From positions 248,001 through 312,000 of the forward strand of contig JAFIEV010000017.1 in assembly GCA_020832305.1 (NCBI GenBank): a DNA stretch of 64,000 bases, given 5' to 3'. A program made the position numbers and the translations under genes. The stretch is from Cyclobacteriaceae bacterium. GTDB lineage: Bacteria > Bacteroidota > Bacteroidia > Cytophagales > Cyclobacteriaceae. The notes below the pieces were generated by a model. The model ran no database searches, was not told where the DNA came from, and saw only the letters and a list, made by a program, of their open reading frames with translations. Below are positions 1 to 64,000 of the stretch, one piece after another (the first letter of the stretch is position 1; each line of letters opens with the position of its first letter).

Positions 1-1
1 A

Positions 2-490
2 CAATTGTCTTTTGACGAAAGAAAATTAAAAAATACGCCAAAAGCATTGCAGGGACATTTCAACAAGGCTAATACTACACCGAAGAAAAAAGTTGTTGAA
101 TTCAGAGACTTCAGGCAGGAATATGAAGGCGCCGTTAAAACTGGCGATACCATATTGGCCGGAGAAGTTTTTGTAGAAGGTGACTTTATTGATGCAATAG
201 GTACTTCCAAAGGGAAGGGATTTCAGGGTGTGGTAAAGCGCCATAACTTTTCAGGAGTTGGAGAGGCCACTCACGGTCAACACAACCGGTTGCGAGCTCC
301 GGGATCTATAGGAGCCTGTTCCTTCCCATCAAGGGTTTTCAAAGGTATGCGAATGGCTGGTAGAACCGGAGGCAGACGCGTTAAATTGGTCAATCTCAGA
401 ATTTTGAAAATTGTTCCTGAGAAAAATCTGATTCTGGTAAGTGGTTCTGTACCCGGAGCCAACAATTCTTATGTAATATTAGAAAAATAA
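2..490 (+). CDS. rplC: 50S ribosomal protein L3 (5' end cut off)
   Basis: L3 of the large subunit, which binds 23S rRNA near the peptidyl-transferase centre and starts subunit assembly. The frame is open to the left edge of the window, and about 162 C-terminal residues are visible against roughly 205 for the family, so the true start lies upstream. The L3 signature is present: '[13 protein letters not shown]' followed by '[20 protein letters not shown]', with the glycine/arginine-rich loop that reaches the ribosome core. It is followed after 2 nt by rplD, the standard S10-cluster order. Confidence 0.96.
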
Positions 491-492
491 AA

Positions 493-1119
493 ATGGAGCT
501 CGCTGTATATAATATTAAAGGAGAAGACACGGGAAGAAAAATCTCACTCGATGATTCCATTTTCGGTATAGAACCTAATGAACACGCAGTTTATCTCGAC
601 GTTAAACATTACCTGGCTGCACAAAGGCAAGGTACGCATAAGTCAAAGGAGAGAAACGAAATCAAAGGGTCTACCAAAAAGATAAAGAAACAAAAAGGTA
701 CGGGTAGCGCTCGTGCAGGTAGCATAAAATCACCTCTTTTTGTTGGTGGGGGTAGAATTTTTGGCCCTCGTCCGAGAGACTACGATTTTAAACTTAATAA
801 AAAAGTTAAAAAGCTCGCCCGTAAAAGTGCATTAAGTGCCAAAGCCAAAGAACAGTTACTATGGGTAATTGAAGATTTCAGCTTTGAAAAACCACGTACA
901 AAATCTTTTGTAGAGTTGCTTAAGAACTTCAATCTGCAGGATAAAAAGTCATTGTTTGTCCTTGCAGAACCTGATGCAAATGTTGTTTTGTCAGGGAGAA
1001 ATCTTAAGAATGCAAAAGTTTCGCATGCTGACTCACTTAATACATATGATGTATTAAGATACGAGAATCTTATATTATCTGAAGGCTCCTTAGAGCAAAT
1101 AAAAAGCATTTTGAATTAA
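493..1119 (+). CDS. rplD: 50S ribosomal protein L4
   Basis: L4 (208 aa, usual length) binds 23S rRNA and lines the exit tunnel. The tunnel loop is visible around residues 55-98 with '[17 protein letters not shown]' and '[13 protein letters not shown]', the segment altered in macrolide-resistant mutants of other bacteria. In E. coli L4 also represses its own operon; nothing in this window tests that here. It lies between rplC and rplW with gaps of 2 and 8 nt, so it is cotranscribed. Confidence 0.97.
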
Positions 1120-1127
1120 GCAAAATC

Positions 1128-1415
1128 ATGAGTGTACTTATAAAACCTCTGGTTACCGAAAAAATGTCTGATCTTAATGATAAAGGCAAATACGGTTTTC
1201 TGGTAAATATAAATGCCAATAAAATTGACATAAAGGCAGCCGTTGAAAAGCTCTACGGTGTAAATGTAGAATCAGTAAATACGATTCGTTACCAGGGAAA
1301 GAAAAAAACCCGTTACACAAAGACTAAAATTGTGACAGGCAGAACAAAAGCCCTTAAAAAGGCTATCGTTAAAGTTGCCGAGGGTGAAGTTATAGATTTT
1401 TACAGCGGTATTTAA
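1128..1415 (+). CDS. rplW: 50S ribosomal protein L23
   Basis: L23 (95 aa) sits at the tunnel exit and is the docking site for trigger factor and SRP. 'IKPLVTEKMSDL' at the N-terminus is the family start motif, and 'NKIDIKAAVEKLYGVNVESV' is the core helix-strand. The C-terminal basic extension 'GKKKTRYTKTK' inserts into rRNA. It lies in the standard position between rplD and rplB. Confidence 0.97.
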   Translation: MSVLIKPLVTEKMSDLNDKGKYGFLVNINANKIDIKAAVEKLYGVNVESVNTIRYQGKKKTRYTKTKIVTGRTKALKKAIVKVAEGEVIDFYSGI

Positions 1416-1427
1416 TCAATCAGATCG

Positions 1428-2246
1428 ATGGCAGTAAAAAAATTAAGACCCATAACCCCAGGCCAGCGTTTTAGAACAGCCCCGGTATTTGATACCATTA
1501 CGGCTGACAAGCCAGAAAAATCTCTGGTCAGGTCAATTAAGAAAAGCGGTGGACGAAATAACACCGGCAAAATGACCATGCGTTATCTTGGCGGAGGGCA
1601 TAAGAGAAAATTCAGAGAAATTGATTTTCTCAGACGTAAGAGAGATATTCCGGCAGTAGTAAATTCAATACAATACGATCCAAACCGCACAGGACATATA
1701 GCACTTCTGTTCTATAAAGATGGTGCAAAGTCATATATACTGGCACCTGAGGGTTTGAAGCCTGGTCAGGAAATAATTGCTGGTGAAAATGTTGCTCCGG
1801 AAGTTGGTAATGCATTGCCATTATCAAAAATTCCTCTGGGTACTATTATTCATAGTGTAGAATTAAAGCCAGGTCAAGGTGCAGCATTAGCCAGGAGCGC
1901 AGGTTCTTATGCTCAGTTGCTTGCCAGAGAAGGAAACTATGTAACGATAAAATTGCCTTCAGGCGAAATGAGACTTGTACTCAGCAAGTGTTTTGCAACT
2001 GTTGGTGCAGTTTCCAATTCGGATCATATGAACGTAAGTCTTGGTAAAGCCGGCAGAAACCGTTGGTTAGGCAGAAGGCCCAGAACGCGTGGTGTAGCAA
2101 TGAACCCTGTTGATCACCCAATGGGCGGTGGCGAAGGTAGAGCTTCAGGAGGTCACCCAAGATCAAGAAAAGGACTCTATGCCAAAGGACGTAAAACAAG
2201 ACACCCGAAGAAATACTCGAATAAGTTAATAATTGGTAAAAAATAA
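1428..2246 (+). CDS. rplB: 50S ribosomal protein L2
   Basis: L2 (272 aa) is required for subunit association and peptidyl transfer. Visible landmarks are '[20 protein letters not shown]' near residues 41-60 and the C-terminal '[18 protein letters not shown]', which carries the conserved histidine of the peptidyl-transferase region. Its stop overlaps the rpsS start by one base (TAATG at 2244-2248), so translation of the two is probably coupled. Confidence 0.98.
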
Positions 2247-2524
2247 TGGCACGTTCACTCAAGAAAGGACCTTACATTGACTTTCGCCTTGAAAACAAAG
2301 TCGACGTTATTAATAACTCAGGAAAAAAATCTGTTATCAAAACCTGGTCAAGACGTTCTATGATTTCTCCTGATTTTGTAGGTCATACATTTGCAGTACA
2401 TAATGGAAATAAATTTATTCCTGTGTATGTAACCGAAAATATGGTAGGCCATAAACTTGGAGAATTTGCTCCAACACGAAATTTCAGAGGTCACGTTGCC
2501 AAAAAAGACAAAGGAAAACGATAA
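2246..2524 (+). CDS. rpsS: 30S ribosomal protein S19
   Basis: S19 (92 aa) forms a complex with S13 at the head of the small subunit and contacts the A-site tRNA. '[11 protein letters not shown]' and '[20 protein letters not shown]' are family signatures. The start overlaps the rplB stop (TAATG) and the stop is 4 nt before rplV. Confidence 0.97.
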
Positions 2525-2528
2525 ATCT

Positions 2529-2927
2529 ATGGAAGCAGTAGCCAAATTAAATAATGTACCTACCTCGCCCAGAAAAATGAGACTCATCGCAGATCTCGTA
2601 CGTGGGCAAAAAGTAAGTAAGGCCCTAAATCTCCTTAGATTTGAAAACAGGGAAGGTGCACAACGCCTTGAAAAACTCCTTTTATCTGCCATATCAAACT
2701 GGCAGGCAAAGAACGAGGATGTACGCCTTGAAGAAGCAGATCTGTATATCAAATCCATCACTGTAGATGGCGGCAGAATACTGAAAAGATTGCGCCCGGC
2801 CCCACAAGGTAGAGCCCATAGAATAAGAAAGCGTTCCAACCATGTTACACTTATTGTAGACAGCAATTATACAGCAGAGGTTGAGACAAATGAAGTTGAA
2901 GAAGTAGTAAATAACGACACTAAATAA
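2529..2927 (+). CDS. rplV: 50S ribosomal protein L22
   Basis: L22 (132 aa) lines the exit tunnel. I chose the ATG at 2529, 4 nt after the rpsS stop, because '[19 protein letters not shown]' matches the family N-terminus. An in-frame start at 2457 would lie inside rpsS and add unrelated residues. The tunnel hairpin is '[17 protein letters not shown]'. A short acidic C-terminal tail rich in Glu/Val/Asn follows the conserved domain. Confidence 0.96.
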
Positions 2928-2928
2928 T

Positions 2929-3696
2929 ATGGGACAAAAAGTAAATCCTGTAGGGCTTAGACTCGGAATTGTAAAAGGATGGGATTCCAATTGGTTCGGA
3001 GGCAAAAGCTTCTCTGAAAAGCTAATAGAAGATACCAAAATTCGCAAATACGTAATGGCCAGGATTCCAAAAGGCGGGATCTCCAAGATTGTTATCGAAC
3101 GTACCCTGAAGCGTATAACCCTTACCATTCATACAGCAAGACCTGGTGTGGTTATTGGAAAAGGTGGCACAGAAGTCGATAAAATTAAGGAAGAGCTTAA
3201 GAAAATTACCGGGAAAGATGTTCAGATCAACATATATGAAATTAAAAGACCTGAACTTGACGCCAAACTGGTTGGAGAATCTATAGCTCAGCAACTTCAG
3301 GCCCGTATTTCTTACAGAAGGGCCATGAAACAAGCGATAGCCTCTGCCATTCGGGTAGGTGCACAGGGAATCAAAGTAAAAGTTTCAGGTCGACTGGGTG
3401 GTGCTGAAATGGCACGTACTGAACAATATAAAGAAGGTAGAATACCACTGCATACTTTACGCGCAGATATAGATTATGCTGTGTCAGAAGCAAACACTGT
3501 TTATGGTATCATCGGTATCAAGGTATGGATATTTAAAGGTGAAGTGTACGGTAAACGTGATCTTTCGCCTAATGTTGGTTTAGCTGCCAATCAGGCCGGA
3601 ACCGGTGGAAATGAAAGAAGAGAATCCGGACCCCGGGGGGGCAGACGTGGCAACAGTGGCAACAGTGGTGATATGCCCAAAAGAAGAAGAAGATAA
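2929..3696 (+). CDS. rpsC: 30S ribosomal protein S3
   Basis: S3 (255 aa) is in the small-subunit head at the mRNA entry channel. The N-terminal '[19 protein letters not shown]' is diagnostic. The KH domain carries '[15 protein letters not shown]' (about residues 66-80), and the C-terminal domain '[12 protein letters not shown]' follows. The last 40 residues are a low-complexity Gly/Arg/Asn tail ending in RRRR, encoded by short tandem copies of ggcaacagt at about 3648-3668. It starts one base after rplV. Confidence 0.97.
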
Positions 3697-3720
3697 TCGT
3701 AAAGGCCAAAAGCTAATAAG

Positions 3721-4140
3721 ATGTTACAGCCTAAAAGAACAAAATTCAGAAAGAAACAAAAAGGAAGAGTTAAAGGAATTGCTCAAAGAGGCCACACTAT
3801 TGCCTTCGGTTCTTTTGCACTTAAATCCTTGGAGCCTGGTTGGTTAACCAGCCGCCAGCTGGAAGCGGCACGTATTGCTGTAACCAGGGCAATGAAAAGA
3901 GAAGGCCAGGTATGGATCAGGATATTTCCTGATAAGCCCATAACCAAAAAGCCTGCTGAAGTCCGCATGGGTAAAGGTAAAGGTGCACCTGAATATTGGG
4001 TAGCCGTAGTGAAACCCGGTACCATTATTTTTGAATCAACAGGTATAAATTTAGAACTGGCAAAGGAATCACTAAGACTTGCCGCTCAAAAATTGCCTGT
4101 AAGAACTCAGTTTGTTGTGAGAAAAGACTACGAAGAATAG
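3721..4140 (+). CDS. rplP: 50S ribosomal protein L16
   Basis: L16 (139 aa) organises the A-site tRNA binding region. Signatures are '[16 protein letters not shown]' at the N-terminus, '[17 protein letters not shown]' in the middle and '[13 protein letters not shown]'. The conserved arginine that is hydroxylated in E. coli L16 lies in this last region. A 24-nt gap follows rpsC and a 50-nt gap without visible elements precedes rpmC. Confidence 0.97.
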
Positions 4141-4190
4141 AGAACTTTTCGGTGTAGGATCATCATGTTACCAAAGCAAATAGTATTAAA

Positions 4191-4388
4191 ATGAAAAATA
4201 TAGATCTTAGGTCTTTCACTGTTGAGGAATTGAAACAGAGGCTGGTTGCAGAAAAAGAAACCTTGCAAAAGTTGAAGTTTGCTCATGCAATTACCCCCAT
4301 CGAGAATCCGATGAAATTACGTTCAACACGTAAAACTATTGCCAAAATCCTCACGGAGTTGAAAGTTAAAGAGCAGCAAACCAACTAA
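4191..4388 (+). CDS. rpmC: 50S ribosomal protein L29
   Basis: L29 (65 aa) is a two-helix coiled protein beside L23 at the tunnel exit. 'LRSFTVEELKQRLVAEKETL' begins helix 1 and 'NPMKLRSTRKTIAKILTEL' forms helix 2. The length is usual. It is followed by rpsQ after 3 nt. Confidence 0.95.
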   Translation: MKNIDLRSFTVEELKQRLVAEKETLQKLKFAHAITPIENPMKLRSTRKTIAKILTELKVKEQQTN

Positions 4389-4391
4389 GTC

Positions 4392-4646
4392 ATGGAAAGA
4401 AGACTAAGAAAAGAAAGAGTTGGAACGGTTAAAAGTAATAAAATGGATAAATCCATAGTAGTAACCGTATCCAGAAAAGTTAAGCATAGAAAGTACGGTA
4501 AGTTTATCGGTAAAACCAAATCTTTCATGGCACACGATCCCAATAATGATTGTGGAATCGGCGATAAAGTAAAAATTATGGAAACACGTCCTCTGAGCAA
4601 GAATAAGCGTTGGAGGTTGGTAGAAATCATAGAAAGAGCTAAGTAA
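4392..4646 (+). CDS. rpsQ: 30S ribosomal protein S17
   Basis: S17 (84 aa) is an OB-fold primary binder of 16S rRNA. The motif '[20 protein letters not shown]' opens the fold, and '[20 protein letters not shown]' is the family signature near residues 48-67. It ends one base before rplN. Confidence 0.97.
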
Positions 4647-4647
4647 A

Positions 4648-5016
4648 ATGATACAGCAGGAATCCCGCCTCAACGTTGCCGATAATAGTGGCGCAAAAGA
4701 GGTATTGTGCATAAGAGTCTTGGGTGGAACAGGTAGAAAATACGCATCCATAGGTGATAAGATTATCGTAACTGTAAAGTCGTCATTATCTTCCAGCAAC
4801 CTTAAAAAAGGTACGGTGTCAAAAGCTGTAGTGGTAAGAACCAAGAAAGAGATTCGTCGTAAAGACGGTTCATATATTCGATTTGAAGACAATGCGGCAG
4901 TTTTACTTAACGCTAACGACGAGCCAAGAGGAACCCGAATCTTTGGTCCAGTAGCCAGAGAGCTTAGGGAAAAACAATTTATGAAGATCGTTTCTTTAGC
5001 CCCTGAAGTTTTATAA
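4648..5016 (+). CDS. rplN: 50S ribosomal protein L14
   Basis: L14 (122 aa) lies at the subunit interface and forms a bridge to 16S rRNA. It begins '[20 protein letters not shown]' and contains '[20 protein letters not shown]', both family hallmarks. The usual C-terminus '[15 protein letters not shown]' is intact. It is spaced 1 nt from rpsQ and 2 nt from rplX. Confidence 0.98.
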
Positions 5017-5018
5017 CC

Positions 5019-5366
5019 ATGAAAGTAAATAGCCATAAGACAAACAAGTTTCATGTTCGAAAAGGAGATACAGTAAAAATTATCTCTGGAAACAATAAAG
5101 GTAAAACTGGAAAGGTCCTTGAGATATTAAAGGATAAATATAAGGCTATTGTAGAAGGTGCCAATATGGTTACAAAGCATACCAAGCCTTCTGCGGCCAG
5201 TCCAAATGGAGGCATAGTCAAAACAGAAGCTCCCATCCACCTTAGTAACCTTATGTTGGTAGATCCTGCTTCAGGAGAAGCAACACGTATAGGAAGAAAG
5301 AACAATGAGGATGGAAAGTTGCAAAGGTATTCTAAGAAAACCGGTGAATTTATAAAAAATGTATAG
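5019..5366 (+). CDS. rplX: 50S ribosomal protein L24
   Basis: L24 (115 aa) is an assembly initiator with an N-terminal KOW domain: '[19 protein letters not shown]' spans about residues 16-34. '[20 protein letters not shown]' is the second conserved block. Its 3' end overlaps rplE by 8 nt (5359-5366) in a different frame, a compact arrangement that suggests coupled translation. Confidence 0.97.
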
Positions 5367-5913
5367 TCCGAGATTAAAAGAAAAGTACCAAAAGGAGATC
5401 GTACCGCAATTAATGGAAAAATTCCAGTACAAATCGGTTATGCAGGTACCCCGTATAGTTAAAATCTCCATCAACAAAGGTATCGGTGCTGCAGTGGCAG
5501 ATAAAAAATTGATTGATGCTGGCGTTGAAGAACTAACAAATATTGCTGGTCAAAAAGCTGTGCCAACAAAGGCTAAAAAATCTATATCAAATTTCAAACT
5601 CCGTGAAGAAATGCCCATCGGTGCCAAAGTTACTTTGCGAGGAGCCAGAATGTTTGAATTTATGGATCGCCTTATGAGTGTTGCCCTTCCAAGGGTAAGA
5701 GACTTCCGTGGCATAAGTGATAAAGGCTTTGATGGTCGTGGAAATTACACGCTTGGGGTGAAAGAGCAAATTATTTTCCCCGAAATTACCATAGATAAAG
5801 TTAACCGTATCTCAGGTATGAATGTAACGATTGTTACCAATGCCAAGACAGATGAAGAAAGCTATGAGCTTTTAAAAGCTATTGGTTTTCCATTTGCAAA
5901 TTCAAAAAATTAA
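5359..5913 (+). CDS. rplE: 50S ribosomal protein L5
   Basis: L5 (184 aa) binds 5S rRNA and contacts P-site tRNA. The start at 5359 overlaps rplX by 8 nt and gives '[19 protein letters not shown]', the family N-terminus. '[14 protein letters not shown]' and the C-terminal '[13 protein letters not shown]' are conserved blocks. No alternative start downstream would preserve the N-terminal helix. Confidence 0.97.
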
Positions 5914-5918
5914 ATCAT

Positions 5919-6188
5919 ATGGCTAAAGAATCAATAAAAGCTAGGGAAAGAAAAAGAGAACGTCTCGTTGCTAAATATGCTGCTAAAAGAGCTGAACTCA
6001 AAGAAAAAGGTGATTATGCCGCACTAGATAAATTGCCCAGAAGTTCTTCAGCAGTTAGATTGCACAATCGTTGTAAACTTACAGGAAGACCCAAAGGGTA
6101 TATGCGCAAATTTGGCATTTCCAGAGTTACTTTCAGGGAAATGGCTTCCGAAGGAAAAATTCCAGGTTTAACAAAAGCAAGTTGGTAA
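5919..6188 (+). CDS. rpsN: 30S ribosomal protein S14, zinc-independent form
   Basis: S14 (89 aa) is in the small-subunit head. The protein is the longer C-minus form. The region that holds the CXXC...CXXC zinc ribbon in short S14 proteins here reads '[20 protein letters not shown]' with one cysteine only, so no zinc site can form. '[20 protein letters not shown]' is the conserved C-terminus. An 84-nt gap with an internal promoter separates it from rpsH. Confidence 0.97.
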
Positions 6189-6202
6189 AAACGTACTACT
6201 TG

Positions 6203-6233
6203 TTTGATTTGAATTTTTTAAATCGTAACTTTG
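6203..6233 (+). promoter_or_regulatory. Internal promoter upstream of rpsH
   Basis: TTTG at 6203-6206 and TAACTTTG at 6226-6233 are separated by 19 nt. Both elements fit the Bacteroidota sigma-A consensus (TTTG, then TAnnTTTG) exactly. The expected start of transcription is near 6240, about 30 nt before the rpsH ATG. It sits in the only sizeable gap inside the ribosomal cluster, so rpsH and genes after it may have their own supply of transcript. Confidence 0.6.
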
Positions 6234-6272
6234 CAGGCCGTTTTAAAATTGAAATATTTAAGATAATAATAA

Positions 6273-6665
6273 ATGGATCCTATTGCAGACTTTCTGACCA
6301 TCATCAGAAATGCCATTAAGGCTAACCACAGGATAGTAACTATTCCAGCTTCCAACACTAAGAAGGAGATAACCAAGGTGTTAATGGATCAGGGGTATAT
6401 ACAAAACTACAAATTTGAAGATGACGGACGTCAGGGTCAGATTAAGATAGCCCTGAAATATAACCCTGAAACTAAATCAGCGGCTATTAGCAACCTCCAG
6501 CGTATCAGCAGACCAGGATTGAGAAAATACTGCAAGGTTGATGAGCTGCCAAGAGTGATGAATGGACTCGGAGTTGCAATCATGTCTACATCCAAAGGTG
6601 TAATGACGGAAAAACAAGCCAGAGCTAATAATTTAGGTGGGGAAGTGTTGTGTTACGTTTATTAA
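6273..6665 (+). CDS. rpsH: 30S ribosomal protein S8
   Basis: S8 (130 aa) binds the central domain of 16S rRNA. In E. coli it is the translational repressor of the spc operon. It begins 'MDPIADFLTIIRNAIKANH' and carries the C-terminal RNA-binding stretch 'GVAIMSTSKGVMTEKQARA'. It is preceded by an 84-nt gap with a consensus promoter and followed by rplF after 14 nt. Confidence 0.97.
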   Translation: MDPIADFLTIIRNAIKANHRIVTIPASNTKKEITKVLMDQGYIQNYKFEDDGRQGQIKIALKYNPETKSAAISNLQRISRPGLRKYCKVDELPRVMNGLGVAIMSTSKGVMTEKQARANNLGGEVLCYVY

Positions 6666-6679
6666 ATTAGAAAAGAAAC

Positions 6680-7234
6680 ATGTCACGAATAGGAAAAAAG
6701 CCAATCACTCTGCCTGCCGGCGTTACGATAGAAGTAGACAAAAGCAATATAGTCACCGTTAAAGGACCTAAAGGTACATTAACTCAAAAAGTTGATCCTG
6801 ATATTAAAATCAGTCTTGAAGACGGCACACTCAATGTAAGTAGACCTACAGAGCAAAAGCGTCATAAAGCTTTACATGGTTTGTACAGATCACTTCTTGC
6901 CAATATGGTGGAGGGCGTACACAATGGATTTAAGACAGAACTGGAACTCGTTGGAGTCGGTTATAAAGCAACTGCACAAAACAATGTACTCGAATTAAGT
7001 TTGGGTCATTCACATAATATTGTATTTGCATTGCCCCCTGAAGTAGTAGCCACTGCTGAACAGGCAAAAGGTAAAAACCCAATAATTACACTTATATCAA
7101 TTGATAAACAATTGATTGGCCATATGGCTGCCAAAATAAGGTCTCTGCGCAAAGTTGAGCCTTACAAAGGTAAAGGTGTGAGATATGTAGGTGAAAATGT
7201 AAGAAGAAAAGCCGGTAAAACAGCTTCAAAATAA
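6680..7234 (+). CDS. rplF: 50S ribosomal protein L6
   Basis: L6 (184 aa) has two related domains near the sarcin-ricin loop. It begins 'MSRIGKKPITLPAGVTIEV', has the linker motif 'LLANMVEGVHNGF', and ends with 'RKVEPYKGKGVRYVGENV', the signature of domain 2. The length and spacing are normal for the cluster. Confidence 0.97.
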   Translation: MSRIGKKPITLPAGVTIEVDKSNIVTVKGPKGTLTQKVDPDIKISLEDGTLNVSRPTEQKRHKALHGLYRSLLANMVEGVHNGFKTELELVGVGYKATAQNNVLELSLGHSHNIVFALPPEVVATAEQAKGKNPIITLISIDKQLIGHMAAKIRSLRKVEPYKGKGVRYVGENVRRKAGKTASK

Positions 7235-7243
7235 TAATTAACC

Positions 7244-7594
7244 ATGTCTACCCTTAAGAAATTACGTAGAAACAGAATTCGTTTGGGCATCAGGTCTAAA
7301 ATCAGTGGTAGTGCTGAGAAGCCCAGACTATCTATATATCGTAGCAATACTGCAATATATGCGCAGTTAATTGATGATATCAATGGTCATACACTTGCCT
7401 CTGCCTCATCAACGGAAATAGCCAAGTCAGAAAATGTCAATGTCAGCAAGGCTAAAGAAGTTGGTAAGATCTTAGCAGAGAAAGCTAAAAGTAACGGCAT
7501 AGAGTCGATTGTTTTCGACCGAAGTGGTTATTTATATCATGGTAAAGTCAAAGCGTTGGCCGATGGTGCCAGAGAGGGAGGTCTAAAATTCTAA
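7244..7594 (+). CDS. rplR: 50S ribosomal protein L18
   Basis: L18 (116 aa) binds 5S rRNA together with L5. The basic N-terminus '[18 protein letters not shown]' and the core '[19 protein letters not shown]' match the family, as does the end '[20 protein letters not shown]'. It is followed by rpsE after 4 nt. Confidence 0.97.
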
Positions 7595-7598
7595 AGAT

Positions 7599-8117
7599 AT
7601 GTCTCAGAAAAGTATAAAATCAATCAAGGCCAGTGAAATTGAACTCAAAGAAAGAGTTGTTGCCATTAAAAGGGTAGCCAAAGTTGTTAAGGGTGGTAGA
7701 AGATTTAGTTTCGCAGCTATAGTTGTAGTTGGTAATGGTAATGGGGTTGTAGGTTACGGTCTTGGAAAAGCCAATGAAGTTACTGATGCAATTACCAAAG
7801 GTATAGATGATGCTAAGAAAAACCTTATAAAAGTACCGGTAAGAAAAGGTACTTTGCCTCACGATATCATCGGTAAATATGGTGGAGGATTGGTTCTTAT
7901 GAAACCAGCTGCACCTGGTACAGGTGTTATTGCAGGTGGTGCCATGCGCGCAGTGTTGGAGAGTGCCGGCGTAAAAGACGTGCTTGCAAAGTCTAAAGGC
8001 TCTTCAAATCCTCACAATGTAGTAAAAGCCACTTTCGACGGTTTGTCAAAACTCAGAGATGCCTTTACAGTGGCTCAGATGAGAGGCGTTTCACTTTCAA
8101 AAGTATTTAACAGCTGA
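7599..8117 (+). CDS. rpsE: 30S ribosomal protein S5
   Basis: S5 (172 aa) affects decoding accuracy and mRNA unwinding at the entry channel. The double-stranded RNA-binding fold carries '[20 protein letters not shown]', whose loop is the site of spectinomycin-resistance changes in E. coli. The C-terminal domain has '[19 protein letters not shown]' and '[16 protein letters not shown]'. It is followed by rpmD after 5 nt. Confidence 0.97.
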
Positions 8118-8122
8118 TAATT

Positions 8123-8302
8123 ATGTCTGCCATTAAAATTACTCAAATCAGAAGTACCATAAAAAGACCTCAGAACCAGAAAGATACCATTAAAGCACTG
8201 GGACTTGGCAAGATCAATAAAAGCGTGGTTAAAGAATTAACTCCGCAAATTGAAGGTATGGTAAGAAAAGTACACCATCTTGTAGAAATCAGCGAAGCCT
8301 GA
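8123..8302 (+). CDS. rpmD: 50S ribosomal protein L30
   Basis: A 59-codon frame fits exactly between rpsE and rplO. The product starts 'MSAIKITQIRSTIKRPQNQK' and continues 'DTIKALGLGKINKSVV', the L30 pattern of a beta strand followed by the KxTxxALGLGKIN helix. The C-terminus 'GMVRKVHHLVEI' is also typical. It was found by reading the sequence directly because it is short. Confidence 0.95.
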   Translation: MSAIKITQIRSTIKRPQNQKDTIKALGLGKINKSVVKELTPQIEGMVRKVHHLVEISEA

Positions 8303-8339
8303 AATTTGTTTCAGGATATTGCATAAAAATATTACGAAC

Positions 8340-8786
8340 ATGAAATTACATACTTTAAAACCGGCTAAAGGTGCTGTAAAAGTTGGTAAAAGACTTGGTA
8401 GAGGACAAGGATCTGGTATGGGTGGGACCTCAACTCGTGGTCATAAAGGAGCCAAATCGCGATCCGGATACTCACAAAAACAAGGTTTTGAGGGTGGACA
8501 AATGCCACTTCAAAGACGTATTCCAAAATTTGGTTTTAAAAATCCAAACAGGGTAGAATATAAGGCTGTAAACCTCGATACCATTGAAGAGCTTGCTCAA
8601 AAATTAAGTGAAACTGAAATTTCAGTGCAGACTCTCATAGATAATGGTATTGTTGGCAAAAATCATCTTGTTAAAATACTGAGCCGGGGCGAATTAAAAT
8701 CAAAATTAAGCATCAACGCCCACGCCTTTTCTGCGAAGGCTGTTGAGGCTATTGAAAAATTAGGAGGTACGGTAAATAAGCTCTAG
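8340..8786 (+). CDS. rplO: 50S ribosomal protein L15
   Basis: L15 (148 aa) is a late-assembling protein. I chose the ATG at 8340, giving 'MKLHTLKPAKGAVKVGKRLG', the family N-terminus; an upstream in-frame codon at 8319 adds seven unrelated residues. The glycine-rich segment 'RGQGSGMGGTSTRGHKGAKS' (about residues 21-40) and 'GFEGGQMPLQRRIPKFGF' are diagnostic. It ends one base before secY. Confidence 0.96.
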   Translation: MKLHTLKPAKGAVKVGKRLGRGQGSGMGGTSTRGHKGAKSRSGYSQKQGFEGGQMPLQRRIPKFGFKNPNRVEYKAVNLDTIEELAQKLSETEISVQTLIDNGIVGKNHLVKILSRGELKSKLSINAHAFSAKAVEAIEKLGGTVNKL

Positions 8787-8787
8787 A

Positions 8788-10101
8788 ATGAACAGGTTTT
8801 TCACCACCATAAAGAATATATTTTCGATAGAAGAGCTAAGAACCAGGATAGTGAATACCCTGGGTTTCATAGTAATATTTCGATTAGGCTCTTTCGTCGT
8901 ACTACCGGGAATAGACCCTTCCAAGCTTGAGGATAAAGCGAGTGGTCTATTTGGATTACTGGATACTTTTCTGGGTGGTGCTTTTAGCAATGCCTCAATT
9001 TTTGGACTGGGTATTATGCCCTACATTTCTGCGTCCATTGTAATTCAGCTCCTTACGGTGGCTATGCCTTACTTCCAGAAAATGCAAAAGGAAGGTGAGT
9101 CTGGAAGGAAAAAAATAAATCAAATAACCCGAGTACTGACGATAGCAATTTGTCTTGCCCAGTCCTTCGGGTATATATCTGCAACCATACCCTCAGATGC
9201 GGTGGTTATTGACAGAACCATCTTTGGTGCTACTGCAATGATCATACTTACGTCAGGAACTATTTTCTGTATGTGGCTTGGTGAGAGAATGACAGATAAG
9301 GGTATTGGTAATGGTATCTCCATGCTAATAATGATAGGCATCATTTCTAGATTACCCGGTGAATTTATAGCTGAAGGTATTTCTAAAGGTATGAGTGGAG
9401 CACTGCTTTTTATCCTCGAAATGGTGGCTTTGTTCTTCGTAGTAATGGGAGTGGTTGCTTTAACACAGGCTATCAGAAGAGTACCGGTTCAATATGCCAA
9501 GCAGGTTGTTGGTAACAAAGTTTACGGTGGTCAAAGACAGTATATTCCTTTGAAGGTAAATAGCTCGGGTGTAATGCCAATCATATTTGCGCAGTCACTA
9601 ATGTTTTTACCACCACTAATCGGCCAATACTTTGGAGAGCAAAGTGATTTTCTTCAGGCTGTTGGTTTTCAGTTTGCAGATTATACATCTGTAACCTATA
9701 ACATAGTATTATCATTGTTGATCATCGTTTTTACTTTCTTTTATACTGCGATTACAGTAAACCCAAATCAAATTGCAGATGATTTAAAACGAAATGGCGG
9801 TTTTATTCCCGGCATAAAGCCTGGAAAGCAGACCTCTGAATTTCTTGACAACGTAATGACAAGAATTACTTTACCAGGATCTATATTCCTGGCAATTGTA
9901 GCGATTTTACCAGCTTTTGCTACCAAAGCAGGTGTTACACCAGGATTTTCACAGTTCTACGGTGGTACATCCTTACTGATTATGGTAGGTGTTATATTAG
10001 ATACTTTGCAACAAATAGAAAGTTATCTTTTGATGCGTCACTACGAAGGTATGATGAAGTCTGGTAAGATACGGGGCAGGCAAAATATAGCAGTTGCCTG
10101 A
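8788..10101 (+). CDS. secY: Protein translocase channel subunit SecY
   Basis: SecY (437 aa) is the pore of the Sec translocon in the inner membrane. It has ten hydrophobic segments. The plug and TM2 region carries 'GLGIMPYISASIVIQLL', the cytoplasmic loop after TM2 carries 'EGESGRKKINQITR', and the C-terminal loop 'NPNQIADDLKRNGGFIPGI' is a SecY hallmark. It follows rplO by 1 nt as in most bacteria. The gene after it is infA, with no adk or map in between. Confidence 0.98.
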   Translation: MNRFFTTIKNIFSIEELRTRIVNTLGFIVIFRLGSFVVLPGIDPSKLEDKASGLFGLLDTFLGGAFSNASIFGLGIMPYISASIVIQLLTVAMPYFQKMQKEGESGRKKINQITRVLTIAICLAQSFGYISATIPSDAVVIDRTIFGATAMIILTSGTIFCMWLGERMTDKGIGNGISMLIMIGIISRLPGEFIAEGISKGMSGALLFILEMVALFFVVMGVVALTQAIRRVPVQYAKQVVGNKVYGGQRQYIPLKVNSSGVMPIIFAQSLMFLPPLIGQYFGEQSDFLQAVGFQFADYTSVTYNIVLSLLIIVFTFFYTAITVNPNQIADDLKRNGGFIPGIKPGKQTSEFLDNVMTRITLPGSIFLAIVAILPAFATKAGVTPGFSQFYGGTSLLIMVGVILDTLQQIESYLLMRHYEGMMKSGKIRGRQNIAVA

Positions 10102-10125
10102 TAGTTTTAAAACAGTAATAGTTAT

Positions 10126-10344
10126 ATGGCAAAACAATCTTCAATAGAACAGGATGGCACCATAGTGGAAGCACTATCAAATGCTATGTTTCGTGTTGAA
10201 TTGTCAAATGGTCACCAGGTAATAGCTCATATATCAGGAAAAATGAGAATGCATTATATCAAGATACTTCCTGGAGATAAAGTAAAACTGGAGATGTCAC
10301 CATATGATTTAACTAAAGGAAGAATAGTATACAGATATAAATAA
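10126..10344 (+). CDS. infA: Translation initiation factor IF-1
   Basis: IF-1 (72 aa) is a single OB-fold that blocks the A site during initiation. '[20 protein letters not shown]' and '[20 protein letters not shown]' match the family, as does the ending '[14 protein letters not shown]'. It lies 24 nt after secY and 8 nt before rpmJ. Confidence 0.98.
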
Positions 10345-10352
10345 ATACAACA

Positions 10353-10469
10353 ATGAAAGTTAAAGCATCTGTAAAGAAAAGGAGCGAGGAATGCATAGTC
10401 ATTCGTCGAAAAGGAAAGTTATTTATAATTAACAAAAAGAATCCAAGGTTTAAACAAAGACAGGGTTAA
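10353..10469 (+). CDS. rpmJ: 50S ribosomal protein L36, zinc-free form
   Basis: A 38-residue protein reading '[20 protein letters not shown]' and ending '[12 protein letters not shown]'. L36 normally holds zinc with three Cys and one His. Here only one Cys is left and the histidine position is Phe, so this is the C-minus form. It is wedged between infA and rpsM (gaps of 8 and 2 nt) and was found by direct reading. Confidence 0.95.
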
Positions 10470-10471
10470 TC

Positions 10472-10849
10472 ATGGCAAGAATTTCTGGAGTCGATATTCC
10501 TGATAACAAAAGAGGTGAGGTAGCACTCACATATATTTTTGGAATTGGAAAAAGTTCAGCAAAGAAAATACTGGATAAAGCTGAAATCAGTGTTGATAAA
10601 AAGGTTAAAGACTGGACAGATGAAGAGTCAAACCTTATTAGAAAAATTATTGCAGAAGAGTTCAAAACTGAGGGCGTTCTTAAATCGGAGATACAGCTGA
10701 GTATTAAACGCCTGTTAGATATTGGTTGTTACCGAGGATTACGACACAGAAAGGGTTTGCCGGTAAGAGGACAGCGAACCAAAAATAACTCAAGAACCAG
10801 GAAAGGAAAGAGAAAGACTGTAGCCAATAAGAAGAAAGCTACTAAATAA
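10472..10849 (+). CDS. rpsM: 30S ribosomal protein S13
   Basis: S13 (125 aa) contacts the P-site tRNA and bridges to L5. It begins '[20 protein letters not shown]' and has the helix-two-turn-helix motif '[13 protein letters not shown]'. The end '[20 protein letters not shown]' is diagnostic. The order rpmJ-rpsM-rpsK-rpsD-rpoA-rplQ is the normal alpha operon. Confidence 0.98.
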
Positions 10850-10860
10850 TTTGAATAATT

Positions 10861-11253
10861 ATGGCACAAAAGAGAAAAGACAAAGCTAAAAAGCGTGTAG
10901 TTAACGTTGAGCCGGTAGGTCAGGCGCACATAAAAGCTTCGTTTAATAATATAATCATTTCAATGACCAATTCGGTTGGTCAGGTTATTTCCTGGGCTTC
11001 TGCTGGTAAAATGGGTTTCAAAGGTTCAAAGAAAAACACACCTTACGCCGCTCAGGTTGCAGCACAAAACTGTGCTCAGTCTGCACACGAACTCGGTTTG
11101 CGTAAAGTAGATGTTTTTGTTAAAGGCCCTGGTGCCGGAAGAGAATCGGCCATAAGAACCATCCAAAGTGTAGGTATAGAAATTACATCAATTCAGGATG
11201 TAACTCCGCTTCCACATAATGGTTGCAGACCTCCAAAAAGAAGAAGAGTTTAA
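10861..11253 (+). CDS. rpsK: 30S ribosomal protein S11
   Basis: S11 (130 aa) is in the platform and contacts mRNA in the E site. '[20 protein letters not shown]' and '[20 protein letters not shown]' are family blocks, and '[15 protein letters not shown]' is the conserved basic C-terminus. A basic N-terminal stretch ([11 protein letters not shown]) precedes the domain. Confidence 0.98.
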
Positions 11254-11276
11254 GATAAAATTATTGAAAAATAAAT

Positions 11277-11882
11277 ATGGCAAGGTATAAAGGACCCAAA
11301 GCTAAACGAGCCAGACGATATAATGACCCTATTTTTGGGCCAAGTAAAGCTGTTCAGAAAAAACCATATCCTCCGGGACAACACGGAAGGGGCAGAAGAA
11401 GAAAACAGTCTGAATATGCTATTCAGCTTTCAGAAAAGCAAAAAGCTAAAGATACCTATGGCGTCTTGGAAAGGCAATTTAGAAATCTATTCGAAAAGGC
11501 CAGCAGGAAACAAGGTATTACCGGCGAAGTTTTACTGCAATTGCTTGAGTCAAGATTAGATAACCTGGTATTCAGGCTTGGTATTGCACCAACACGTCGG
11601 GGCGCCAGACAACTTGTTTTGCATAAGCATATCACTGTGAACGGAGATATAGTTAATATACCATCCTTTACTGTTAAACCAGGTGATTTGGTAGCTGTAA
11701 GAGAAAAGTCAAAATCGCTTGAAGTTATCGTCAACAGTCTTTCGGCCAGAAGTGCTAAAAAATATCCCTGGCTGGAATGGGACGGTAAAGAACTTACAGG
11801 AAAATATATTTCTGTTCCACAAAGAGATGATATTCCTGAAAATATTCAGGAACAACTTATCGTCGAACTTTATTCTAAGTAA
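11277..11882 (+). CDS. rpsD: 30S ribosomal protein S4
   Basis: S4 (201 aa) nucleates small-subunit assembly; in E. coli it also represses the alpha operon. '[20 protein letters not shown]' lies in the N-terminal domain. The S4 RNA-binding domain begins at about residue 90 with '[20 protein letters not shown]' and '[20 protein letters not shown]'. No cysteine zinc site is seen in the N-terminal region. Confidence 0.98.
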
Positions 11883-11910
11883 TCAATACCGGGAATTAAA
11901 ATACCAAAAA

Positions 11911-12900
11911 ATGTCAATACTAGCATTTCAAATGCCTGAAAAGGTGGTAATGGAAAAAGCAGATGATTTTCACGGTCTTTTTACATTTAAGCCTTTGGAA
12001 AAAGGATATGGTGTTACCATAGGTAATGCTCTGAGAAGAATTCTTTTAGCATCTTTAGAAGGTTACGCAATAACCGGAGTAAAAATCCCCGAAGTATTGC
12101 ATGAATTCTCAGCAATTCCAGGTGTAATGGAAGATGTTACTGAAATCATACTCAACCTAAAAATGGTAAGGTTCAAGAAAATTAGTGATGTTCTTGATAA
12201 CAAAATAACCGTTACCGTAAAAAATAAAGGAGTTTTTACAGCTTCAGATATTGGCAATTTTACTTCTGCTTTCGAAATACTTAATCCAGAGCATATTATT
12301 TGCCATCTTGACGATAGTAAAGAATTTGAAATAGAACTTACTATCGATAAGGGCAGAGGATACGTTCCGGCTGAAGAAAATAAGCCGCAGGAACAAATTT
12401 TTGGTTTCATTCCCATCGATGCTATTTTCACACCTATCAAAAACGTGAAATATAGTGTAGAGAACACCAGGGTAGAGCAAAAAACTGACTACGAACAGCT
12501 GATTGTTGATATTGAAACTGACGGATCGATACATCCTGAAAATGCTCTTAAAGGTGCTGCAAATATTCTTATTCAGCATTTTATGTTGTTCTCAGATCAA
12601 ACTATGATTCTTGAAGCAGCTGATCAAAAAGAACCAGATACTGTAGATGAAGAAATGCTTCATATGCGTAAAATGCTAAAAACACCACTTAGTGATCTTG
12701 ACCTTTCTGTCAGAGCATACAATTGCTTGAAAGCTGCTGATGTTAAAACGCTTGGAGATCTGGTAAAGCTGGAAATTTCAGATATGATGAAATTCAGAAA
12801 TTTCGGTAAAAAGTCGTTGGCAGAACTGGAGCAATTGGTCGCAGAGAAGAACCTTACCTTCGGTATGGATCTGTCGAAATATAAACTGGATGAAGATTAA
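11911..12900 (+). CDS. rpoA: RNA polymerase alpha subunit
   Basis: Alpha subunit (329 aa). I chose the ATG at 11911, 28 nt after rpsD, giving '[19 protein letters not shown]'; an open frame from 11719 runs back into rpsD and is not conserved. The dimerisation domain has '[20 protein letters not shown]' and '[19 protein letters not shown]'. The C-terminal DNA-binding domain is at about residues 255-325 with '[15 protein letters not shown]' and '[13 protein letters not shown]', which contacts UP elements and activators. Confidence 0.98.
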
Positions 12901-12905
12901 TCAAA

Positions 12906-13499
12906 ATGAGACACGGTAAGAAATTTAATCATCTGGGAAGAACTGCCTCGCATAGAAGCGCTATGCTATCAAATATGGCATCTTCTCTAATTATTCACAA
13001 AAGGATTACTACTACAGTCGCTAAGGCAAAAGCACTGAGAAAATACGTAGAACCTCTGCTGACCAAATCTAAAGAGGATACTACCCACAATAGAAGAGTT
13101 GTTTTTTCATACCTTCAAAATAAAGAAAGTATTAAAGAACTTTTCGACAACGTTTCTGAAAAAATCGCTGAGAGACCAGGTGGTTACACAAGAATCATAA
13201 AGACCAGTTATCGTTTGGGCGATAATGCCGATATGTGTATCATGGAGTTGGTTGATTTCAATGAGCTGATGTTAAGCGAAACAGCTGCCGGAAAAAGTAA
13301 AACCAGGAGAGGAAGAAGGAAAAAATCTTCTAAACCAGAAGTTTCTGCTCCCGTAGCCAGTTCTCCTAAAGCTGAAGTTAAGGAAACTGTAGAGGCAGAA
13401 GTCTCCGAAGAGCTTCCTTTATCTGAAGATCAGGAAATAGAACCAAATACCTCACAGGAAAGCGATGAGAATAAAAAAGATGAGTCTGACAAATCTTAA
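12906..13499 (+). CDS. rplQ: 50S ribosomal protein L17 with long acidic tail
   Basis: The L17 core (about residues 1-117) is clear: '[20 protein letters not shown]' and '[20 protein letters not shown]'. After residue about 125 comes a basic patch '[14 protein letters not shown]' and then a tail rich in Glu, Val and Ser, making 197 aa against about 127 in E. coli. Extended L17 tails are common in Bacteroidota, but the role is unknown. It is the last gene of the cluster and is followed by a terminator. Confidence 0.96.
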
Positions 13500-13526
13500 T
13501 TCAGGCCTTTTTACATAGAAATACAG

Positions 13527-13559
13527 GGGATTGAGCACCAGTTCAATCCCTTTTTTTTT
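13527..13559 (+). terminator. Rho-independent terminator after rplQ
   Basis: Perfect 8-bp stem GGGATTGA / TCAATCCC with an 8-nt loop, followed directly by nine T. It begins 28 nt after the rplQ stop and ends the ribosomal transcription unit, isolating it from carA. Confidence 0.85.
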
Positions 13560-13586
13560 GCCCTTAAAATGTAGTGACCTGAATGG

Positions 13587-13617
13587 TTGTAAAAAAGGGT
13601 GAAATTGATTTATTTTG
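13587..13617 (+). promoter_or_regulatory. Candidate carA promoter
   Basis: TTG at 13587-13589 and TTATTTTG at 13610-13617 (one mismatch to TAnnTTTG) with a 20-nt spacer. The predicted start would be about 18 nt before the carA ATG. It lies just downstream of the rplQ terminator, where a new promoter is needed. Confidence 0.4.
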
Positions 13618-13641
13618 CACATTTGAGAATAAACCATTTCA

Positions 13642-14748
13642 ATGAAAAACACAAATTGGGACAAAGCCATTTTAATGCTTGAAGATGGAAGCTTTTTTAC
13701 TGGAATATCCATCGGCAAAAAAGGAACCACTGGAGGAGAAATATGTTTTAATACCGGCATGACCGGTTACCAGGAAATATATACAGATCCTTCTTACTAT
13801 GGTCAAATCATAGTTAATACCAATGCGCATATCGGAAACTACGGTGTCCATTTCAGTGAAGTGGAATCTGATAATCCCAAAATTTCCGGTCTTGTGGTCA
13901 ACGATTTTTCTCTGATACACAGCAGATTCAGTGGTAGTGGGTCTTTGCAAACTTATTTGGATGAAAACAATGTCGTAGGAATATCTGATGTTGATACACG
14001 ACGTATTGTTAGATATATAAGAGATAAGGGCGCAATGAACGCTATTATTTCGTCTGATATAAGCGACATTGAGGAACTCCGGGAAAAAGTAAAAGACTTA
14101 CCGTCAATGAAAGGTCTTGAGCTATCCTCACGGGTGAGCACCAAAGAACCTTATTTTGTAGGGGAGCCTGAAAATTATAAATATAAAGTGGCTGTTCTTG
14201 ATCTTGGGGTTAAGAAAAGTATATTATCTAATCTTACACATCGTAAGTGCTATTGCAAGGTTTTTCCTGCGCGTACCACCTTTGAAGAAATTTTGGAATG
14301 GGAACCAGATGGCTTTTTTATTTCAAATGGTCCGGGTGATCCTGCTGCTATGCAATATGCCGTTGACACGGTTAGAAAAATGGCCGACACAGGCAAACCT
14401 TTGTTTGGAATTTGCCTTGGTCATCAGGTGCTGGCCCTCGCATATGGAATTTCTACCTACAAAATGCATCACGGCCACAGAGGTATAAACCATCCTATAA
14501 AAAATCTTCAAAGCGGAAAATGTGAAATAACCTCACAAAACCATGGTTTTTGTATTTCCCGGTCTGATATTGAGTCCTCAGCTCACGTAGTTGAAACCCA
14601 TATAAACCTCAACGATCAGACAGTAGCCGGAATAAAAATTAAAAATACAAAGGCATTTTCGGTACAGTACCACCCGGAGGCATCACCCGGTCCGCATGAT
14701 TCAAGATACCTGTTTGATAATTTTATTGATCTTTTTTCTAGTAACTAA
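13642..14748 (+). CDS. carA: Carbamoyl-phosphate synthase small subunit
   Basis: Glutaminase subunit (368 aa), which frees ammonia from glutamine for carbamoyl phosphate used in pyrimidine and arginine synthesis. The N-terminal CPSase small-chain domain contains 'EICFNTGMTGYQEIYTDPSY' (about residues 33-52). The class-I amidotransferase domain has 'FFISNGPGDPA', the nucleophile motif 'FGICLGHQVLALA' and the His/Glu pair in 'VQYHPEASPGPHDS'. The large subunit carB is not nearby, so the two subunits are encoded apart. It lies between the ribosomal cluster and eno, 15 nt before eno. Confidence 0.97.
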   Translation: MKNTNWDKAILMLEDGSFFTGISIGKKGTTGGEICFNTGMTGYQEIYTDPSYYGQIIVNTNAHIGNYGVHFSEVESDNPKISGLVVNDFSLIHSRFSGSGSLQTYLDENNVVGISDVDTRRIVRYIRDKGAMNAIISSDISDIEELREKVKDLPSMKGLELSSRVSTKEPYFVGEPENYKYKVAVLDLGVKKSILSNLTHRKCYCKVFPARTTFEEILEWEPDGFFISNGPGDPAAMQYAVDTVRKMADTGKPLFGICLGHQVLALAYGISTYKMHHGHRGINHPIKNLQSGKCEITSQNHGFCISRSDIESSAHVVETHINLNDQTVAGIKIKNTKAFSVQYHPEASPGPHDSRYLFDNFIDLFSSN

Positions 14749-14751
14749 TAA

Positions 14752-16044
<1,293 letters not shown>

Positions 16045-16121
16045 AGAAAAAAATCATGACGAATACAGCCCATCCCGACACCCGGAGTAAGTTGTGGTCG
16101 CTGAAATCTTAATTATTTTTT

Positions 16122-16147
16122 AAAAAAGCCTCATTCGAGGCTTTTTT
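16122..16147 (+). terminator. Rho-independent terminator after eno
   Basis: Perfect 11-bp stem AAAAAAGCCTC / GAGGCTTTTTT with a 4-nt loop ATTC. The A-rich start and T-rich end mean it could work in both directions. It lies 78 nt after the eno stop; nothing else is seen between 16045 and 16121. Confidence 0.85.
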
Positions 16148-16203
16148 AATGTCAAAAGCTTGATAATAATTGGTACATAGCCTTATTTTACATAAAATTG
16201 TGC

Positions 16204-16500
16204 ATGGCCATGAAGTTTACATTACCAGCCTTCACTAAAAACTTCTATTTCATTGCAGGATGTGCTTTCGCATTCTGGATGTTGTTTATAGATGCAAACG
16301 ATATAATTACTCAAATCAAAACCAAGAGTAAACTAAATACCTTAAGGAAGGAAAAGGTTTTTTTTGAAGAAAAAATCAAGGAAGCTGAAATAGAAAAGGA
16401 GCAACTTTTTACCAATGAGGATATGCTGGAAAAATTTGCCCGTGAAAAATATTTCATGCGAAAAGATAAGGAAGACCTTTATGTAATCGTTGAAGATTAG
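16204..16500 (+). CDS. FtsB/DivIC-type septum formation initiator
   Basis: A 98-aa bitopic membrane protein: a short cytoplasmic start, one membrane segment at about residues 12-30 ('FYFIAGCAFAFWMLFID'), then a periplasmic coiled coil rich in Lys/Glu (about 38-72) and the ending 'FAREKYFMRKDKEDLYVIVE'. This end is the typical FtsB/DivIC motif, in which the Tyr/Met-Lys-x-x-Glu stretch folds against FtsL and FtsQ. Family knowledge places it in the divisome. The ATG at 16204 was chosen over a TTG at 16198. A neighbouring eno is common for this family in many bacteria. Confidence 0.85.
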   Translation: MAMKFTLPAFTKNFYFIAGCAFAFWMLFIDANDIITQIKTKSKLNTLRKEKVFFEEKIKEAEIEKEQLFTNEDMLEKFAREKYFMRKDKEDLYVIVED

Positions 16501-16542
16501 TTAGCATAAGAAATTTAATTCCACTCCCATTTGGCAATGCAC

Positions 16543-17103
16543 ATGAAGTTTGTTTTTAGCTTACTATTATCACTAATACTTACAATTGGAGTCTATGCTC
16601 AGGAAACCCAGGACCAGGGAAATACTAAAGAGAAGCCGCGCTTTTGGGACAGGGCTTCTTTTGGCGGAAACTTTTCTTTTTTTTCAAGCCGGGAATTTAC
16701 CTTTATCGAATTCTCTCCATTATTGGCGTATTCGCTTAATCAGCGGTTTACAGTCGGCGGGGGACCAATCTATATATACACCAAGGAAAGATATTTTTTT
16801 GGAGGATCGCCTGTAAGCATCAGGTCTAATACCTACGGTGGAAGATCTTTTGTGCGTGCTGATCTTGCAGGCCCTTTATTTGCTTATACAGAATTAGAAG
16901 CTGCCAATACCAGGTTCGCAACAATTGATAATCAAACCACCGAAAGAGGATGGGTGCCGGCGCTTTACCTTGGAGGTGGTGTCTTGCAGCCTTTTGGCCG
17001 CCGGGGCGGAATTGGAATAATGGTATTATATGACCTTCTGTACGATAACCGCAGGTCATATAATAACAGCCCGGTTACATATAGAATGCTCTTCTTTTTT
17101 TAA
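16543..17103 (+). CDS. Small outer-membrane beta-barrel-like protein, unassigned
   Basis: About 186 aa. 'MKFVFSLLLSLILTIGVYA' is a clear signal peptide ending before QETQD. The mature part alternates aromatic and small residues in strand-like stretches ('FIEFSPLLAYSLNQRFTVGG', 'SFVRADLAGPLFAYTELEA'), and the protein ends in a phenylalanine run (MLFFF), the beta-signal expected for outer-membrane barrels. No named family was recognised. The start at 16543 gives the best signal peptide; ATG 16537 and TTG 16531 are alternatives. Its stop shares bases with the stop of the convergent dehydrogenase gene. Confidence 0.75.
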   Translation: MKFVFSLLLSLILTIGVYAQETQDQGNTKEKPRFWDRASFGGNFSFFSSREFTFIEFSPLLAYSLNQRFTVGGGPIYIYTKERYFFGGSPVSIRSNTYGGRSFVRADLAGPLFAYTELEAANTRFATIDNQTTERGWVPALYLGGGVLQPFGRRGGIGIMVLYDLLYDNRRSYNNSPVTYRMLFFF

Positions 17104-18179
17104 AAATTTAAATCAAAGGGAACTTCGTACTTCTTAGCCAGCTTTTTAAGGTCCTCTACCACCGGTTCTGATAAAGGTATGCCATTTTGCATACGTATTT
17201 TACTTATTTCCCGTTCAGGGTCACCCGGAATGAGAACTTTAGATTGTCCTGGCACTGGCTGCGAAGACCTGAACCTTTGAATCCATTGATCCATATGTTT
17301 TTTAAAATCTGCCGCAGGTCTAAAGGCATCAATTCGCATTGCGCCAAAAAAATGACCTATACCATCTCCGGGAAGATTATCTGCCACTGGTAAAAAGCTA
17401 ACAAAAGGTGGCACCCAGGGCCCATAATTGGCGCCTGAAAGCACTGCAGAAAAAATATCAACAATTGCACCCAGGCAATATCCTTTGTGGCTGCCATGAT
17501 CACGGTCACCTCCCAGTGGCAATAATGCTCCTCCCTCTTTAAGCTCACCCGGGTTAGTTGAAGGAAGTCCTTCTTTATTTTGGATCCACCCCACAAGCGC
17601 CGATTCATTTTTTCTTTGCAGAATTTCAAGTTTGCCATTGGCTACGGTGGTTGTGGCAAAATCTGCCACAAAAGGTGGTTCAGTCAATGCAGGGATAGCT
17701 ACCGCAATAGGGTTTGTACCCAGCATGCGCTCTGCAGAAAAAGTCGGTGCAACCAGTGGGCTGGCATTGGTTAATGAAATGCCAATCATGTCTTTTTCAA
17801 GGGCCATCATAGCATGGTATCCGGCTATGCCATAATGATTGGAATTCTTAACGGCCACCCAACCCGTACCAGCAATGCTGGCTTTTTCAATGGCTATTTC
17901 CATCGCCTTTGGGCCAACGACCAGTCCAAGTCCACTGTCACCATCTACAAGAGCCGTACTGGGGCTCTCATGTACAATTGATACAACAGGTTTGCCATTG
18001 AGTCGGTTCGCTTCCCACAACCTTACATATCCAGACAAGCGCGCCACACCATGAGAGTCAACCCCCCGAAGATCAGCAGACAATAACACTTTTGTAGCCA
18101 AAGCAGCATCATCAGCCGGACAACCTATTCTCAAAAAAATCTCCTCTGAAAAGCGTTTTAAAAATTCGTAACTGTACAT
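17100..18179 (-). CDS. Malate/L-lactate dehydrogenase family oxidoreductase (Ldh_2)
   Basis: Member (359 aa) of the NAD(P)-dependent Ldh_2/MDH2 family, whose members oxidise malate, L-lactate, ureidoglycolate or sulfolactate and which is unrelated to the Rossmann-type dehydrogenases. Visible blocks: 'LLSADLRGVDSHGVARLSGY' (about residues 29-48, with the catalytic His), 'DGDSGLGLVVGPKAMEIAIE', 'SNHYGIAGYHAMMALEKDM', 'LGTNPIAVAIP' and 'DRDHGSHKGYCLGAIVDIFS'. The substrate cannot be told from sequence. It is convergent with the barrel gene to the left and divergent from the DUF4139 gene. Confidence 0.88.
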   Translation of the reverse strand: MYSYEFLKRFSEEIFLRIGCPADDAALATKVLLSADLRGVDSHGVARLSGYVRLWEANRLNGKPVVSIVHESPSTALVDGDSGLGLVVGPKAMEIAIEKASIAGTGWVAVKNSNHYGIAGYHAMMALEKDMIGISLTNASPLVAPTFSAERMLGTNPIAVAIPALTEPPFVADFATTTVANGKLEILQRKNESALVGWIQNKEGLPSTNPGELKEGGALLPLGGDRDHGSHKGYCLGAIVDIFSAVLSGANYGPWVPPFVSFLPVADNLPGDGIGHFFGAMRIDAFRPAADFKKHMDQWIQRFRSSQPVPGQSKVLIPGDPEREISKIRMQNGIPLSEPVVEDLKKLAKKYEVPFDLNF

Positions 18180-18198
18180 GACTAACTTAAAATTTGCG

Positions 18199-18206
18199 CA
18201 AAATTA
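18199..18206 (-). promoter_or_regulatory. Candidate -7 element for the Ldh_2 gene
   Basis: TAATTTTG on the minus strand (exact TAnnTTTG), 20 nt before the start codon at 18179. No convincing -33 TTTG is present at the right distance, so this is tentative. Confidence 0.3.
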
Positions 18207-18270
18207 AGCATACCAATGCTAAATCATGCATTATTTTGATTAATTTACACCATATAATCAGCACTGAGAA

Positions 18271-19884
18271 ATGAATCGTATCTATGTAATACTGTTTTTA
18301 GTCCTTGCGTCCATACAAAGCCAGGCTCAGATTATTCATAATGTAGAAACAGAAGCGCGTGAAGTCAGGATTTTCATGAATCAGGCACAGGTTAGCCGTG
18401 TGGCAAAAGTAAAGCTTGAAAAAGGGCAACAGGAAATTGTGGTTAGCCAATTGTCTGACGGTGTGCAAGCCCATAGCATTCAGGCTGAATTGACAGGGCA
18501 TGCAGTGTTAATGGGGGTGAAATTCAATCTTGACTACCTTTCAGGCCAAAAACCCGGCCTCAGGCAAAAACAGTTACAGGACTCTCTCAAATTCCTAATT
18601 GAAAAGCGTGATGAAAATCAGGCTGAACTAAGAATTCTACAGCTTGAAGAAACTTTTTATACAGCCAATCAAAAGATTAGTGGTGGAGAAGTTAACCTTA
18701 CAGTAGTTCAGCTCAGGCAAATGGCTGATTTTTTCAATCAAAAAATGAAGGATATACAGTTTAGCCGACTGCAAAAGAACCGTGAAGGCCGTGAATTGCA
18801 GGAAAAAATCGAAAATCTTCAAAAGCAAATCGATGAAGAGAAGACCGGGCCAAAAACCAGAGGTCAGGTTATTATTTCTGTTTCTTCAGCACAGCCGCAA
18901 ATTGCAGAACTCAGACTATCTTATATTGTAAATAATGCAGGGTGGCAACCGGTTTATGATATTCGCAGTGCAGGTCCTGGTAGCGAACTACAATTACAAT
19001 ACAAGGCTGGAGTTAGACAATATACCGGAGAAGACTGGTCTGGTGTAAAGCTCACTCTCTCTTCTGGCAACCCGGCGCAGGGCGGACAAAAACCAGATCT
19101 ACATCCATGGTATATAGATTTTGGTGCAAAATTCCAGGAGCTCAAAAGAGACAACCGTGCTATGTCTCGTGCTATGCCGGCAGAAGTGGCAGATGACGCT
19201 GAAATTCAAATGGATGTAGAAGTATTTTTAGATGTACCTGTTACCAGCCAGCCTCCTCCGGTAAGTATTGAAACAGATATGCAGACAGAATACAGCATAA
19301 ACCTGCCATACGATTTGCCGGGCAATGGCAGAGAAGTAATGGTTGATATTCGCACCGAATCCATGGAAGCAGTTTACCGGTATGAAGCTGTTCCCTTAAT
19401 TGACCGGGACGCATTTCTAATGGCTTCCATTACCAATTGGAAAGAGCTTAACCTTTTGCCTGGTGAAGCGGGTATCTACCTAAACGGGATATATTCGGGG
19501 CGCTCTTTTATCGACCCCGGTAGCACAGAAGATACGCTTACCTTTTCTTTAGGCAGGGATAAGCGCATTATTATAGAAAGAAAAATGATCCAGCAAATGA
19601 GCTCCAAACGATCTATAGGATCAAATATCAGGGTAACCAGGGCTTATGAAATTGATATAAGAAATAGCACGGGGAAAGAAGTCGAAATTAAAATAGAAGA
19701 TCGGGTGCCTGTAAGCAGAAACCGCAGTATTTCAGTTGATGTAAAAAACACAGGTGGCGCCCGGTTAAATACTTCAACGGGCTTGTTGCAGTGGAATTTG
19801 CTGTTAAAACCTGAAGAAAGAACCAAGCTTGCTTTCGACTTTGAGGTTAGATATCCAAAGGATGAGTTTGTGCCTGGACTGTAA
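18271..19884 (+). CDS. DUF4139 (mucoidy-inhibitor-like) exported protein
   Basis: A 537-aa protein with signal peptide 'MNRIYVILFLVLASIQSQA'. The N-terminal DUF4140 domain (about 25-125) reads 'REVRIFMNQAQVSRVAKVKL'. A coiled coil rich in Gln/Glu/Lys spans about 105-195. The DUF4139 domain (about 205-537) starts 'AELRLSYIVNNAGWQPVYDI' and has 'VRQYTGEDWSGVKLTLSSGN' and the end 'RTKLAFDFEVRYPKDE'. The family is widespread in Bacteroidota and its biochemical role is not known; the name comes from a link to mucoidy in other bacteria. It ends 2 nt before the convergent Ppx/GppA gene stops, so they share no terminator. Confidence 0.88.
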   Translation: MNRIYVILFLVLASIQSQAQIIHNVETEAREVRIFMNQAQVSRVAKVKLEKGQQEIVVSQLSDGVQAHSIQAELTGHAVLMGVKFNLDYLSGQKPGLRQKQLQDSLKFLIEKRDENQAELRILQLEETFYTANQKISGGEVNLTVVQLRQMADFFNQKMKDIQFSRLQKNREGRELQEKIENLQKQIDEEKTGPKTRGQVIISVSSAQPQIAELRLSYIVNNAGWQPVYDIRSAGPGSELQLQYKAGVRQYTGEDWSGVKLTLSSGNPAQGGQKPDLHPWYIDFGAKFQELKRDNRAMSRAMPAEVADDAEIQMDVEVFLDVPVTSQPPPVSIETDMQTEYSINLPYDLPGNGREVMVDIRTESMEAVYRYEAVPLIDRDAFLMASITNWKELNLLPGEAGIYLNGIYSGRSFIDPGSTEDTLTFSLGRDKRIIIERKMIQQMSSKRSIGSNIRVTRAYEIDIRNSTGKEVEIKIEDRVPVSRNRSISVDVKNTGGARLNTSTGLLQWNLLLKPEERTKLAFDFEVRYPKDEFVPGL

Positions 19885-19885
19885 C

Positions 19886-20842
19886 TCAGGCTGTAATTCT
19901 CAATGTGCCAAAAGTTTGTTTCTGATAAAGGCTAACCATACCCTCTTTTAAAGAATATGCAGAAACCCGAATGTGTTTAAGATTGTATTTCAGAATAACA
20001 TATTCTATCAGACTACATGCAACTACCATCATATCAGCACGCATTTCAAGCATACCAGGTATGTTAACGCGTTCAGCGCGGTTCATCCATTTCATCTTGC
20101 CATGAAGATCGAGAAAGAACTCCAGATTCAAAGGAAATTCAGGATAAATCTGTTTGTAATTCAGATTGTATTTTTCGCAGTATATATTACTCAATGTGTC
20201 GAAAGTACCGGAAGAGCCTATCAGGGTTACAGGTTTAAATTTATTTACTGCAACATCCAATGGTGTAAGGGCGTCAGTAAGATATTTATTGAGTTTACTT
20301 AACTCTGAGGGTAAAATGGGGTCGTGTTTTTGAAAATTATCCAACAGTCTTTGGGCGCCAATTTCAAAACTCTTCTTCCAAAAAATATTTTCATTATTGC
20401 CGATTATCATCTCTACACTTCCTCCCCCAATGTCCATTATGAGAGAAACTTCTTTACCAAGATTCAGTGCTTCGTGTACTCCATGATAGATATATAAAGC
20501 TTCCTGTTCCCCATCGATTATTTCAACCGGTATATTAAAACGTCTCTGAATTTCATCTCCGAGTGCCCTGCCGTTGGTGGCATTTCTGAATGCACTGGTT
20601 CCGTAAGCAAAAACTTTACTTATTCCATATTCTTCTATGATATTATGGTACTGATGTACTGCCTTTAAAGCCCTTTCCCGGGCCTCTTGTGTTATCAGTC
20701 CCTCATTGATGCCACCCATTCCTATTTTTACCGGAATCTTGGTGCTGAAAAATATCCTTTGTCCTATAGGAGATACCTCTGCCAGTAACAAATTAAATGT
20801 ATTTGTTCCAAGGTCAAGTATCGCTATTTTCTCCTTTTTCAT
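19886..20842 (-). CDS. Ppx/GppA-family phosphatase
   Basis: A 318-aa exopolyphosphatase / pppGpp phosphatase family protein of the ASKHA fold. The first phosphate loop is 'KIAILDLGTNTFNLLLAE' and the second 'VSLIMDIGGGSVEMIIG'; 'FAYGTSAFRNATNG' and 'VTLIGSSGTFDTLSNIY' are family blocks. It is the short form without the C-terminal HD domain of E. coli Ppx, so polyphosphate and (p)ppGpp activity cannot be told apart. I chose Met at 20842 ('MKKEKIAILDLG'), since an upstream frame to 20875 overlaps the predicted -7 element. Confidence 0.9.
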   Translation of the reverse strand: MKKEKIAILDLGTNTFNLLLAEVSPIGQRIFFSTKIPVKIGMGGINEGLITQEARERALKAVHQYHNIIEEYGISKVFAYGTSAFRNATNGRALGDEIQRRFNIPVEIIDGEQEALYIYHGVHEALNLGKEVSLIMDIGGGSVEMIIGNNENIFWKKSFEIGAQRLLDNFQKHDPILPSELSKLNKYLTDALTPLDVAVNKFKPVTLIGSSGTFDTLSNIYCEKYNLNYKQIYPEFPLNLEFFLDLHGKMKWMNRAERVNIPGMLEMRADMMVVACSLIEYVILKYNLKHIRVSAYSLKEGMVSLYQKQTFGTLRITA

Positions 20843-20862
20843 TACTTTGTAGAAAGTTGGCG

Positions 20863-20870
20863 CAAAGCTA
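20863..20870 (-). promoter_or_regulatory. Candidate -7 element for the Ppx/GppA gene
   Basis: TAGCTTTG on the minus strand (exact TAnnTTTG) 21 nt before the ATG at 20842. No clear -33 element. It supports the shorter start, because transcription would begin downstream of the upstream in-frame codon at 20875. Confidence 0.4.
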
Positions 20871-20980
20871 AGCAATTTAAATTAGAATGCTACATGATCT
20901 GTATCATAAAATCATATATTTTGTTGATATATTTATAAAATAGAGCCTAAAAAAATGCCTTAAACCATAAATAATTGAAA

Positions 20981-22546
20981 ATGGACGCAAAAGAGGGACA
21001 TTCGAACATTAAAAAGCAAGAGGAACTTAAGAGACGAAATGCTGAAGCACTGTTGGGAGGGGGGGAAATAAAAGTTGATCAGCAACATAAAAAAGGGAAG
21101 TTAACCGCCCGCGAAAGAATTGATTTGTTGTTGGATGAAGGGAGCTTTCAGGAAATAGGCCGATTGGTTCAGCACCGTAGTCATGATTTTGGCTTAAATA
21201 AAATTCATTTTCCTGGTGACGGCGTTGTCACAGGCTATGGTACAGTAGGGGGTAGACTTGTATATGTTTATTCACAGGATTTTACCGTTTTTGGAGGATC
21301 ACTATCTGAAGCCCACGCAGAAAAAGTTGTTAAAATAATGGATTTGGCAATGGAGAATGGCGCTCCAATTATTGGCTTAAATGACTCAGGTGGTGCAAGG
21401 ATTCAGGAAGGAGTTTTATCATTGGCAGGATATGCCGATATATTTTTCAGAAATACCCTTGCATCAGGTGTAGTACCTCAAATTTCTGCAATTATGGGGC
21501 CTTGTGCCGGCGGAGCGGTATATTCTCCGGCGCTTACCGACTTCATATTTATGGTAGAAAAAACTTCGTATATGTTCGTTACCGGACCTAAGGTTGTACA
21601 GACTGTTACACACGAATCGGTGAATGCTGAGCAACTGGGTGGTGCCACTGCCCATAATGTCAAAAGTGGTGTTGCCCATTTTTCTTCTCAAAATGAGATG
21701 GAGTGTATTCAACAAATAAAGCGATTGCTCAGTTATATCCCTCAAAACTGTGAAGAAAACCCACCTGAATTGCCATTTCAACCTGCTCAGGAAACCAGAC
21801 CTGCCCTTGATCACATCATTCCATCTTCCTCTGACGCAGCATATGATATGCTGGATGTAATTACAGAAATTACAGATCCTGGTACTTTTTTTGAAATTCA
21901 GGCCCGATTTGCCTCGAACATAATCACAGGGTTTGCACGACTTGGAGGCAGAAGCATAGGTATTGTAGCCAATCAACCTTGTGAACTGGCAGGTGTACTC
22001 GACATAAAAGCCAGTAAAAAAGCAGCCAGATTTGTCAGATTTTGTGATTGTTTTAATATACCTATTCTTGTGCTGGAAGACGTTCCGGGATTTTTGCCGG
22101 GAACCGATCAGGAATGGAATGCCATTATAACCAATGGCGCAAAGCTGTTGTATGCATTTAGTGAAGCTACTGTACCCCGTGTTACAGTTATTACACGCAA
22201 GGCATATGGTGGAGCTTACGATGTGATGAATTCAAAGCATATAGGGGCAGATATAAACCTGGCATGGCCTGGTGCTGAAATTGCTGTTATGGGTGCAAGA
22301 GGGGCAGCAGAAATTATATTTAAAAAGGAAATTTCTGAATCTGCCGATCCGGAGCAAAAACTTATAGAAAAAGAAAATGAATACAATGATAAATTTGCCA
22401 ATCCTTACATTGCGGCCGCAAGAGGCTTTATCGATGAGGTAATTATGCCTCATGAAACAAGGGATAAGCTTATAAAAGCATTTGAAATGTTAAAAAACAA
22501 AGCGGTAAAACGCCCACCAAGAAAACATGGAAACATCCCGCTCTAA
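20981..22546 (+). CDS. Acyl-CoA (propionyl-CoA type) carboxylase beta subunit
   Basis: Carboxyltransferase subunit (521 aa, usual 510-520) that moves carboxyl from biotin to acyl-CoA, most likely propionyl-CoA giving methylmalonyl-CoA. The N half has '[20 protein letters not shown]' and the oxyanion segment '[20 protein letters not shown]'. The C half has '[20 protein letters not shown]' and '[20 protein letters not shown]', the biotin-pocket block. The start at 20981 (ATG) was preferred over a TTG at 20975. No biotin carboxylase or biotin carrier gene is in the window, so its partner is encoded elsewhere. Confidence 0.92.
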
Positions 22547-22583
22547 AATTTATTAAGAGATAGTTACCCTGTAAATAGGGCGG

Positions 22584-22660
22584 GCTGAAAATCATCTGGC
22601 TTGTTGATTTATTTTATTTTAATACCTGGAAATTATAAGATGTATGCATACTTTTTCAGC
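22584..22660. repeat. Dispersed palindromic repeat, copy 1 (77 bp)
   Basis: Begins GCTGAAAA and ends CTTTTTCAGC, so its two ends are inverted repeats. The body shares the stretch CTGGCTT(g/t)TTGATTTATTTTATT and the end GCATACTTTTTCAGCA with a second copy at 28830-28901. The middle differs by substitutions and length. It lies in the gap after the carboxylase gene. The translated frames differ between copies, so it is not conserved coding sequence. Confidence 0.7.
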
Positions 22661-22677
22661 AGGCACTTGTAAATTAA

Positions 22678-22704
22678 AAGAGGTTGCTTATCAGGCAACC
22701 TCTT
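22678..22704 (+). terminator. Hairpin downstream of the carboxylase gene
   Basis: Perfect 10-bp stem AAGAGGTTGC / GCAACCTCTT with a 7-nt loop. No T-run follows, so it is either a weak terminator or an mRNA 3'-end stabiliser. The flanking TTAA on both sides extends the pairing slightly. Confidence 0.45.
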
Positions 22705-22753
22705 AAACTCAAACAACTTATCTAAAGCAAAGATTTCAATTTACATATCTTAA

Positions 22754-22820
22754 ACAGGGGGGATCGTGTTATCTTTTCTTCCCACGTTCATTTCCTGCAT
22801 ATAATAACACGTTCCCCTGT
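22754..22820. repeat. Imperfect inverted repeat flanking a 30-nt loop
   Basis: ACAGGGGggatCGTGTTAT at 22754-22772 pairs with ATAACACGttCCCCTGT at 22804-22820, giving 15 matched bases with a small bulge. It sits 3 nt beyond the stop of the small minus-strand ORF at 22823-22972, so on that strand it could form a 3'-end structure. There is no T-run. Confidence 0.5.
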
Positions 22821-22822
22821 AT

Positions 22823-22972
22823 TTAATATATTTTGACTATTTGGGTGATTTCATTTGCATAAGCCATACTCAGGGATATAATAGCGGTAAGTAAGCCACA
22901 AGCCCAAACCAGCATGGTTTTAATATTTTTAAACAAACATAATGATGTATTCAAATTTATATTTTCAAACAT
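22823..22972 (-). CDS. Small ORF with signal-peptide-like sequence (49 aa)
   Basis: A 50-codon frame on the minus strand in a 600-bp gap with no other gene. The product has a short start (MFENINLNTSLCLFKNIK), a hydrophobic core 'TMLVWACGLLTAIISLSM' and the plausible signal-peptidase site AYA before a tail of about ten residues (NEITQIVKIY). Met20, just before the core, could be the real start, giving about 30 aa. No family was recognised. The codons are AT-rich like the surroundings. It is either a tiny exported peptide, a single-pass membrane peptide, or a chance frame; the signal-like pattern makes chance less likely but not excluded. Confidence 0.4.
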   Translation of the reverse strand: MFENINLNTSLCLFKNIKTMLVWACGLLTAIISLSMAYANEITQIVKIY

Positions 22973-23104
22973 TCTTTTATTCGTTTATTCTGTCATATAA
23001 CACCATAGCCCAATATTTTGTTTAACAAATTAGTAAAAACATTAAACATAAAATAATTTGTGAGCTCATATCCTTCATGATAGAGATATACAGGGTTCTA
23101 TATT

Positions 23105-23134
23105 TACATTTGTGTAGGGCTTTTTTTATATTTG
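23105..23134 (+). promoter_or_regulatory. Candidate pyrR promoter region (two -7 elements)
   Basis: Two exact TAnnTTTG elements, TACATTTG at 23105-23112 and TATATTTG at 23127-23134, lie 38 and 16 nt before the pyrR ATG. They may be two start points or one true site with a chance copy. A TTTG of the first element falls 14 nt upstream of the second, shorter than the usual 19-20. No PyrR-type attenuator hairpin is seen in the short leader. Confidence 0.5.
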
Positions 23135-23149
23135 TTCCAATTTGCAAAT

Positions 23150-23701
23150 ATGGCCAGAAAACTTATTTTTAATCAGGATCTTCTCGAAATAACCATCAGC
23201 CGGTTGTGCAAGCAACTTATTGAAAATCACAATACCTTTGGCAGTAGTGTGATTCTGGGTCTGCAACCCAGGGGCGTCATTTTTTCAAAAAGAATTGCGG
23301 GAAAAATGGAAGAGCTAACCGGCAGGCCGGTACCAGCCGGAGCTCTTGATATAACTTTCTACAGGGATGATTTCAGAAGAAGAAATAATCCTCTAAAGGC
23401 CAATACAACGGATGTTCCTTTTATTATTGAAGAGAAAAATGTGATTTTGGTAGATGACGTTTTATTTACTGGAAGAAGCGTAAGAGCTGCATTGGATGCC
23501 ATGAGTGCTTTTGGCCGACCCAAAACAGTTGAACTACTGGTTTTGGTGGATAGAAAATACGTTCGGGATTTACCTATTGAACCTAATTATGTAGGAAGAC
23601 ATGTAATAACTCTACCATCCCAAAATGTGGAAGTACAATGGAAAGAGCAGGGCTACAAAAAAGACAGTATCTGGTTGATTAATAAAGATGAAGAAAACTA
23701 A
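23150..23701 (+). CDS. pyrR: PyrR: uracil phosphoribosyltransferase / pyrimidine regulator
   Basis: A 183-aa PyrR. In Gram-positive bacteria this protein binds pyr mRNA and also has weak uracil phosphoribosyltransferase activity. The PRPP loop is 'VILVDDVLFTGRSVRAALDA' (about residues 103-122), and the N-terminal 'VILGLQPRGVIFSKRIAGKM' and 'ALDITFYRDDFRRR' are PyrR-specific. I chose ATG 23150 ('MARKLIFNQDLLEITI'); the frame runs back to a TTG at 23132. The stop overlaps the pyrB start (TAATG). Confidence 0.93.
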   Translation: MARKLIFNQDLLEITISRLCKQLIENHNTFGSSVILGLQPRGVIFSKRIAGKMEELTGRPVPAGALDITFYRDDFRRRNNPLKANTTDVPFIIEEKNVILVDDVLFTGRSVRAALDAMSAFGRPKTVELLVLVDRKYVRDLPIEPNYVGRHVITLPSQNVEVQWKEQGYKKDSIWLINKDEEN

Positions 23702-24627
23702 TGGCAAGGCTTAGCGTACAACACCTTTTAGGGATACAAAACCTAACTCTTGATGATATTGAGTTGATTTTTGAAACTGCAGATAATTTTAAAGAAGTCA
23801 TAAACCGTCCCATTAAAAAAGTTCCATCATTGCGGGATATTACCATAGCCAACGTATTTTTTGAAAATTCAACCCGTACAAGACTTTCATTTGAGTTGGC
23901 AGAAAAGAGATTATCTGCCGATGTTGTAAATTTTTCTTCAAGCAGCAGTTCGGTGAAAAAGGGGGAAACTCTGCTGGATACTGTTAATAACATCCTGGCA
24001 ATGAAGGTAGACATGATTGTTATGCGTCACTCGAGTCCAGGTGCGCCGCACTTTCTGGCCAATCACATCTCTGCCAACATTGTCAATGCAGGTGATGGTA
24101 CCCATGAGCACCCGACCCAGGCTTTGCTCGACGCCTTTTCCATCAGAGAAAAATATAAAAGCTTTAGGGGCCTGAAGGTGGCCATAATTGGTGATATCTT
24201 GCACTCCAGGGTTGCTTTATCTAATATTTTTGCCCTCAAAAAGCTTGGTGCCGAGGTTATGGTTTGTGGTCCTAACACTTTGCTTCCCAAGTATATAGGA
24301 TCCCTTGGGGTGAAAGTGGGACTTGATGTACAAAAAGCGCTCGAATGGTGCGACGTAGCCAATGTTTTGAGGATTCAACTCGAACGGCAGCAGATTAAAT
24401 ATTTTCCATCTTTAAGGGAATACTCCCTTTATTATGGCATTACTAAGGCCATGCTTGATAAACTCAACAAGCCAATAACCATAATGCATCCGGGCCCTAT
24501 TAACCGGGGCGTTGAGCTAAGTAGTGATGCGGCAGACTCAGAGCACTCTATTATTTTAGAACAAGTTGAAAATGGTGTGGCTATTCGTATGGCTATATTG
24601 TATCTTCTGGCCTTAAAAAAGGAATAG
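23701..24627 (+). CDS. pyrB: Aspartate carbamoyltransferase catalytic subunit
   Basis: ATCase (308 aa) joins carbamoyl phosphate and aspartate, the committed step of pyrimidine synthesis. The carbamoyl-phosphate site is 'FFENSTRTRLSFELAEKRL' (about residues 53-71), followed by the mobile-loop 'SSSSSVKKGETLLDT', 'HPTQALLDAFSIRE' and the aspartate-site 'MHPGPINRGVELSSD'. No regulatory pyrI is adjacent, so it is probably an unregulated trimer of the Bacillus type. It is coupled to pyrR by a one-base overlap. It relies on carbamoyl phosphate from the CarA/CarB enzyme (carA is at 13.6 kb). Confidence 0.97.
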   Translation: MARLSVQHLLGIQNLTLDDIELIFETADNFKEVINRPIKKVPSLRDITIANVFFENSTRTRLSFELAEKRLSADVVNFSSSSSSVKKGETLLDTVNNILAMKVDMIVMRHSSPGAPHFLANHISANIVNAGDGTHEHPTQALLDAFSIREKYKSFRGLKVAIIGDILHSRVALSNIFALKKLGAEVMVCGPNTLLPKYIGSLGVKVGLDVQKALEWCDVANVLRIQLERQQIKYFPSLREYSLYYGITKAMLDKLNKPITIMHPGPINRGVELSSDAADSEHSIILEQVENGVAIRMAILYLLALKKE

Positions 24628-24701
24628 TATAGTGGACTGCGGGTATTGATTGATTACTTCTTATTTTACCCAAACTGCCAACCAGATTAAAAACCTTTTT
24701 T

Positions 24702-25484
24702 ATGAAAAAAATTATAAGCTGGGCCTTGCGCTATATTCCCAGAAAATACCTTCAGTATTTTAGTCATCTGTTTTTGAGGTTGATTGCTGTTTTTTACCGT
24801 GGTAATAATGTGGAATGTCCAATCAATGGCCGTACATATAGAAAATTTTTGCCGTATGGCAGAATAGAATCCAGAGAAAATGCACTTTGTCCCGATAGTC
24901 TTTCATTGGAAAGGCATCGTTTAATGTGGCTGTTTTTAAAAGATAAGACAGATTTTTTCACAGGTGAGCATAAGTTGCTGCACATTGCTCCGGAATTGTG
25001 TTTTATTCCTGAATTCAGGCGCATGAAAAATCTGGAATATCACACAGCCGATCTGGAATCACCCCTTGCGGATATCAGGCTCGACGTACAAAATATGCCT
25101 TTTAAAGACGCTACATATGACATTGTATTTTGCAATCATGTGCTCGAACACGTAGATGACGATATTCAGGCAATGAAAGAAATTCACAGGGTTTTAAAGC
25201 CTGGGGGCTGGGCGATACTTCAATCTCCGGTTTATCCGGAGATCGGTCCTACACTGGAAGTAAGGGATGCAAATACGCCGCGTAAGAGGGAACAGTTATA
25301 TGGCCAAAGTGATCACCAACGAAAGTATGGCAACGATTATGCCCAGAGATTGAGATCTGCCGGTTTTTTAGTACAGGAAGATGATTACGTAAAAACCCTG
25401 TCACCGGAAATGCAAAAAAGATATGCACTTCCGGTAGATGAGGTAATATTTTTCTGTCAGAAAACTACAGATGGTGCTGTCTGA
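24702..25484 (+). CDS. Class I SAM-dependent methyltransferase
   Basis: A 260-aa protein with a type-11 methyltransferase core. 'HTADLESPLADIRLDVQNMP' holds the acidic residues after strand 2, 'YDIVFCNHVLEHVDDD' is motif II with the conserved HVLEH, and 'EIHRVLKPGGWAILQSPVYP' is motif III. A basic N-terminal stretch of about 45 residues (IPRKYLQYFSHLFLRLIAVF) is amphipathic and may touch the membrane. The substrate is unknown. Its last 28 nt overlap the 3' end of the convergent lemA gene. Confidence 0.85.
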   Translation: MKKIISWALRYIPRKYLQYFSHLFLRLIAVFYRGNNVECPINGRTYRKFLPYGRIESRENALCPDSLSLERHRLMWLFLKDKTDFFTGEHKLLHIAPELCFIPEFRRMKNLEYHTADLESPLADIRLDVQNMPFKDATYDIVFCNHVLEHVDDDIQAMKEIHRVLKPGGWAILQSPVYPEIGPTLEVRDANTPRKREQLYGQSDHQRKYGNDYAQRLRSAGFLVQEDDYVKTLSPEMQKRYALPVDEVIFFCQKTTDGAV

Positions 25485-26059
25485 GCAGTAGCATCAGCTT
25501 CAAAAGGCACTTTATTAGAGAAATCGAAAAAGCCGGAAATCATATTGTTTGGAAACTGCCGCTTATAAGTATTGAATATCCTAACTTGTTCATTGTACCT
25601 GTCTCGTGCTACTGAAATCCGGTTTTCAGTACCCTCTAACTGGGACTGCAATTCGAGAAAATTTTGATTCGACTTAAGTTCGGGATAGCGTTCGACAACG
25701 ACCATCAACCTGGATAATGCCGAGGAAAGCTGTGACTGAGCTTCCTGAAATTGCTGCATATTGGCTTCAGATAAGTTTTCAGGATTTATCTGCATTGAAC
25801 TGGCTTTGGCACGGGCTTCCGTTACTCCTATCAGCACTTCCTGTTCCTGCGCGGCAAAACCCTTTACAGTATTTACAAGATTTGGAATAAGGTCTGCCCT
25901 CCGCTGATATTGTGTTTGCACATTTGCCCATGCTGCCGAAGTTTTTTCGTCATAGTCTACCAGGGTATTGTATGTGCCTTTAAAAATGAAAAAGACAATA
26001 AGCGCACCAAACGCAAGCAGTGCACCCAGCGCAATCAATACGATGAAAATTTTTTTCAT
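25457..26059 (-). CDS. lemA: LemA family protein
   Basis: A 200-aa membrane-anchored helical protein. One N-terminal membrane segment (about residues 4-27, 'IFIVLIALGALLAFGALIVF') is followed by the LemA signature 'AAWANVQTQYQRRADLIPNL' (about 43-62) and long helices rich in Gln/Glu. Family members are of unknown function, though they often sit next to TPM-domain genes as here. In this genome the LemA and TPM genes are divergent rather than in one operon. The 3' end overlaps the methyltransferase gene by 28 nt. Confidence 0.92.
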   Translation of the reverse strand: MKKIFIVLIALGALLAFGALIVFFIFKGTYNTLVDYDEKTSAAWANVQTQYQRRADLIPNLVNTVKGFAAQEQEVLIGVTEARAKASSMQINPENLSEANMQQFQEAQSQLSSALSRLMVVVERYPELKSNQNFLELQSQLEGTENRISVARDRYNEQVRIFNTYKRQFPNNMISGFFDFSNKVPFEADATAQTAPSVVF

Positions 26060-26176
26060 AACTTTGGCTTTTAATAAGATGAATTTTTTTTGGTTAAATA
26101 TTTTTTAAAATGTCACTTCAATTCCCATTTTTTCGTACGCAATCTAAAGGTATATATAAATACGAAACAAAAAAGC

Positions 26177-27094
26177 ATGGTTAAAATTTGCAAATATTCA
26201 TTACGCGTATTTTTAATTTTTGGTTTAATCTTTTTTCTGAATGAGCTTGTTCCTGCTCAGGGTCTGGTTGAAATTCCGCCAATTAAAACCCGGGTAACTG
26301 ATCTTACCTCTACCTTGAGTAATGATGAATTGGTTGCGCTCGAAAATAAGCTGGCAACATTTGAGTCTTCAAAGGGTAGTCAGATTGCTGTTTTGATTTT
26401 GAATACAACTATGCCCGAAAGTATAGAACAGTATGGTATCCGGCTGGCTGATGCCTGGAAGCTGGGTAGGCAAGGAGTAGACGATGGCCTGATTTTAATT
26501 GTTGCTAAAAACGACCGAAGACTGCGAATAGAAGTGGGCTATGGACTTGAAGGTGTGGTTACGGATGCTCTGAGCCGACGTATTATTGAACAAATTATCA
26601 TACCGGAGTTTAAGCAAAACCAATACGGATACGGCATAATTAAAGGTGTTGATGCCATAATAGCTCTGGTTGAAGGGGAGGAACTGCCTCCTGCTTTAGC
26701 AAAAGAATCAATCGGGCACCAGCAGCCGGGCCTGGGTTTAGGGCTGGTTTTAATGGGTGCAATGTTACTCGTATTTAGCTCATTTCTCGGAATAATGTTC
26801 AAGGGAAAGTCTGGTGGTGTATTAGGAAAGACCGTAACCTTTATAGTTTCATTTGTTTTAGGCGGTTTGTTTTTTAATCTTGCTATCGGTCTTATTATGG
26901 CTGTATTTGTAACCATTTTTGCCAATATGCCCTCATCAGGAGGTCGGCCTGGCGGTGGCAGCTCTTTCGGAGGTGGTGGTTATTATGGAGGAGGATTCGG
27001 CAGAGGTGGTATGGGCAGAGGTGGCGGATTTGGAGGAGGATTCAGTGGAATGGGAGGAGGCTTCGGGGGTGGAGGCGCTTCTGGCCGATGGTAA
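26177..27094 (+). CDS. TPM-domain (YgcG-type) membrane protein with Gly-rich tail
   Basis: A 305-aa protein: signal peptide (about 1-32, ending LVPAQG), a TPM domain at about 45-170 beginning 'TRVTDLTSTLSNDELVALEN' and including 'GIRLADAWKLGRQGVDDGLI' and 'IEVGYGLEGVVTDALSRRII'. Two membrane segments follow (about 190-212 and 222-254), then a Gly/Ser/Phe tail ending in repeated GGGFGGG-type units. TPM domains are thought to face the periplasm; some have phosphatase activity and link to photosystem repair in plants. I chose ATG 26177, the first start giving a normal signal peptide. Confidence 0.88.
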   Translation: MVKICKYSLRVFLIFGLIFFLNELVPAQGLVEIPPIKTRVTDLTSTLSNDELVALENKLATFESSKGSQIAVLILNTTMPESIEQYGIRLADAWKLGRQGVDDGLILIVAKNDRRLRIEVGYGLEGVVTDALSRRIIEQIIIPEFKQNQYGYGIIKGVDAIIALVEGEELPPALAKESIGHQQPGLGLGLVLMGAMLLVFSSFLGIMFKGKSGGVLGKTVTFIVSFVLGGLFFNLAIGLIMAVFVTIFANMPSSGGRPGGGSSFGGGGYYGGGFGRGGMGRGGGFGGGFSGMGGGFGGGGASGRW

Positions 27095-27107
27095 AGGGAT
27101 TCAGATA

Positions 27108-27773
27108 ATGAAAAAAATTAAAATGAGAAAAGGATTTAAATTTTCAGAAACAGATAAGACTAAAATTGCTGAAGCTGTTGCCAGGCTTGAAGAGGATACA
27201 TCCGGAGAGCTTGTGCCCTATTTCGTTCAAAAAAGTGATGAATATGTTGAAGTATCATGGTTTTTATCCTCAGTTTTTGGTGCTTTTGGTTTGTTATTAG
27301 TATTTAGCCTCTCCTTATTCTGGAATTTGCCTTATGGTATTTCTGTGATGGAGATGTTTGCCTTTCCTGTAGTACTTATGCTGATCGGTTATTTTCTGCC
27401 TTCTCTTTTTCCGGTATTGAAGGCATATCTCCCTGGTCAGCAAAAGGTAGATCGAAGGGTAATGCATAGGGCTATAGAGGCTTATCTGGAATGTGGAATC
27501 TTCAACACCCTGCAACGGAGCGGCATTTTATTGTTTGTATCGGAATTGGAACACGAAGTAGTAATTTTGGCCGATGAAGGTATTTCCAAAGTTGTTGAAC
27601 CAAACGTTTGGCAGAATATTGTAAATGCTCTGATTGTCAGAATCAAGTCTGACCAGATTACTGAAGGTATATGTGAGGCAATACATTCATGCCGGATCCT
27701 TTTGATTGAGAACGGATTCAACAAAAATACAGATGATCCCAATCAATTACCCGATGGTTTAATAGAAGGATAA
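27108..27773 (+). CDS. Second TPM-domain membrane protein
   Basis: A 221-aa protein. N-terminal 'FKFSETDKTKIAEAVARLEE' and 'TSGELVPYFVQKSDEYVEVS' are TPM-like, followed by two membrane segments (about 55-77 and 84-108, 'VVLMLIGYFLPSLFPVL') and a C-terminal TPM-like half with 'SGILLFVSELEHEVVILADE' and a final helix. It starts 14 nt after the first TPM gene, so the pair form one transcript. The frame extends upstream into that gene, but ATG 27108 (or 27123) is the likely start. It probably works with LemA and the first TPM protein. Confidence 0.85.
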   Translation: MKKIKMRKGFKFSETDKTKIAEAVARLEEDTSGELVPYFVQKSDEYVEVSWFLSSVFGAFGLLLVFSLSLFWNLPYGISVMEMFAFPVVLMLIGYFLPSLFPVLKAYLPGQQKVDRRVMHRAIEAYLECGIFNTLQRSGILLFVSELEHEVVILADEGISKVVEPNVWQNIVNALIVRIKSDQITEGICEAIHSCRILLIENGFNKNTDDPNQLPDGLIEG

Positions 27774-27877
27774 AAAAAATGAATATTTTTATAAAAAATC
27801 TTGTGCTTTGGTTAAACCCTTATAAATGAAATGCATCCAAGGGTTAAAAAACATTTCAACTTAAAAATATCCTGATT

Positions 27878-28759
27878 ATGATTACCAAACAAAAATTGAC
27901 CTTAGCGCTTATATCGCTATTGTTTTTTGCTTCCTGCGAGCAAAGTGAAAATACATTGGATGAGGTTAAAACCCCTGACATAATTGAAGCCGAATACGAG
28001 ACCATTGTATCTGCCATTTTTGATGATATCGATGAAATTGTTTTTGAAGGCATGGAACTGTCTGGAACAAGTGAGCGCACAAGCGATGAGGAGCTTGATC
28101 AAGAAAGTCCCCTGAGATGTGCAACCCGAACAGTATACCGGGAGAGAAAGGCGGTGGTTATTGACTTTGGCGACGGCTGCGAAGATCCATCAGGAAAGGT
28201 GAGAAAAGGAAAAATTATCATTCAATACTCAGAGTGGTTATTTGTTCCAGGTGCTACGGTAACCGTTACTTTTAATAACTATTTTGTAAATGGTGTAAAG
28301 GTAGAGGGTACCCGCACCCGTAAAAATATATCACAAAGCGAGGGAGAAGGCTTTGTAGTTGAAATCACATTGAGAGGAGGCAAACTTATCTGGCCCGACA
28401 GAACCATCCATACACGTGAGTCGAAAATGACCCGGAAAAGAATCAGGGGAGAGCATCCTGGCCGCGATTTAATCTATGTAGATGGTTGGGCCAACGGCGT
28501 AAACAGAAATGAAATCAGATATGCTGTAAGCATTCCTCAAACCATAATGTATAGAAGATTTTGCGAGGGGGGAAGGGTTTTTACCCCGGTTAAAGGCGAA
28601 AAAGTATTCAGACTTGAAGGACAGGAGCCATTGATTATCAATTATGGAGATGGCAGCTGCAGTGAGGAAATCTTGGTGACCAGGGGAACTAACAGGGCTT
28701 TGGTCAACAGAGAGCGGTTAAGAAACTGGATGAAACATAAATTCTTTGAAAAGAGCTAA
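27878..28759 (+). CDS. Lipoprotein of unknown function
   Basis: A 293-aa protein with a lipoprotein signal: 'LALISLLFFASCEQSEN' gives the lipobox A-S-C at about residue 20. The mature part begins acidic (TPDIIEAEYETIVSAIFDDI), then 'CATRTVYRERKAVVIDFGDG' and 'DPSGKVRKGKIIIQYSEWLF' suggest a beta-rich domain. Four cysteines after the lipidated one may form disulfides. I do not recognise a named family. It is preceded by a 104-bp gap and followed by a strong terminator, so it is a single-gene unit. Confidence 0.8.
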   Translation: MITKQKLTLALISLLFFASCEQSENTLDEVKTPDIIEAEYETIVSAIFDDIDEIVFEGMELSGTSERTSDEELDQESPLRCATRTVYRERKAVVIDFGDGCEDPSGKVRKGKIIIQYSEWLFVPGATVTVTFNNYFVNGVKVEGTRTRKNISQSEGEGFVVEITLRGGKLIWPDRTIHTRESKMTRKRIRGEHPGRDLIYVDGWANGVNRNEIRYAVSIPQTIMYRRFCEGGRVFTPVKGEKVFRLEGQEPLIINYGDGSCSEEILVTRGTNRALVNRERLRNWMKHKFFEKS

Positions 28760-28763
28760 AAGT

Positions 28764-28793
28764 AAAAGGGCTGCATAATTGCAGCCCTTTTTT
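28764..28793 (+). terminator. Rho-independent terminator after the lipoprotein gene
   Basis: AAAAGGGCTGCA at 28764-28775, loop TAAT, TGCAGCCCTTTTTT. The stem is perfect and the T-run follows directly. It lies 4 nt after the stop. The A-run on the other side makes it bidirectional, so it could also end the susCD transcript coming from the right. Confidence 0.88.
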
Positions 28794-28829
28794 CTTACAA
28801 ACATACACTACATATATTAATCAGGACGC

Positions 28830-28901
28830 GCTGAAAATCGCCTGGCTTTTTGATTTATTTTATTATACTGAATTTCCATTATAGCTGCATACTTTTTCAG
28901 C
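28830..28901. repeat. Dispersed palindromic repeat, copy 2 (72 bp)
   Basis: GCTGAAAATCGCCTGGCTTT...GCATACTTTTTCAGC: same outer inverted repeat (GCTGAAAA / TTTTTCAGC) and same inner blocks as the copy at 22584-22660, but about 5 bp shorter in the middle. It lies in the 113-bp space between the lipoprotein terminator and the susD stop, where the two genes converge. Confidence 0.7.
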
Positions 28902-28906
28902 AAACC

Positions 28907-30496
28907 CTAATTATATCCATCATTCTGTGTTAGAGAAGGATTTCTTTGAAGTTCTCTTACCGGAAGCGGTAAGCGCAGGTGTCTTTCCTGGAATTGTCTG
29001 CCCCATGCTGATGTTGCGCCGACCAGTTCCACAAATTGAATATTTCCATTTCCGCTTTCGGTAGTTTGCGGAAATTTTCTTGTGCGAACCATATCGAACC
29101 ATAGTTTAAATTCAAATACAAGTTCACGGTATCTTTCCCGCCAGACTTCTTCAGTAAATGCAGTTGCCGACATGCCATTCAATCCGGCAATAATATCTGC
29201 CCTTGACTGTTTCCAGTAGGCCCTTTCTTTAATGTCGGCCAGATATCCTATGGCTTCAGGTGTAACCCCTTCACTTTGGGCAATGGCCTCAGCAGCAATT
29301 AACAAAACGTCGGCATAGCTATAAGCTAGCAGGTCTTTACCAGAAGTAGAAGTTTGAAAAAGAGCGACATCATCGTGCCATCTGTACGGGGTGGGTTCAA
29401 AAGTAAGCAGTTGACCGTTTTGCCGGGTAAAGGTCGTGTGAAAAAACTGCTTTTCCTGTACCCTCAAATCCTCATCTTTATTATATCCCCATAAAAATCT
29501 GGGCACTGGCTGGTATGCGCCATTGGTTATGGCATATCTTACTTCCGAAGCAAGGGCTACCGGATAGCTCCACTGCGGATAGTTATTTTCGGCAATACCT
29601 ACAAGGAATTCCAGTTGGTAAATGTACTCATTGGCCAGTGCCTGTTCTTTTCTGATCTTGTTATATGCGCTGTTTTCTGGAATTACTTTGCCCTCACTGT
29701 TTTTGTCATGTGTAGTAAGACTGTAAACGCCGCTATTTATCACAGACCGGGCAACTCTTGCGGCATCAGCATAGCGGTTCTCCCTGAGAGGAAATCCACT
29801 CATGGTAAGGTAAACTTCGGCCAGTAAAGTAGCAGCGGCCCCTTTGGTAATTCTGTAACCATTGTTCACCATTGCAACATCTGCCAGACCACCCTGGTTA
29901 ACAGAAAACTCAAGATCACTTGTAATCAGGTCATAGATACTTTTAATGCTTGACCTGGCAATAAAAAGATTTTCAAGTGATTCATAAGGTTCTTCAACCA
30001 GCGGTACTTCACCAAACCATTGTACCAAAAGGTAATATGCATATGCTCTGAAGAATTTCGCTTCTGCCACGAGCCTGTTTTTATCCTGATCAGGTAATCC
30101 GGGTGTATCAGGGATGTATTTAATAGCATTATTTGCCCTTGAAATACCCAGGTACAGATTAGACCACATACCATTGAGATAGTCATCCGTATTTTGACCA
30201 TCTATGGTAAGTTGTTGCACATTTTGTATATGGGGTTCCTGTCCTTTGTATTCGTTATCGAAAAAGCCCGACATATATTGACCCAGCATAATACGTGTAC
30301 CTGAATAAGCACCTCCTCCAATAAGCATATTGGGTACACCCGTACGGTACAATGAATTTACTGCATTTTGAGCATGATTGGGCTGGCTGAAAAACTGATT
30401 CAAGCTGATTTGGTTTCGGGGATTTTCTTCCAGAAAATCACTGCATGAAAAAAGTAGCAAACCCGATAGCAAGAAAATTTTATGTATATTTTTCAT
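28907..30496 (-). CDS. SusD/RagB-type outer-membrane glycan-binding lipoprotein
   Basis: A 529-aa SusD homologue, which sits as a lid on the SusC channel and captures oligosaccharides at the cell surface. The signal is 'IFLLSGLLLFSCSDFLEENP' with the lipobox Cys near residue 18. The N-terminal 'NHAQNAVNSLYRTGVPN' and 'LYLGISRANNAIKYIPDTPG' form TPR-like helices. The C-terminal 'SYADVLLIAAEAIAQSEGVT' and 'EEVWRERYRELVFEFKLWFD' are the family hallmarks. It starts 12 nt after susC on the same strand. The sugar specificity cannot be read directly; the linked GH92 points to alpha-mannosides. Confidence 0.93.
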   Translation of the reverse strand: MKNIHKIFLLSGLLLFSCSDFLEENPRNQISLNQFFSQPNHAQNAVNSLYRTGVPNMLIGGGAYSGTRIMLGQYMSGFFDNEYKGQEPHIQNVQQLTIDGQNTDDYLNGMWSNLYLGISRANNAIKYIPDTPGLPDQDKNRLVAEAKFFRAYAYYLLVQWFGEVPLVEEPYESLENLFIARSSIKSIYDLITSDLEFSVNQGGLADVAMVNNGYRITKGAAATLLAEVYLTMSGFPLRENRYADAARVARSVINSGVYSLTTHDKNSEGKVIPENSAYNKIRKEQALANEYIYQLEFLVGIAENNYPQWSYPVALASEVRYAITNGAYQPVPRFLWGYNKDEDLRVQEKQFFHTTFTRQNGQLLTFEPTPYRWHDDVALFQTSTSGKDLLAYSYADVLLIAAEAIAQSEGVTPEAIGYLADIKERAYWKQSRADIIAGLNGMSATAFTEEVWRERYRELVFEFKLWFDMVRTRKFPQTTESGNGNIQFVELVGATSAWGRQFQERHLRLPLPVRELQRNPSLTQNDGYN

Positions 30497-30508
30497 GATT
30501 TCTGCTTT

Positions 30509-33500
30509 TTAAAATTGAACACTGACTCCCAAAGTATAGGTTCTTGGACGGGGATACTGGAAGAAAAAGATGTTTTGTCCCCACTGATTACCGCCCCATG
30601 AGGTAGCCTCCGGATCCAGACCCTGGAACTCTCTGTCATGTATCACGAAGGCATTCTGTACACTGGCATAAGCCCTCAAACCTTTAAGGTTGAGCCTGCT
30701 GAGAAAATCTCTGTCAAACGTATAACCCAACTGGAGCAGGTTGCCACGAATGTAAGATCCATCTACTACCCAACGGGTATCAATTTCACTATTTTGTCCG
30801 GCATAAGCCTGGTTTCTGATTTCCTGCACCATGGTATTTTGGTTCTGTGGTGTCCAGCCTTGAGTAAGTATTGTACGCAAACCATTGGCAATACCTGATC
30901 TGTCTTCAGTCGAGTGATAGAATTGTTGCAGAATATCAACGCCTCCTACAAATTGCAAGTCAACTGTAAAATCAAAGTTTTTGTATCTGAATGTATTAAC
31001 AAAACTTCCTGTAAGCTTAGGAAGGCCATTGCCAATTATGGTTGGTTGAGCCGATCTTTTGGCTTCACCCGGTACACGTCCTACTTCAGCAGCCTGAGCA
31101 GCTTCATCGGTTCCCCAGATTCCGAGTCTTTCAAAGCCCCAGAAAGAGCTTAGCGGCTCACCTACACGTAGAATGGTTTGGCTACCCGAAACCCACCAAG
31201 GACCAGGGAAAATGTCTTCATCATTTTCACCGAGTTTTTCTACTCTGTTTACGTTGTAGTTAAAGTTTAGGGTGGATTCCCATGAAAATCTATTGTTTTG
31301 CACAACAGTACCGGAAACCATCATTTCAATTCCCTGATTAGATACAGAGCCGATGTTGTCAACTACTGAACCAAATCCAGTGGTTTGTGGTACAGGCCTT
31401 CCCAGTAAAAGATCTGTTGTGAGTCTGTGATAGTAATCAAGTTCAATATTTAACTTGTAATTAAACAGGGAAAGGTCCATACCAATATCAAATTGTTGGG
31501 TTCTTTCCCAGGAAAGTCCTGGGTTTGCCAGGCGATTAACCCAACTATGCGTGGCACGTGTTCCATTGAGTAATACGGTGCCCGAAGAAACCGTTGCCAG
31601 AGACTGGTAAGTTGGAATCTCTGTATTGCCGGTAACGCCATAACTTGATCTCAGCTTAAGTTGATTTACTGTTGTTACATTTTCCATAAAGGATTCATTG
31701 GAGAGCATCCAACCCAGTCCGGCAGATGGGAAGAAACCATATTTATTATCAGCCCCAAAGCGTGAAGAACCATCTATACGACTAGTGACTGTAACCATAT
31801 ATTTGTCTTTGTAGGTATAACCACCTCTTAGAAAATAAGAATTCAGTGCCCAGTGGTCGAAGGTAGATGTGGGAGCATCGGGCAAACTGGCTACCTGTAC
31901 GCTGTAAAACCTAAAGAAGTCATCTGCAAATCCCCTTGTGTTTATTCCAAAGCTTTCAAATGTTCTTGCCTGCCAGCTTAAACCAAGTACACCATTAAAC
32001 CTGTGGTCGCCGACTTCCTTATTGTAAGAGAGAAAGTTTTCCTGCTGCCAGAAGAGCACATTGTTATTGCTGAGATTGGCGCTTCCCAATGGTTGCGAAA
32101 TATTGAGCAAATCGGTTGGGCTATAGGTCTGGAATAACCTGTCATGCTTATCAAAACCAAATTGCGTTCTGAAATCCAAACCTTCTGCAAGGTGGAATAC
32201 TAAGTAAGCATTGCCAAAAAGTTGTGTTCTGGTGCGAAACCTGTCCTGTGTTTTCAAAACATGCACAGGATTGGCCATGGGCTCGACATTATATGCATCT
32301 GTGATCATACTGCTGTTTGCCCAGGTGCCATCGGGAAAGCGAACAGGGAATATTGGAGGCATTTCTATCATGGTTCTTCTCGGCATCTGATGTCCGCCAC
32401 CTTCTTCAAATTCGTTTTCTTTAGTATAGTTGGCCAGCATATTAAAGCCAACGGTAAGCCATTTTTTTGGAGTGGCCTCATAAGCGACCTTGGCATTGAG
32501 TCTGTTCATCCAGTTTTCCAGCATGATGCCTTCCATACGCGAATAATTCAGGAAAACACCATAATTTGATTTTTCTGCTCTTTGCTGAATGGCAAACTGA
32601 TGGTTGTGAGAAACTGCTGTACGCGTGGCTTCATCCTGCCAGTCTGTATCGTATAAGGGCCTGCCGTTGGCATCAAAAAGCCTTGGGTCATTCTTGGTAA
32701 ATACCGGATTGACACCAGGACGGTATTTGGGTGTGTTGGCCATTCCTCTTTCAACTACTTCAAGCCACTCATCAGCATTGAGTAAGTCCATTTTCTTGCG
32801 AAGTTCTCCGAAGCTGAGGAATCCTTCATAGCTAACCACCATGCCATCTGTCTTGGCGCCTCTTCTGGTTGTAATCAGAATAACACCATTAGCGCCCCTG
32901 GCGCCATAAATTGCGGTGGAGGAAGCATCTTTCAAAACCTCCATTCTTTCGATATCATTTGGATTAAGGAATTGTATATCCTCCATTACAACACCATCTA
33001 CAACAAAAAGCGGGGAAGAATTGGCATTAATGGTTCCTAATCCACGGATTAATATTCTTGGGCTGCTGGTGGGCGATCCCGAGTTTAAAAATACATTAAC
33101 ACCTGCCACACGGCCCTCCAGGCCTTGAAGTGCATTATTCACGGGGGCTCTCAGAAGATCTTCGGCAGTTACCACACCTACCGAGCCAGTAACATCTGAT
33201 TTACGTTGAGTTCCATAACCTACAACAACAATTTCATCTAATGCGGTAACATCAACCCTCAGCGTAATATTGATCTGAGAATTATTACCTACTGTAAATT
33301 CCTGCGACTGATATCCTACTGAGCTAAAGACCAGAATAGATTCAGGGCCACTTACATTAATGCTGTATCTTCCGTCAATATCAGTAACCGTTCCTGTGGC
33401 AGTACCTTTTACCATCACACTCGCGCCCGGCAGGGCATCGTTGTTATCCCGGTCTGTTACACGGCCTGTAATGGTGACGCTCTGTTCGGTTACTTCAATT

Positions 33501-33892
33501 CTTTCTGCCTCTTCCAATTTTCTTCGGGGCATATTGTTGACGTTAATCGAGTTGTTAATCTGCCTGAATTTCAGGTTTGTTTGCCTCGAAATTTCAACAA
33601 GAATATCTGCAAGGCTTGATTCTTCTGCCGAAATACTTACTTTCTGACGGTGGTTCACTACCCTCTCATCATAGAAAAAGCTAAAACCCGATTTTGATTC
33701 AATAACCGAAAATACTTCGTTTAATGGCCGTTCAGTGACGGTTAAATCCATTTTAAAATCACGAACGCTGGTGCGACCTTGTGCGCTTCCATCGAATGCA
33801 AACAACACACTGATAAAAAGGCATTGCAGCAATCCTCCATATAGTCCTGTTTTTGACAGCATAATAATTAGCTGAAGTATTGATTTTTTCAT
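30509..33892 (-). CDS. SusC/RagA-type TonB-dependent transporter with STN domain
   Basis: An 1127-aa outer-membrane transporter for oligosaccharides. After the signal peptide (about 1-38) comes a Secretin/TonB N-terminal (STN) domain at about 48-115 ('ERPLNEVFSVIESKSGFSFF'). A carboxypeptidase-like domain follows at about 133-212 ('VTITGRVTDRDNNDALPGAS'), then the TonB box and plug from about 215 ('ALDEIVVVGYGTQRKSDVTG'), 'GANGVILITTRRGAK', and a 22-strand barrel ending 'QYPRPRTYTLGVSVQF'. The STN domain allows signalling to the FecR anti-sigma factor, so this transporter is likely the sensor of its own locus. Confidence 0.95.
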   Translation of the reverse strand: MKKSILQLIIMLSKTGLYGGLLQCLFISVLFAFDGSAQGRTSVRDFKMDLTVTERPLNEVFSVIESKSGFSFFYDERVVNHRQKVSISAEESSLADILVEISRQTNLKFRQINNSINVNNMPRRKLEEAERIEVTEQSVTITGRVTDRDNNDALPGASVMVKGTATGTVTDIDGRYSINVSGPESILVFSSVGYQSQEFTVGNNSQINITLRVDVTALDEIVVVGYGTQRKSDVTGSVGVVTAEDLLRAPVNNALQGLEGRVAGVNVFLNSGSPTSSPRILIRGLGTINANSSPLFVVDGVVMEDIQFLNPNDIERMEVLKDASSTAIYGARGANGVILITTRRGAKTDGMVVSYEGFLSFGELRKKMDLLNADEWLEVVERGMANTPKYRPGVNPVFTKNDPRLFDANGRPLYDTDWQDEATRTAVSHNHQFAIQQRAEKSNYGVFLNYSRMEGIMLENWMNRLNAKVAYEATPKKWLTVGFNMLANYTKENEFEEGGGHQMPRRTMIEMPPIFPVRFPDGTWANSSMITDAYNVEPMANPVHVLKTQDRFRTRTQLFGNAYLVFHLAEGLDFRTQFGFDKHDRLFQTYSPTDLLNISQPLGSANLSNNNVLFWQQENFLSYNKEVGDHRFNGVLGLSWQARTFESFGINTRGFADDFFRFYSVQVASLPDAPTSTFDHWALNSYFLRGGYTYKDKYMVTVTSRIDGSSRFGADNKYGFFPSAGLGWMLSNESFMENVTTVNQLKLRSSYGVTGNTEIPTYQSLATVSSGTVLLNGTRATHSWVNRLANPGLSWERTQQFDIGMDLSLFNYKLNIELDYYHRLTTDLLLGRPVPQTTGFGSVVDNIGSVSNQGIEMMVSGTVVQNNRFSWESTLNFNYNVNRVEKLGENDEDIFPGPWWVSGSQTILRVGEPLSSFWGFERLGIWGTDEAAQAAEVGRVPGEAKRSAQPTIIGNGLPKLTGSFVNTFRYKNFDFTVDLQFVGGVDILQQFYHSTEDRSGIANGLRTILTQGWTPQNQNTMVQEIRNQAYAGQNSEIDTRWVVDGSYIRGNLLQLGYTFDRDFLSRLNLKGLRAYASVQNAFVIHDREFQGLDPEATSWGGNQWGQNIFFFQYPRPRTYTLGVSVQF

Positions 33893-33904
33893 ACTTTTAA
33901 ATGT

Positions 33905-34012
33905 TTTAATGAATATTGAGTTAAAACGGCAATCCTGTTCAAAAAAATTCCACCTTTCAAGATCAGGATTGGAGCCGGTAAGTTTCTTAAACTTCCGGCT
34001 TTTTTAATTTTT
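33905..34012 (+). ncRNA. Candidate cis-antisense RNA to the susC leader
   Basis: The gap between the two minus-strand genes has two stem-loops that read as a small RNA on the plus strand. The first is an 8-bp stem CAATCCTG (33930-33937) / CAGGATTG (33964-33971); the second is the terminator at 33973-34000 with a T-rich tail. TACTTTTA at 33892-33899 (one mismatch to TAnnTTTG) could start it, but no -33 element was found, so the 5' end is a guess. Family knowledge: in Bacteroides, cis-antisense RNAs of the DonS type face the susC leader of sigma/anti-sigma-controlled loci and repress them. Confidence 0.3.
33973..34012 (+). terminator. Plus-strand terminator in the fecR-susC gap
   Basis: AGCCGG-t-AAGTTT / AAACTT-CCGGCT, a 12-bp stem with one bulged base and a 3-nt loop, followed by TTTTTAATTTTTTTTAATTTTT up to the fecR stop codon. 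The T-run follows the stem only when read on the plus strand, opposite to the genes on both sides. On the minus strand the stem is followed by CCAATCC and cannot terminate by the usual mechanism. Confidence 0.6.
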
Positions 34013-34019
34013 TTAATTT

Positions 34020-35075
34020 TTACATAGGCATGAATTTTATAGTTACTTCATCATCAGAGAGTTCATAATCTATTTCCCTTGCAAAACGCAAGCTTTCCAA
34101 CACATTTTCCAGAAGTTCATTTTCGAAGCGGCCATTTATTCTCCAACTTTCAGAAGGCCTTCCCTCAACCACTACTTTTACATTGTACCATCGTTCCAGT
34201 GTTTTTACAAAGTCTGAAAGATCAGTTTTATAAAAAATCAAAATGCCTTCTGTCCAGGCAAACTCCTTGTTTATGTCGTATTCTGATTTTTTTATATTGC
34301 CATTTTCTTCATTGCAGGTTAGTTTTTCTCCGGGGATCAGTTCAGTTGAAGTTGTTTTGCTCTTAAAAGTAGTCTCAACGAGCACTTTCCCTTTTTTAAG
34401 CATTACACTTTTATTGGCATCTTCTGCATAGGCTTTTACACTAAAAGCCGTGCCCAGTGCAGTAATGGTAACGTTTTGGCTTTTTACTTTAAAATGGCCC
34501 GACGAAGATGGTCTTACATCAAAAAAAGCTTCACCGCTAATTTCGATGGTTCGGTTTTTCATGTAATCAGAAGGGACCCTAACTGAGCTCTCAGCATTGA
34601 GAAAGACCCTGGTACTGTCTGGAAGGAATAAACTTGATCTTTTTCCTTTCGGATTGGTCTTGGTTATAAAATTAACTTCTGAAGTGGTTTCAGCAGGAAC
34701 GGTTACCTGATGGTTCTTAATAAGAAAAGTAAATACTAAAAAAAAGAGTATTACCGCTGCTACCCTTCCAAGGTCATAAATACGATGAGGTGGAACAAAT
34801 CTCCAAAGCCAGGTATCCGATTTCTTTTTAAGCGGATGTGAATATTTAAGCACCTGCTCCAACACCCTCTCCAATTGTAATGAGTCCTGTTCCGGATCAT
34901 GATATTGTATGCTCAATAATAGTCTGCGTGCTTCTTCAACAATCTCCTTATTCTCCGGATGTGCATTTAGCCAACTGCTCCAATATAAATTATTTACTGA
35001 GTCGGGTGATTTGACCCAGCGGATAAATTCAATGTTTAATAAAAAGTCTTCTAAACGGTAATTCTTATTCTTCAC
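34020..35075 (-). CDS. FecR-family anti-sigma factor
   Basis: A 351-aa inner-membrane anti-sigma factor. The cytoplasmic N-terminal part (about 1-100) binds the sigma factor. One membrane segment lies at about 104-122 ('VAAVILFFLVFTFLI'). The periplasmic FecR domain (about 140-240) has 'LFLPDSTRVFLNAESSVRVP' and 'GEAFFDVRP', and the DUF4974-type domain at the C-terminus (about 265-350) ends 'LESLRFAREIDYELSDDEVT'. Signal from SusC should pass through the periplasmic part. It lies 150 nt after the sigma factor gene. Confidence 0.93.
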   Translation of the reverse strand: MKNKNYRLEDFLLNIEFIRWVKSPDSVNNLYWSSWLNAHPENKEIVEEARRLLLSIQYHDPEQDSLQLERVLEQVLKYSHPLKKKSDTWLWRFVPPHRIYDLGRVAAVILFFLVFTFLIKNHQVTVPAETTSEVNFITKTNPKGKRSSLFLPDSTRVFLNAESSVRVPSDYMKNRTIEISGEAFFDVRPSSSGHFKVKSQNVTITALGTAFSVKAYAEDANKSVMLKKGKVLVETTFKSKTTSTELIPGEKLTCNEENGNIKKSEYDINKEFAWTEGILIFYKTDLSDFVKTLERWYNVKVVVEGRPSESWRINGRFENELLENVLESLRFAREIDYELSDDEVTIKFMPM

Positions 35076-35225
35076 GATGCTTGCATTTGACTCTTAGACG
35101 ACCAATTGAATCAAATGACACCGTTGAAAAATATAAATATTTTTAAAAATACAATTTATTAAATGATGATGGGTTTGATTTGTAAATATTGATAACTAAA
35201 ATAAGCATTATTAAAAATAATGCAA

Positions 35226-35903
35226 TTATTTTAGAAGGTAAATCAGCGCGATAAACAGGTTGAGGTTTGACTTAAGGGAAGTTATTGCCTTATAGGCAAG
35301 ATTGCGGACAGACTTTATACTTTCCAAACCCATGATGGTTTGTATATCGGCATAGCTCATATTTTTATAATACAAATAATAAAGGATTTCCCTTTGTCTA
35401 AGGCTTAGCTGATCGATGGCACGTTTTAGCTCCTTTAGTCTTTCTTCCTCATAAGTTTCAAGGATGATTTTATGTTCTACGGGCAGAACAATTTCAAACC
35501 ATTTATTTTCAATATCTTCAAGGTAAAGGTCCTTAGCTTTTTTATGCTTATCGAAAATTCTTCTTTTTAATGACTGAAATAAATACGCTCTGAGAGAAGA
35601 CTGTATAGCAGGAAGTTTATGGTGTTTATTTCTGAGGTCAATAAAAAGATCTTGTACCAGATCTTCTACCTCTCCTTTATCATGGCTGAACTGATGGCCA
35701 AAGGATATAAGTTCGTAAAAATAACTTTTGTATATCTTAATAAATGCATTTTCATCCCCCTTCCGGAAGTCGTTCCATAGGTGCAATTCGTTTTCAGATG
35801 TATAGGAAGTATTATCCGGTTTCCTGCCATGCTTATTGTCTGGCAGGTCGGTATAATTTTTCAATAACACCTCTTTTTCTCTCCTATTCAGGGTATTTTG
35901 CAT
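35226..35903 (-). CDS. ECF RNA polymerase sigma factor
   Basis: A 225-aa ECF sigma factor of the FecI-like group typical of SusCD loci. Region 2 is at about 45-110 with 'LWNDFRKGDENAFIKIYKSY' and 'DLVQDLFIDLRNKHHK'; region 4 at about 160-215 has 'IDQLSLRQREILYYLYYKNM' and the helix-turn-helix 'SYADIQTIMGLESIKSVRN'. ATG 35903 was chosen; the frame reaches a TTG at 35912 with less support. Its likely target is the susC promoter. It is controlled by the adjacent FecR protein. Confidence 0.93.
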   Translation of the reverse strand: MQNTLNRREKEVLLKNYTDLPDNKHGRKPDNTSYTSENELHLWNDFRKGDENAFIKIYKSYFYELISFGHQFSHDKGEVEDLVQDLFIDLRNKHHKLPAIQSSLRAYLFQSLKRRIFDKHKKAKDLYLEDIENKWFEIVLPVEHKIILETYEEERLKELKRAIDQLSLRQREILYYLYYKNMSYADIQTIMGLESIKSVRNLAYKAITSLKSNLNLFIALIYLLK

Positions 35904-35926
35904 GCTTACCAACCGTTTGAAGTGTT

Positions 35927-35956
35927 TAAAGCTACTTATTTTTTATTAATTGTCAA
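35927..35956 (-). promoter_or_regulatory. Candidate promoter of the ECF sigma gene
   Basis: On the minus strand TTG (35954-35956) and TAGCTTTA (35927-35934, one mismatch to TAnnTTTG) have a 19-nt spacer. The predicted start would be about 17 nt before the ATG at 35903. Housekeeping transcription of the sigma gene would give the basal level needed for sensing. Confidence 0.45.
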
Positions 35957-36072
35957 TGGTTGTAAAATTAAAAAACCGTAAAATCCTTAAAGAATTGTCA
36001 CAGATTTGTTTTACAACTTATGATCAAACCTTTTTTTTAATCATTCCTGTCGCCTGTAATGCCTATGTAGGA

Positions 36073-38319
36073 TTAAGGCAATTTAAAAGACGGCGGTTTT
36101 TGCATTGGATCACTTGCCCAGTTTTTATTGGGTTTGGGCCCCATATCAAGTATCAGGTTTCCGCCTTCCGCTATTTCACTATGAAGAAACCACGCTCTTT
36201 CCAATGAATGGCCATTGAGTCTTGCCGATTGCACGTATTTATTTTGTCGGGAGACATTTTTTGCTTCGATGGTAAATTTTTTGCTTTTGTCTAGGTGAAT
36301 AATTACTTTTTCAAACTGAGGGCTGCCTATCAGATAATAAGGACTTCCGGGGCAAAATGGATAAAATCCCATGGCGCTAAAAACGTACCACGCCGACATG
36401 GCGCCACCATCTTCATCGCCACAGATGCCCAGGAGAGAATTTGTAAACCAGGTGTCCATTAGCATTCTGATCCTTTTTTGGGTTTTCCATGGCTCACCGT
36501 TATATACATACAGGTAAGGTACATGAAATCCGGGTTCATCGCCCATGACAAACTGTCCTGTGATACCTGTTGCATCGGGGAAACGACCTTTAAACATCCA
36601 TTTGCCCATACCCAGGGGTTCATTAAACATTTGATCAAGTTTTTTCGACGCATATTTTTCACCACCCAAAAGTTGTATCAGTCCTGCAGGATCATGTTGT
36701 ACATGCCACAGATAATTCCAACCGTTTACTTCAGCAAAATAGGCCCTGGAGCCTATTCCGTGACCAAATCTGGGATCGAAAGGTTCTACCCATGTGCCAT
36801 CGGCCCGTTTAGGTGCCATAAAACCCGTTTCGGGGTTGAATACATTTCTGTAATTATGAGCTCTTTGATAGAAGTAATCGGCATCTTCTTTTTTCCCCAA
36901 AGCATCTGCCAGGTTTGCCAGGCACCAATCATCATAGGCATGTTCAAGGGTTACAGCCACAGCCTGCCTTTGTTCAAAAGCATTTACCTGTGGTATAAAT
37001 TCTTTCTCATCAGGCCCAATGGCAGGAAAATATCCATATTCACGGTAGAATTCATCGATTTCTGTAGCAGGTCCGGTTTGCCATGGAATCATTGTGCCTT
37101 CCATCGCATTTTTCTTCAAGGCCTCATAGGCTTTTTCCACATCAAAATTTCTGATTCCTTTAAACCAGGCATCTGAGATTAAAGCTGCCTGATGGTGCCC
37201 TATCATGGCACCTCTGTCACCATACACCATGGGAAATGTGGGTATCCAGCCGCTTTGTTCATACATTCTTATGAAGGAATGCACCCTGTGCTCCATTTGC
37301 CCCGGCATCCATAAAGCACATAATGGATGAGAGGTGCGATAGGTGTCCCAAAGCCAGTCGTCAACATAAAAAGGGATTCCCTGGTCATTGTGCACCTTAC
37401 CATCATAGGCGCTGAAATATCGTCCATCTTCTGAAATATTAATCATTCGTTCAGAAGTACGGTACAAAGCTGTGTAAAAAACTGTTTTGGTATCATCATC
37501 GGCCCCTTCTACTTCAATTCCTGCCAGATGTGTATTCCATGCTTTTTCGGCATTTCGTTTAACATCTTCAAAATCATTGTTAACTACTTCCTTGTCAAGA
37601 TTGATCCTGGCTTGTTTTTCGTCGATAAAGGAAATGCCATATCTCAAATGAATGGGATTTGGGGTCTCACTAAACTTAAGTCGCATTGAGGCATTTTTGC
37701 CATTTTGAGGACTGGCCTCCTCAATAGTGAAGGACTGGTCTGGCAAAATATAGAAGTAATGCTTCATGCCAAACCGCATTTCATAACCCTGTATGGCGCC
37801 ATTTTCCATCAGTTCTAAATAGCCATCTCCAGGAGTTTGTATCAAAATATAAGGCTCAGATAGTTCAGGAAAACGAAATTGCATGATCGCGGAACGTTCA
37901 CTGGTAGCTATACCTGCATGAATGTCAAAATCTTCAAGCTGAAGGCCGTAGTAATAGGGGGTGCTGGTGGTAAAATCATGATCATATTCAGAAAATAAGT
38001 GATTTATCTCTGTCTTATCATGGAGTATATAGGGCATGACCCTGCCAATACTGCCTTCACGATGGGCAGGTACATTGAGGGGAAAACCATAAAACCTTGA
38101 GGAAGTATAAGCGTCAACCACACCAGGGCTTCGTAGAGGGTATACCCTAAGCATAGCATGTGGCATATGCACCAGTTCTGCGGTGGGTTCCAGCATATGC
38201 CCGATAGCGCCGATTTGAGTATTTACATAGGTTAACGGTCGGAAATCAGGAATTTCATCTTTCACAGAGCAGGTGAAGAGGGAAGAAAATAAACAGACCA
38301 GCAAAAAATTTTTTTTCAT
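36073..38319 (-). CDS. GH92-family alpha-mannosidase lipoprotein, divergent
   Basis: A 748-aa lipoprotein (signal 'LLVCLFSSLFTCSVKDEIPD', lipobox Cys near residue 17). GH92 enzymes are calcium-dependent exo-alpha-mannosidases acting on N-glycans and yeast mannan. The (alpha/alpha)6 part is clear: 'WLWDTYRTSHPLCALWMPGQ', 'VTLEHAYDDWCLANLADALG', 'FAEVNGWNYLWHVQHDPAGL' with the catalytic-acid Glu, 'MGDEPGFHVPYLYVYNG' and 'GDEDGGAMSAWYVFSAMGFY'. The N-terminal domain lacks the usual GxGGHGHT-type start; it reads 'YVNTQIGAIGHMLEPTAELV'. It lies at the head of the sigma/anti-sigma/SusCD set and is the only hydrolase of this locus. Confidence 0.9.
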   Translation of the reverse strand: MKKNFLLVCLFSSLFTCSVKDEIPDFRPLTYVNTQIGAIGHMLEPTAELVHMPHAMLRVYPLRSPGVVDAYTSSRFYGFPLNVPAHREGSIGRVMPYILHDKTEINHLFSEYDHDFTTSTPYYYGLQLEDFDIHAGIATSERSAIMQFRFPELSEPYILIQTPGDGYLELMENGAIQGYEMRFGMKHYFYILPDQSFTIEEASPQNGKNASMRLKFSETPNPIHLRYGISFIDEKQARINLDKEVVNNDFEDVKRNAEKAWNTHLAGIEVEGADDDTKTVFYTALYRTSERMINISEDGRYFSAYDGKVHNDQGIPFYVDDWLWDTYRTSHPLCALWMPGQMEHRVHSFIRMYEQSGWIPTFPMVYGDRGAMIGHHQAALISDAWFKGIRNFDVEKAYEALKKNAMEGTMIPWQTGPATEIDEFYREYGYFPAIGPDEKEFIPQVNAFEQRQAVAVTLEHAYDDWCLANLADALGKKEDADYFYQRAHNYRNVFNPETGFMAPKRADGTWVEPFDPRFGHGIGSRAYFAEVNGWNYLWHVQHDPAGLIQLLGGEKYASKKLDQMFNEPLGMGKWMFKGRFPDATGITGQFVMGDEPGFHVPYLYVYNGEPWKTQKRIRMLMDTWFTNSLLGICGDEDGGAMSAWYVFSAMGFYPFCPGSPYYLIGSPQFEKVIIHLDKSKKFTIEAKNVSRQNKYVQSARLNGHSLERAWFLHSEIAEGGNLILDMGPKPNKNWASDPMQKPPSFKLP

Positions 38320-38409
38320 TTTGAGGGCGGTAAGTTTCCGGAATTTTAAAGGGATCTCAAAATCTGAAAAAAAATTGAGATTTTACCAAAAAGGGAAGGT
38401 TGAGTGAAT

Positions 38410-38442
38410 AAAAAAACCTGAAAGACGAAGGAGTCTTCCAGG
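38410..38442 (-). terminator. Rho-independent terminator after gcvP
   Basis: Read on the minus strand: CCTGgAAGAC, 6-nt loop region, GTCTTtCAGG, then TTTTTTT. Stem at 38417-38442 and T-run at 38410-38416. It lies 54 nt after the gcvP stop and separates gcvP from the GH92 gene. A further short inverted repeat (ATCTCAA / TTGAGAT, 38354-38381) lies closer to the GH92 start. Confidence 0.75.
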
Positions 38443-38495
38443 CTAATTATGAAATAAATGAGATAAAACTTTTTGTTTATGGAGCTTGCAGAAAT

Positions 38496-41396
38496 CTAGA
38501 TTACATCAGCGCTTTCCGGCTCAGCGTATTCTTCAACAGGCAAACAGCTGCATACCAGGTTTCTGTCTCCATAGGCACTGTCAATTCGCGCAACAGATGG
38601 CCAGAATTTTGAACCCCGCACAAATGCCAGAGGAAATGCAGCTTTTTCTCTACTGTATGGAAGATTCCATTCTTCAGCTGTGAGAACTTCAACCGTATGT
38701 GGCGCATTCTTTAATACATTTATATCTTTATCAGCTTTACCATCCTCTACCTCCTGTATTTCCTGACGAATGGAAATCATGGCATCGCAAAAGCGATCAA
38801 GTTCTGCGCGTGTTTCACTTTCAGTGGGCTCAATCATGATGGTACCTGGTACCGGAAAAGATACAGTAGGAGCATGAAAGCCATAATCCATGAGGCGCTT
38901 TGCAATGTCTTCAACTTCGATACCTGATTTTTTGAATGGCCTGCAATCAATGATCATTTCATGAGCACACCTGCCATTACTGCCAGTGTACAGTACATCA
39001 TAATGCCCGGCCAATCTGCTTTTGATATAGTTGGCGTTGAGTATGGCAAATTTGCTGGCATTGGTAAGTCCTTGAGCACCCATCATGGCAATATAAGCAT
39101 ATGATATGGCCAGAATACTGGCACTGCCCCATGGAGCTGAGGAAATAGAGGTAATGGCTTTTTCGCCACCTGTTTGGGTTACAGGGTTGCCAGGCAAATA
39201 AGGAGAAAGGTGTGATGCTACACAAATGGGTCCGACGCCGGGTCCACCTCCGCCATGTGGTATACAGAAGGTCTTATGCAAATTGAGATGACAAACGTCT
39301 GCACCAATAACACCGGGGCTGGTAAGACCAACCTGGGCATTCATATTGGCGCCATCCATATAAACTTGTCCACCATGCTGATGAATTATATCACAAATTT
39401 CCTGAATTCTTTTTTCAAAAACGCCATGAGTTGAAGGATAGGTCACCATTAAAGCCGCAAGATCAGCACTATACTTTTCGGCCTTGCTTTTAAGATCATC
39501 AACGTCGATGTTGCCGGCACTGTCACAACCAACAATTACAACCTGCATGCCCGCCATAACCGCACTGGCCGGGTTGGTGCCATGAGCGGAAGAAGGAATT
39601 AAAGCAATACTACGGTGCCCTTCTCCACGGTCTTTATGATATGCCCTTATCACCATTAATCCCGCATATTCACCCTGAGCACCTGAATTAGGCTGCAGAG
39701 AGGTTGCTGCAAAACCGGTAATTTCAGACAACCATTGTTCGAGATTCGTAAAAATTTCCTGATAACCAAGGGTTTGATTGAGAGGGGCAAAAGGATGAAT
39801 ATTTCCTATACTCTCCCATGTTACTGGTATCATTTCAGTAGTGGCATTGAGTTTCATGGTACATGATCCCAGAGAAATCATGCTATGCGTGAGGGACAAA
39901 TCTTTATTTTCGAGCTTTTTCATGTATCGCAATAATTCATGCTCTGCATGATGCGAGTTGAATACTTTATGATTGAGGTATTCACTTCTTCTTTGCAATT
40001 CATCTGGGATTTTCGCTTCCACCATTTCGGTGTATGCTATTGATTCATTATCGTTTTCCAATGTCTGATTGAAAATGCCAATTAACTTTGCCACATCTTC
40101 AGGTCCGTGTGTTTCGTCGAAAGAGATTCCTATATCACCATTTTCAAAATATCGCACATTAATTTCTTCGCTTTCAGCTTTCAGCCTGAAAGATTGTTGT
40201 AATGCAATATTGGACTTGACGCGAATGGTGTCAAAAAACACTTCATGCACCGGGCTTAAGCCAATATCAATGAGTTGATCAAAAAGGAGACAGGCAAGTC
40301 CATGAATTTTTAAGGCGATATTTTTCAAGCCCCTGGGTCCATGATATACACTGTACATTCCTGCCATTACGGCCAAAAGAACCTGGGCGGTACAAATGTT
40401 GGATGTGGCTTTTTCTCTTCTTATATGTTGCTCTCTTGTCTGAAGTGCCATTCTGTAGGCAGGCTTTCCAAATTTATCTATAGACACCCCTATAATTCTT
40501 CCTGGAATTTGCCTTTTAAATGATTCTTTTGTTGCAAAATAGGCTGCATGCGGGCCACCGTAACCCAGTGGAATACCAATCCGCTGGGTACTGCCAACCA
40601 CGACATCAGCACCCATTTCCCCCGGAGGTTTAAGAAGGGTAAGGCTCAGCAGATCTGCACAAAAGGCCACACTTATTTCCCGGCTATGTGCCTGATCAAC
40701 TATTAAACTATAATCTTTTACCAGGCCACTTCCATTGGGGTATTGAATAATAATACCGAAACAATCCTTTTCAAAATCTGTCCATAGTTCTGGTTTACCT
40801 GTAATAATTTCAATGCCCAGCGGCTCTGCCCTGGTTTTTAATACATCGAGGGTTTGAGGAAAAATTTCACTATCCACATAAAAAACCGAGGCATTTTTTT
40901 TGGAGCTTTTCCGCGTGGAATACAACATGGTCATAGCTTCTGCGGCAGCAGTACCTTCGTCGAGAAGTGATGCATTGGCGAGATCCATTGCGGTGAGATC
41001 TGATACCATAGTTTGAAAATTAATCAAAGCTTCAAGTCTGCCTTGCGCAATTTCTGCCTGATAGGGCGTATAGGCTGTGTACCACCCCGGATTTTCCAAT
41101 ATGTTACGCTGAATTACAGCAGGCAGAACGGTGCCGTAATATCCCATTCCAATAAAATTCCGGAAAACCTTGTTTTTACCTGCAATTTTTTTGAAGCTTT
41201 GAAGAAATTCCTCCTCGGTAAGGGCTTCGGGTAATTCCATATTGCGGGTGATTCTAATGCTTTCTGGTATCGTCTGATCGATAAGTTCATCTATCGTACT
41301 TACGCCAACAGTAGACAAAATAGCCTCGTAACCCTCCCCCCTGGGGCCGATATGGCGATCCGCAAATTTCTTTTTGGAATGGATGTCGATTTGCAT
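38496..41396 (-). CDS. gcvP: Glycine dehydrogenase (decarboxylating), P protein
   Basis: The P protein (966 aa, full-length single-chain form) of the glycine cleavage system; it decarboxylates glycine with pyridoxal phosphate and passes the aminomethyl group to the H protein. The N-terminal half begins '[20 protein letters not shown]', with '[20 protein letters not shown]'. The C-terminal half holds the PLP lysine in '[19 protein letters not shown]' (about residue 700-720) and '[17 protein letters not shown]'. The partner genes gcvT and gcvH are not in the window. Confidence 0.97.
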
Positions 41397-41443
41397 ATAT
41401 AGGATTGTAATTAGATTGAAAAAGGCTTAACTTTTTGTTTATG

Positions 41444-41451
41444 CAAAGTTA
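41444..41451 (-). promoter_or_regulatory. Candidate -7 element for gcvP
   Basis: TAACTTTG on the minus strand (exact TAnnTTTG), 48 nt before the gcvP start. The nearest TTTG upstream (41477-41480) is 25 nt away, longer than the usual spacer. No glycine riboswitch-like fold was recognised in the leader of about 40 nt, which is too short for one. Confidence 0.4.
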
Positions 41452-41623
41452 AATGAAATGTTGAAAATTATTGTTTCAAACTCTTAAATTACGAGAGCAG
41501 GTATTAGCGTCTTGACCAACCTGAATTTAACTGAATAATTAGTTGGAAATAATCTGGTGAAAAAATAAGTTTCTTTGGCAATAATATTTTCCGATGCTTA
41601 CTAAATTGGTTTTAATTGGATAT

Positions 41624-44600
41624 ATGAGAATGAATATGCGTATACTTTTGCTAATGGGGGTTTTTAATTTATGTTTTATTACCTCATATAGTAACAATAG
41701 AAATTTCTTCTTAACACAATACAAAACTGATCACGGTCTTTCAAACAACAGAATAACCCAAATTGACCAGGATAAAAATGGTACAATCTGGATTGGGACA
41801 CGCTACGGACTCAATACTTTTGATGGCTCAGAGTTCCAATCATTTATACACAATCACACAGACAAAAACAGTATCTCCGGTAACCAAATTGGCGGCTTTT
41901 GCATTGATACAAATGATAGAATATGGATTAATACTATAGAAAATGGTATATGTATATACGACCCAAAATCAGGCAGTTTCGATAGATTACACGAAATTCA
42001 TGACGATTACAGATTGGTGCCCGATGTAAAGAATCCTTTTCTGAAAGTTTATTCAGATGGTCTGGGCAATATCTGGATTAGTACGTCGCAAAGCCTTTTA
42101 TTACTCAAAGCAATTGTTGGCAAATCCTTTCAGTTTGATCTTTTAGAATTTACCGAAATCTCTAATGCCGGGCATTTGGTGAGGTATAAAAAAGATAAAT
42201 TATTAGCCGGAACCTCATCTGGAATCTACTTGATAGATATCGCCTCAAATAAAATTGAAAAAATCGAAATGAACAACATCAATTCGGGTAAAAATGCCGA
42301 TTACATAACTTGTTTATTGGAGGGAGTAGACGGAGGCGTTTGGATAGGTACAAGAGGAGCAGGGATCTTTCATTTAAGCCCATCTGAAACAAGGCCTGCT
42401 CAGGCAAAATTTTTACCTGACAATGAAAGCATTTATTCAATGGATGTCGACAGCCAGAATGTATTGTGGCTCAGCACGAGTAGTGGTATAAAAATTTATG
42501 ATGTTTCTAAAAAATCAATGATTGGTTTTGAGTTCTATGGTTTAAAAAGTGACTTTATTAATAAATCACCCTCTAGTCTATTTGTTAGTAAAAATGACTA
42601 TATATGGATTGGAACTTTTAAAGAAGGCATACAATTATTGGATCCATTTGTAAATCCATTTCAAATTGCAGACAGGCAATCGACAGATTCAGGGTTCAGG
42701 CTTTTGAGCAATTCGGTGGTTTCATTTCACGAAGCTGAGACAGGTGAATTACTTGTTGGAACAAGTGAAGGATATATACACATATTTGATCATGATGGGA
42801 GGCTTAAGGGCTATTATCAGCTCAGGACTAATGAAGGACCATATCCGCATAGTGTATATGCCATTAGTACTTTAGCCAATATTACGATCGCCGGAACCTA
42901 TTTGCAAGGTATGATCTACAATAAAGATCATGGAAAATTTATTGCTCAATACCTTTCAAAACCTGGTGAACAAGGGAGATTGATGGATAATGCCATCAGG
43001 AGTATTCACAGAGGAATTTCGGAAACATGGTTTATTGGAACACAGGATGCAGGATTACATGTATTTGATAAAAAGGCCAATCGCATACAATTTATTGACC
43101 CCTGGCCAGGCACAGGTGCATTAAAGATTGCTCAAGACAAAGATGGTTATCTATGGATAGCTGGTCAAAAGGGGCTTAAACTAATAAAACCAGACAGTTT
43201 AGAACTTTCGAGGATATTCGAAGCAGATGGCAAAAAAAGTAACTGGCTTAAAATAAATCAAATCAATGATGTATTGGTGGATTCAGAAAATGAAATCTGG
43301 ATTGGGACCAACGCTGGATTGTATAAGTACAATCGCGATACCGATGATTTTACAATATTTAATGAAAAGAATGGACTTTTAAACCCTCTAATCAACGTTT
43401 TGGTAGAAGACGATGAGAAAAACTTATGGATAGGAAGTGAAAATGGGTTGTTCAGATATTTAAAAAATTCACAAGTCTTCGAGTCTTTTTACAAAGGGCT
43501 TCATGAGAGGAGCTTTAATCCCAGGGCAGGAATAAAAACCCGAAATGGCAAAATATATTTGGGCACCATGAATGGAATGGTAGTTTTCGATCCGGCAGAA
43601 GTAAAAAACATGTTGCCACCAACCCAAACTTTTATAACATATTTTGAACATCAGGCAGTTGCAGAAAACATTTCTTTGCGATATAGAAATGACAGAAATC
43701 ACCATGCTACATTACCTTACAATGCATCATCCTTCAGAATAGGTTTTACAGTTCAAAATTTTACTGAAGCTCCTGAGTTTTTGTATTCATATAAACTTGA
43801 ACCGATCCATACTCAATGGGTTAATGCGGGGAAAAATAAAAAAGTGATTTTTGAAAAACTGCCACCGGGTCAATATACTTTCAGCGTAAAAGCAAGTAAA
43901 GATCAACGAGAAATAATTGCCGCTGAAACTATTTCAATTTATATAAAACCACCTTTTACACATACATTTTGGTTTAAATTTCTGGCATTGGCTTCTTTGA
44001 TAGGTCTTATAATAGGGGTACAAAAAATTCGCTTTCTGGGGATTCAAAAAAGAAACCGACTTTTGGAAAAAATGGTAGAAGAACGAACCGCTGAATTGAT
44101 CAATATAAATGATGACCTCCTTAAAACCAAACAAGACATCCTGAGTAAAAGCAGGGAAATACAATCAAAAAATGATATTCTTTCTAAGCAAAACAACGAA
44201 ATAATCTTTCAGAGGAATGAGCTCGAAAAACAACAAAATATTTTACTGGGTACACAAAAAAAGCTCGATGAGACCAATCGCCTGTTAATAATGCTCAATA
44301 GGGATCTTGAAAGCAAGGTAGAATTAAGAACCAAAGAACTACAGAAAGTAAACCGTGAGCTCGAAAGGTTTGTATACAGTGCCTCACATGAATTGATTTC
44401 ACCACTTAAGTCAATAAAGGGTCTTTTGTTTTTATATCAAACTGATATAAAAGGAAGAGATCAATACATTGAACTTGTAAATAAAAGCATAGGAAAACTG
44501 GAAGAACTCATTAACAATCTATTGGATTTTTCTGTAGATCACAAGTTAGGGCTTCAGATTGCCAAAGTTGATTTATGGTCTTTGGCTAAGGAGGTAATTG

Positions 44601-45016
44601 AAAGTCTGGAACATCAAAACACTAAAATAATGTTAGTTAACCAGATAAGTCCTGGTTTTGAAGTGAATAGCGATGCAAAAAGGCTGAAAATTGTTCTGTC
44701 AAACCTCGTTTCCAATTCAATAAAATATCATGATGACCGCAAAGACTTACAGTACATCCGATTAAGTGCGAATCGGGATAATGGAAAGGTTGAAATTTCT
44801 GTAACAGATAATGGTATCGGCATGTCGCGGGAAACACTTGATAAAATTTTTAATATGTATTTCAGGGGATCTAATAGTACGGCAGGATCTGGGTTAGGCC
44901 TGTATATAACCCGTGAAATGCTGTTAAAAATTAAAGCAGATATAAGAGTAGAATCTATTGCAGGTAAAGGGAGTACCTTTACCATTACGCTGCCAGAGGT
45001 AAGAGGCATCAATTGA
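41624..45016 (+). CDS. Sensor histidine kinase with two-component-regulator propeller
   Basis: About 1130 aa. After a signal/anchor segment ('MRILLLMGVFNLCFITSYS') come about ten propeller-blade motifs of the Reg_prop type, such as 'GTIWIGTRYGLNTFDG', 'GGVWIGTRGAGIFHL' and 'NEIWIGTNAGLYKYN' (to about 660). A Y_Y_Y domain follows (about 700-770), then one membrane helix (about 780-802) and a long coiled coil (about 810-910). The HisKA domain has the phospho-acceptor His in 'VYSASHELISPLKSIKG', and the HATPase has 'SNSIKYHDD', 'VTDNGIGMSRETLD' and 'GSGLGLYITREML'. There is no receiver or AraC DNA-binding domain and no response regulator nearby. Start Met is uncertain (41594, 41624 or 41636). 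Confidence 0.9.
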   Translation: MRMNMRILLLMGVFNLCFITSYSNNRNFFLTQYKTDHGLSNNRITQIDQDKNGTIWIGTRYGLNTFDGSEFQSFIHNHTDKNSISGNQIGGFCIDTNDRIWINTIENGICIYDPKSGSFDRLHEIHDDYRLVPDVKNPFLKVYSDGLGNIWISTSQSLLLLKAIVGKSFQFDLLEFTEISNAGHLVRYKKDKLLAGTSSGIYLIDIASNKIEKIEMNNINSGKNADYITCLLEGVDGGVWIGTRGAGIFHLSPSETRPAQAKFLPDNESIYSMDVDSQNVLWLSTSSGIKIYDVSKKSMIGFEFYGLKSDFINKSPSSLFVSKNDYIWIGTFKEGIQLLDPFVNPFQIADRQSTDSGFRLLSNSVVSFHEAETGELLVGTSEGYIHIFDHDGRLKGYYQLRTNEGPYPHSVYAISTLANITIAGTYLQGMIYNKDHGKFIAQYLSKPGEQGRLMDNAIRSIHRGISETWFIGTQDAGLHVFDKKANRIQFIDPWPGTGALKIAQDKDGYLWIAGQKGLKLIKPDSLELSRIFEADGKKSNWLKINQINDVLVDSENEIWIGTNAGLYKYNRDTDDFTIFNEKNGLLNPLINVLVEDDEKNLWIGSENGLFRYLKNSQVFESFYKGLHERSFNPRAGIKTRNGKIYLGTMNGMVVFDPAEVKNMLPPTQTFITYFEHQAVAENISLRYRNDRNHHATLPYNASSFRIGFTVQNFTEAPEFLYSYKLEPIHTQWVNAGKNKKVIFEKLPPGQYTFSVKASKDQREIIAAETISIYIKPPFTHTFWFKFLALASLIGLIIGVQKIRFLGIQKRNRLLEKMVEERTAELININDDLLKTKQDILSKSREIQSKNDILSKQNNEIIFQRNELEKQQNILLGTQKKLDETNRLLIMLNRDLESKVELRTKELQKVNRELERFVYSASHELISPLKSIKGLLFLYQTDIKGRDQYIELVNKSIGKLEELINNLLDFSVDHKLGLQIAKVDLWSLAKEVIESLEHQNTKIMLVNQISPGFEVNSDAKRLKIVLSNLVSNSIKYHDDRKDLQYIRLSANRDNGKVEISVTDNGIGMSRETLDKIFNMYFRGSNSTAGSGLGLYITREMLLKIKADIRVESIAGKGSTFTITLPEVRGIN

Positions 45017-45017
45017 T

Positions 45018-47345
45018 TTAATACATCCATGGACGTGTGTGAGGAAAGCGATAAGCATATCCCAGCTGCAATGCGGGCAAAAATCGCGCATTTCTAAACG
45101 AGGTGGAAACAGATAATTGCAAAGGCCCGATAAAAGAATCATATCCCAGGCTCAGCGCCCCACCCCATTGAAAACTCTTGCCATCTAAATCTCCAGAAAC
45201 GACATTTTTCATTAGAAAATCTGCAGGATATCGGGAATTGATATAATTAACATGGGTCGAAGCATATAATTTTCTCAGAACTTCAAACCTAAATGCACCT
45301 CTGATGTAGAATAAATTTGGCAGGTAGTATTCTTTAGCTTTAGCGCCATAGAAAGGTAATGCATTAAACCCCTGGGGGTTAATGCCGCCGACAAGCCATG
45401 CATTTGGGATGAGTGCTTCTTCTTTTAAAGTGGTGATATTAAGATGTGATTGCATTTCAAGTGCAACGCTTTTACCAATCGGAAATAATTGGTAGAACTC
45501 TCCTGAAAAAATCAGCTGATTTCCAATATTTAAATTTACTATCTCCTGTTCTCTGGCTGAATTCAGTCCCAATGATATACTATCACCATTGTCAATTAAT
45601 GACATTTTCATTCGAGACCTAATGTCTGCGGCATACTCCATTTGTACATTCCAGAACATGCCTTTCGATGGATAATACCATTTGTCGAGGGTGTTTCTTT
45701 CAACATACAGCTGAGGGATAAACTGGCGGTAGCTGGCATTAATGATTTCCCTGAATTCACCACCGGCTATATTCGGACTTAAAATACTGTACAAATACCG
45801 GGTCCGAAAGCCGTATTGTAAATTGCGTTGTGTTAAATTTTTAAAGTCAATATTGGCTTCCCACCAGAAAGCGCCAAATTGGGCTATACGGTTTCTTAAT
45901 TCATTGTATATAGGTATACGGTCTTCAGAGATCATCATGTTGAGCTGTATGGCTTTATCCTGGAATGGCCCCAGGTATTTAAGATAAGAGCCACGAGCTT
46001 TATATTGCTCAGAAAAAACAATTTCTCCGTCCATTTTAGAATTTGAAAGCCAAAAATTGCGGTAGGAGCCAAAAAGATTTAAACCAAAAAAACCGTCTGT
46101 ATTGTAATAAAGGCCAGAACCAATCAGACCTCTGTTCGATTCATAAACTTCAATTTGAAGGTCAGCCAGAGAGTCACGGTCGATGATCCGATAGTTGATT
46201 CTTTCAAAAAAGCGGGTTCCAAACAGACGGTTGATATTTCTTTCCACTTCAGACATTGATACCGGCTCGTCTTCTCTGAGCATGAGTTTACCCAGAATTA
46301 AATCAGAATTTACATTTACATTTCCTGATACGGTGATATTACCAAAGATATATTTTTCGGGTGGGCGAAGGCTTTCAAGGGCAGTTTCTCTTTCTCCGGG
46401 AAAAAGAGAATCTCTTAAGGCAGATAGGGATTCTGAATGCTTTCTGGCAGCTTTTCCCCCAATATCAATGATTTCTGCAGTGCGCCAGAAGTCTCCGGCT
46501 GTGTAGTTTTGAAGGTCAGGTTGAATTAATAAATCACACAATTTTCTTTGTTCCCTGGTATCTATTACACTCATTACAAAAGCTGAGGAAGTAAGCACGT
46601 TTACCAGTGAATTTAAATTTTCACGCCTTTCAAAATCACTGGATACATCTACACCAATGATAATATCGGCTCCCATCTCCAGACATTCCTGAACGGGGAA
46701 GTTCCGCATTAAGCCCCCATCTACCAAAAAGCGATCATCGACAATTACCGGGGTAAAAATGGTGGGTATTGCCATACTGGCCCTAATGGCTTCTGGCAAA
46801 AAACCAGAGCGCATGACATAAGGCTGACCTTTTTCGATATCGGCTCCTACGCAGGCAAATGGAATGGGAAAGCGGCTGAAATCACTTTCGTGGTGGGCAA
46901 TCCTGGTCAAATTGTTTAAGGTAGCATTCAGCTTATGTCCTTCAATTAAACCCCTTGGCAAAGTAAATCCTTTCTCAGTGAGGGGTATTTCTGCGATAAA
47001 CCTTCCATAGTTTGCTTTTTCTTCTATTGCTACCTGATCAAGGGAGATTTTATTTGACAATACATCGAACCAGTCAATATTTCTTGCTATGGAATCTATT
47101 TCTGCAGCATTATATCCTATGGCATATAAACCACCAACAATACTGCCCATGCTCGTACCTGTAATGTATTGAGGCACAATGCCATACTCCTCAAGTACTT
47201 TAATAACACCAATATGCGCGAGACCTTTCGCTCCGCCACCACTAAGTACCAAACCTATTTTCAGGTCTTTTTTTTCAGAATCGTTTTGCGCAAAAACCCC
47301 AGTGATAAAAAAGAATAAAATAATTGTTAAAACAAATAGCCGCAT
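45018..47345 (-). CDS. Patatin-like phospholipase fused to an Omp85-type barrel
   Basis: A 775-aa protein: signal peptide (about 1-19), patatin domain (about 27-300), one POTRA-like domain (about 340-420) and an outer-membrane beta-barrel to the end. The lipase parts are the oxyanion loop 'LVLSGGGAKGLAHIGVIKVL', the nucleophile motif GTSMGS and the catalytic Asp in 'VDGGLMRNFPVQECLEMGAD'. The barrel ends 'LGYAYRFPHTRPWMY'. This layout resembles type Vd (PlpD-like) secreted lipases. Whether the lipase part is released or stays on the surface is not known. It is convergent with the kinase gene, 2 nt apart. Confidence 0.92.
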   Translation of the reverse strand: MRLFVLTIILFFFITGVFAQNDSEKKDLKIGLVLSGGGAKGLAHIGVIKVLEEYGIVPQYITGTSMGSIVGGLYAIGYNAAEIDSIARNIDWFDVLSNKISLDQVAIEEKANYGRFIAEIPLTEKGFTLPRGLIEGHKLNATLNNLTRIAHHESDFSRFPIPFACVGADIEKGQPYVMRSGFLPEAIRASMAIPTIFTPVIVDDRFLVDGGLMRNFPVQECLEMGADIIIGVDVSSDFERRENLNSLVNVLTSSAFVMSVIDTREQRKLCDLLIQPDLQNYTAGDFWRTAEIIDIGGKAARKHSESLSALRDSLFPGERETALESLRPPEKYIFGNITVSGNVNVNSDLILGKLMLREDEPVSMSEVERNINRLFGTRFFERINYRIIDRDSLADLQIEVYESNRGLIGSGLYYNTDGFFGLNLFGSYRNFWLSNSKMDGEIVFSEQYKARGSYLKYLGPFQDKAIQLNMMISEDRIPIYNELRNRIAQFGAFWWEANIDFKNLTQRNLQYGFRTRYLYSILSPNIAGGEFREIINASYRQFIPQLYVERNTLDKWYYPSKGMFWNVQMEYAADIRSRMKMSLIDNGDSISLGLNSAREQEIVNLNIGNQLIFSGEFYQLFPIGKSVALEMQSHLNITTLKEEALIPNAWLVGGINPQGFNALPFYGAKAKEYYLPNLFYIRGAFRFEVLRKLYASTHVNYINSRYPADFLMKNVVSGDLDGKSFQWGGALSLGYDSFIGPLQLSVSTSFRNARFLPALQLGYAYRFPHTRPWMY

Positions 47346-47376
47346 ATCAATTGAGAAACATAATCAATTATACGCA

Positions 47377-47403
47377 TTTGCGGCACATAAATAATGCCGC
47401 AAA
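47377..47403. repeat. 9-bp hairpin between WG-repeat and patatin genes
   Basis: TTTGCGGCA / TGCCGCAAA with a 9-nt loop. No T-run on either strand, so it is not a normal terminator. It lies 39 nt after the WG-repeat stop and 31 nt before the patatin-gene start, and may act in mRNA processing or stability of the two minus-strand genes. Confidence 0.45.
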
Positions 47404-47442
47404 AGAAATTTGTGTTAAAAAAGATATGAAGCTTCAGGATTT

Positions 47443-49683
47443 TTACTTTTCAAGTTGCATAAGTTGCCACTCAGGCATTTTCATGGTCAAATAACGATTG
47501 TTAAAATCGTCATAAACAATTTTGTCATACATCATAGGAATAATGCTCAGGCCATTAGTGGCATTTAATCCGTATTTCCCTTTTCTACCTACAAAAATAA
47601 AACCATTGTTAAGATCGCTGAGTTCGTCAAAACGAGGCATCAGCACATGCCGGCCATCTGCATCAATCAAACCTTTTTTATCGTCTTTTACACTCAGGTA
47701 GCCTCCCTGAGGTAAACTTCGGATTTCATCAAATTCTGGTCTGACAATTAAATCGCCCTTTTTATCAATAATGCCATATTTGCCATTTTGTACCACAACA
47801 CATAATTTTTCATTAAATCCAAATACTGTATCATATTTAGGTTGCACCTGCAATACCTCCCTTTTATCAACATAACCCCATTTTCCAAGTATTTTTACGG
47901 GGGCATATCCGTTTTCAAACTTTCCAATACCCTCGTAACGATTAGCTATTCTGAGTTTGCCGTTGACATCTACAAAGCCGTACTTATCATCTATTCTCAC
48001 CCCTATAAAATGCTCTGTCATAGGAAAAATTTCTCTGAACCTGGTGTCAAGGGTATTGAGTACCTTGCCATTCTTACTTACAAAGGAATATTTGTAGTTG
48101 CTTTTAACATAATAAATACTGTCTTCGTATAATGGTGAAATTTCTTCATAAACACTGGGTAGTACTCTTTTACCGTGTTTGTCAAAAAGTCCGTATTTGC
48201 CATCTCTGGTTTTCTCCAGAAACATTTCACCATGTGGATACAGCCAGGCATCTGTACTAAAGATTTTTTGATTTGAAAAAGTGGAAAGAAAACTGCCGTA
48301 CTTTGACCTTTGAACGTACCTGTCATTGTTAAGCATATCGATTTCGGACTTCTGAGGTAATAAATCCCATTCACCTTTTTCGTTGAGAATACCTTGTTCT
48401 CCGAAGAAGTGAACTTTCATACGACCATTAAACATCCATTCAATGCTGTCGTATTTGCAGAATACAATTTCTTTGCCGGTATGGCTAAGCAAGCCCCAGT
48501 ACAAATCTTTTTTTACTCTATAGATTTCACTATGGCCACTTTCAGATATAATATCATAGGACTGGTGGGTGAGAAGTTTACCCTGAACGTCAAGAAGATG
48601 CCAGCCGGTTTTACCCATATGATGCATCAATACCTGAAAGCCATGGGACTTTAGAATGATGGAATCATATTCAGGGCTCAGCAATGTTGTACCGGTCTGG
48701 TTAAAGACACCATACTTACCTTTGAATTTAAAGACGGCTCGTCCGTTTTCTATCTGACCTATGGAAAAAGGCTTAAATTCTGTTAATAATTCATTATTTT
48801 CGTTAATCAAGGCTTCATTTGCACCGATACGTACCTTATAAAGGTTTTTACCTGCCGGTGTTACTTCATCGTATTCGAGCGTCTTTTCCAATTCATTTTC
48901 CTGAGTAAAAACGCACCACTCAGGGTATTTTAAAGTTTCTGAAGTTTTTCCACCCGTCAGCCGTATATAGTGATAACCAGGTTCTACAAGAACTTTGCCT
49001 TTATGATCTACCAAACCGCGTTTACCTTCTTTCCATGCAAAAGACAGATGATTATTAAATACGGTAATACTATCCAGTACATGGGGCATGAGTATGCGTC
49101 CTTTTTTATCATATAAACCGGTTTTGCCATTAGAGTTGGTAGCCGCATATACATTGTCTGATACAGCAACAATATTGTTGAAGACCACAGGTAACTTCAA
49201 TTCTCCGTTTAATGCTATAATGCCGTATTTGATACTGTTTTGCTCGTCAATAGCAGCAATCAGGCGGTCTGCATTGTTTTGCAGTTTAAAAAACTCAAAT
49301 GCAATTATGGTTTTGCCTTTTGTGTCGATAAGGCCATATTTTATGCGATTTATTACCGGGATGTTACGCGCCGCGATCACGAGTTGATCATTAATGGGTT
49401 CAAGGTAATGATATACAGGATCAGCAACCCTTTGATTTTTTAAATTCACCAAACCCCATGAACCATTTTTACGGTAACCGATTACGCCATTTACAACCTT
49501 GATTTCTCCGGTTGACCAACCCAGTTTTTCATGCTCAGCCGGAATGATAATATTGCCTTTTTTGTCGCTTAATCCCTGTTTATTGGCATATTCAATAATG
49601 GTGAAAGGTGCATCAAGGGCATACAGCGCTTTACTGCTCAAAAGCACAAATAGTAGCAGGATGTGGATATTTTTAAAAAACAT
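47443..49683 (-). CDS. Exported WG-repeat protein
   Basis: A 746-aa protein with signal peptide 'MFFKNIHILLLFVLLSSKAL'. The whole mature part is built of about 18 tandem WG-type repeats of roughly 35-45 residues, each with a core like 'GKYGLFDKHGKRVLPSVYE' or 'GKWGYVDKREVLQVQPKYD' in which a Gly-x-Tyr/Trp/Thr-Gly pair is followed by a D/N-K-G turn and an acidic end. Many units lack Trp. No catalytic motif is seen. WG repeats probably form an elongated solenoid or propeller for binding; the partner is unknown. I chose Met at 49683 rather than an in-frame start at 49731. Confidence 0.85.
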   Translation of the reverse strand: MFFKNIHILLLFVLLSSKALYALDAPFTIIEYANKQGLSDKKGNIIIPAEHEKLGWSTGEIKVVNGVIGYRKNGSWGLVNLKNQRVADPVYHYLEPINDQLVIAARNIPVINRIKYGLIDTKGKTIIAFEFFKLQNNADRLIAAIDEQNSIKYGIIALNGELKLPVVFNNIVAVSDNVYAATNSNGKTGLYDKKGRILMPHVLDSITVFNNHLSFAWKEGKRGLVDHKGKVLVEPGYHYIRLTGGKTSETLKYPEWCVFTQENELEKTLEYDEVTPAGKNLYKVRIGANEALINENNELLTEFKPFSIGQIENGRAVFKFKGKYGVFNQTGTTLLSPEYDSIILKSHGFQVLMHHMGKTGWHLLDVQGKLLTHQSYDIISESGHSEIYRVKKDLYWGLLSHTGKEIVFCKYDSIEWMFNGRMKVHFFGEQGILNEKGEWDLLPQKSEIDMLNNDRYVQRSKYGSFLSTFSNQKIFSTDAWLYPHGEMFLEKTRDGKYGLFDKHGKRVLPSVYEEISPLYEDSIYYVKSNYKYSFVSKNGKVLNTLDTRFREIFPMTEHFIGVRIDDKYGFVDVNGKLRIANRYEGIGKFENGYAPVKILGKWGYVDKREVLQVQPKYDTVFGFNEKLCVVVQNGKYGIIDKKGDLIVRPEFDEIRSLPQGGYLSVKDDKKGLIDADGRHVLMPRFDELSDLNNGFIFVGRKGKYGLNATNGLSIIPMMYDKIVYDDFNNRYLTMKMPEWQLMQLEK

Positions 49684-49716
49684 TTCGTTTAGATGTGAAT
49701 CTATTAACTTCTCTGA

Positions 49717-49724
49717 CAAATTTA
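49717..49724 (-). promoter_or_regulatory. Candidate -7 element for the WG-repeat gene
   Basis: TAAATTTG on the minus strand (exact TAnnTTTG), 34 nt before the ATG at 49683. The -33 region is only T-rich. It suggests the WG-repeat gene can be transcribed apart from the T9SS cargo gene upstream, and it supports the shorter start. Confidence 0.4.
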
Positions 49725-49787
49725 TATGCAATTTAATGCTAAAAACGATAGAAATACATCATTTATTTCCGGTAAATTACACAGGTA

Positions 49788-52700
49788 TCATTCGTGAATG
49801 ACATGTAGCCAACCTTTGCATGTGTTTTCATCATCAAGACGGGCTTCATAATAATATACACCGCCTGTTAAACCCTGTGCTGACCAGTTATTATCGTAGG
49901 TTTCTGAAAAATACACGAGTTTACCCCAACGATTAAAAACTGATAGTTCTGGTTTTTTCAATGATGTAATCACAAAAGTATCATTTTTCCCATCATCATT
50001 GGGTGTAATTACATTGGGTATAAAAGTATTTATCGACAGAACATTGGTCTTTTCTTCCACAACGCAAAAATCACTAAAGCCTTTGAGTGTCACTTCAAAC
50101 ATCCCATCCGCATCAAAAACATGGTATAAAGAATCTTCTTCAGATTGCCTTCCATCACTAAACTCCCAAAGAATTGATTCTGCCCCCTGCTGTGTACTTT
50201 TGAAGTAGAACCTGGGGGGGGCCAAACAATTTGGTTCCGCATCAAAATCCAGACTTACAAATATAGGTGGTACTACTTTTACATATACTGTATCAAAATA
50301 CTCACATTCATTTACGTCTCGGATATAAACTGTATAAGATTGACTTACCTTAGGCGAGGCAAGGGGATTGGGAATACTTGTTGAATTCAGGGTACTGTCG
50401 GGGTTCCATTGGTAAAAATTACCACCGGAAGCCTCAAGTTGAACGTCATCTCCATAGCAAATGGCTTTATCATCAGTCACATTAAAAAAACCTTCCAGTA
50501 CTGTTATCTTTCCGGTAGCGATATCCTCTCTTATACAGGTATTCAAATCTACTGCTTTCAGACTTACGTCATAGACCCCGGGATTATGGTAAGTTATCAG
50601 AATACTGTCTCTTTTCTGTGAGGTGGTACCTTCACCAAAATCCCAGAAAAATTCTCTTCCTCCCTGGCTGCGATTTAAAAACATTACTTCGAGTGGAAAG
50701 CAGCCTTGTTCAAGGCCAGGTCGGGTAAACTGTGCATTATCGGTCGTAAAAGCGGCCTTAAGTGAAGCCATATCAAATTTAAAAACAGCATTGTTGCAAT
50801 TGTTGCTGTTGTTGCGGTTAGACCAGGCGCCAGGTGTGGTAGGAAAATCGCTGAATCCGCCACAGCCTCCGCAAACGGCCTGATAGACAATCCCCCTTTT
50901 GTCGAAGCGGCTGGTGCCACCATCTACGTGCTCCCTCGACTGATTTCCGCCAAAATAGGTTGCATACAATAACTGACGAGCGCCTTCCAGCAAAACCATC
51001 AGATAAAAATCATTGCCGTCGCTTGTTTTCTGAAAGGCATCTTCGGTTACGGGCAAACCACTGGTATTTCCTCCAATATAACTGGGTAACCGCTGGTTTA
51101 TGATTCCGCCCCATCCGCTTACAAAAAGGTTACCACATTCATTTACCATAAATGCTGTTGGAGAAATGTCTGGTCCTCCGGTATTTTTGCCGAATACCGT
51201 ACTGAATATACTGGCACTGAGTTCATTATTAAGGCAATGAATAAACTGCCCGCCCCTATTTACTGAATAAACCCCTTCACTTATCGGGTAATCTCCATTG
51301 GTCTGTCCAAGCACATACACCTGGTTTTTATCATCGAGGTCCAGAAAATAAATCTGATCATATGCTTCTGTACCCAGATAGGTGGCAGATAAAAGCGCGC
51401 TTCCATCCCGTGAAATTTTCACGATCATGCCATCGATATCAGAAGGTAAAGGTTTTTGGTTTTTAATGGCTTTTACAGAAACAGGAAGGTTAGTACTGTT
51501 GGTGCCACCGGCGGCATATACCGTGCCCTCATCATCGGTCTTAATACTGAACAGGGCATCCATACCGGCCCCACCCACATAGGAAGCCCATTCGATTTGT
51601 TTAAGATCACTGCTGATTTTACAAACTATACCATCATGGGTTCCTCCACCAAAGCTCATCTGAAATCCATTTGAAACAGGGAAGTCTGCAGAGGCTGAGT
51701 GGCTGGCAATCAGGATGTTGTTGTCCTTGTCAAAGGTAACATCACTTCGAAACTGATCACCATAATTTTTTGTCAGAGGCCGGCCTGCGGGTAAAATCCC
51801 GTCATTGTCACTGCCTCCAAGATAAGTAGAGGCCAGTAATTGTCTTCCATTAGAGCTTAGCTTTGCTATAAAAAGATCAGAGCCATTATTATAGGGTACA
51901 CCTTCTACAGGAGATGCATTTCCCGGCATCGGGGTACCACCGGCAAACCCGGCTTGTAATACACCATCGGTTACAGGAAAATTATCTGAACTTGTACTGC
52001 CCAAAATGATGAGGTTCCCCTCCTGATCTTCGACCAGACTTTGAGGCACTTCACTTTCAAGTCCCCCCAGATAACTGGCAAAAAGAAGACGACTTCCCGC
52101 TGAATCGAACTTTAAAATACCTACATCCCACAATCCTCCAAAATTTCTTTGGTAAGCACCAGAAGTCACCGGAAATCCAATATCTGAAACTATGCCTCCG
52201 GAATACAAATCTCCATTATCGGCAGGTGTAGCTGTGAAGCCCCAGTTGTCGGCTGAGGATCCGGAAAAGGATGAAAATATTAATAAAGGATCAATGACCA
52301 GGGTGTAATCTTTATTATAACCTTCGGGAAATTCAAAACGTACCTGATTCTTATTTGTAACAAAATGACACTTTACTTCTACCTGTTTTCCACCAATTAG
52401 TTGATAGGCAAAGGGCTCCCCTTCAACTAAATGGCCAAGGCTGGTTTCAATTTGGAGCTGACCGTCTATAATCCTGACATTATCGGCGCCTTCGTATTCA
52501 ATGAGAATGCTGCTGGCATCCTCACCTGGATGGACCAGAAAATCGTATTTCAGGTCAGGGCCTGATCCATACATCTTAAAGTCTATTCCCGGATAAATTT
52601 GTGACAATTGTACTTCTGCCGAGGCCTTTAGACCAGATACCCATTTATCCTGAGCAGATCCGAGAAAAAAATTATATTCTTCAGGAAATGAACCAGCGCT

Positions 52701-53072
52701 TTGCACAGCAGGATGTTCATTAGCTCCAACGAAACGCATGAATACGGCATGCAAATCCAACATGTCGTTATTGCTCATTTTTGCCACACCCATAAATTGT
52801 TTGTATTCTTCGCTGTGTTTATGCGAGAGACGCGCTTTATCATACAGCACAAATTTAAGTGCATCTTTACACAGGTATAATTGTCCGGCAGGGATTTGCG
52901 CCCTGAATAAAGCATCTGGATGCCATTGCCCTTGATTGGGAATAAACCTGTACCCATCGCTGGCATGTACAATGTTCAGACCCATTGAAAACAAGGTAAA
53001 ACCAATAAACACGAGGCACTTCACTGCAAACTTGTTATTTCCGGTTAAATGTTGATGTATATTAAATATCAT
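49788..53072 (-). CDS. Large T9SS cargo protein: SBBP repeats, PKD domain, CHU sorting domain
   Basis: A protein of about 1094 aa. After a signal peptide with a long polar start (core 'CLVFIGFTLFSMGLNIVHA') comes an N-terminal domain with 'YRFIPNQGQWHPDALFRAQI'. SBBP beta-propeller repeats cover about 270-700, including 'FASYLGGLESEVPQSLVEDQ' and 'LLASTYLGGSDNDGILP'. A PKD domain follows at about 775-860 ('NRSQGGREFFWDFGEGTTSQ'), and the C-terminal sorting domain starts with 'FIPNVITPNDDGKNDTFVIT' and ends 'YYYEARLDDENTCKGWLHVI'. This type-B C-terminus directs export by the type 9 system. Function may be adhesion. A TTG one codon upstream (53075) and a GTG near residue 18 are alternative starts. 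Confidence 0.88.
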   Translation of the reverse strand: MIFNIHQHLTGNNKFAVKCLVFIGFTLFSMGLNIVHASDGYRFIPNQGQWHPDALFRAQIPAGQLYLCKDALKFVLYDKARLSHKHSEEYKQFMGVAKMSNNDMLDLHAVFMRFVGANEHPAVQSAGSFPEEYNFFLGSAQDKWVSGLKASAEVQLSQIYPGIDFKMYGSGPDLKYDFLVHPGEDASSILIEYEGADNVRIIDGQLQIETSLGHLVEGEPFAYQLIGGKQVEVKCHFVTNKNQVRFEFPEGYNKDYTLVIDPLLIFSSFSGSSADNWGFTATPADNGDLYSGGIVSDIGFPVTSGAYQRNFGGLWDVGILKFDSAGSRLLFASYLGGLESEVPQSLVEDQEGNLIILGSTSSDNFPVTDGVLQAGFAGGTPMPGNASPVEGVPYNNGSDLFIAKLSSNGRQLLASTYLGGSDNDGILPAGRPLTKNYGDQFRSDVTFDKDNNILIASHSASADFPVSNGFQMSFGGGTHDGIVCKISSDLKQIEWASYVGGAGMDALFSIKTDDEGTVYAAGGTNSTNLPVSVKAIKNQKPLPSDIDGMIVKISRDGSALLSATYLGTEAYDQIYFLDLDDKNQVYVLGQTNGDYPISEGVYSVNRGGQFIHCLNNELSASIFSTVFGKNTGGPDISPTAFMVNECGNLFVSGWGGIINQRLPSYIGGNTSGLPVTEDAFQKTSDGNDFYLMVLLEGARQLLYATYFGGNQSREHVDGGTSRFDKRGIVYQAVCGGCGGFSDFPTTPGAWSNRNNSNNCNNAVFKFDMASLKAAFTTDNAQFTRPGLEQGCFPLEVMFLNRSQGGREFFWDFGEGTTSQKRDSILITYHNPGVYDVSLKAVDLNTCIREDIATGKITVLEGFFNVTDDKAICYGDDVQLEASGGNFYQWNPDSTLNSTSIPNPLASPKVSQSYTVYIRDVNECEYFDTVYVKVVPPIFVSLDFDAEPNCLAPPRFYFKSTQQGAESILWEFSDGRQSEEDSLYHVFDADGMFEVTLKGFSDFCVVEEKTNVLSINTFIPNVITPNDDGKNDTFVITSLKKPELSVFNRWGKLVYFSETYDNNWSAQGLTGGVYYYEARLDDENTCKGWLHVIHE

Positions 53073-53219
53073 CAAAATAACTGATTAAGTATGTATAAGA
53101 CAAACTGTTTAACAGGACTTATGTCATAAAAATTTTTTGTTTATCATATGATTCTCCCTTTGCGAATAACCTAAAGTATATGGCTTTGTATTAAATTGCC
53201 ACTAAATATTGCTGAAACT

Positions 53220-53990
53220 ATGTTTTTCTTATTGTCAAAGCTGCTGTCTTTATTTATTAAGCCCTTTACCTACATTGTAGTGCTTCTCATAAGTGGATGG
53301 TTTGTTAGAAATGTAAATTGGCGTAGAAGATGCTGGGCCGGGGCTTTATTGGTTGCCCTTATTTTCAGCAATGGCCTGTTTCAGAATGAAGTATTGAGAT
53401 TATGGGAATGGCCTGCTGTTCCATTAACTGAGCTGCCATCGGGAGAGGCTGTTGCCATAGTTCTGGGAGGAGGTGAAGATACCGATCGGGAACCATTTGA
53501 TCGGTTATTTATAAATAAAGCAGGAGAGCGTATGCTACACGGTGCTCTTCTGTACAATGAAGGCAAGGTAAGTAAAATCATTTTTACAGGTGGCAGGGCA
53601 AGGCTCTTTGAAGATTCCTACCGGGAAAATGAGCAGATTGTCGAATTTTTTATGATGTGTGGCGTTCCAAGAGATGCTATTATTATGGAAAATGAATCCA
53701 GAAATACCAGAGAAAATGCATTGTACGTTAAAAATTTAATCGAAGGTAAAAGCATCCCTTCGCGGGTTATTCTGGTTACATCAGGTTTTCACATGAGAAG
53801 ATCACTTGGTTGTTTTCAAAAAGTGGGCATCGAGGCGACACCCTTTTCCTGCGACTTTTACACTTCTTTACCGGCAGACAGGTTTTCCGTTGACAAGCTC
53901 ATTCCCTCTGCAGAAGTCCTTAACAACTGGAATTTTTTGATCAAAGAATTTATCGGGATAATGGCTTATAAAATTGCAGGGTATATATAA
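53220..53990 (+). CDS. YdcF/ElyC-type (DUF218) membrane protein
   Basis: A 256-aa protein with two N-terminal membrane segments (about 3-32 and 45-60) followed by a DUF218 domain: 'SGEAVAIVLGGGEDTDREPF', 'ALLYNEGKVSKIIFTGGRAR', 'MENESRNTRENALYVKNLIE' and 'RVILVTSGFHMRRSLGCFQK'. This matches the two-TM form, of which ElyC in E. coli acts in envelope polysaccharide precursor metabolism; the biochemical activity is not firmly known. I chose ATG 53220; the frame continues to 53196. It is divergent from the T9SS cargo gene. From 53991 to 54235 I see no supported gene or element. Confidence 0.82.
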   Translation: MFFLLSKLLSLFIKPFTYIVVLLISGWFVRNVNWRRRCWAGALLVALIFSNGLFQNEVLRLWEWPAVPLTELPSGEAVAIVLGGGEDTDREPFDRLFINKAGERMLHGALLYNEGKVSKIIFTGGRARLFEDSYRENEQIVEFFMMCGVPRDAIIMENESRNTRENALYVKNLIEGKSIPSRVILVTSGFHMRRSLGCFQKVGIEATPFSCDFYTSLPADRFSVDKLIPSAEVLNNWNFLIKEFIGIMAYKIAGYI

Positions 53991-54235
53991 TCTTATCAGC
54001 GGGAGAAAAAGACCAGTGGCAAACTTGTCATGATTTTCTGGATTTTGCTAGCGCCCAATCTTATGAACGGACTATCACTGTCTCTGCGCATTAAACGGGA
54101 GTATAAATTAAAAATATCAAGACTATGATAGCTGAGAAAACAACTCGCATATTCTTCATTTACACCCGGAGCAATACAGAAACCTCAAAAAAACAGGCAA
54201 TTCAGTTGATAGACCGACTTGCCCGTCTGATTATT

Positions 54236-54865
54236 TTATTGAAAGCTAAATGACACATAAATTTGTGCCAGACTGTTTTTCGCATCTCCCAGCAGCAGGT
54301 TGGCCGCCGTTGATGAGGCAATCCTTCGCAGGCCATAATTATACCTGAATCCGGTTTGCATGTTTCCAAAATTAAATCCAAGTCCGCCACTCAGGCCATA
54401 ATCAAAGGTGTTGAAATTATCTGTATCGAGGTTTTGAACGCCAGAGCCAAAATCTCCTTCCGTTTTAATATTTGCTTTCAGCAAGTAACCGGCATACACC
54501 CCTCCGTGCAACTCGGCAAACTCACCCAGCTTTATCACTGCCAAAACAGGGATATCGATATAATTCAGATTAAATCTGGCGGTTTGTTCAGCTACTCCAC
54601 TGTAACTCAGTTTTGCACCCCGGGTCGAATAGTTGATTTCAGGCTGTATGGCCAAAAAGGAAGTTATGGGTAATTGTCCGTAAATACCTGCATGAAAGCC
54701 AAAGCGCATGTTTTGGTCATCGATATCGTCGATATAAAAATTGCTAAGGTTTAAACCTCCTTTAATACCAGCTCTGGGGCTTTGCGCCTGAACGGTTATT
54801 ACTGCCGACACCATCAAACAAAAAATGATGGTAATAAAAATTGAACTTTTTTGAATTGTTTCCAT
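54236..54865 (-). CDS. PorT-type outer-membrane beta-barrel protein
   Basis: A 209-aa protein with a signal peptide (about 1-26, ending VQAQ) and a barrel beginning 'SPRAGIKGGLNLSNFYIDDI', the usual start of the Bacteroidota outer-membrane beta-barrel (PorT-like) family. 'SFLAIQPEINYSTRGAKLSY' and 'LDIPVLAVIKLG'-like strands (seen as 'YIDIPVLAVIKLGEFAELHG') follow, and it ends 'NSLAQIYVSFSFQ' with the terminal aromatic beta-signal. Such small barrels are common and their roles vary; there is no sign that this one is PorT of the type 9 system. ATG 54865 gives the best signal peptide. Confidence 0.8.
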   Translation of the reverse strand: METIQKSSIFITIIFCLMVSAVITVQAQSPRAGIKGGLNLSNFYIDDIDDQNMRFGFHAGIYGQLPITSFLAIQPEINYSTRGAKLSYSGVAEQTARFNLNYIDIPVLAVIKLGEFAELHGGVYAGYLLKANIKTEGDFGSGVQNLDTDNFNTFDYGLSGGLGFNFGNMQTGFRYNYGLRRIASSTAANLLLGDAKNSLAQIYVSFSFQ

Positions 54866-55008
54866 AGGATTTAAAATATTTATTAGTGTATGTACCAAAA
54901 TGATTCCAAACGGTAAAAAGTGACAATGCACCAATCTAGGAGCCTGGAAGCTTTATTTCTTTGTGTAAAATTTTCTACATATATGTGATTATTTTATCCC
55001 ACGTGAGG

Positions 55009-55040
55009 TTTGAGGGTTAAGGCTGTTTGTTCTATCTTAG
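55009..55040 (+). promoter_or_regulatory. Candidate promoter of the Lys1-like gene
   Basis: TTTG at 55009-55012 and TATCTTAG at 55033-55040 (one mismatch to TAnnTTTG) with a 20-nt spacer. The expected start would be about 18 nt before the ATG at 55065. Confidence 0.45.
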
Positions 55041-55064
55041 CGACAACTGTCTAAATATACAATT

Positions 55065-56279
55065 ATGCAATTACCCAAACTTTCACTGGGCATTGTCAGG
55101 GAAGAAAAAAAACCACAAGATAGCAGAAGTCCTTTTAGTCCTGAACAGGCAGCATCGATAGTCCGCGATTTTTCTATCGATGTATTCTGTGAGACCAGTA
55201 GTGTTCGTTGTTTTTCCGATGAAGAGTATAAACATAAATCTGTTCCGGTTGTGGAAAACCTGGAAAAATGTGATATAATTTTTGGCGTTAAAGAAGTGCC
55301 TGTAAATAATCTCATGGAAGGGAAAACGTATTTTATGTTTTCGCATACCATTAAAAAACAACCTTATAATAAGAAATTATTGCAAGCCATTCTTCAGAAG
55401 AATATCCGTTTGATAGATTATGAATGCCTTACAGATGCCAATGGCACTCGTGTGGTGGCATTTGGATATTGGGCCGGGGTGGTAGGCGCTTACAACGCAC
55501 TTTGGACCTGCGTGAGAAGATACAATACAGGAATTCAATGCCGCCGTGCATATCAGTGCTTTGATCTTGATGACCTGAAGAATGAATTAAAAAAAATCGA
55601 GCTCCCGCCCCTTAAATTCGTGCTAACAGGAGGAGGTCGGGTTGCCGGAGGTGCCCGTGATCTGCTGCAATGGGCAGGAATAAGGGAAGTCTCCCCTGAA
55701 AATTATACCGGCGAAGTATATCAAGAATGTGTATTTGCCAATATTGATGTAGACCGGTATGTGATGCATAGGGAGGGACTTTCTTTTGATTTCAAACACT
55801 TTGAAAAGCATCCTCATGAATACGTTTCTTCTTTTGAGCCCTATGCGCGAAATTCTGATGTTTTGATTTCAGCGGCATATTGGGACCCACAGGCTCCCAG
55901 ACTGTTTGAATTGGAGGAAACTATGAACGACGAATTTAAAATAAAAGTTATTGCAGACATAACCTGTGATATTAATGGTTCTGTGCCAACAACATTACGG
56001 GCTACGACAATACAGGAGCCGGTATTTGATTTTAGCCCAGTCTTTCTTGAAGAACGGAGACCATTTAGCGATCCGGCAAACATTACTGTAATGTCCATTG
56101 ACAATTTACCTAGTGAACTTCCCAGAGACGCTTCTGAGTCATTTGGCGATCAATTGATAGCACATGTACTGCCTGCATTGTTGGGTAAAATTGATCAGGC
56201 CACTCTGAATAAAGCTACCATTGCAGAAAAGGGTAAGCTCACGGAGAAATACCGCTACCTCGAGGACTACGTTTCTTAA
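55065..56279 (+). CDS. Lys1-like NAD-dependent oxidoreductase (alanine dehydrogenase/transhydrogenase N-domain)
   Basis: A 404-aa protein of the saccharopine dehydrogenase (lysine-forming) / alanine dehydrogenase fold. The N-terminal part 'LSLGIVREEKKPQDSRSPFS' holds the conserved Arg-Glu-Lys pattern. 'YFMFSHTIKKQPYNKKLLQA' has the His/Lys pair typical of Lys1-type active sites, and the nucleotide fold is 'KFVLTGGGRVAGGARDLLQW'. 'VIADITCDINGSVPTTLRAT' is the family C-terminal block. Bacteria seldom make lysine by this route, so the true substrate may be another amino-acid adduct. It stands alone as a single-gene unit. Confidence 0.8.
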   Translation: MQLPKLSLGIVREEKKPQDSRSPFSPEQAASIVRDFSIDVFCETSSVRCFSDEEYKHKSVPVVENLEKCDIIFGVKEVPVNNLMEGKTYFMFSHTIKKQPYNKKLLQAILQKNIRLIDYECLTDANGTRVVAFGYWAGVVGAYNALWTCVRRYNTGIQCRRAYQCFDLDDLKNELKKIELPPLKFVLTGGGRVAGGARDLLQWAGIREVSPENYTGEVYQECVFANIDVDRYVMHREGLSFDFKHFEKHPHEYVSSFEPYARNSDVLISAAYWDPQAPRLFELEETMNDEFKIKVIADITCDINGSVPTTLRATTIQEPVFDFSPVFLEERRPFSDPANITVMSIDNLPSELPRDASESFGDQLIAHVLPALLGKIDQATLNKATIAEKGKLTEKYRYLEDYVS

Positions 56280-56404
56280 TCGATAATATAGAATTGCACG
56301 AATTAAATTTTTCGAAGTACCAGATGGTTTTTTATGCAAAACAGATAAAAATCAGGTGCTGAAAACATATTTAAAAAAAGGAATCGTATTTATAAAAAAG
56401 TGCT

Positions 56405-56412
56405 TATATTTG
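56405..56412 (+). promoter_or_regulatory. -7 element of the hexuronate operon promoter
   Basis: TATATTTG, an exact TAnnTTTG. The predicted start of transcription is near 56418, giving a leader of about 200 nt before uxaE. No good TTTG is found at the -33 distance (the sequence there is cgtatttata), which would fit a promoter that needs derepression or activation. Confidence 0.5.
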
Positions 56413-56414
56413 TA

Positions 56415-56430
56415 TTGCAAACGTTTTCAA
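56415..56430 (+). promoter_or_regulatory. LacI-type operator upstream of uxaE
   Basis: TTGCAAACGTTTTCAA, a 16-bp palindrome around a central CG with one mismatched pair (C4/T13). The core AAACGTTT is the classic LacI/GalR-family pattern. It begins 3 nt after the -7 element, so a bound repressor would block the start of transcription. No LacI-family gene is in the window, so the regulator would be encoded elsewhere. The rest of the 341-bp gap (56280-56620) has only a short stem CAATGA / TCATTG at about 56444-56460. Confidence 0.6.
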
Positions 56431-56620
56431 CAATCAAAATGTCAATGATGTTTTCATTGTTGGGCTTTGTTTTTAAGATTAAGAAACGGAATATTGTAAG
56501 ATAGAGACTTCTGCATATTACCGGATAATTTTTATAATTTAAGCGAAGAAATGAAAAGCAAAGGATTCAACAACAGATGCAGGTAATCCATGTAGCTTTG
56601 GCAAACAAAAATTTTTCATC

Positions 56621-57868
56621 ATGCAAATAAACAGATTTTCATTTGGTACAGGCGATCGCTTTGCACACCAAGGTATAGCACAGTTAAAGGCCACCCTAAA
56701 AGCAATGGAATCGGGGTTGGAAATTACCCATGTCTGGAATAAATCAAACCGTGAGCACCTTACGGTTAAGTCCTCACCGGCAGATGTGAGAAGAGAAGCC
56801 GATGAAGCCGTAAAGGCGCTTGGTTATAAAGGGCAATACCTGGTAGATGCAGATCACATCAACATGAATAATGTTGATGCTTTTATAGGGCCATCAGATT
56901 TTTTTACCATCGATGTTGCTGATTACATCGGACAAAAAGCTTCGGAAAAAGACTTGCAAAGTTTTGTGGAGAAGCAAAAATCTTATTTGGGAAAGCTTGA
57001 AATTGAGGGAATATCATCTCAATACATGGTAACCACCGAATTCCTCAGAAATGTTGCAGAGAAGTACCTTTTTGCCGCCCAGGAGGCAGCTCGTATTTAT
57101 CAACATATTGCAGCCTCAAAAGGAGCTGGTAATTTTATTCCTGAAGTTTCAATGGATGAAGTCGATGAACCTCAGACACCCAACGAGCTCTTTTTTATAC
57201 TGGCAGCACTGTCAGAAGCCGGCGTTCCTGTGCAAACCATAGCGCCTAAGTTTACGGGCCGGTTCAACAAAGGGGTAGACTATGTTGGCAATACAGAACA
57301 ATTTGCCAGAGAATTTGAAGAAGACATCCTGGTTATAAACAAAGCAATCAAAGAATTTAATCTGCCGGAAAACCTCAAGCTGAGTGTACATTCTGGTAGT
57401 GATAAATTCTCAATTTACAGACCCATTCGGGAAATAACCCGCAAGCACAATGCCGGTGTACACTTGAAAACCGCCGGTACCACCTGGCTCGAAGAGGCCA
57501 TAGGTTTGGCAGAGGCTGGTGGAGAAGGGGTTGAAATAGTAGTTAGGATTTACGAGCAGGCACTGGAAAGGTTTGAGGAACTTACCAACCCTTACAGAAC
57601 GGTTATTGATATTCACCGCGAGCTTTTACCACATCCGGCTGAAGTTAAAACCTGGGGAGGTATAAAAATTGCCAATACCATCAGGCATGACCAGCATCAC
57701 CCTGACTTTAACTCGGGTTTCAGGCAATTGATGCATTGTGCATACAAACTTGCAGGCGAAATGGGCTCTGAATATACCAATGCATTGTTAAAATACAGTG
57801 AAGTGGTTGGCAGAAATGTAACCTATAATTTGTACGAACGTCATTTAAAGCCCCTTTTTATAGATTGA
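56621..57868 (+). CDS. uxaE: Tagaturonate/fructuronate epimerase (UxaE family)
   Basis: A 415-aa protein of the UxaE (tagaturonate epimerase) family, first worked out in Thermotoga, which interconverts D-tagaturonate and D-fructuronate by C4 epimerisation. The N-terminus reads 'NRFSFGTGDRFAHQGIAQLK'; the metal-site-like blocks are 'YLVDADHINMNNVDAFI' and 'KLSVHSGSDKFSIYRPI', with 'GGIKIANTIRHDQHHPDF' near the C-terminus. Assignment rests on these blocks and on the neighbours (uxaC, KDG kinase, KDPG aldolase). It would join the galacturonate and glucuronate branches in one step. Confidence 0.85.
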   Translation: MQINRFSFGTGDRFAHQGIAQLKATLKAMESGLEITHVWNKSNREHLTVKSSPADVRREADEAVKALGYKGQYLVDADHINMNNVDAFIGPSDFFTIDVADYIGQKASEKDLQSFVEKQKSYLGKLEIEGISSQYMVTTEFLRNVAEKYLFAAQEAARIYQHIAASKGAGNFIPEVSMDEVDEPQTPNELFFILAALSEAGVPVQTIAPKFTGRFNKGVDYVGNTEQFAREFEEDILVINKAIKEFNLPENLKLSVHSGSDKFSIYRPIREITRKHNAGVHLKTAGTTWLEEAIGLAEAGGEGVEIVVRIYEQALERFEELTNPYRTVIDIHRELLPHPAEVKTWGGIKIANTIRHDQHHPDFNSGFRQLMHCAYKLAGEMGSEYTNALLKYSEVVGRNVTYNLYERHLKPLFID

Positions 57869-57931
57869 TTTCTGAAATAACAGCCTGTTAAAAGCATTCA
57901 AAATTTGCCATTACCCTCAAATTTATGGATT

Positions 57932-59332
57932 ATGAAAAAATTTCTCGATGATAACTTTTTACTGGAAAGCGACACTGCCGAATACCTGTATCATGAGCAT
58001 GCGGCAAAAATGCCAATCATTGATTATCACTGCCATCTTCCTCCCGATGAAATAGCCGACGATAAATCGTATGAAAATCTCACTCAGATATGGCTTTATG
58101 GAGACCATTATAAATGGAGGGCCATGCGGGCCAATGGTGTAGATGAAAAATATATTACCGGCGATGCCTCTGATTTTGATAAATTTGAAAAATGGGCGGA
58201 AACGGTTCCTTTTACCATGCGTAATCCGCTGTACCACTGGACTCATATGGAGCTTAAGAAGCCCTTTGGCATAGAAAAAATTCTCAATAAAAACACATCT
58301 TCAGAGATTTACCGGGAAGCATCTGACAAACTTCAGGATAAATCTTTCAGCAGTCGGGGATTACTTAATCAGTTTAACGTAAAGGTTGTATGTACTACCG
58401 ATGATCCGGCAGATGAACTGTTACATCACAAGGCACTTGCCAAATCAAAATTTGAGGTAAAAGTACTTCCAACTTTCCGTCCTGATAAAGCCATGGCCGT
58501 TGAACATCCGGTTAATTACAATGCATATCTCGATAAGTTAGCCAAGGTTTCAGATGTAGAAATAAGCAGTTTCAACGATCTTATAAATGCACTGCAAAAA
58601 CGACATGATTATTTTCATAGCATGGGCTGCAGGCTCTCCGACCATGGATTAGAGCAGATTTATGCTGAGGATTTTTATGATCACGAGATAAAAGGTATTT
58701 TTCTCAAAGTTCGCAGCGGTCATACTCTCAGTTTAGAGGAGCAAAGGAAATTTAAATCGGCCATGCTTGTGTATGGAGGGATAATGGATCATGAGAAAGG
58801 GTGGACCCAGCAATTTCACCTGGGAGCACTCAGAAACAACAACAGCCGGATGATAAAAAATCTCGGGCCTGATACAGGCTTTGATTCCATTGGAGATTTC
58901 GACCAGGCAAGGGCGCTGTCGAGATTTTTAGATTCGCTCGATCGTGAAAACCAATTAGCTAAAACTATTCTCTATAACCTCAATCCGTCTGACAATTACC
59001 TTATTGCTACTATGATTGGCAATTTTAATGATGGCTCAGTACCTGGAAAGGTACAATTTGGCTCAGGCTGGTGGTTTTTAGATCAGAAAGAAGGAATGAC
59101 CTGGCAATTAAATGCCTTGTCAAACCTGGGTTTGCTTAGTCGTTTTGTAGGTATGCTCACCGATTCAAGAAGCTTTTTGTCATTTCCGCGTCATGATTAT
59201 TTTCGACGCATACTTTGCAATCTTATAGCACAGGATGTGGAAAAAGGAGAATTGCCCTGGGAAAAAGAGTGGTTGGGTGAGATGGTTGAAAATATAAGCT
59301 ATAACAACGCTAAAAACTTCTTTGAATTTTAA
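57932..59332 (+). CDS. uxaC: Glucuronate/galacturonate isomerase
   Basis: UxaC (466 aa, usual about 470) turns D-glucuronate into D-fructuronate and D-galacturonate into D-tagaturonate. It is of the amidohydrolase-like fold with the metal pair in 'MPIIDYHCHLPPDEIADDK' (HxH, about residues 26-28). 'VVCTTDDPADELLHHKALA' and 'GWTQQFHLGALRNNNSRM' are family blocks, and 'GSGWWFLDQKEGMTWQLNA' lies in the C-terminal part. I chose ATG 57932; the frame runs back to 57905. The stop overlaps the upstream part of the kinase frame but not its likely start. Confidence 0.94.
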   Translation: MKKFLDDNFLLESDTAEYLYHEHAAKMPIIDYHCHLPPDEIADDKSYENLTQIWLYGDHYKWRAMRANGVDEKYITGDASDFDKFEKWAETVPFTMRNPLYHWTHMELKKPFGIEKILNKNTSSEIYREASDKLQDKSFSSRGLLNQFNVKVVCTTDDPADELLHHKALAKSKFEVKVLPTFRPDKAMAVEHPVNYNAYLDKLAKVSDVEISSFNDLINALQKRHDYFHSMGCRLSDHGLEQIYAEDFYDHEIKGIFLKVRSGHTLSLEEQRKFKSAMLVYGGIMDHEKGWTQQFHLGALRNNNSRMIKNLGPDTGFDSIGDFDQARALSRFLDSLDRENQLAKTILYNLNPSDNYLIATMIGNFNDGSVPGKVQFGSGWWFLDQKEGMTWQLNALSNLGLLSRFVGMLTDSRSFLSFPRHDYFRRILCNLIAQDVEKGELPWEKEWLGEMVENISYNNAKNFFEF

Positions 59333-59342
59333 AGAGCAGTCT

Positions 59343-60380
59343 ATGGCACAGAAAATTGTAACATTTGGTGAAATAATGATGCGGCTGGCTACGCCTGGCT
59401 ATTACAGGTTTCATCAGTCTCCTCACCTTGAAATGACCTTTGGCGGCGGTGAAGCCAATGTGGCTGTCTCTTTGGCTAACTTTGGATTAAATACCGCTTT
59501 TGTAAGCCGGTTACCAAATAATGACCTTGGCAAATCGGCTGAGATGGACCTTAAAAAATACGGAGTTGACACATCTCACATCATTTACGGAGGTAAAAGA
59601 CTTGGTATCTACTTTCTGGAAAGTGGTGCCGTTAGCCGGGCAAGTAAGGTAATTTACGATCGGGCTCACTCATCCATATCTGAGATTGAAAAAGGAATGA
59701 TCAACTGGAAGGATGTACTAGAAAATGCTACCTGGTTTCACTGGACAGGTATTACTCCTGCCATTTCAGAAAATGCAGCCACTGTTTGTCTTGAAGCCAT
59801 CGAAACAGCCAGACAACTTGATATAACCGTTTCCTGCGACCTCAATTTTAGAAAAAACCTATGGAAATACGGAAAGAAAGCTTCAGAGGTAATGCCCGAA
59901 TTGGTGGCCGGTTGCGACATTATACTGGGAAATGAAGAAGATGCAGCCATGGTACTTGGCATTCATCCGGAAGGGGTTGACGTAACCAGTGGCCATGTTG
60001 AGGCCGAAGCTTATATATCAGTTTCAGAACAAATCATGAAACAGTTTCCGCAATGTAAAAAAGTAATCACCACACTCAGAGGATCTGTCTCTGCCAGCCA
60101 TAATTCATGGTCGGGTGTGCTTTGGGATGGTCAAAAGCTTTTTGAGGCGCCCACTTATCAAATTACACATATCGTTGACCGGGTAGGCGGGGGGGATTCC
60201 TTTATGGGGGGACTCATTTACGGCTTATTACAATATCCCGGAGATGATCAGAAAGCACTTAATTTTGCTGTGGCAGCTTCATGCCTGAAGCATACCCTCC
60301 ACGGTGATTACAATCAGGTTAATATAGAGGAAGTTGAAAAATTAATGGCAGGAGATGCCTCAGGAAGGGTTTCCAGATAA
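59343..60380 (+). CDS. kdgK: 2-keto-3-deoxygluconate kinase (PfkB family)
   Basis: A 345-aa ribokinase-like sugar kinase. 'EMTFGGGEANVAVSLANFGL' is the N-terminal substrate-binding signature, and 'VDRVGGGDSFMGGLIYGLLQ' is the C-terminal PfkB motif with the catalytic Asp (GGGDSF). 'RKNLWKYGKKASEVM' is common in KDG kinases. In this operon it would make 2-keto-3-deoxy-6-phosphogluconate, which the next gene product cleaves. I chose ATG 59343, 10 nt after uxaC; the frame starts with a TTG at 59322 inside uxaC. Confidence 0.88.
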   Translation: MAQKIVTFGEIMMRLATPGYYRFHQSPHLEMTFGGGEANVAVSLANFGLNTAFVSRLPNNDLGKSAEMDLKKYGVDTSHIIYGGKRLGIYFLESGAVSRASKVIYDRAHSSISEIEKGMINWKDVLENATWFHWTGITPAISENAATVCLEAIETARQLDITVSCDLNFRKNLWKYGKKASEVMPELVAGCDIILGNEEDAAMVLGIHPEGVDVTSGHVEAEAYISVSEQIMKQFPQCKKVITTLRGSVSASHNSWSGVLWDGQKLFEAPTYQITHIVDRVGGGDSFMGGLIYGLLQYPGDDQKALNFAVAASCLKHTLHGDYNQVNIEEVEKLMAGDASGRVSR

Positions 60381-60388
60381 TAAAACCA

Positions 60389-61081
60389 ATGAATATGGCA
60401 AGATTTTCAAGAATTCAGGTTGCATTGAAAATGAAGGAAACGGGAATGGTTCCTGTATTTTATCATAAAGATGTTCAGGTATGCAAAGAAGTTGTGAGGG
60501 CCTGTTATAATGGCGGTGCCAGGGTATTTGAGTTTACCAACAGAGGAGACAGGGCGCACATGGTATTTGATCAGCTCATCACCTGGGCAGAATCAGAAAT
60601 CCCGGATATGATCTTAGGTGTAGGATCCATAGTAGATGCTCCAACTACAGCTTTGTATATTCAACTGGGTGCAAATTTTATCGTTTCACCTGTTTTACAC
60701 GAAGATATGGCAAGAGTTTGCAACCGGAGAAAAATATCCTGGTCGCCGGGCTGTGGTTCCCTTTCAGAAATATCAAAAGCCGAAGAGCTGGGAGCTGAGG
60801 TGGTGAAAATCTTTCCCGGGTCTCAGGTTGGAGGTCCAAAATTTGTAGCTGCAGTATTGGGTCCCTCTCCATGGTCGAGTATCATGCCTACCGGAGGCGT
60901 CACGCCTGAGGCCTCCAATTTAAAGGAGTGGTTTGATGCAGGTGTTCATTGCGTTGGTATGGGCTCGCAGTTGATGATCAAAAAAAGCGATGGTTCTTTC
61001 GATCTTGCTGCTATCGAGATAAAAACACGTGAAGCACTCGAAATCATTGGCCGGTTACAAAATTCCAGATCTTTAAAATAA
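60389..61081 (+). CDS. eda: KDPG aldolase
   Basis: A 230-aa class I aldolase that splits 2-keto-3-deoxy-6-phosphogluconate into pyruvate and glyceraldehyde-3-phosphate. It has the Schiff-base lysine in 'AEVVKIFPGSQVGGPKFV' (about residues 148-165) and the conserved Glu in 'GARVFEFTNRGDRAHMV'. 'SIMPTGGVTPEASNLKEWF' closes the barrel with the phosphate site. It starts 8 nt after kdgK. Either of two nearby Met codons (60389, 60395) could be the start. Confidence 0.93.
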   Translation: MNMARFSRIQVALKMKETGMVPVFYHKDVQVCKEVVRACYNGGARVFEFTNRGDRAHMVFDQLITWAESEIPDMILGVGSIVDAPTTALYIQLGANFIVSPVLHEDMARVCNRRKISWSPGCGSLSEISKAEELGAEVVKIFPGSQVGGPKFVAAVLGPSPWSSIMPTGGVTPEASNLKEWFDAGVHCVGMGSQLMIKKSDGSFDLAAIEIKTREALEIIGRLQNSRSLK

Positions 61082-61087
61082 ATACAT

Positions 61088-62086
61088 ATGTCACTATTCA
61101 GAAGGGTAACCAAATGGAAGATTCACCTGCTTGTTGCCAGTGTTTTTGTGGTTTTTTCATCTTGTGAAAAGTTGCATCAGCCAACCCGTGTTAAGTTAGC
61201 ACATACTTTGAGTCCCGATCATTCGGTGCACAAAGCAATGGTTTTTATGGCCGAGCGCGTATATGAAAAATCCAGAGGCGAAATGGTAATTGATGTTTAC
61301 CACAGTGGTCAGTTGGGTTCAGAAAGCGAATGCCTGGAACTTTTGCAGATTGGCAGCCTGGGAATTACCAAAGTTTCGGCCGCCGTAATGGAGGGCTTTG
61401 CCCCCAGTTACAAGGTACTCGGACTGCCCTATGTTTTTATGAGCAAAGAGCACTCACATGAAGTGCTGGATGGTGAGGTAGGGAGACAAATTTTAGAGGA
61501 TGGAGAAAAGGCATGGCTACGGGGGCTATGTTTTTACGACGCAGGAAGCCGTAGTTTTTATACAAAAAACCGTCCGATCAATCACCCTGATGACCTGCGT
61601 GGTCAAAAGATACGGGTAATGAAAAGTATTATTTCTAATCGTATGATTACTTCACTTGGTGGAGCGCCTATGCCAATATCATGGGGAGAACTATATACAG
61701 CACTTCAACAGGGGGTTGTTGATGGCGCTGAAAATAACCCGCCGAGTTTTTACCTTTCCAAACATTATGAAGTTTGTAAATATTACTCCATCAACGAACA
61801 TACCATGATCCCCGATGTACTGCTCATTAGCACACGCATATGGAATACCCTGAGTGACCAGGAGAAAAAGTGGCTTACCGAGGCGGCAGAAGAGTCAGTG
61901 CCCGTACAAAGAGAACTATGGGAAGAGTCAGAGAGTGACTCATTGAGGGAGCTTGAAAAGGCAGGTGTTGAAATCAGCTACCCCGAGAAAGAGCCATTTG
62001 CCAAAAGAGTAGAAGGTATGTACGATGCGTTTAAAAACGACCCGGTTGTTTATCCATTAATTCAGAAAATTCAAGCACTTCAATAA
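61088..62086 (+). CDS. dctP: TRAP transporter solute-binding lipoprotein (DctP family)
   Basis: A 332-aa periplasmic substrate-binding subunit. Its signal ends 'LLVASVFVVFSSCEKLHQ', a lipobox with Cys near residue 27, so it is anchored rather than free. Family blocks: 'VYHSGQLGSESECLELLQIG', 'YKVLGLPYVFMSKEHSHEVL' and 'DLRGQKIRVMKSIISNRM', in which the Arg normally grips the substrate carboxylate. 'LYTALQQGVVDGAENNP' is the most conserved DctP stretch. In this operon the substrate is probably a hexuronate. It starts 6 nt after the aldolase gene. Confidence 0.93.
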   Translation: MSLFRRVTKWKIHLLVASVFVVFSSCEKLHQPTRVKLAHTLSPDHSVHKAMVFMAERVYEKSRGEMVIDVYHSGQLGSESECLELLQIGSLGITKVSAAVMEGFAPSYKVLGLPYVFMSKEHSHEVLDGEVGRQILEDGEKAWLRGLCFYDAGSRSFYTKNRPINHPDDLRGQKIRVMKSIISNRMITSLGGAPMPISWGELYTALQQGVVDGAENNPPSFYLSKHYEVCKYYSINEHTMIPDVLLISTRIWNTLSDQEKKWLTEAAEESVPVQRELWEESESDSLRELEKAGVEISYPEKEPFAKRVEGMYDAFKNDPVVYPLIQKIQALQ

Positions 62087-62106
62087 AAACACAAAAAATT
62101 GTCAAA

Positions 62107-62574
62107 ATGATGGAAGAGAAAATTAATAAATACCTGGCCAATTTTTTGGTGTTTCTGATGGCTGCCATGGTATTGAATGTATTATTACAGGTAGCGGCCC
62201 GTTTTCTGGGCATTGCAGTTCCTTTTACTGAAGAGTTGGCAGGTTATCTTTTGGTATGGGTTGGTGTTTTGGGAGCAGCCTATGCAACAGGACAAAAATT
62301 ACACCTTGCCATTGATTTGCTCCCCCGGAAATTAGATGAAAAGAAGCAAAAGAAGGTTAATGTCATAGTAAATATTATTGTGATTATCTTCGCGTTTTTT
62401 ACAATGGTCGTCGGTGGGCTAAATCTTGTATATATCACCCTCTCTTTGAAACAATACTCACCGGTAATGGAAATACCTAAAGGGATTATTTACATGGTAA
62501 TACCTTTAAGTGGTTTGCTGATAATCTATTTCAGCATTCTGAACATGAGACAAAATCCCTATAACAAATACTAG
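62107..62574 (+). CDS. dctQ: TRAP transporter small membrane subunit (DctQ family)
   Basis: A 155-aa inner-membrane protein with four hydrophobic segments (about 9-30, 45-62, 82-104, 123-145). 'VPFTEELAGYLLVWVGVLGA' is the DctQ hallmark in TM2. Start is either Met at 62107 or the next codon. It lies between dctP and dctM (gaps of 20 and 14 nt) and completes the three-part, sodium-driven transporter. Confidence 0.9.
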   Translation: MMEEKINKYLANFLVFLMAAMVLNVLLQVAARFLGIAVPFTEELAGYLLVWVGVLGAAYATGQKLHLAIDLLPRKLDEKKQKKVNVIVNIIVIIFAFFTMVVGGLNLVYITLSLKQYSPVMEIPKGIIYMVIPLSGLLIIYFSILNMRQNPYNKY

Positions 62575-62588
62575 AAAAAAGAAATAAG

Positions 62589-63893
62589 ATGGACTACCTT
62601 GAAGTAATAGTACTGGTTGTGAGCTTTGTAGCCTTGTTGGCCATTGGTGTACCCATAGCCTATAGTATAGGGTTATCAACGGTTATCACAATGCTGGTAA
62701 GCATTATGCCAATGCCGGCTTTTACAACCATATCACAAAGAATGGCAACAGGTTTAGACAGTTTTGCCTTGCTGGCCATTCCTTTTTTTATATTGGCAGG
62801 CCAGCTGATGAACAGTGGTGGTATTGCGCATAGACTAATTGAATTTGCCAAAGTTCTGGTGGGCCCTATCCCCGGAGGACTGGCATTTGTCAATATTGTG
62901 GCCAATATGCTTTTTGGGGCTATTAGTGGATCGGCGGCGGCTTCGGCATCTGCCATTGGGGGCTTTATGCATTCGCGCATGGTTAAAGAAGGATATGATG
63001 CGAGTTATGCGGCCGCTGTGAATATAACATCTTCAACTACAGGGCTGATAATCCCTCCCAGTAATGTACTCATCGTTTATGCACTTGCGGCAGGTGGGGT
63101 TGGGGTTTCCATAGGGGCACTTTTTCTGGCAGGTTATCTGCCGGGAATTTTACTTGGTCTGGGCTTAATGGCCGTTACAGGTACGATTGCCGTCAGAAGA
63201 AAATATCCAACGGCCGAGCCGGTTCCTTTTAGAACTGCTGTTGTTAAACTGCTGGACGCTTTCCCAAGTCTATTGTTATTATTTATTGTGATAGGCGGAA
63301 TTGTAGTTGGTATATTTACCGCAACAGAAGCCAGTGCCGTAGCTGTTTTGTACACATTTATTCTAAGTGTTTTTATTTACAAAGAGGTAAAGTTTAAAGA
63401 TCTCAGAGGGATATTTTTAAGTACCATTAATACTACAGCCATAGTAATGCTGCTCATCGCAACTTCTATAGGAATGTCCTGGGTAATGTCTTATGAAAAC
63501 ATTCCGCAAACTGTAAGTGATACGCTTATGAGTTTTGGGGAAAGCAAAGTCACGGTGTTACTTATAATCAATGCCATTCTTCTGTTTGTAGGGATCTTTA
63601 TGGATATGACACCAGCCGTTTTGATTTTTACTCCCATTTTTCTTCCTGTAGTGATGACGCTGGGTCTCGATCCGGTGCATTTTGGCATTATGATGGTGAT
63701 GAACTTGAGTATAGGTTTATGTACACCTCCCGTAGGCAGTATTTTGTTTATTGGTTGCAGTGTTGGTAAGATAGGTATAGAAAAGGTTATTAAACCTTTA
63801 ATACCAATGTATATAGCCATGATCGCTGTGTTGTTAATAGTAACTTATGTGCCATGGATTTCCATGTGGCTACCCAGGGTATTTGGCTTTTAA
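62589..63893 (+). CDS. dctM: TRAP transporter large permease (DctM family)
   Basis: A 434-aa membrane protein with about 11-12 helices. 'FALLAIPFFILAGQLMNSGG' and 'MLFGAISGSAAASASAIGGF' are the N-terminal re-entrant and hinge signatures, and 'SSTTGLIIPPSNVLIVYALA' is the equivalent of the sodium-site loop. The C-terminal repeat has 'MDMTPAVLIFTPIFLPVVM' and 'GLCTPPVGSILFIGCSVG'. It is the last complete gene of the window. The rest, 63894-64000, holds no gene; a promoter-like TTTTTG...TATCTTTA at 63951-63988 is too widely spaced to support. Confidence 0.95.
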   Translation: MDYLEVIVLVVSFVALLAIGVPIAYSIGLSTVITMLVSIMPMPAFTTISQRMATGLDSFALLAIPFFILAGQLMNSGGIAHRLIEFAKVLVGPIPGGLAFVNIVANMLFGAISGSAAASASAIGGFMHSRMVKEGYDASYAAAVNITSSTTGLIIPPSNVLIVYALAAGGVGVSIGALFLAGYLPGILLGLGLMAVTGTIAVRRKYPTAEPVPFRTAVVKLLDAFPSLLLLFIVIGGIVVGIFTATEASAVAVLYTFILSVFIYKEVKFKDLRGIFLSTINTTAIVMLLIATSIGMSWVMSYENIPQTVSDTLMSFGESKVTVLLIINAILLFVGIFMDMTPAVLIFTPIFLPVVMTLGLDPVHFGIMMVMNLSIGLCTPPVGSILFIGCSVGKIGIEKVIKPLIPMYIAMIAVLLIVTYVPWISMWLPRVFGF

Positions 63894-64000
63894 ACCATTA
63901 AAAAAACTTTGATTTCGTTCGTTTTTCTTGCATTGTACAAGGCTTAGCTATTTTTGACCATTATTCTGTTGTTCTCTGTATATCTTTACGAAGATGTTAA

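Follow-up and report, generated by a model that had tools for sequence, protein, structure and literature searches.

Uronate regulators of the LacI family, namely KdgR, UxaR, UxmR and UxuR, have been predicted in Bacteroides (PMC3878776, PMC4052901). In Algoriphagus marincola HL-49, another LacI-family protein, UxuR2, has been predicted to control two separate galacturonate/glucuronate loci (PMC5507952). According to PMC4052901, an even palindrome with a central CG is recognized by 1173 of 1303 LacI-family regulators, 72% of the surveyed regulators are autoregulated, and more than 75% of the sites are located 140 to 30 bases ahead of the start codon. Promoters of Bacteroidota sigma-A carry a -7 box with the consensus TAnnTTTG (PMC7366714, PMC9723704), and this box is placed at -12 to -5 in Flavobacterium psychrophilum (PMC9723704). 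Here, we analysed a 64,000-nucleotide stretch of a Cyclobacteriaceae genome (hereafter the window), in which a palindrome on the start of a hexuronate operon had been proposed to be a LacI-type operator. The candidate regulator is encoded on another contig, C40. By published description, it resembles the Bacteroides regulators in belonging to the same phylum and to the LacI family, in being associated with glucuronate/galacturonate genes and in having putative palindromic operators. The proposed regulon is also laid out like that of UxuR2, with two loci, one or both of which have a TRAP transporter (PMC5507952); this comparison, too, is of published descriptions. GH109, which is mentioned for the UxuR2 system in PMC5507952, was not seen here. 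No paper naming the window operator or the C40 LacI was found in the open-licence literature searched. The kind of regulation is ordinary and the candidate regulator is new; because LacI hexuronate regulons have been published for Bacteroides and Algoriphagus, it is a new candidate within a known type.

The genes behind the putative operator are arranged in the order uxaE-uxaC-kdgK-eda-dctPQM, all on the + strand and separated by short gaps, and matches to PF, NCBIfam and TIGR families bear out the original prediction of a seven-gene uronate operon downstream of the palindrome. The uxaE gene (56621..57868) encodes a member of the tagaturonate epimerase family (PF16257, E 1.3e-52) and uxaC (57932..59332) a glucuronate isomerase (NF002794, 647 bits against a cut-off of 387). 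The kdgK-like gene (59343..60380) is assigned by similarity and context to the PfkB-family sugar kinases, its top NCBIfam matches falling under their cut-offs; its start and that of uxaC are the first ATG of their ORFs. The KDPG/KHG aldolase gene eda (60389..61081; NF005499, 355 bits against a cut-off of 275) is followed by the TRAP transporter genes dctP for the binding protein (61088..62086, TIGR00787 above cut-off), dctQ for the small permease (62107..62574, PF04290) and dctM for the large permease (62589..63893, TIGR00786 above cut-off). dctM is the final gene of the run, and the next + strand ORF past its end at 63893 has 166 aa. Among loci sharing this gene order, the nearest are from a single genus, g83, of which seven genomes were counted (G082, G492, G512, G526, G542, G554 and G565). 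By their coordinates, G478, G479 and G480 of loci L063, L065 and L066 are identical with G565, G492 and G512, and each genome was counted once. An alanine dehydrogenase/PNT-like gene (PF05222, PF01262) lies upstream of uxaE at 55065-56279, and ORFs with similar first residues also precede uxaE in several g83 relatives.

The putative operator TTGCAAACGTTTTCAA (56415-56430, assigned to neither strand) is a 16-bp palindrome with a central CG and symmetric pairs at seven of eight places, and it agrees with TTGNAAACGTTTNCAA at 14/14 fixed positions. It is an even palindrome of 16-22 bp with a central CG, as described for LacI operators in PMC4052901. Such a near-perfect palindrome had been predicted just past an exact TAnnTTTG, and it is present there: the box TATATTTG (56405-56412, + strand) matches the Bacteroidota sigma-A -7 box, the two are separated by the spacer T-A, and the palindrome begins at the third base past the box. 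No -33 element was recognized by eye ahead of TATATTTG. Because the box is assumed to lie at -12 to -5, as placed in Flavobacterium psychrophilum (PMC9723704), the transcription start is predicted at 56417 on the + strand, and the operator would then span -2 to +14. The site is about 190-198 bases ahead of the uxaE start codon, outside the 140-30 range of PMC4052901. The palindrome had further been described as the only one of its kind; this holds for the AACGTT core, which occurs once in the window, but not for CG-centred 16-mers with at least 7/8 symmetric pairs, of which the window has four (38 with any centre).

The genome has 11 LacI genes, none of which is on the contig of the window (C19), as the original prediction of a regulator outside the window had it. 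The adjacent LacI-family gene that was to be sought was likewise found neither on C19 nor in the inspected ORFs past the operon. The best candidate is located at the end of an operon on C40 (gene, C40:110926-111936; operon, C40:104998-111936), identified with family profiles. Its product has both the LacI helix-turn-helix and the sugar-binding domain expected of such a regulator (PF00356, 53.4 bits, cut-off 27; PF13377, 127.7 bits, cut-off 26.5). The operon encodes, in order, a D-mannonate oxidoreductase of the SDR type (NF006132, 384 bits against a cut-off of 281), a PPi-phosphofructokinase (NF010675), a HAD-like protein, a nickel-dependent putative hexonate epimerase (NF052594, LarA group 18), a 6-phosphogluconate dehydrogenase (gnd, TIGR00873) and the LacI protein. 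The targets of uronate catabolism are therefore present as UxaE, UxaC and Eda in the window and as D-mannonate oxidoreductase on C40. Ahead of the oxidoreductase operon lies the site TTGTTAACGTGTGCAA (C40:104935-104950).

UxaE was found in 10/118 genomes of the family, own genome included, and in 6/390 genomes of the order, two of these being weak partial matches. There are at least 80 uxaE loci (L063-L142), and no uxaE ORF was obtained at 4 of the 80 listed. Orthologues of the C40-type LacI (50-54% identity) occur in 10/390 family genomes, own included, and at E 1e-75 its own genome is the only one of 395 class genomes to have it; in these searches the type is confined to those ten genomes, a point of difference from the Bacteroides regulators. 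A uxaE match was obtained in all ten genomes with the C40-type LacI, although it is fragmented in two assemblies. At G542:C158:5067-6306 (L214, L216), uxaE appears as three matches with an internal stop, which may be an assembly fault. Conversely, four of the ten uxaE-bearing family genomes (118 searched) have the C40-type LacI, and the other six have only weaker LacI matches (~1e-43). The clade of C40-type LacI proteins has a support of 1.000, and the placement of the own-genome protein inside the clade is unsupported (0.117).

In the g83 genomes, the uxaE promoter reads TAnnTTTATGCACACGTGTG (7/7), and a ATGCACACGTGTG[C/T]T[T/A] palindrome, located 60-96 bases ahead of the uxaE start codon, begins at the final base of a TAnnTTTA box, again in all seven. 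A similar operator precedes the regulator's own operon: TTGTTAACGTGTGCAA in the genome of the window, and ATGTTCACGTGTGCAT in 7/7 relatives whose contigs reach the promoter of the oxidoreductase-lacI operon (six g83 genomes and G004), the contigs of G526 and G085 ending before it. In most of these seven genomes, TATATTTG follows 8-11 bases past ATGTTCACGTGTGCAT. Exact matches to TGNNCACGTGTGYNT number 12 in ten whole genomes, and 11 of them are at uxaE or oxidoreductase-lacI promoters; the twelfth, on contig C71 of G492, has no relatable gene nearby, and the reversed control gives three matches in the same genomes. The narrower TGCACACGTGTG gives five matches in 4/18 genomes; four of them are at uxaE, and the fifth is at another place in G480. 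A C40-type site near uxaE is absent from G004, even though the LacI is present, and G085 has one good half only. Conservation ahead of uxaE orthologues, on which the original prediction had been made to depend, is therefore only partial. AAACGTTT itself has no intergenic match of at least 12/14 in the loci of nine relatives and so is not conserved in its exact form, yet a variant palindrome is kept at the same box in 7/7 g83 genomes. This position at the same promoter element, together with the recurrence of the motif ahead of an operon that encodes a LacI regulator, makes a LacI-type operator at the uxaE start the reading with the best support.

The assignment of the window site to the C40 LacI depends on its likeness to the C40 site and to the sites of the relatives. 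Under a symmetric matrix built from 14 sites of relatives, own genome left out, the C40 site ranks first among 383,084 positions of the fetched own-genome DNA, overlaps being counted twice. The window site ranks first in its intergenic region and 5th of 63,985 window positions, and it scores 6.0 bits, compared with 24-26 bits for the relatives' own sites. The C40 site differs from ATGTTCACGTGTGCAT at positions 1, 6 and 16, and the uxaE site differs from ATGCACACGTGTGCTT by six changes, which include all three of the C40 site. Sharing of these three changes was reached by chance in 0.2% of simulations under a simple random-change model; the test depends on the ancestor chosen, and with a GCTA-type reference one of the three is no change. 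Among 12 promoter regions of the 11 LacI genes, the closest 16-mer to the window site is that of the C40 operon (13/16), a likeness reached by 1.3% of 1500 random pieces, or with a probability of about 0.15 when the 12 regions are allowed for. The pattern TTGNNMACGTKNNCAA matches only the window and C40 sites in the genome, compared with two matches of its control, a result that is partly circular because the pattern was built from both sites. In an alignment of upstream regions, the window site does not stand opposite the relatives' site, and it precedes uxaE by about 198 bases, compared with 60-96 in g83. Between the C40 LacI and its g83 counterparts, the recognition helix is almost the same, which does not account for the changed operator bases. 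The motif shared in the relatives and the base changes shared between the two sites point to the C40 LacI as the probable repressor controlling both operons. Taken together, TTGCAAACGTTTTCAA is probably the operator of a LacI repressor, most likely the C40 LacI, which would also regulate its own operon through TTGTTAACGTGTGCAA.

The alternative that survives best is that TTGCAAACGTTTTCAA serves a different LacI protein among the 11 of this genome, for example that of C53, C15 or C23, after a regulator switch. The core of AAACGTTT is generic for the LacI family, and Uxa regulators vary between lineages: in other lineages, LacI proteins are encoded inside or beside uxaE clusters, G098 and G027 have GCAATCG-type sites, and GCAAACGTTTGC precedes the lacI gene of G042, whose product is 48% identical to the C53 protein. 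Within the genome itself, the C15 promoter region has GTGCAAAGGTTTGCAC, which is 12/16 like the window site, whereas the C53 promoter region has no similar 16-mer (9/16). As read from their sequences, the C53 and C15 genes sit among glycan or inositol-like genes, and it is the C40-type motif that the nearest relatives use at the uxaE promoter, which makes such a switch unlikely. The C53 and C88 LacI proteins had been considered because they are the likest to the LacI proteins of other uxaE clusters; the C88-like sites are of the CGTGTNCGNACACG type, unlike that of the window. Palindromes of this type lie upstream of C88-like LacI genes at 9/11 uxaE-adjoining loci (L074, L078, L083, L097, L099, L106, L115, L130 and L142), and GCAATCG-type sites occur at the uxaE clusters of Nafulsella and Pontibacter-like genomes.

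The palindrome could also have arisen by chance in an AT-rich promoter and be bound by no repressor. The window has one match to the motif with up to two mismatches, compared with a shuffle mean of 0.81, so that the motif alone is weak evidence. About 1-4% of simulated intergenic regions would have a comparable site: when the 341-base intergenic region was modelled by 3000 Markov sequences, 3.8% of these contained a CG-centred palindrome with at least 7/8 pairs and 1.2% a match at 12/14 or more fixed positions. The palindrome taken alone is only mildly improbable. The genome search that had been called for (6,475,426 bases, 89 contigs) revealed no enrichment, with 74 matches per strand at up to two mismatches compared with 114 for the reversed control, and TTGNAAACGTTTNCAA was dropped as a genome-wide regulon motif because the control has more matches; the window site is the sole exact match in the genome among the matches listed. 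However, the palindrome touches the predicted start just as the relatives' operator does, and the window and C40 sites have base changes in common, so that a chance origin is rather improbable. It is very improbable that the inverted repeat works at the RNA level, within a leader hairpin controlling the operon after initiation: RNA starting at 56417 has a folding energy of -14.1 kcal/mol (possible hairpin at 56417..56470, + strand; z -2.54; 2/200 shuffles as stable), but the DNA palindrome would begin ahead of the predicted transcript, and a terminator or riboswitch leader was dropped for want of a terminator-like site within 56200-56700 and of an Rfam match near any gathering score.

In the preferred reading, a repressor at the hexuronate promoter, a LacI dimer bound to TTGCAAACGTTTTCAA would occupy the uxaE promoter from about -2 to +14 and keep sigma-A RNA polymerase from initiating. 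A hexuronate or one of its breakdown products would then release the repressor. At its own operon, the C40 LacI would act as a repressor from TTGTTAACGTGTGCAA, which would overlap the -33 region at about -39 to -24. In this genome and in the relatives, the same repressor would be seated at two different promoter places, over the start at uxaE and over the -33 region in the case of its own operon. A single repressor would couple the window operon, for uptake and for making fructuronate, to the fructuronate-reducing operon on C40. UxaC and UxaE would lead to fructuronate, and the C40 oxidoreductase would convert it to mannonate; because this D-mannonate oxidoreductase supplies a step absent from the window operon, the two operons are complementary.

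The further fate of mannonate may differ between the genomes. No match to a mannonate dehydratase was found in the fetched stretches of the window's genome, and the C40 operon is without one. The G512 version of the C40 operon also has a mannonate dehydratase (TIGR00695) and a PfkB kinase, and this second operon would provide the classical route to KDG. The conversion of mannonate to gluconate has been demonstrated for LarA groups 19 and 20, and for group 18 a hexonate substrate is only supposed (PMC7583248). The C40 LarA-type enzyme may convert mannonate to gluconate in the genome of the window. The C40 operon has the appearance of a shunt that takes fructuronate by way of gluconate to the pentose phosphate pathway. 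A C40 LarA-type or Gnd homologue (at least 40% identity) lies within the fetched stretch at 23/80 uxaE loci listed, which suggests that a LarA-type/Gnd shunt is widely tied to UxaE. A wider proposal is that an unlinked repressor joins a split hexuronate pathway, that its operators have drifted together in this lineage and that the operator marks a regulated branch between KDG and the pentose phosphate pathway. The branch is proposed because the C40 operon would route mannonate via gluconate: fructuronate would be reduced to mannonate, epimerized to gluconate by the nickel-dependent LarA group 18 enzyme and fed by way of 6-phosphogluconate dehydrogenase into the pentose phosphate pathway. This proposal is possible but tentative, and we regard it as somewhat doubtful as a whole.

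If the C40 LacI is the repressor, a candidate regulator has been named for an operon with no regulator in the window, and the two sites would form a regulon that is testable in one experiment. Across Bacteroidota, the uxaE clusters appear with three LacI lineages and three operator types, which would represent regulator replacement on one pathway. Furthermore, shared regulation would tie LarA group 18, the substrate of which is only hypothesised in PMC7583248, to the breakdown of hexuronates.
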